Positions 1-21,407 of a DNA stretch of 21,407 nucleotides are shown in pieces. The position numbers were made by a program, and so were the translations under genes. This DNA comes from a virus. The notes below the pieces were generated by a model. The model had not been told where the DNA came from. It was given only the letters and a program-made list of their open reading frames with translations, and ran no database searches. The DNA lies in the IMG/VR virus record IMGVR_UViG_3300025630_000071, positions 1 through 21,407 of that record. The stretch is one strand, 5' to 3'. The first letter of the stretch is position 1. Each line of letters starts with the position of its first letter.

Positions 1-280
1 GCAGTATTTAGAGTGGTTGCACAACGGATCAAAAAAGGACAGCAAGCCAGCCTTTGACAAAGACGCAGATTTTGAAGCCATCCACGCCACAAGGCAGGGC
101 GTTTACCACGTTACTAAGAATATGTACCGGGTAGCTATCGGCAAGCCCGCCGCGTGCGGCACAGGCGGCACGTTTGCGGTAGCTGCCATGCTGGCCGGAG
201 CCACGCCCACCGAAGCCGTCGAGATTGCCATGCGCCTTGATCCGTACACTGGTGGCAAAGTGGTTTGCAAAACGCTATGA
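1..280 (+). CDS. HslV/proteasome-like Ntn-hydrolase, C-terminal part (5' end outside window)
   Basis: The reading frame is open from the first base, so the N-terminus, including the catalytic Thr/Ser of this family, lies upstream. A TTG at 17 is possible but unlikely as the true start. The visible part reads AIG, a Gly-rich loop (GTGGTFA), then AMLAGATPTEAVEIAMRLD and YTGG. This matches the C-terminal half of the proteasome-beta/HslV-type fold found in some phage and bacterial HslV-like peptidases. A short insertion (about six residues, KPAACG) separates AIG from the Gly loop. Known family members are self-compartmentalised Thr proteases; whether this one is active cannot be judged without the N-terminus. 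It overlaps the next gene by four bases (ATGA), which suggests translational coupling. Family assignment is by recalled pattern only. Confidence 0.6.
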   Translation, partial: QYLEWLHNGSKKDSKPAFDKDADFEAIHATRQGVYHVTKNMYRVAIGKPAACGTGGTFAVAAMLAGATPTEAVEIAMRLDPYTGGKVVCKTL

Positions 281-561
281 CGCATATATTTGAAACAGCA
301 TTAAAGGTTATGCGGGGTGCCCGGCAGAAAGATTACGGAAGCCCAAAAGAAAACCTGTCAGACATTGCAAAAGGCTGGACCGTCATCGCCAAGCGTGCGA
401 TTGAGAAAGACGGGTGCATCACGCCAGCGCACGTTGCACTGATGAACGATTGGCAAAAGACATGCCGCCTTTTGAAAACTACCACGCATGATGACTCATG
501 GGTTGATAAAGCGGCATACACGGCGATTGGCTACGAACTAAAAGAGGAAAAAAATGACTGA
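277..561 (+). CDS. DUF6378 family phage protein
   Basis: This is a 94-residue protein starting at the ATG that overlaps the stop of the preceding gene. An upstream TTG in frame at 265 is less likely. Recognisable features are a DYGSP motif at residues 19-23, a central segment with HVALMNDWQKTCRLL and a C-terminal HDDSWVDKAAY motif (residues 71-81). Together they match small phage proteins of the DUF6378 type, whose pattern is RxxDYGxP ... DVALMM..KxxRL ... D.SWVD.AGYAA. The role of the family is unknown. The acidic His-Asp and Asp residues and all-helical look resemble all-alpha NTP pyrophosphohydrolase-like folds, but that is inference only. It lies among early genes and overlaps the next gene by eight bases. 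Confidence 0.7.
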   Translation: MTHIFETALKVMRGARQKDYGSPKENLSDIAKGWTVIAKRAIEKDGCITPAHVALMNDWQKTCRLLKTTTHDDSWVDKAAYTAIGYELKEEKND

Positions 562-772
562 AAAGAAATGGAGCGATCAGTTCCCGCCTGGAGTACAGCA
601 GGAAATTAAGCGTTATATGTCCTGGCTAGGAACCAAAGGCGGAAGTGCCGGACGCGGAGACTCGAAGCGTCGAGGCGATAGCGAATACTACAAAGCCATA
701 CGCGCCAAGCGCACACTTAAAAACAAGATCAAAGCTGCACAAGATGAAGCCGAGAAAATTTCTTCCAAGTGA
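554..772 (+). CDS. Small basic protein of unknown function
   Basis: This is a 72-residue protein with an ATG start preceded by an AAAGAGG ribosome-binding site inside the end of the DUF6378 gene. The first half contains a Gly/Ser/Arg-rich segment (GGSAGRGDSKRRGDS). The second half is a highly charged Lys/Glu helix (residues 45-72) that could bind nucleic acid. No family is recognised. Overlap with both neighbours and a good ribosome-binding site support it being translated. Confidence 0.6.
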   Translation: MTEKKWSDQFPPGVQQEIKRYMSWLGTKGGSAGRGDSKRRGDSEYYKAIRAKRTLKNKIKAAQDEAEKISSK

Positions 773-992
773 TTCTTGGTTTAACGTGTCCGACTGGTTA
801 AAATCCAGGGGCAAACTGTCATGGTTTATCCATAACAGCTATTATGTGCGCGACCTGGATACCGGCAAAATTGACAAGATGAAGCGCCGGGATTTTGTGC
901 GCTTTGTTGACGCTATGCGAATTGAGGAAGGGCTTGAGCCATTCTTACCTGACTCTAAGCCCTCCTCCAAATCCTCTTACCAACCGGAATAA
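744..992 (+). CDS. Small protein of unknown function
   Basis: This is an 82-residue protein starting at the ATG at 744, giving a 29-base overlap with the previous gene. The same frame is open further upstream to a GTG at 645, but the residues there look like a shadow of the neighbouring gene, so the ATG is preferred. The mature sequence has an aromatic middle (SWFIHNSYYVRDLDTGKID) followed by a basic-aromatic helix (KMKRRDFVRFVDAMR). No family is recognised. Its 3' end runs 38 bases into the end of the primase-helicase gene on the opposite strand. No strong ribosome-binding site is seen upstream of 744. Confidence 0.5.
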   Translation: MKPRKFLPSDSWFNVSDWLKSRGKLSWFIHNSYYVRDLDTGKIDKMKRRDFVRFVDAMRIEEGLEPFLPDSKPSSKSSYQPE

Positions 993-2874
993 TTAAGTTC
1001 TTTTCATTGTAGAGCTTCTTAATTGCACGCTGTAGCGTCTTGTATCTAGTCGCCTGATTCTCATACCTGTGCATCAAAGCGTCTTGCATCTCTTGTTCTG
1101 TCGCAGTGCCAGCAACAGGAATTGCGTCTAATACATCGCGCTCATTTTGATTCAGCATTGCTGCGTTATGTTTAAGATTGGCAACGAGATCGTTCCAGCT
1201 TGCCACTAGGCTTTGTATTTTTTCACCGTCATCGTCCACGCCGATCTCTTTTGATTCTAACGTAAACCATTGTGTGTCTAGCTTGTCACCATCCTTCTGT
1301 TTAAACACTTCGAGTTGTGCAGACAGAGAATCCTTGTCAGGACGGTAGCAGCCAAGAAGAAAGTCCAGGTTAGCCGTGATTGCACTACTACCCCGTGGAC
1401 GTTCACTGGCAGAGTGTCCGGTGTGATGCAAAATCAAAACGCTACACCCGTATTGAGCGCGGAGTTTTGTGTTCATGCTCCTTATGTAGTCGGCGATGTC
1501 TGTGCTGCTATTCTCGTCGCCGCTAAATGTCTGCGATAGCGTGTCAATGACAACAAGCGATGGCGGTTCCGGCAGTGCGGCAATAGCCTGGGCAAGCCTG
1601 TCAATTTCATCTTCTACTGTCAAAAGAAGTGGCGTGATGCAGATGCTAAAATTGTCAGCAATCCCCAAGCCGCGCTTTTCATGCCATGCTTTAATACGCC
1701 GATACACACCAGCGCCGCCTTCTGCTGCAACGTAGACAACATTGCCTTGCGTTGTTTTGCGGTTGCACCAGTTCAATCCGTGCGCGACATGCAAACCAAA
1801 GTCTAGCGCAATAAAACTTTTAAACGCGCCGCTTGCGCCGAACAGCATACCCATTGCATCAGCCGGGACTAAACCCTTCACCAGCCAACGTATATTGCCG
1901 CTGATTCGCTCTAGCTCATTAATGTCAACGAGCAAGCTACCGTCAGCTTCCCCGTCAATGACCGGCATATCAATGATTGGTTGTCGATACCGTTCTGCGC
2001 CAGATACCATGCGCGGTATTTCGTTGTAGCGTTCTTCCCAGCGTTGATATTCATGCGGATCAGTAGGACGCACCGCAAGCATTAGGCCGCGCAAATGCTC
2101 AACTACAGCGCCGCCACTGGTTCCGGCTTTGACCAGTTTGGAGCTTAGTTTCAATAGCGGGTCGTGGTAACTGCGATCTTTTGGTACGTCAGCAGCAAGC
2201 GCCGCAATCAATGAGGCATGATCCGCGCCAGATATTTTTGCAGCGTCAGAGTCAACGACAGTGCTGTATTGCTTGATCTGCTCTAGGTCTAATCCAAAAG
2301 CCGCGCAAGCATCAGCCAAGGAGTAGCGCGATTGTAGATCCATTGACCTCACGCGCACTGACCAGTTGTTAGCTCGGAGTTTAGTATTAACGCCATTTGG
2401 CAGTCTCAGGTAGCGCACCGCGTTGTTGCCGGATTTGTCGGCCTTGATCAACGATGCGTCTGCCATTGCTTGCATCACCGCGTCTACTGTCTGCGCGTCT
2501 GCTGCGTCCGGGTCATCCAAATCAACCAAGATGCCCATTTGATAATTGTTTTCGCTTGTCTCGATCAGCCAGCTTAGACTGCCAACCACATCATCCGGGT
2601 CTGCATCATCAGCTACCAGCGCAAGCAGTTTTGTAAAGTGTGCCTTGCTGCGTTTAAACGACCCGCTATCGTCTAAGCCAGAAAGCAATGCCGGGCAAAA
2701 ATATGTGTTCTGATCGGCTGCTTCATTTATTAAAATCTGCTGCGCCGTCTTGTGTTGGTAGGATCGACCCGACCACTGTGCGTTATCAGGGCTGGTTGCG
2801 AACGCATTAACCCAGAGATATTGACCGTCAACAATTTCGCCGCTGAGAGACTCTAAAAAACTAGCGTTGTTCAT
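955..2874 (-). CDS. Primase-helicase: RepB-like primase N-terminus with RepA-type (AAA_25) ATPase
   Basis: This 639-residue protein probably primes and unwinds DNA at the phage origin. The N-terminal part (about 1-300) has acidic ALVADDADPDD (85-95) and GILVDLDDPDA (114-124), then YLRLPNGVNTK (155-165). That layout is typical of RepB-like/bifunctional primases, where aspartates bind metal. The ATPase part has a Walker A GASGAFKS (346-353), Walker B LVVID (440-444) and an ILHHTGH sensor-like motif (481-487), as in hexameric RepA-type helicases. Residues about 575-639 look like a small winged helix. The Walker A has Ala-Phe before the Lys, a known variant in this group. The start has an AGGTGAG ribosome-binding site, seven bases after the upstream regulator's stop, so the two are co-transcribed. 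Functional split is inferred. Confidence 0.85.
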   Translation of the reverse strand: MNNASFLESLSGEIVDGQYLWVNAFATSPDNAQWSGRSYQHKTAQQILINEAADQNTYFCPALLSGLDDSGSFKRSKAHFTKLLALVADDADPDDVVGSLSWLIETSENNYQMGILVDLDDPDAADAQTVDAVMQAMADASLIKADKSGNNAVRYLRLPNGVNTKLRANNWSVRVRSMDLQSRYSLADACAAFGLDLEQIKQYSTVVDSDAAKISGADHASLIAALAADVPKDRSYHDPLLKLSSKLVKAGTSGGAVVEHLRGLMLAVRPTDPHEYQRWEERYNEIPRMVSGAERYRQPIIDMPVIDGEADGSLLVDINELERISGNIRWLVKGLVPADAMGMLFGASGAFKSFIALDFGLHVAHGLNWCNRKTTQGNVVYVAAEGGAGVYRRIKAWHEKRGLGIADNFSICITPLLLTVEDEIDRLAQAIAALPEPPSLVVIDTLSQTFSGDENSSTDIADYIRSMNTKLRAQYGCSVLILHHTGHSASERPRGSSAITANLDFLLGCYRPDKDSLSAQLEVFKQKDGDKLDTQWFTLESKEIGVDDDGEKIQSLVASWNDLVANLKHNAAMLNQNERDVLDAIPVAGTATEQEMQDALMHRYENQATRYKTLQRAIKKLYNEKNLIIPVGKRIWRRA

Positions 2875-2881
2875 GTCTCAC

Positions 2882-3097
2882 CTACAGCGTTAATAGATCA
2901 TCAATCTTTATATTCAGCCTTTGCTTTTTTGCGTGATCCAGTATCGCGCCAAAATGCCGTTGCGGTATAACACCGCTGTGACTTAGCCATCGCGTTACCG
3001 CGCTAGGCGCTATGTCTAGTACGCGAGCCGTTGCGCGAACCCCACCAATCTTATTAACGATTGAGTACGCCGGTTCTTTTTTGTGTTTGATATACAC
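2882..3097 (-). CDS. Small helix-turn-helix DNA-binding protein (Cro/CI- or YdaS-like)
   Basis: This is a 71-residue protein starting at GTG with a strong AAGGAG ribosome-binding site six bases upstream, which fixes the start. Residues about 12-45 form a classic helix-turn-helix: IVNKIGGVRATARVLDIAPS is followed by AVTRWLS as recognition helix. The remainder (GVIPQRHFGAILDHAKKQ) matches the C-terminal helices of Cro/CI-like and YdaS-like phage regulators. It sits between a PP-loop protein and the primase-helicase on the same strand. It could control the divergent region at 3916-4061 or act with the helicase at an origin; neither is shown. No integrase is present in the window, so its presence does not prove lysogeny. 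Confidence 0.75.
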   Translation of the reverse strand: MYIKHKKEPAYSIVNKIGGVRATARVLDIAPSAVTRWLSHSGVIPQRHFGAILDHAKKQRLNIKIDDLLTL

Positions 3098-3103
3098 AAT
3101 GAT

Positions 3104-3109
3104 CTCCTT
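3104..3109 (-). promoter_or_regulatory. Strong ribosome-binding site deciding a GTG start
   Basis: AAGGAG read on the minus strand, six bases before GTG at 3097. It supports the non-ATG start of the helix-turn-helix protein. Confidence 0.7.
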
Positions 3110-3144
3110 TTCATAGCGCCTGATTGTATCTGTTTCGGGTTGCC

Positions 3145-3915
3145 TTATTCTTCATTCTCCGCAATCTGGCACATCAAAGAACATTCGATTGGTTCTGGTT
3201 CCCACGGATATTCATCCTCAGGTAATTCGCGGAGAGATTTACGTTCGCCCTTCACTTTAATCTGCTTTACGCCTAGCCGATCACACAATTCAGCGTAGCG
3301 TTCAAATTCTAAGGGATGGTGCTTCTTAATGCGTTGCCAATAGGCTACCCCCGATGCTTTGCTACAAGGTATGCAGTTAGCATGGTCCATATACTCGTAA
3401 ACCACGGGAAGTTTAATTCCGGCTTTCTCAACCATAGCCAAGCAATCACCCTTGCCTAAACCGTGGCGAATTAGTGGCGTATCAAGCATTACTTCTTGGT
3501 TCTGTTCTCTGAACCGTTCTGCCCGGTGTAATTCCTCCTGGGTGTATCCAAACACTTGAATGTCATCAAATTGCTCAAACCTTTGCCGTACAGACTTCTT
3601 CAACTCAACCGTACAAGGTGCGCCACTTATTCCAGCAACATACTTCCGATCCTCCCAAACTGCCCATGTGTCATCGTATTTATCGTTTTTTAAAATTGTA
3701 ACTGGGTGATCAAACCAATTTTCGCAGTCTTTCAGAAACCGTAAGTTGTCAGGATGCTCGCTGCCTGGATCGGTGTAGCAAATATAAATACGAGAGCGGT
3801 CATATTCACGCAACGCCAGTTTGGTAGCTACCGCTGAAGCAGCGCCGCAAGAGAACCAACAAACAATACGGTTTTTGCCGTTATCTGTTACCTTCCTTTT
3901 AAATTTGTGGTTCAT
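3145..3915 (-). CDS. PP-loop ATPase, phosphoadenosine phosphosulfate (PAPS) reductase-like
   Basis: This 256-residue protein carries a variant PP-loop near the N-terminus (WFSCGAASAVATKLA, residues 20-34), typical of phage PAPS-reductase/ATP-pyrophosphatase family members. YTDPGSEHPDNLRF (47-60) matches the second part of the nucleotide site. Cys101 (APCTVELK), a Cys-x-x-Cys pair at 181/184 (NCIPCS) and C-terminal Cys245/Cys249 could bind an Fe-S cluster or zinc, as in DndC-like and sulfur-transfer members. It is the first gene of the leftward early operon. Phage proteins of this family are often called PAPS reductase but rarely tested. Roles in sulfur assimilation or in sulfur-based modification of DNA or tRNA are both conceivable. 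The lack of the CysH ECGLH tail argues against simple CysH. Confidence 0.75.
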   Translation of the reverse strand: MNHKFKRKVTDNGKNRIVCWFSCGAASAVATKLALREYDRSRIYICYTDPGSEHPDNLRFLKDCENWFDHPVTILKNDKYDDTWAVWEDRKYVAGISGAPCTVELKKSVRQRFEQFDDIQVFGYTQEELHRAERFREQNQEVMLDTPLIRHGLGKGDCLAMVEKAGIKLPVVYEYMDHANCIPCSKASGVAYWQRIKKHHPLEFERYAELCDRLGVKQIKVKGERKSLRELPEDEYPWEPEPIECSLMCQIAENEE

Positions 3916-4061
3916 TTTCGCTCACCTTCATTTTTGAGGGGCGTTATAACTACATGAACACTCAAAACCTATCAACCAAAAAGATGTCAAAAATGGTGTT
4001 GACTTTGTGGCAACAGTGGTAGTAGCCTCATCCGCCTTAACAACAAGCAACGGAGCAAACG
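3916..4061. promoter_or_regulatory. Divergent control region between leftward and rightward early operons
   Basis: This is the largest gap between annotated genes in the window (146 bases), with gene starts facing away on each side. TTGACA on the minus strand (3985-3990) and TTGACT on the plus strand (3999-4004) look like back-to-back -35 boxes. They form the arms of an inverted repeat, GTCAA-8-TTGAC (3986-4003). A second dyad, TGTTG-9-CAACA, spans 3997-4015. A palindromic GTTATAAC at 3943-3950 could supply a minus-strand -10 for the PP-loop gene, but spacing to the -35 is longer than ideal. The plus-strand -10 is weak. The rightward gene has GGAG at 4052-4055 ahead of its ATG. Promoter and operator assignments are inference. 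Confidence 0.4.
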
Positions 4062-4808
4062 ATGTCTTTCAATTTAAAAAGCATCCAGAAAAATTCATTA
4101 AGCGGCGCACCGAGGGTTATGCTCTACGGTGTGGAGGGGATTGGTAAAACAACCTTTGCCGCTGGCGCGCCAAAGCCTATTTTTATTCCTACTGAGGATG
4201 GGCTAGGCAATCTAAAGGTCGATCACTTTCCATTAGTGGAAAAGTTCTCTGACGTAATGGATGCCGTAGCCAGTCTCTATAAAGAAGATCACAAATACGG
4301 CACCGCTGTTTTAGACAGTTTAGATTGGTGCGAGAACATGATCTGGCGACAAGTCGAGTCTACGCATGACGCTAAAGATTTGGCGTATGGGAAAGGCGCG
4401 GTTATTGCCGCCGAGATGTGGCGTGATTTATTAGGTGGCCTTAACGCTCTGCGTAACGATAAAGGCATGGCTATTATTCTAATCGCGCATACAACGATCA
4501 AACGCTTTGACTCGCCAGAGACAGAGCCGTATGACCGTTACCAGCCGAAACTACAGGAGCGGTCAAATGCTTTGATCCGCGAGTGGTGTGACGCTGTATT
4601 CTTTGCGAACTACAAGACGCTCGTAAAGAAAGACGACATTGGGTTTAACAAGCAGGTTGCCAGAGGTATCAGTACCGGCGAGCGCTTGTTATACACCAGT
4701 GAGCGTCCCGCATACATGGCAAAGAATAGATACAAATTGCCAGACACGATCCCGATGCAGTGGGATGATTTTGAAACTGCAATCACGCAAACAATGGAAG
4801 GTAAATAA
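4062..4808 (+). CDS. Sak4-like RecA-fold ATPase (phage recombination protein)
   Basis: This 248-residue protein is a single RecA-like ATPase domain. The Walker A is GVEGIGKT (23-30), and TAVLDSLDW (81-89) supplies Walker B. IILIAHTTIKRF in the second half fits the core strand after Walker B, and DRYQPKLQERSNALIREWCD is typical of this phage family. Sak4 proteins are RecA-core ATPases that promote annealing of single-stranded DNA together with a phage SSB. The gene directly downstream is a DUF669-type ssDNA-binding protein, which is the usual partner. GGAG lies seven bases before the ATG. An alternative label is generic AAA_24 phage ATPase; the neighbourhood favours recombination. Confidence 0.8.
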   Translation: MSFNLKSIQKNSLSGAPRVMLYGVEGIGKTTFAAGAPKPIFIPTEDGLGNLKVDHFPLVEKFSDVMDAVASLYKEDHKYGTAVLDSLDWCENMIWRQVESTHDAKDLAYGKGAVIAAEMWRDLLGGLNALRNDKGMAIILIAHTTIKRFDSPETEPYDRYQPKLQERSNALIREWCDAVFFANYKTLVKKDDIGFNKQVARGISTGERLLYTSERPAYMAKNRYKLPDTIPMQWDDFETAITQTMEGK

Positions 4809-4809
4809 G

Positions 4810-5286
4810 ATGCCAGAATTTTCCTTTGAACTAGATCAAGACTACGCGCCAGCGCCCGTTAAATCATACGAGCCGCTAGAGCGTGGTGACTATCAGTGCA
4901 TTGTCATTGAAACCAGCATTAAGACAACCAAGGCTGGCACCGGAGAGTACATAGAGGTGGTGCTACAAGTTGTAGACGGTGAGCATAGCGGTCGCCGCCT
5001 GTGGGATAGACTCAATGTTAGCAATCCCAACAAACAGGCAGAAGAAATCGCACGCCGCCAACTTACTGGTTTATGCCAAGCAGTCGGTATGGACATGGGT
5101 AGCAAGCTGGCTGATACAGAGCAGCTACATGACATCCCTATGTCAGTAGCCGTTGACATTGATCGCAAAGACCCAACGCGAAACAGGATTGTTGCGTACA
5201 ACAGCCTGGGCGCGAGTCGCCCTGCTCCTGTTTCTGAACCTGCGGCAGAGGCTCCTTCTTCTAACAAGAAGCCCTGGGAGAAGTAG
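4810..5286 (+). CDS. DUF669 family single-stranded-DNA-binding-like protein
   Basis: This 158-residue protein starts at the ATG one base after the previous stop, with GGAAGG eight bases upstream. Residues about 1-125 carry the DUF669 pattern: YEPLERGDYQCIVIE, TKAGTGEYIEVVLQVVDGEH, GRRLWDRLNVSNPN, then a helical segment and a final beta strand (IPMSVAVDIDRKD). This is the OB-like layout of phage SSBs linked with Sak4 recombinases. The tail (about 130-158) is Pro/Ala/Ser rich and ends NKKPWEK. It therefore lacks the acidic DDIPF tip of bacterial SSB; a tip of that kind is found instead on the next gene's product. It likely coats ssDNA for the upstream ATPase. Confidence 0.75.
   Translation: MPEFSFELDQDYAPAPVKSYEPLERGDYQCIVIETSIKTTKAGTGEYIEVVLQVVDGEHSGRRLWDRLNVSNPNKQAEEIARRQLTGLCQAVGMDMGSKLADTEQLHDIPMSVAVDIDRKDPTRNRIVAYNSLGASRPAPVSEPAAEAPSSNKKPWEK
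5276..5280 (+). promoter_or_regulatory. Ribosome-binding site deciding a TTG start
   Basis: GGGAG lies eight bases before TTG at 5289 but 17 bases before the in-frame ATG at 5298. This favours TTG as the nuclease start. Confidence 0.5.
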
Positions 5287-5288
5287 CC

Positions 5289-6419
5289 TTGCCACAGATG
5301 CCCGATAGCCAGCACTCCACTGCTCAGAAAATATACAATTGGTATCAAGAAAAGAGCAGACCCTACCGACCACATCTCGGAGCGTCGGTTATCGGGCATT
5401 CTTGCGACAGATATTTATGGCTCACGTTTCGATGGGCTAAACAGCAAGACTTTCCTGGCCGCATACTGCGCCTGTTTGAGACAGGTAATTTAGAAGAAAC
5501 TCGAATTGCCAAAGAGCTAAAAGGCATTGGCGTTGTGCTGCATACGCATGACGAGAACGGTAGTCAGATTAGCTGCTTCGATGACTCAGGACATTTTGGT
5601 GGAAGCGTCGATGGCGTAGGCAAGGGATTTCCAGAAGCAGTGAAAACCTGGGCGATCTTAGAAGCTAAGACGCACAATTCTAAGTCGTTTAAACAGCTTG
5701 AAAAAAAGGGCGTTCTTGAGGCAAAGCCAAGGCATTACGCCCAGATGCAGGTTTACATGGGTCTGATGGATTTAACGCGAGCAATGTATTTTGCCGTTAA
5801 TAAAGACACGGACGAGATTTATACTGAGTGGGTTAAGTTTGACCAGACTACGTTTAACAAACTGCGTCAGCGTGCAGAAAAAATAATCTCTGCAACCGAA
5901 CCTCCGCTAAGGGTCAGCGAGCGGGAGGATTGGTGGGAGTGCAAATTCTGTGACTTTAAGACTCTTTGCCACGGCGAGGAAGTTGCTGAACCAAATTGTA
6001 GAACGTGTTGTCATTCTACGCCTGTAGCAAACGGGCAATGGCAGTGCAGTAAATTTAAAACAGATTTAAATGCACCTACGCAGGAAAAGGGTTGCCAGGA
6101 GCACATCTATATTCCTCCACTGATACCCTACGCCGAGCCTGTAGATGCTGGTGACGACTGGGTTGAATACGCCCACAAGAAAACAAAGAAAACTTTTGTG
6201 AACGGCAGCGCTAACTTTAGGTCAGCCGAATTACACAAGATGCCGCCCGAAACAGTTGGCGGCACTGTTAAGAAAATTAAGGAGGCTTTCTTAGGGGCAG
6301 AAGTGACCAAGGTTGTTTCTAAGGCTGGAGGAGATGTTCTAAAGATTAAGCAGCCGCCTAAGAGCAAGAAGAAGGTGGTTTCAGAAGAACCATTTATTGA
6401 CGACGAGATACCTTTCTAA
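5289..6419 (+). CDS. PD-(D/E)XK nuclease, Cas4/RecB-type with predicted Fe-S cluster and SSB-like tail
   Basis: This 376-residue protein (TTG start) shows the nuclease core: FGGSVDG with Asp108, ILEAKT with Glu125 and Lys127, and Gln152...Tyr156 (QMQVY), the QxxxY helix of RecB/Cas4 nucleases. Cys39 (SCDRYLW) with Cys218, Cys221 and Cys227 (CKFCDFKTLC) is the split four-Cys pattern that holds a 4Fe-4S cluster in Cas4/AddB-type enzymes. A second Cys-rich patch at 237-269 (CRTCC, WQCS, GCQEH) may bind zinc. After a Lys-rich linker (357-363) the protein ends in FIDDEIPF, close to the E. coli SSB tip. It likely resects DNA ends to feed the upstream annealing pair. Activity direction is not predictable. 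Confidence 0.8.
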   Translation: MPQMPDSQHSTAQKIYNWYQEKSRPYRPHLGASVIGHSCDRYLWLTFRWAKQQDFPGRILRLFETGNLEETRIAKELKGIGVVLHTHDENGSQISCFDDSGHFGGSVDGVGKGFPEAVKTWAILEAKTHNSKSFKQLEKKGVLEAKPRHYAQMQVYMGLMDLTRAMYFAVNKDTDEIYTEWVKFDQTTFNKLRQRAEKIISATEPPLRVSEREDWWECKFCDFKTLCHGEEVAEPNCRTCCHSTPVANGQWQCSKFKTDLNAPTQEKGCQEHIYIPPLIPYAEPVDAGDDWVEYAHKKTKKTFVNGSANFRSAELHKMPPETVGGTVKKIKEAFLGAEVTKVVSKAGGDVLKIKQPPKSKKKVVSEEPFIDDEIPF

Positions 6420-6769
6420 TGACAGGCAAGATGAGCAGAAACAAAGGCGCACAGGCAGAGAGAGAACTTGCTGCGTACCTGTCTGACGCGCTTGGAATTG
6501 AGATTAAGCGCAAGCTCGATCAGGCGCGTGAGGGTGGCGACGATCTTCAAGTAGGCCGGTTCCGAATTGAGGTAAAGCGTAGGGAAACCTTAGCGATACC
6601 TCAATGGGTTAGGCAGATAGAAGATTGCACTGAAGAAGGCGAAGTGCCGGTAGTAGCTTTTCGCCAAAACAAACAGCCCTGGCGCGTAGTTATACGCCTG
6701 GATGATTACGTCGATTACATGAAGTTTAGCCTAGAGAATAATCCCCAGGACAAGCCCAGCCAAGAATGA
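6419..6769 (+). CDS. Holliday-junction-resolvase-like PD-(D/E)XK endonuclease
   Basis: This 116-residue protein has the compact nuclease signature in its first half: a helix with Glu14 (KGAQAERELAAYL), GGDDLQVG with Asp41/Asp42, and FRIEVKRRE with Glu51-x-Lys53. This order (E, D, ExK) fits small phage resolvase/Hjc-like enzymes that cut branched DNA. It starts one base into the previous stop (TAATG); ATG at 6431 is an alternative. As the last gene of the rightward operon it would resolve branched intermediates made by the recombination proteins. Its 3' end overlaps the opposite-strand membrane protein gene by 39 bases. Substrate is inferred. Confidence 0.7.
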   Translation: MTGKMSRNKGAQAERELAAYLSDALGIEIKRKLDQAREGGDDLQVGRFRIEVKRRETLAIPQWVRQIEDCTEEGEVPVVAFRQNKQPWRVVIRLDDYVDYMKFSLENNPQDKPSQE

Positions 6770-6862
6770 CACTGACACAATCACCGTCATCTCTTTCTCA
6801 TACAGGTCAAACAAGTGCGGGATGCCATTGACCCACGGCTTCAGCTTTTCTTTTAGTTCCAT
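6731..6862 (-). CDS. 43-residue single-span membrane protein, last gene of the late operon
   Basis: This short gene lies on the minus strand. Its ATG at 6862 sits one base after the stop of the holin-like gene, and GAGG at 6871-6874 lies eight bases upstream within that gene. The product starts with a charged, partly amphipathic segment (MELKEKLKPWVNGIPHLF, then DLYEKE) and ends in a hydrophobic helix (about residues 25-43, MTVIVSVSFLAGLVLGIIL). It therefore looks like a type II or C-tail-anchored membrane peptide. Size, position and coupling suggest a lysis accessory such as an antiholin or pinholin-like peptide, but no family is recognised. Its end lies antisense to the resolvase-like gene. 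Confidence 0.6.
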   Translation of the reverse strand: MELKEKLKPWVNGIPHLFDLYEKEMTVIVSVSFLAGLVLGIIL

Positions 6863-6863
6863 C

Positions 6864-7430
6864 TTATTTTCCTCTTGTTGGTGGCTTCTGACTGTTGCGT
6901 GTACCAAACCACCACAGCACGCAAGTAGTCGTTAAATAGAGAACCGTTGTGACTATAATGTTGTGAACCGTGATTGCCTGTTCTGCGCTTATAAAAGCGC
7001 CCACGCCAGCCATAATAGCCTTGGCCTCAAGATACATCATAGTCGTGATGGCGCAAAGATAGATCGTCAGCCCTGGACGCACCAAGCCGCGTATAAAATC
7101 TAACACGACAAGCATAAAGCTGGCAGTAGGGCTAATTGTAGCCTTTGCGCTGTATTGCTTTGGCTCTAGCGTAAAGGATTGAGAGAAGGATTCTTCCGCT
7201 GCCTGGGCGCGTTTGCCTTCTGCCTCTACCTCTGCCACTTGGGTACGGGCCGCCCACTCCTGGGCCATTAGCTCGCCGTCTATGCGCTTCATGTTGGCTT
7301 GATGACTGTACTCAGCTTTCTTTAACTCAATCTCTTGTTTGACTTTCAAGAAGTCAAAGAAACGCTGAAACGCGACACCGAGCAAGCCGGTTACACCGCC
7401 AGAAAAGATGCTACCAAGAAAGCCCAACAC
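6864..7430 (-). CDS. Holin-like membrane protein (3TM holin, GTA-release type)
   Basis: This 188-residue protein starts at GTG with GGAG seven bases upstream. The N-terminus (1-28) is a Gly/Phe-rich amphipathic segment. A long charged, Ala/Glu-rich coiled-coil-like helix follows (about 30-80). The C-terminal half has hydrophobic spans near 103-113, 118-134 and 153-175 and ends WWFGTRNSQK. The Trp/Phe-Gly-x-Arg ending after the last span is characteristic of 'holin of 3TMs' proteins known from gene transfer agents and marine phages. Holins permeabilise the inner membrane to trigger lysis. It lies between the DUF5675 gene (20-base overlap) and the 43-residue membrane protein, consistent with a lysis block. 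Holin function is by family and context. Confidence 0.65.
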   Translation of the reverse strand: MLGFLGSIFSGGVTGLLGVAFQRFFDFLKVKQEIELKKAEYSHQANMKRIDGELMAQEWAARTQVAEVEAEGKRAQAAEESFSQSFTLEPKQYSAKATISPTASFMLVVLDFIRGLVRPGLTIYLCAITTMMYLEAKAIMAGVGAFISAEQAITVHNIIVTTVLYLTTTCVLWWFGTRNSQKPPTRGK

Positions 7431-7839
7431 TTTTTATCTCCAATTCAAAGGATTCACGCTTCATGCTGTTTTCTAGTTTGGCTACAGCCGGTCGAGAAAG
7501 CATGATTGCTTTTTGTCCGTCCATGTGGCCTAGCTTTTCTCCTAGCGCGATGCAGCCGTAAAGCTGCGAGCGCATATTGCACGATTTGTCGCCCATAAGA
7601 TTTGCGCTGTGGATTCTGATGCCTGACCTGTCTGGCACATCTCGAATCAAGTACATATAGCGTTTAAACGTAGGCGAGTAGGTCCAATCAACTTGATATA
7701 TGCCTGTCGGGATGCAGCTTATGTTTCTTTGATTATTTCGATCTGGTAGCTCGCCAGAAAACAGCACGTTATCGCCAAAGAATATTCGACCAAACGTACC
7801 GTGGTTGCTACTTTCCAGGCGTTCTATCTTTACTCGCAT
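7411..7839 (-). CDS. DUF5675 family protein, candidate cell-wall-acting lysis protein
   Basis: This is a 142-residue protein counted from ATG at 7839. A GTG three codons upstream (7848) is also possible, but MRVKIERL is the usual family start. The DUF5675 pattern is clear: HGTFGRIFF, LPDRNNQRNISCIPTGIYQ, DVPDRSGIRIHSAN and YGCIALG. His77 (IRIH) and Cys96 (GCI) are separated by 18 residues, a spacing reminiscent of the HG...GC[IV] motif of YkuD-type L,D-transpeptidases. That link is inference. The family's function is not established to my knowledge. It lies between two membrane-protein genes at the end of the late operon, where an endolysin would be expected. Confidence 0.7.
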   Translation of the reverse strand: MRVKIERLESSNHGTFGRIFFGDNVLFSGELPDRNNQRNISCIPTGIYQVDWTYSPTFKRYMYLIRDVPDRSGIRIHSANLMGDKSCNMRSQLYGCIALGEKLGHMDGQKAIMLSRPAVAKLENSMKRESFELEIKSVGLSW

Positions 7840-8164
7840 TTTTTCCACGCGCTTTATTTATAATCTCAAAGATGTCGTATTCTTTTGTCTTTTCTAAGAA
7901 CCGGGCAGTTGCGCCAAGAATGGAATAACTAACAAAGCCAACGAGTGCGCCAGACATAAGCTGCATTTCCCAATTTTCAGATGAACCTGTAATTTGTAAA
8001 ATTGGAACAGCAAAGATAATCGCAGAGCCACAAGAAACAGCGCCGCGTGTAAACGCTTCGTTTATTGTTTTTGGCTTTATGTATGACATTAAAGCAAACC
8101 CACCAATAAGGCCCCCAACCGCGCTGGCTATTTTTGTTGTTATGTACGATGTTGGGTCTGCCAT
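7808..8164 (-). CDS. Small membrane protein, possible holin or lysis accessory
   Basis: This 118-residue protein has three hydrophobic stretches: about residues 13-29 (ASAVGGLIGGFALMSYI), 41-60 (GAVSCGSAIIFAVPILQITG) and 68-88 (MQLMSGALVGFVSYSILGAT). The C-terminal tail is charged (KTKEYDIFEIINKARGK). Size and topology resemble class I/III phage holins such as the LydA-like family, but no diagnostic motif is seen. Its end overlaps the start of the DUF5675 gene by 32 bases, so the two are coupled. With a second holin-like gene downstream, one may be the holin and the other a regulator. No strong ribosome-binding site is visible before its ATG. Confidence 0.6.
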   Translation of the reverse strand: MADPTSYITTKIASAVGGLIGGFALMSYIKPKTINEAFTRGAVSCGSAIIFAVPILQITGSSENWEMQLMSGALVGFVSYSILGATARFLEKTKEYDIFEIINKARGKNASKDRTPGK

Positions 8165-8183
8165 AGCTTAAAACTTTATTATG

Positions 8184-8837
8184 TCAATCAAGCGTCGGGG
8201 CGTTGTCAGTTGGCCAGCCCGTTTCAATATCAATGGCGTACACAGCCGTCGCATCCGCAGTCGCGTCAATCGTGGCACACAGCACCATCTTGCGCTTGTG
8301 GATGTCCACGATATATTCCAGGACCGCTTCTGCGAGGGCCTTAACCTGCGCGCCTGTCACTGGGGTGTGGATGGTATTATGCGCGTCTGTGAAGCCGTCT
8401 TTGTGAGGGTTTGCATTACCTCCGACAATGGCGCTGTGCAGTGCCGCAAGACGGCGCTGTGAGCGATCATCAATTTGGAATGGTGCAACACCATCTCCTT
8501 TAATGTCATGCCAGTACAGCCCACTCTCCTTGGCCTCTGCTAAGGAGGCGACTTTGGCCTTTACATCTTGCCGAGATTGCTCAATCGGCTTGTCCTCAAT
8601 GGAGTAACCAATGGCAATGTCATTATCCAGGGCTGGCTCAACTGAGATACGGCGCTGATGAGGCAGGATGGGCGTGTCTGGTCTCTCTTTGACGCGCTGG
8701 TAGTTGTGAAGGTCCAACCAATCACTGTCCGGCCCACCTTTTGGGAATAACGTGCCGGGATGGCGTTTCTTCAACCAATCAAGGCCGCCACCGTCAATGA
8801 TATTTTTATTTTGTACTTCTACAAATCGCACAGTCAT
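8184..8837 (-). CDS. DUF4376 domain protein, tail-fibre-associated
   Basis: This 217-residue protein begins MTVRFVEVQN, overlapping the LamG fibre gene by four bases (ATGA). Residues about 85-200 carry a DUF4376-like layout: an Asp-rich start (VKAKVASLAEAKESGL), Phe-Gln-Ile-Asp-Asp-Arg-Ser (FQIDDRSQRRL), then HNTIHTPVTGAQVKALAEAV. DUF4376 domains occur in phage tail-fibre-linked proteins, often at the end of adhesin genes, and may act in fibre assembly or as a tip. The coupling to the LamG fibre supports a partner role. Its C-terminus (CATIDATADATAVYAIDIETGWP) looks like short beta strands. Exact function is unknown. Confidence 0.6.
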   Translation of the reverse strand: MTVRFVEVQNKNIIDGGGLDWLKKRHPGTLFPKGGPDSDWLDLHNYQRVKERPDTPILPHQRRISVEPALDNDIAIGYSIEDKPIEQSRQDVKAKVASLAEAKESGLYWHDIKGDGVAPFQIDDRSQRRLAALHSAIVGGNANPHKDGFTDAHNTIHTPVTGAQVKALAEAVLEYIVDIHKRKMVLCATIDATADATAVYAIDIETGWPTDNAPTLD

Positions 8838-10888
8838 GCTCCTCTAATTGGGAAAGAATTTCCCGGCGGCGTGAAGGCTGCGGTATATCGCTGAACCCCA
8901 GCAGTAACCCGAAAATCCTCAATACGCCCGTCAATCGAATTTGCATCACCAAGTATAATTTGTGCGGATGCACCAGGAAACACATTTCCAATATATGTAT
9001 CTGCTGAAGTCCCATTCATCCATAGTGTTGACGTTGTTCCGTCATAAGTCACAGCAACGTGTATCCACGTTCCAGTGCTTAATGCACCGAATGCAGTCAA
9101 TCTCTCACCTGATCCAAATTGCGCGATTCGGAAATCGGTGTTTGAACCTCCGGCACCGCCACCAGCTTCAATCGCACCATAAGTTACTCCACCACTAATG
9201 TACCGAAAGAATCGTGCTTCGTTACGCAACGTGTCTAAATAGACCCAGAACTCAACAGTGTACGCAGGGCCTAAACCTAATAATTCAGTTGCTGTTGTTG
9301 CGGCAGTGTCACTGGTTCCATCTAGCTCAATAGATGCGCCCGCAAATTTTACAACACCAGTGTCCGTTTGCGTATTACCAGTCAGAGTAATGTTGTGCTT
9401 TGCAGAAGCATCGTAGATGCCCGCATTGGTAAAGTTACATAGCAGAACAGTATTTCCACTAACTGTTGGGGGTGAAGTTGGAAGTGTGATAGTTGCACCA
9501 GAGAAGATTGCACCGCCACTGTCAATCTGCAAACCGCTGATGTAACCCACAAAGGCTCTTGTGGTAACAAGCCCTTGAGTGCCAATTTTCACTGTCTGGG
9601 AATTGGCATCGGTGATGGTCAAATTATTTGATGCGGTAGCAACACGAACACCATTAACATGCAGTTCCCATGACGTAGCACCTAAACGGCTTACATTGAT
9701 GTGGTTCCAAGCGTCTGTAATTAAGGCACCGGCTCCGCTACTTAGAAAAGCCGCGCCAGAATTAAAATCATAGACCCAAAATTGAACTCTGCCGTCTGCG
9801 AACAGGAAGAACAACCATGCATCGTCATTGGAAGTGTCCCATCGAGATAATGGACAATCATAGTTAGTAGGAGTTACCGTTGGGTAGACCCAAAATTGAA
9901 TACCAAATTCACCAGTCCCGCCGAAAGCAAAGTCTGATGATGTTGCTACAGATGCCCAATCTCCCGTACCATCTCCGTATAAAGAACCCCCATGTGTTGC
10001 TGCACTCCAAGGAACTGTTGAGGGAAAAGGAGAGTGTGGCACAAGTGCGCAATTCGATCCGCTAAATGCTACAGTTTGATCTTGTCCACTGTTGTCTATT
10101 AAACGGTTGTCTTGGAGCGTTAGTAACTGAGTATTAGTGACCGCAGTTAGCGGAGCCGTTGGTGGAGTAAAATCAGTTGTGTAAACAGTTGAGCCAATCA
10201 CCACTCTAAAGTCAGAGAAAAAACTAGGGTCGCAGATACCACCTATGTTGGCGTAGGCACCAAGCACTAGGTTTGCAGAGCTTGCGTGAACCGTGACACC
10301 GACCCTGGTCTGGTTCACACCTTCAACGCCATTAATGAATAGCAGGAAGTCATCACCGCTTCTGCAAACAGCAACGTGGTTCCATTGTCCCAGGACTAAA
10401 CTTTCGGTGGAGGCGGTGTTAATTGACCAGGTACTTCCATTAAATGAGACTAACAAAGACGGTGTTAGTCCCACTGACGCGAAGTAAACCAGCACGCCGG
10501 ACGCCACGCCGCCATTTAGTCGCTTAGAGAGTAAACCGTCGCCTAATTTATAGTCTTCGGTGGGAAAAACCCAAAATTCAAACGTAAATTCACTAGAACT
10601 AACGTCTAAACTGGCATCATGTGTAACGCTAAGAAAACCAGAAGTGTCTTTGTATAGTGACCAACCATTAGGACTAAACGGGCTAAAAGTTCCCTGAGTC
10701 GCATCGCCGACTGCTGTGATGGTATGATTAGAGGTGCTCTCATCGTCAAAAGATTGGTTTTGCTTGGCATCCACGTTCTGCTGGTTAAGTAGCAGAACCA
10801 CATTATCCCAATCTTCATCAGCCGGACCGCCCGCTGCCGCCCTAGCAGCAGCGCTTTTAAGGAGCTGTTCACGCCTTCTTGTAAACAT
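8834..10888 (-). CDS. Tail fibre/adhesin with three tandem LamG (concanavalin A-like) domains
   Basis: This is a 684-residue protein. After a basic Ala-rich N-terminus (1-25) it has three units starting near residues 29, 253 and 478, each about 200 residues. Each opens with a Leu-Leu strand and Asp-x-Ser (VVLLL...DDES, LLTLQ...IDNS, VLLCN...YDAS). Each contains F/Y-x-x-[EQ]-FWV (FEFWVFPT, IQFWVYPT, VEFWVYLD), then W-x-H-[VI]-x-V and a closing [FIL]-x-[DG]-[FL]-x-V plus TPP-type segment. That is the LamG/laminin-G3 jelly-roll layout used by phage fibres to bind surface glycans. TAATG coupling links it to the upstream fibre. Receptor specificity cannot be read from the sequence. Confidence 0.8.
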   Translation of the reverse strand: MFTRRREQLLKSAAARAAAGGPADEDWDNVVLLLNQQNVDAKQNQSFDDESTSNHTITAVGDATQGTFSPFSPNGWSLYKDTSGFLSVTHDASLDVSSSEFTFEFWVFPTEDYKLGDGLLSKRLNGGVASGVLVYFASVGLTPSLLVSFNGSTWSINTASTESLVLGQWNHVAVCRSGDDFLLFINGVEGVNQTRVGVTVHASSANLVLGAYANIGGICDPSFFSDFRVVIGSTVYTTDFTPPTAPLTAVTNTQLLTLQDNRLIDNSGQDQTVAFSGSNCALVPHSPFPSTVPWSAATHGGSLYGDGTGDWASVATSSDFAFGGTGEFGIQFWVYPTVTPTNYDCPLSRWDTSNDDAWLFFLFADGRVQFWVYDFNSGAAFLSSGAGALITDAWNHINVSRLGATSWELHVNGVRVATASNNLTITDANSQTVKIGTQGLVTTRAFVGYISGLQIDSGGAIFSGATITLPTSPPTVSGNTVLLCNFTNAGIYDASAKHNITLTGNTQTDTGVVKFAGASIELDGTSDTAATTATELLGLGPAYTVEFWVYLDTLRNEARFFRYISGGVTYGAIEAGGGAGGSNTDFRIAQFGSGERLTAFGALSTGTWIHVAVTYDGTTSTLWMNGTSADTYIGNVFPGASAQIILGDANSIDGRIEDFRVTAGVQRYTAAFTPPGNSFPIRGA

Positions 10889-12603
10889 TACACACCCTCA
10901 CCAATGCGGAAGATGTTTATGATATAATCGCCAGGGGCTTGGCGATAGATGGACCCAACGCAATGGTCTGTGCCGCTGGTGGTGAAGGTAAAAGACCCAT
11001 CCAATGTCACAGTTGCAGCATTGCCATCTAGCTGCCATGTTAGCGTCTTGCCACCACCATTGGTCATAATGAACTCAAAGATGGTTGTTTTGCTGGCAGG
11101 AGAGTTGGTGATGTTGATAGTGTCATTCCCGCTTGGCTGAATATCCTTCACTGTGCTCAGATCAGAGATGTCTACAACAATGGTGCCGCTGCTTGGCGTA
11201 AGAGCGCTACCAAAGGCAGAGGCATTGACACCCTCAAAACCATCAACATAGGCCAAGGAGGAGTAGGCAGTGGAGCCGTCCCCAATCTTTGCCCGTCCTG
11301 TGTCGCTCTCAACGTACAGAGTGTTTCCTGCTGTCGGGTTGACAAGAGCCTGATTGGCAGCAGTGTCAACCACCGTTCCTGCACTAGTCGCTGTAGCGGC
11401 AATAGTAATTGAGCCACTACCGTTGGTAACACTAATACCGGAACCAGCCGTGATAGTAGCCTTGGTTAAAGTATTGCCTGTACTATTGCCTATAAGAAGC
11501 TGGCCATCAGTGTAAGTTGTTTGGCCGCTGCCTCCGTTTGCCACGGCAAGTGTGCCTGTAACACCAGTGGACAATGGCAAGCTGGTGCAGTTTGTAAGAG
11601 TACCGCTTGACGGAGTTCCTAGCGCACCGCCAGGAGCAATATAATCTGTACCGGCAACAGCGGCGCTAAACGCGCTGGTTCCGTTGCCTTTTACTATCCC
11701 AGTAAGTGTAGTGGCACCTGTACCGCCGTTTGGAACACCTAGCGTTCCGCTCAGAGTGATAGTGCCGCTGGATGTAACCGGGCCTCCAGATGTCGTTAAG
11801 CCGGTCGTGCCGCCAGAAACGTCAATGCTTGTGACGGTTCCCGTTCCCGTATCCGTTGACCAAGTAGGCACCCCGCCAACAACAGTCAAAATCTGACCGG
11901 ACGTTCCGACAGACAGTTTTGACAGCGTGTTTGAAGCGCTGGCATAAAGCAGATCGCCAGAAGTCCAGGTGCTTTGTGCTGTGCCTCCGTTGGTTGCTCC
12001 TAGAGTTCCTGATATTGTAATGGTGCCGCTTGTTGTTATCGGGCCACCAGACGTAGTAAGGCCGGTTGTCCCGCCACTTACATCGACGCTGGTAACTGAG
12101 CCAAGGGAAGTTGCTGACCACTGAAAGGCAGAACCGGACCACTCTAGGAACGTGTTAGAAACGGTAGGTGCGTCTATAAAGGTAGTGGTATCAGCAGCAG
12201 ATTGCACAGCTATTTTGTTAGCAGCACCGCCAGCTAGGTTTGTAGCTTTACCCACCAAAGCGTCAGTTGCGGTGAACGTAACGCCAGCCGGTATAGTTAC
12301 TTCAGACGAAGTAAACTTAGCCACTGGTGTTGTAACAGACACCGCGTACCACTCATCAGCGCCAGCCCAGTAGAAACCGCTTGTTGTTTCGTCTGCCCAG
12401 GCAGCACCGGGTGCGCTCGATGTTCCAGCAAACATACGCAAAGACGCAAGCATACCGCCTTCACCATTGCGTGAAAGGCTGTCAGTTAGTTCTGTGCCAA
12501 TATCTTCAAGCGTTGTATTAGCCCAGTTTGCTTCAATCGTAGTATTGGCTGAAACTGGATTGCCGCTTGGCAGTGTGTATGTGCCAGACCCATTGCGAGG
12601 CAT
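10888..12603 (-). CDS. Tail fibre protein with repeated beta modules
   Basis: This 571-residue protein begins MPRNGSGTYTLPSGNPVS, followed by TTIEANWANTTLEDIGTELTD. This is a common N-terminal pattern of fibres in marine and enteric-type podoviruses and probably attaches to the tail. The rest is Gly/Ser/Thr-rich. Two 40-residue repeats with period 88 (168-207 and 256-295) share VDVSGGTTGLTTSGGP and SGTITxSGTL. NGG[TS] modules recur at 205, 292 and 357. Such low-complexity beta-rich stalks form trimeric fibres. ALxTPSSGT and NPTAGNTLYVESD segments occur further on. AGGAG precedes the ATG. It is coupled to the LamG fibre and may be the stalk to which that adhesin docks, which is inference. Confidence 0.75.
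   Translation of the reverse strand: MPRNGSGTYTLPSGNPVSANTTIEANWANTTLEDIGTELTDSLSRNGEGGMLASLRMFAGTSSAPGAAWADETTSGFYWAGADEWYAVSVTTPVAKFTSSEVTIPAGVTFTATDALVGKATNLAGGAANKIAVQSAADTTTFIDAPTVSNTFLEWSGSAFQWSATSLGSVTSVDVSGGTTGLTTSGGPITTSGTITISGTLGATNGGTAQSTWTSGDLLYASASNTLSKLSVGTSGQILTVVGGVPTWSTDTGTGTVTSIDVSGGTTGLTTSGGPVTSSGTITLSGTLGVPNGGTGATTLTGIVKGNGTSAFSAAVAGTDYIAPGGALGTPSSGTLTNCTSLPLSTGVTGTLAVANGGSGQTTYTDGQLLIGNSTGNTLTKATITAGSGISVTNGSGSITIAATATSAGTVVDTAANQALVNPTAGNTLYVESDTGRAKIGDGSTAYSSLAYVDGFEGVNASAFGSALTPSSGTIVVDISDLSTVKDIQPSGNDTINITNSPASKTTIFEFIMTNGGGKTLTWQLDGNAATVTLDGSFTFTTSGTDHCVGSIYRQAPGDYIINIFRIGEGV
11719..11838 (-). repeat. Tail fibre internal repeat, copy 2 of 2
   Basis: Encodes residues 256-295 of the fibre (GTVTSIDVSGGTTGLTTSGG onward). 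It is very similar at protein level and partly at DNA level to 11983-12102, 264 bases apart. Confidence 0.75.
11983..12102 (-). repeat. Tail fibre internal repeat, copy 1 of 2
   Basis: Encodes residues 168-207 of the fibre (GSVTSVDVSGGTTGLTTSGG onward). It pairs with 11719-11838 and could allow slippage or recombination that changes fibre length. Confidence 0.75.
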
Positions 12604-12614
12604 TGTTTATACTC

Positions 12615-14315
12615 CTATTGTGCTAATTCAGAGCCAGCATAAGCCCCTGTAAACCCAAGATAAGGCGATGCCCCTCTTAAAGCCTCTGCTATTGCTTGCT
12701 GCCTAGACCCACCACCTAAAAGAAACCTTTGCATCGGGCGTGAATATAAGCCAGCCGCTGCTAATGTCGTACCTGCAAGAGCAGGTATACCGACCATTGG
12801 ATTAGCAACCGTTCCTCCTAGCGCTCCGATTTGAAACGCTCTCTCTGCTGTCCCGCTATCAGGCATCATTGGCTTCAACACTGTGCTGGCAGGGTCAGTT
12901 AAATCCTGTAAAAGACCTTCCCTTCTTGCGAAACGTGATTGTGGCGTTAAAGCCCTAACCGCCCTGCCTAATTGAGCAGGAGTAAACTTCCCTCCTGCGG
13001 CAGCTATATAAGAACTCGCTCTTTCCAGCGTCTTAAAGTTTGCATAAGCCGCGTCTGTTTGTTTTAACTGCGTTGCAACATCTGTAGGCACGTTAAGATT
13101 GCGGTATTGTGTTAGAGCTTCGTCTATTTGCAAATATGAATCTAATTTTGCTTGTTCGTCAGCAGTTCTAAACTGTCTGTTTATAAGACCTCTGATTTTA
13201 GCATTAAGGTCAGACTCAAACTTTTTAAATTTCTTTCCTGTTATGCTGTCTATAACGCGATACTTCTGATTTGGGCCAACGTTTTTAAAGGTAAATTTGT
13301 CGTAAAACCCATTTTTTAAGAATCTTTCTATGTCTCTTTTTGCCGCTTTAGACATTTCTTTTGCAGGGTCTTCAATAATATCGCTTATTTGTTTTCCCAA
13401 ATACCTGTTTACATCTCTTGCGGGCAACTCAACGTCATCTAAAACCGAGTAAGCCTTGTCAAAATCCTTTTTAAGTTGAGCAAACGCTTCTCTACTTGGA
13501 CCTTCTACCGGCTTGCCGCCAGGAGGCACCGCTCTGTTCATCGCAGCTTTAGCAAATTGATCGTCGGCTCTTTCTCTAGCTTTGCTTATTGCGCGACCAG
13601 CAATAGGCAAACTTTGCGCGCCTTCTTCCGTTCTTCGTATAATTTTTCCAACAAGCGTATCTTGGTCTGCTGCTTGGCCTATAGTTAAATCTTCTACGCC
13701 TTTGCGTTGCAATTCTTTTGCTTGTTCAGACGGCCTTACAAGGCCACCAGCCACCCTACTAGCGGCCCTGCCAATACCATACCCTGCTGCACCACCTATG
13801 CCGCCAAGAGTAGCGGCTGTGCCTCGATCTTCTGGCGCGTATGCTGCTGATAAACCAGCGCCAAGAGCAGCCTCACCAGCTAGAGGCGCAAGCACCGGAG
13901 CTTTTGACGCAAGTTTAGCGGCTAACGGAAGTGCGCGAGCTGCTTTTATTGCTGCCCCGCCGGGGACAAGAAAAGACCCTATATCAGCAGCAAATGCACC
14001 TATGTTCTCAGCGCGTATGCCTTCGCCTTTTTCACCCTCTAAGAAGGCTTTGTTTATTGCAATTTCTCTTTTATCTTCTGGCGAAAGGTCTGTAACCAAG
14101 CCCTTAAGTCCGTAGCCTATGTTCTCAAGGCTAGAACCAGCGCCCCTGCCAAAACGCTCTAACGCACTGCCTTCGCGCATTTTAGCAACTTCTTCTTGCT
14201 GTGCGCTTTTTTCTAGCTTTCTATGTTCTGCGTTAGCCCACGCCCAAGCGGTGCGCTCATCCGGCGCATCGACTTGATAAGATGAATCTTCAACATTTAC
14301 CTTAAATCTAGGCAT
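12615..14315 (-). CDS. Probable internal virion/DNA-ejection protein with glycine-alanine-rich membrane-active region
   Basis: This 566-residue protein starts MPRFKVNVEDSSYQVDAPDE, followed by RTAWAWANAEH, an N-terminal module I associate with internal proteins of marine podoviruses. Residues about 104-195 are hydrophobic and Gly/Ala-rich (AFAADIGSFLVPGGAAIKAA, TLGGIGGAAGYGIGR), a composition common in ejection proteins that enter the host membrane. The middle (250-430) is charged and helical. A second Gly/Ala-rich hydrophobic segment lies at about 495-530 (GALGGTVANPMVGIPALAGT). AGGAAA precedes the ATG. Its place between fibre genes and two other helical proteins mirrors the ejection-protein block of podoviruses. 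No enzymatic motif is seen. Confidence 0.6.
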   Translation of the reverse strand: MPRFKVNVEDSSYQVDAPDERTAWAWANAEHRKLEKSAQQEEVAKMREGSALERFGRGAGSSLENIGYGLKGLVTDLSPEDKREIAINKAFLEGEKGEGIRAENIGAFAADIGSFLVPGGAAIKAARALPLAAKLASKAPVLAPLAGEAALGAGLSAAYAPEDRGTAATLGGIGGAAGYGIGRAASRVAGGLVRPSEQAKELQRKGVEDLTIGQAADQDTLVGKIIRRTEEGAQSLPIAGRAISKARERADDQFAKAAMNRAVPPGGKPVEGPSREAFAQLKKDFDKAYSVLDDVELPARDVNRYLGKQISDIIEDPAKEMSKAAKRDIERFLKNGFYDKFTFKNVGPNQKYRVIDSITGKKFKKFESDLNAKIRGLINRQFRTADEQAKLDSYLQIDEALTQYRNLNVPTDVATQLKQTDAAYANFKTLERASSYIAAAGGKFTPAQLGRAVRALTPQSRFARREGLLQDLTDPASTVLKPMMPDSGTAERAFQIGALGGTVANPMVGIPALAGTTLAAAGLYSRPMQRFLLGGGSRQQAIAEALRGASPYLGFTGAYAGSELAQ

Positions 14316-14331
14316 AACTATTTCCTAGTGA

Positions 14332-15879
14332 CTATTCCAAAAGCTGCACTGCGCCAGCAGGCGGACTTTCTTGATTATCATCAAAAAGCCCAAAGATTGA
14401 GGTGCCTTCTATTTCTCTGCCAAGTCGTTTGGGAGTTTGTTCTTGAAGAAATTTCTCTAAGGCCACTATGTATGTTTCTCCTGTAAGTGGGTTTACATTA
14501 TTAACGGTCGTAAAATTTTCACTCCATAGGTCTGCAAATTGAGACCTAAGAACGGTTTTGGTCATTGATTCTTCAAGTTTATTTAGAAGGTATATATTGG
14601 CCTCTTCCTGATTCGTCATTTGAAAGGCTGTTGATATGGCTATTGCTAATTCTCTTTCTGTGTCGTTACCGCCAATTTGAGACAATTTATCAATACCAAA
14701 AGCATTGGCAATCGCTTGAGCAACGTTTGCTGCAATAGTTTTTTGTTTTGCGCCGGATGCACCTTTAAACTCTGCAAATGCAGAGTTAACTGCGTTAGAA
14801 ATAGGAGCAAATAGACCTTGGTCAGCCGTTCCTAGGGCTTCTCTCATTGCTCCTACTTGACCTAAAGCTCTTTGAGCCTCTTCTGCTTTGTCTTTTAGAT
14901 TATTTAAAAAATCGGAATTTTTATTCCGCTGTGATTTTGTAGCATAATTAGGGTTATACGCCCTCTCTTGGAGTTCTAGCCGTCGCTCTGCTTGCTCTCG
15001 CGCAAAGCGGTCATTTTCTGCATCCAAAAGCAATTCTGATGCAGCAAGATCGGCCTCTTGTTCTCTGGCCTGTTGTATGCCCGGTGTTTCGTAGAACCCT
15101 CCTCCTGACGCAAAGCCATAGTCACCAAGTTGCCGTGTTTCTTTCTCGCCTAGCGCTTTTTTCAAGTAGCTCTCTTGATAACCGGAATAGCGCGGCCCAG
15201 CCTCGCCAGCAGCAAGTGACGTTATCATAGACAAATCGCCAGCACGCTGACGATCTTGAGCAAGCTGTTCAAACCTTTGCATATCAATGGGAGTTCTACT
15301 CGCCTCTAACGCTCTGCGTAGAAGAGAACGCCCGCTCATTGCATCAACAGGCGCGTCAGCCACACCAGCAACATCAACAGGCGCGTTGCCCGCACCAGGA
15401 ACAGGCGCGTCGGTCACACTAGCAACATTAATATACGGCCCAGGACGCCTTTCTGTAGTCACTGAAATAGGTCCGATAGAATCTTGTGAAAATTCTTGCG
15501 GATTTTGCAAGCGCCCTATGGATTCAAAACCAAAATCTCCGGCACTAACAAGGTCTATTACCCTGTCGGCCATATCCGTTTCACCAGCAGCCGCGCTTTC
15601 GCCCACGCCCCTTAAAAAATTCCTTATCTGTTTTGCTTGTTCTTGAGTATTTCTAGTAACTGCCCCCCTCAAAGGATAACTTGGATTACTATACTGCCTT
15701 TCAATAGCTTTAAGTGCGTCTAAGCGATCTTTATCTGAATCTTCTTCAATCCCCATCATTTCAAGAAAAGTCAGATTCCTATCTTGGTCTTGCTCACGAT
15801 CAAGGGTAGCGCGGTACTCTCGTATGGCGTTATTAATATCGAAAGCCCTATCACTATAAATATCATACCGGCTTGCCAT
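14332..15879 (-). CDS. Probable internal virion protein (helical, unknown)
   Basis: This 515-residue protein is rich in Gln, Glu, Ala and Arg. It has helical and coiled-coil segments (about 275-345, ELLLDAENDRFAREQAERRL and onward) and a helical C-terminal part with NPLTGETYIVALEKFL. Residues about 150-180 hold an Ala-Pro-Val repeat (VTDAPVPGAGNAPVDVAGVADAP) encoded by a 30-base tandem repeat. No catalytic motif is visible. Composition and position next to the Gly/Ala-rich protein suggest a capsid-internal or ejection protein. AGGAG lies about ten bases before the ATG, and the previous stop is two bases away. Function is inferred from context only. Confidence 0.5.
   Translation of the reverse strand: MASRYDIYSDRAFDINNAIREYRATLDREQDQDRNLTFLEMMGIEEDSDKDRLDALKAIERQYSNPSYPLRGAVTRNTQEQAKQIRNFLRGVGESAAAGETDMADRVIDLVSAGDFGFESIGRLQNPQEFSQDSIGPISVTTERRPGPYINVASVTDAPVPGAGNAPVDVAGVADAPVDAMSGRSLLRRALEASRTPIDMQRFEQLAQDRQRAGDLSMITSLAAGEAGPRYSGYQESYLKKALGEKETRQLGDYGFASGGGFYETPGIQQAREQEADLAASELLLDAENDRFAREQAERRLELQERAYNPNYATKSQRNKNSDFLNNLKDKAEEAQRALGQVGAMREALGTADQGLFAPISNAVNSAFAEFKGASGAKQKTIAANVAQAIANAFGIDKLSQIGGNDTERELAIAISTAFQMTNQEEANIYLLNKLEESMTKTVLRSQFADLWSENFTTVNNVNPLTGETYIVALEKFLQEQTPKRLGREIEGTSIFGLFDDNQESPPAGAVQLLE
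15343..15426. repeat. 30-base in-frame tandem repeat, about 2.8 copies
   Basis: Units start at 15343 and 15373, with a shortened third at 15403. Each holds AACAGGCGCGT (the third lacks the first bases) followed by a CAC/CGC-rich stretch ending in AGCAAC or AGGAAC. They encode an Ala-Pro-Val linker in the 515-residue virion protein, so length change by whole units keeps frame. Confidence 0.7.
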
Positions 15880-15881
15880 CT

Positions 15882-16277
15882 CTAAACGCTCCTAGAACTG
15901 CCCGTAAAATACGGGTTGTAAAGTTCTTCTTCTTCTTCTTCGTCCAGTTGCGGGCTACGGTTTAGGTTTGAAAGAACTTTTTGTAACTTACCCAATTCCG
16001 CTACTCGCTCATCAGCAAGCCTTTGTTCTTCTGCGTATGCTTTCTGACCGCCCTTGCGAGCCATATACGCCTGACCTAACTTCGCCAATCCCTCAAAGGG
16101 AGATGGAGCTAAGTATACTCGACCAGCCCTTCGCCCTTGCAATGGCGCTGTGGCTTCTCCGCGCATTTCTTCAATAATTGCCCGTCTACGCTCGTTTTCG
16201 CGCTCTTGCTCATCAAGAGGCGCTAACCCCATGAAGTAGTCCAAAAAAGCAACATCTCTGTAATTATCGTATGGCAT
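15882..16277 (-). CDS. Small virion-region protein of unknown function
   Basis: This 131-residue protein starts directly after the stop of the S74-domain gene, with GGAGC upstream. Residues 20-45 form a charged helix (EQERENERRRAIIEEMRG). The middle has a PSPFEGLAKLGQAYMARKGG segment, seen in my recollection in small proteins next to internal virion genes of marine podoviruses. A strongly acidic stretch (DEEEEEEL, about 112-119) precedes an aromatic end. Its closing codons lie two bases from the next gene. No family is recognised with confidence. It may be a small internal protein or a chaperone for the ejection set. Confidence 0.5.
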   Translation of the reverse strand: MPYDNYRDVAFLDYFMGLAPLDEQERENERRRAIIEEMRGEATAPLQGRRAGRVYLAPSPFEGLAKLGQAYMARKGGQKAYAEEQRLADERVAELGKLQKVLSNLNRSPQLDEEEEEELYNPYFTGSSRSV

Positions 16278-17585
16278 TTATAAAGCTCCGTAATTAACAG
16301 TTAAGTATCCGCTGTCATGCTGACGCACAAGAGAAGGTTTAATGCGCTGAAGCTCCTGTGCAATTACGCCGCGCTCACGATGTCCAAAAATGTCGTATTC
16401 ATAGATTCCTACGCCAATAGGATGAGTCCCAACACGCTGAATGTTACTTTTGAGTCTAATGTCTGAAAACGCAAACGGATTACTAAGCGCCGCCGAGCCA
16501 AGGCCAAAAGCCCCGCTCATAAGGCCGCCAAGACCAGCTTGCTTTGCATTGAAAGCGTCAAGCGCCGCACCGTATTGCATACCGGCTGCGTCTAAATACT
16601 GCGGTGTTTCTGCTCTGCCAGCCGCAATAAAGCTAGGAAAGCTAGGCATACTAACTTGTTGACCAGACAGCAGTGCATTGAGTTCATTCAAAGACATGCC
16701 CCGCTGCTGCGCTTGTTCCGCAATGGCTTGCTGACGCGCCGTGTTCATTGCCGCTGCATACTGTTGATTTAGTGCTTGCTGTCGCGCAACAGCCGCATTT
16801 CTAGCTTCCATAGCGCCAAGGTCAAGGCCAGCGGCTTGACCCAACGCTCTGTTCTGTAACTCAGCCTGCGCCATAGCTTCACGCACACCTTGAGTCCTAG
16901 AACCCATTTGCATCCCATATAATCTTTGGGCTTCAGCGCCAGCGGTGTTGAGGGCTTGATACCTTTCTGCTGCTTGGCGTTCTCCAAGCTCATCTAATGC
17001 ACGCTTGTAGCCCTCTGTGCCGACGCGGAAGCCCTGATTGGCAAGCTGCGTTTCTAGCTGTTGTCGCTGATAATCTTGAACAGGAAGCATTTGCTCCATA
17101 AGAGTCTCTGCAACCTGGTTTCTATAATTTGCGTCATATGTAGGGATAGCAGGTAAGTCGCCAAATTGATAAGCAGTTGCTAACCCTGGAGAATAATCAG
17201 CTACTTCTGTTTGAAGCTGACCGGGTTCTCCCGGCAAAGTCATCTCCGGTAAATTCTGCCAGTCAAACGGCTGTTCATACGATTCGGCAAGCCTACCCGT
17301 AAAGCCTTGCGCTAAATTGCTTCTTGCTAGTTGAGTCCCAATCTGAGACTCAAGAGCAGCTTCAAGGCCTGGGTCTAGGGTTATATTTTGAGTCCACTGC
17401 GTAACTGGGAGTCCAGTTGCAGGATCAGTTTGAGCCGAAGTTTGCCAATCTTGCGTGCCAAAAGGAGTGCTTACAAAAGGCCGATTGGCGTAGTTCTGAA
17501 GCATCACGTTTTCACGCGAAGCTGCGGCCTGTTCTTGTGCGGCTCCTCTATAATCAGGGGGCGCTGGAGTAGCTTTACTTCCCAT
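16278..17585 (-). CDS. Virion protein with C-terminal Peptidase_S74 intramolecular chaperone domain
   Basis: This 435-residue protein counts from ATG at 17585. ATG at 17615 in the same frame has no ribosome-binding site, while purine-rich GGAGAAAGAG precedes 17585. The N-terminus (SKATPAPPDYRGAAQEQAAAS, then NRPFVSTPFGTQDWQ) and Gln/Ala-rich helical body (about 170-310) are typical of a structural protein of marine podoviruses. The last 62 residues begin SDIRLKSNI, then IYEYD, RGVIAQEL and YLTVNYGAL. This is the S74 chaperone of endosialidase type, which trimerises the protein and usually cuts itself off before the Ser of SD-x-RLK (here Ser374). The domain is at the short end of family lengths. 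Role in the virion is unproven. Confidence 0.75.
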   Translation of the reverse strand: MGSKATPAPPDYRGAAQEQAAASRENVMLQNYANRPFVSTPFGTQDWQTSAQTDPATGLPVTQWTQNITLDPGLEAALESQIGTQLARSNLAQGFTGRLAESYEQPFDWQNLPEMTLPGEPGQLQTEVADYSPGLATAYQFGDLPAIPTYDANYRNQVAETLMEQMLPVQDYQRQQLETQLANQGFRVGTEGYKRALDELGERQAAERYQALNTAGAEAQRLYGMQMGSRTQGVREAMAQAELQNRALGQAAGLDLGAMEARNAAVARQQALNQQYAAAMNTARQQAIAEQAQQRGMSLNELNALLSGQQVSMPSFPSFIAAGRAETPQYLDAAGMQYGAALDAFNAKQAGLGGLMSGAFGLGSAALSNPFAFSDIRLKSNIQRVGTHPIGVGIYEYDIFGHRERGVIAQELQRIKPSLVRQHDSGYLTVNYGAL

Positions 17586-17994
17586 CTTTCTCTTTCTCCA
17601 AAAAGCGACACTCATCGCGCCGCATACTTAGAATTATCAATTCACCGTCAGGGTGCGCGTCTTTAATACGCGCCACTTCCTTAAAGCCCATCCTCTTATC
17701 AAAGTGTAGCGCCCGTTTGTTTCCAGATGGCACCGCTCCAATAAGAACCTTCATTTTTGCTGTGTTAAAGGCGTAGTCAAAAACACAGCGTATTAACTCT
17801 CTAGTTACCCAGTTGCCATCTCCCGCAACGTGCATCTGACATGAAGCACCGTTCCAACCGTCAAAACCAACTACGCCTTTTATCTCTCCTTCTTCGTTTA
17901 CATTGCCAATACAGCGAAAATGCACTGTCGGCACATAGCCAATCTTTTCACAAAGCCAACCACCTAAAACATCATGTGGTCCGAATAAAATCAT
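17575..17994 (-). CDS. GNAT-family acetyltransferase-like protein
   Basis: This 139-residue protein begins MILFGPHDVLGGWLCEKIG. It has an EGEIKGVVGFDGWNG strand pair, then a helix (NWVTRELIRCVFDYAFN), VLIGAVPSGNKRALHFDKRMGF and a final strand (ELIILSM). This is the GNAT order: beta hairpin, acetyl-CoA loop helix, then the N-x-x-[AS]-x-x-[FL]-x-x-x-x-GF motif. The usual R/Q-x-x-G-x-[GA] loop is replaced by GDGNWVTR, a variant also seen in phage GNATs. It is a standard passenger in podovirus tail regions. Substrate is unknown; host protein or virion acetylation are guesses. TAATG and an 11-base overlap tie it to both neighbours. Confidence 0.75.
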   Translation of the reverse strand: MILFGPHDVLGGWLCEKIGYVPTVHFRCIGNVNEEGEIKGVVGFDGWNGASCQMHVAGDGNWVTRELIRCVFDYAFNTAKMKVLIGAVPSGNKRALHFDKRMGFKEVARIKDAHPDGELIILSMRRDECRFLEKEKDGK

Positions 17995-18617
17995 TACATC
18001 CCATAAAAATTAAAATCAAAGTCGGAATAATCCCCACTTTGAAGTTGCCTAACCCTATTTAATTGCGCTTGCTCTGCATCTCTCAACATTCTAGCGTTTG
18101 GACCAAAAATCGGGTCATCTAGCTGAGTTTCAAAGGAAGCAATGTCGCTCTCTAATTTATCAGTGTCGTAGGTACGTTGAATACCGCCCAACACCCTTGA
18201 TTGATAATCTCTAAATCGATCGCTATTAACCCATTCTTCATCTGTTCCACCAAAAGAAGCGTATTCATCTGCATATTCAGCGTTTATATTGTCCCAAAAA
18301 TCAGGGCCAACAGATTCATAGCTTGGAGCCGGTGGAGGCGGCGGTGGAGGGGTATTTACAACAGGACCGGAAACAGAGCCTTCCTGTGGGGAATACCCTG
18401 GAGCCGCGTACCCAGAAACGGCTGGCTCAAGATTTGCTGTGTCTCTCCAGCTTTCAACAGGCACAAACGGGGCTTCTGGACTTAACACCGCACTTAAAGG
18501 CTGACGGCTAACATTTGTCCACGGCGCTTCAAACGTAGTTGGCGCTCCTGGTGCTTTTACCATTCCGCTAGGCGTTGCGCTTCTTAGCGCGGCTATTAAA
18601 GCGTTGCCATTAGCCAT
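17994..18617 (-). CDS. Proline-rich virion-region protein of unknown function
   Basis: This 207-residue protein is joined to its neighbours by TAATG at both ends. The first half is Pro/Ala-rich and looks disordered, ending in seven consecutive prolines (residues 90-96) and APSYESVG. The second half is charged, helical and acidic (FWDNINAEYADEYASFGGTD, then DTDKLESDIASFETQLDDP) and ends in an aromatic DFDFNFYGM tail. No family is recognised. Its place just after the nozzle-like gene suggests a tail or internal protein. The polyproline run would need translation factor EF-P for efficient reading, based on general knowledge. Confidence 0.5.
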   Translation of the reverse strand: MANGNALIAALRSATPSGMVKAPGAPTTFEAPWTNVSRQPLSAVLSPEAPFVPVESWRDTANLEPAVSGYAAPGYSPQEGSVSGPVVNTPPPPPPPAPSYESVGPDFWDNINAEYADEYASFGGTDEEWVNSDRFRDYQSRVLGGIQRTYDTDKLESDIASFETQLDDPIFGPNARMLRDAEQAQLNRVRQLQSGDYSDFDFNFYGM

Positions 18618-20203
18618 TACATTACTCCACCAATCTCGCTTAATACATGATAGCTACTGAAAGTGGTGCCTCCACCAACACCCTTAACTTTCATTCTTAA
18701 CGCGCCGTAGTAGCCCAGACCAGTCACCCCAGACCAGCTTTGATAAGTGTTTGAGGATTGCGACCAAGCTGCTAAATCCCACTTACTTACATCCCACTCC
18801 GCGACCGTTCCTTCAACAAAAGGCGGTGAGCCATACACACCATCAAATGTGTATTGCGTGTTTATCTGCGCTTTGTACGCTGGTGACTGGCTGGATATAA
18901 ATATCGGCCTGACCATGTTAAATTTTTTTAACTGGCCTGGATTTCCAAAAGAATTAAACGATGATTGTATATCGCCTTGTACTGCATCGCCCCCCGTCCC
19001 GGCAGTAGATACCGCGTCACTTTCGCCATAAAAACCTTTTGCAACAGTTTTGCTGTCTGTCCCAAAATAAAACTGATCCCCAAGAACAGCGGTGCAAGAC
19101 ATTGGCATATTGCTAAACGTACACCACGCGCCAGTGCTAACGCTCATTGCATATTGTGTGTATATGTTGTTTTGTGGTGGTGGCTTAATCAAAAGAATGT
19201 TTGTGCCTGGAACAAGCAATATGTCCCAAGACTTTTCATCTTTTAGATCAGAAACCAACTCAGTAAGTTTGTTTTCTATTTTGTCGGCTACGCCTAAAGC
19301 GCCTTCAACAAATTGACCGTTTACAAGTCGAGACATTGGAACAATGCCAAGCTCAGACAAAACCATCACATCGCCGCCATAAGAGGTAAAGAAGCGCCCG
19401 TATTTTGGAACCGGGCCTACATACCAGACACCCTTTAAACCAAAGGTTGCCGCGCTAGTTGGGTCTGTTCCCTGCCATACACCAACGTCACCTTGAGAGC
19501 CTATAACAACAAGGTAGTCGTCTACACCAACACCAGCGTCAAGCGTCCAGTTAATAATGGCTCTGACAGAACCGCCGTTTCTTAGCAGCGGCCCCATAAC
19601 AAATTGTGTCGAATTTCCAGTTATGGCATCAACATTATGCAGGTAATAAACACTGCTGTCGTTTTCTGCTGTAAACCAAACTCTATTTTTCCAAACGGCA
19701 ACGCTTGTTAGGTCTGTTGGTAAACCGTTCACACTTTGCTGCGTCCAGCTTGTACCGTCGTAAGTCCAGTACCCTGCGCCGGGAGAAACCGCCAACAAGT
19801 AAGTGCCAGCAGAATTAGAGAATTGGGTTGTTATCCAAATATCTTCTGTTGAGCCAGTGCTTGCTTGGCTTACGCTAGGTGTGCCGGTAGTAACGTCATA
19901 TATATCCCCATTTGACGCAGCAAACAGCTTGTTGCTTGCTGGTGTAGCGCCGTTATAAGAAAAAAGAGATTCTATGTCATTGGTTATAGCGCTGGTGTGA
20001 TATTGCCAGCCTTTCCTTAAAGAAACGCCTGTGCGCTTTGGTATAAAGTTATCAAGCACCATCGCGTCTGTTGGTGGCATTTCGTTAATTGGGTCGCGGT
20101 AATTCAATCCGCCAACAGGAGCGGGAGCGATGCCAAGCCCAGACACTTGAGCGGCAGCGGCTACCCTTGGCGTTTCAAATTGCTTGATTGGAACAAGCGG
20201 CAT
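18617..20203 (-). CDS. Tail nozzle/tubular protein B-like structural protein
   Basis: This 528-residue protein begins MPLVPIKQFETPRVAAAAQ. It contains PVGGLNYRDPINEMPPTDAM followed by VLDNFIPKRTGVSLRKGW (about 29-66), the signature start of podoviral nozzle/tail tubular B or P22 gp10-like proteins. The long beta-rich body holds repeated short strand motifs (YWTYDGTSW, VAVWKNRVWFTAEND, DYLVVIGSQGDVGVWQG), consistent with a beta-propeller. The C-terminus has EWDVSKWDLAAWSQSSN and ends in ALRMKVKGVGGG. Such proteins form the tail tube end that closes the DNA channel. It follows the adaptor-like gene directly, the canonical order. GGAAG lies before the ATG. Confidence 0.7.
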   Translation of the reverse strand: MPLVPIKQFETPRVAAAAQVSGLGIAPAPVGGLNYRDPINEMPPTDAMVLDNFIPKRTGVSLRKGWQYHTSAITNDIESLFSYNGATPASNKLFAASNGDIYDVTTGTPSVSQASTGSTEDIWITTQFSNSAGTYLLAVSPGAGYWTYDGTSWTQQSVNGLPTDLTSVAVWKNRVWFTAENDSSVYYLHNVDAITGNSTQFVMGPLLRNGGSVRAIINWTLDAGVGVDDYLVVIGSQGDVGVWQGTDPTSAATFGLKGVWYVGPVPKYGRFFTSYGGDVMVLSELGIVPMSRLVNGQFVEGALGVADKIENKLTELVSDLKDEKSWDILLVPGTNILLIKPPPQNNIYTQYAMSVSTGAWCTFSNMPMSCTAVLGDQFYFGTDSKTVAKGFYGESDAVSTAGTGGDAVQGDIQSSFNSFGNPGQLKKFNMVRPIFISSQSPAYKAQINTQYTFDGVYGSPPFVEGTVAEWDVSKWDLAAWSQSSNTYQSWSGVTGLGYYGALRMKVKGVGGGTTFSSYHVLSEIGGVM

Positions 20204-20205
20204 AT

Positions 20206-20955
20206 CTAGCTTCCAAATCCAGTGTCAGGCGTGTTTGACAAAGGCTGAATGTATGGAAAGCCATACCCTCTAGCCATTGTAAGAACCGGCGCACCCTTTT
20301 TTGTGCCTTTTCGGTTTTCAAACTGAACTTGGAAGTCACGCATAGCCGCGCTTGAATCCAGGCCTTTCATCTCCAACCACTTTACTCGACCCAACAACGT
20401 AACAAGATTGCTGTCTATAAGAATAGTATCGCCGTTCTTTGTAGCGCGGTTTTTGTATAAGTCAGCGTTATCGGCATCTTTTACCCAGGCAAGAGACTGA
20501 TAAAAGAAAGTTAGTGTTTGCGCGTCTGTTGGTGGGGCAAGGATGTAGATGTTGTTATCTCTAACTTGCCAATAGAAAGAAAGCGTCGGCAAAGTTGTTC
20601 TAACAATTAGCTGTTTCCACATTTGCGGTGAAACAGGGCCGATAGCTGGCCACTGATTTGTGGAGTTCCATTGCGTCTGATCTACCCACTGATAGAAGTC
20701 AGTAGGCAAAGAAAACGCTTTTTCTGTTTGACCAGAAGTGTCGGCTGTTATGCTAACATCGTAACTTTTAGTTAATTCCTGCCAAGGATACAAAGAAAGC
20801 AAGTCATAACCAGCTTGGTTTACTGCTTGAACCATCTGCACAACAGATGTGTCTGTATCCCCGGCAGGATCAACCGGAACAGGATAGCTTACCATTTCCG
20901 CTATGTTTTGAACGATAGCGCTTAGACTATTATCGTCAATAATCTGATAAGCCAT
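20206..20955 (-). CDS. Tail tubular A/adaptor-like head-tail protein
   Basis: This 249-residue protein carries an N-terminal helical region (about 1-55, IVQNIAEMVSYP and AVNQAGYDLLSLYPWQELT). A beta-rich part follows (FSLPTDFYQWVDQTQWN, FYWQVRDNNIYILAPPTDAQ, TLTFFYQS), and the C-terminal helical segment has LLGRVKWLEMKGLD and FENRKG. Tryptophan-rich LYPW and SLPTDF segments are typical of gp4/gp11-type adaptor proteins that join portal to nozzle. AAGGA before the ATG supports the start. It lies two bases before the nozzle-like gene. Assignment is by pattern and order. Confidence 0.7.
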   Translation of the reverse strand: MAYQIIDDNSLSAIVQNIAEMVSYPVPVDPAGDTDTSVVQMVQAVNQAGYDLLSLYPWQELTKSYDVSITADTSGQTEKAFSLPTDFYQWVDQTQWNSTNQWPAIGPVSPQMWKQLIVRTTLPTLSFYWQVRDNNIYILAPPTDAQTLTFFYQSLAWVKDADNADLYKNRATKNGDTILIDSNLVTLLGRVKWLEMKGLDSSAAMRDFQVQFENRKGTKKGAPVLTMARGYGFPYIQPLSNTPDTGFGS

Positions 20956-20964
20956 TAGACATCC

Positions 20965-21407
20965 TTAATCTTCTGTTTGTTCTTCGCTAACTTTCTTCTT
21001 GCTTTGACGCGGGGAAGAAATTTTCATTAACTCTGTTATTTGCGCTTGCATTTCTTCGATCTTAGCATCGCGTTCTTTTAACTCTGCGTTCATCTTTTCA
21101 AGCGGAGCATTACCTTTTGCTAATTCAATAAAAGCTACTGCTGCTCTTTTATCAGACGAAAAGCCCATGAAGTTTTGTCCGACGCTATCAGCGGCTTCGG
21201 AAAGCTGCTCAACCGTATGAATGTTAAAGTATTTATATTCTTCTACTTTAGCTGGTGTCATACAGGGCAAAGACGTTAAAGGCGTTCCCTCTATTACGTT
21301 ACCAGCGCCAGCTTTCCACCTCTCATAACGATCTTTAAACCTACGCTCATCAATCGAATCAACAGGTCTGACAACAACACTTAATTTGTCGCCTGGGACC
21401 ATAATGC
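20965..21407 (-). CDS. Virion-region protein with C-terminal coiled coil (5' end probably outside window)
   Basis: The first clear Met is at 21402 (145 residues from there), but the frame is open to the window edge. Related proteins, as I recall them, carry about ten further residues before the [IV]-P-G-D-K motif, so the gene is probably cut. The visible part has PGDKLSVVVRPVD, RFKDRYERWKAGAG and GTPLTSLPCMTP. It continues with a helix-hairpin-helix-like segment (YFNIHTVEQLSEAAD, QNFMG) and a charged coiled coil (about 100-130) ending in basic-acidic residues. This pattern is common in phage proteins near head genes, with unknown function. Confidence 0.6.
   Translation of the reverse strand, partial: IMVPGDKLSVVVRPVDSIDERRFKDRYERWKAGAGNVIEGTPLTSLPCMTPAKVEEYKYFNIHTVEQLSEAADSVGQNFMGFSSDKRAAVAFIELAKGNAPLEKMNAELKERDAKIEEMQAQITELMKISSPRQSKKKVSEEQTED

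Follow-up and report, generated by a model that had tools for sequence, protein, structure and literature searches.

The stretch of viral DNA analyzed here (21,407 nucleotides, hereafter the window) carries a series of adjoining plus-strand genes for a Sak4-like annealase, a DUF669 SSB, a Cas4-type nuclease and a RusA-like resolvase, in which the nuclease ends in a short tip resembling that of bacterial SSBs. The features are:

3145–3915, minus strand: PAPS-reductase-like protein (Pfam similarity weak, under the curated threshold)
4062–4808, plus strand: Sak4-like RecA-core annealase, the proposed receptor of the tip (AAA_24, E 4e-49; phrog_124 Sak4, E 9e-46)
4810–5286, plus strand: DUF669 phage SSB ending in NKKPWEK, tail codons 5263–5283 (PF05037, E 1.5e-18)
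5289–6419, plus strand: Cas4-domain / lambda-exonuclease-like PD-(D/E)XK nuclease, the tip carrier (phrog_1990, PDDEXK_1, fold matches)
6306–6392, plus strand: Lys-rich flexible linker of the nuclease, approximately residues 340–368 (AlphaFold2 pLDDT, near-absent conservation)
6393–6416, plus strand: SSB-like C-terminal tip FIDDEIPF, core DDEIPF at 6399–6416 (translation, conservation, codon analysis)
6419–6769, plus strand: PDDEXK_15 / RusA-like resolvase, the next gene (PF24608, E 7e-11; phrog_244)

Sak4 lies two genes upstream of the nuclease, and the resolvase ATG (6419) overlaps the nuclease stop codon. PAPS-reductase-like genes, such as the one on the minus strand, are often seen in phages.

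The nuclease ORF encodes 376 amino acids, with a TTG start at 5289, an in-frame ATG at 5298 and a TAA stop at 6417–6419. It matches phrog_1990, annotated as 'Cas4-domain exonuclease' (E 5e-105, profile match over residues 8–278), as well as PDDEXK_1 in Pfam (E 4.5e-5). The AlphaFold2 model (mean pLDDT 89) has a predicted fold that matches Cas4 SSO0001, LHK-Exo and lambda Exo, including 6M9K, a structure of lambda Exo with the Redbeta C-terminal domain. Residues E125, K127, C39, C218, C221 and C227 are invariant across 36 relatives, a pattern that points to a PD-(D/E)XK core with Cas4-type cysteines. A CRISPR Cas4 identity is not indicated, as neither cas1 nor cas2 was found among the window genes examined and the neighbors are Sak4, DUF669 and RusA-like genes.

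Translation of 5289–6419 agrees with the first-pass annotation, made from the letters alone, in placing FIDDEIPF (TTT ATT GAC GAC GAG ATA CCT TTC) at the end of the nuclease after a Lys-rich linker (PPKSKKKVVSEEP); the C-terminal end reads ...PPKSKKKVVSEEPFIDDEIPF. Among window ORFs of at least 40 aa, only the nuclease ends in Pro-Phe, Pro-Trp or Pro-Tyr. The resemblance to the bacterial SSB tip that the same annotation had drawn also holds, with an acidic stretch followed by a hydrophobic residue, Pro and Phe at a free C-terminus directly before the stop codon. From residue 350 on, pLDDT falls to ∼46–60, and the last ∼25 residues are predicted to be disordered. The bacterial tail (SSB-Ct, DFDDDIPF) and the nuclease tail thus have in common acidic residues followed by Ile-Pro-Phe at the extreme C-terminus of a disordered linker of low conservation, but the carrier here is an exonuclease rather than an OB-fold SSB, the linker is Lys-rich, acidic residues are fewer and position −4 is more variable (E, P, D, T, A or K).

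We collected nuclease relatives from 80 virus loci. In the clade that contains the window, where conservation of the tip extends down to ∼45–50% identity, F(−1) and P(−2) are present in 16/16 non-redundant Phe-ending representatives and position −3 is I, L or C, whereas pairwise identity at positions −8 to −40 is 5–38%, mostly <20%; this comparison of tip and linker, proposed in the first-pass annotation, therefore comes out in favor of the tip. Variants such as ELNDEIPF, VDDKEIPF, PFDDPIPF, PFNDTIPF, DNDDDIPF and TDDDIPF occur where linkers have diverged too far to be aligned. Two members of the clade depart from the pattern, L017 having lost the tip and L041 carrying one extra Asp after the Phe, by which the usual carboxylate would be hidden.

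The codons of the tip vary synonymously (Pro: CCG 8, CCT 4, CCA 4; Phe: TTC 8, TTT 8; Ile also varies), and TAA, TGA and TAG are all used as stop codons after it. Combined with the invariant Pro-Phe and the diverging linker, this shows that the tip has been kept by selection as a protein motif and is no product of chance, with selection acting on the protein rather than on the DNA or the overlap with the next start. The overlap of the nuclease stop with the next ATG in the window is the one point in favor of a nucleotide-level artefact (next-gene start overlap or a ribosome-binding site) or of coincidence. Set against it are the varying codons, which rule out next-gene overlap as the reason for conservation, the use of three stop codons, retention of the tip with other downstream spacing, and an excess of PF endings among non-redundant nuclease relatives (24/115) over other ORFs of the same loci (21/1400); we regard such an origin as extremely improbable.

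In trees built on the nuclease catalytic region only (48 rows), the tip characterizes two sister-region clades, both with strong support, apart from a few losses. The window clade (17 rows, support 100/98) has 16 tipped members, counting L041 with its extra Asp, and one loss (L017), and the second clade (13 rows, support 99/98) has 8; the state of the tip changes ∼6 times across the tree. The wider nuclease family, including alphaproteobacterial prophages and named phages, is mostly tipless. Compared with phrog_1990 Cas4-domain exonucleases in general, the window nuclease is a full-length family match with conserved catalytic and Cys residues, but its clade adds the linker and tip and has lost an adjoining helicase.

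This helicase, a RadD-like SF2 protein for which E. coli RadD is the best match among solved structures (E 3e-61), adjoins the nuclease nearly always in relatives outside the window clade. It is lost in the window clade and its nearest sister group (21 rows), and ten whole records of that group, several of 33–38 kb, contained neither a RadD-like helicase nor a Helicase_C domain. Helicase loss was considered as a cause of the tip and rejected, as clade B has both tip and helicase and independent pairs are too few for a test; the tip consequently arose before, or independently of, the loss.

Sak4 and DUF669 lie directly upstream of the nuclease in practically all relatives with enough sequence. 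The first-pass annotation had noted that the window SSB ends in NKKPWEK and lacks the acidic tip. This is correct, but the difference is more than an absence: of 114 DUF669 SSB relatives beside Sak4 and a Cas4-type nuclease, 112 end in a conserved basic tail that contains Pro-Trp (or Ala/Val-Trp). Over the last nine residues, DUF669 tails hold 243 K/R vs 27 D/E and PF-tipped nucleases 66 D/E vs 5 K/R, and the basic tail is possibly a charge-reversed counterpart of the SSB tip. We also searched for a bacterial-type SSB elsewhere in these phages and found none in 17 records, namely the window and 16 related records.

Where the nuclease is tipless, an acidic Pro-Phe (or closely similar) end can appear on another protein of the same module. 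Carriers include the RadD-like helicase, with LDDEVPF in Rhizobium phage 16-3, DPDYVPF in Seurat, DDDTIPF in L086, EEEAPF in L113/L136/L137 and DDEIPF in L308, L310 and L358, and the DUF669 SSB (L062, L241, L273 and others). In other Sak4 phages, SSBs adjoining Sak4 end in NDELPF, FDDDVPF, EDEIPF or SEDIPF. An SSB-like protein near Sak4 carries an acidic Pro-Phe end in Bdellovibrio phage phi1422, Klebsiella phage VLCpiS13c, Akkermansia phage Chambord and Proteus phage ZX7, and the annotated exonucleases of phi1422, Chambord and ZX7 have no such tip.

Small proteins serve as carriers as well. A DUF6511 protein, ending mostly in EVPF (e.g. L158:6576–6797, L088 and L128), travels with the Sak4/DUF669/Cas4/RadD-like module; in a separate scan (L369–L448) it ended in PF in 75 of 80 loci, with Sak4 present in most of the long ones and the remainder mostly incomplete. 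A small Cys-rich protein ends in WDEIPF, IEEIPF or ELQIPF, and a similar one in Salmonella phage PA13076 ends in DYDVPF; two such tipped proteins were compared with Pfam and gave no match. Small Cys-rich proteins ending in IPF or VPF were also seen near the module in L066, L068, L229, L232, L235, L237 and L164 (5556–5795).

We counted tips in 95 Sak4 modules with at least 2.5 kb of downstream sequence, under a tip rule set after inspection. Exactly one tipped protein was found in 56 modules and two in none, with no tip detected in the remaining 39, whose carriers may lie outside the stretch covered. When tips were shuffled within each family, 9.8 ± 2.0 double-tip modules were expected. Retaining one module per 65%, 55% or 50% identity cluster, which controls only crudely for relatedness, still gave 0 doubles (P = 0.0004, 0.038 and 0.034, respectively), against 2.0 expected at 50–55% identity (P ∼0.035); the DUF6511 tips included in these counts are weakly acidic.

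A census of DDEIPF followed by a stop codon in viral contigs (L239–L358) ruled out that the tip is confined to Sak4 phages. Canonical SSBs made up 29 of 104 cases, and the other carriers included Enc34-type, T7-type and DUF669 SSBs, RadD-like helicases, AEP-TOTE primases, MoxR/CbbQ-like AAA ATPases and others, some of them in phages or contigs without Sak4 in the stretch covered. The tip is therefore not specific to Sak4.

The closest precedent for a function is phage HK620, in which the DUF669-type SSB ends in NDYPPF; this tip is needed for Sak4 binding to SSB-coated ssDNA, which its removal abolishes, and without it annealing and recombineering lose most of their stimulation (Hutinet et al., PMC5928155). 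The Sak4 and DUF669 SSB of HK620 belong to the same two protein families as those in the window, are likewise adjacent and have a six-residue Pro-Phe tip next to Sak4. HK620 differs in bearing the tip on the SSB, with Abc2 instead of a Cas4-type nuclease alongside (PMC5928155), whereas in the window it is the nuclease that bears the tip, the SSB ending in a basic Pro-Trp tail. Lambda-type annealases, which belong to a different family, recognize host SSB tails (PMC10711431), and the Redbeta C-terminal domain binds lambda Exo (PMC9512822). The lambda Exo/Redbeta complex (6M9K) resembles the window in its PD-(D/E)XK exonuclease fold and in the principle of coupling an exonuclease to its annealase, although lambda Exo is gripped by a folded annealase domain rather than through an SSB-like tip, and the annealase families are unrelated. 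Together with the SSB tips of other Sak4 phages, these cases make Sak4 the best-precedented receptor.

We therefore favor, tentatively and at somewhat less than even likelihood, a functional SSB-Ct-type docking motif on the nuclease that would most likely load Sak4 onto the ssDNA the nuclease makes. The acidic residues, Ile-Pro-Phe and the free C-terminal carboxylate would form the docking motif on a flexible linker; the nuclease would resect DNA ends, exposing single strand, and the tip would recruit the phage's own Sak4 annealase to the freshly exposed strand, taking on, at the end of the nuclease, the role that the DUF669 SSB tip has in HK620. The Pro-Phe tip would be borne by one module component at a time, whether SSB, nuclease, helicase or small adaptor. 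Against Sak4 as receptor stand the 39/95 Sak4 modules without a tip in the sequence covered, the occurrence of DDEIPF in phages without Sak4 in the stretch covered, the extra Asp of L041, and the Pro-Trp tail retained by the SSB, through which it could itself already engage Sak4.

The strong rival to Sak4 loading is a host partner. Here the tip would dock in the SSB-tail pocket of host PriA, RecO, RecQ, RadD, ExoI or chi, either bringing replication restart or unwinding to resected phage DNA or titrating host proteins; with a DUF669 protein that has no acidic tip, the phage would supply one elsewhere. This was also the proposal of the first-pass annotation, and we judge it a real but lesser possibility. 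It draws on the agreement of the tip with the DDDIPF consensus of bacteria and with the rules for its docking (PMC10238739), on the lack of a bacterial-type SSB in the records searched, and on the many unrelated phage proteins that bear DDEIPF (SSBs, helicases, primases and AAA ATPases), a spread that suits a common host receptor. The missing RadD-like helicase, lost from all 21 rows and from every long record that was searched, also fits, since host RadD or RecQ, for example, could stand in for it. Clade B, however, retains the phage helicase alongside the tip, and there are too few independent pairs to test the link. Docking to Sak4 and to a host partner can both be true.

Regulation within the module is improbable in our assessment. 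The acidic tail would bind the basic tail or OB-fold of DUF669, or would autoinhibit the DNA groove of the nuclease as a DNA mimic, and the acidic tails of T7 gp2.5, T4 gp32 and SSB do act in such ways. The opposite charges of the nuclease and DUF669 tails fit this reading; electrostatics, however, would not call for an unvarying Pro-Phe at the C-terminus, small proteins without a nuclease active site also come to carry the tip, and the disordered tail of the AlphaFold2 monomer, which shows no docked intramolecular site, led us to reject intramolecular docking. Even less probable, and in our view very unlikely, is that the tip is read by the neighboring phage RadD-like helicase. The case for it is the match of this helicase to E. 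coli RadD, which binds the SSB tail via Arg21, Arg49 and Arg145 (PMC10238739). Position 145 is basic in 47/48 phage helicases, but Arg21 and Arg49 are not conserved (mostly A/S/G and D/G/N, respectively), the helicase is absent from the window clade, and in several phages it bears the tip itself.

Returning to docking at Sak4 or a host hub, we consider it plausible, again a little short of an even chance, that Sak4/DUF669/Cas4 modules carry a portable SSB-type tip on one protein each, with the carrier shifting and one receptor at phage ssDNA (Sak4 or the host hub) remaining constant. The carrier would shift in evolution between SSB, nuclease, RadD-like helicase, DUF6511 and small Cys-rich proteins because what matters is that the tip be presented to that receptor. 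We read the tip not as a coincidence but as what looks like a portable handle by which phage recombination kits recruit partners.

Both the SSB-type motif and the nuclease are of known kinds. The new part is the tip on a phage exonuclease and its change of carrier: the open-licence literature searched yielded no description of a phage Cas4-type exonuclease with an SSB-like tip, nor of a tip changing carrier within a module. SSB tails are usually treated as a property of SSBs, whereas here the tail has come away from the SSB and sits on a nuclease or, in relatives, on other operon proteins. If the proposed docking is correct, phages wire exonuclease to annealase by a six-residue handle, and DUF6511 and the small Cys-rich proteins gain a first candidate role. 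It would also bear on the host-dependent success of phage recombination kits in recombineering, given that the portability of annealases is already tied to SSB tails (PMC10711431).

Other endings were observed among the nuclease relatives. In L038 and L065, HPDDIP[IV] lies internally and a longer Lys-rich tail runs on after it; this may be a tip that has decayed or been relocated. The tails of L084 and L085 carry the variant KDDIPW, in which Trp replaces the terminal Phe.
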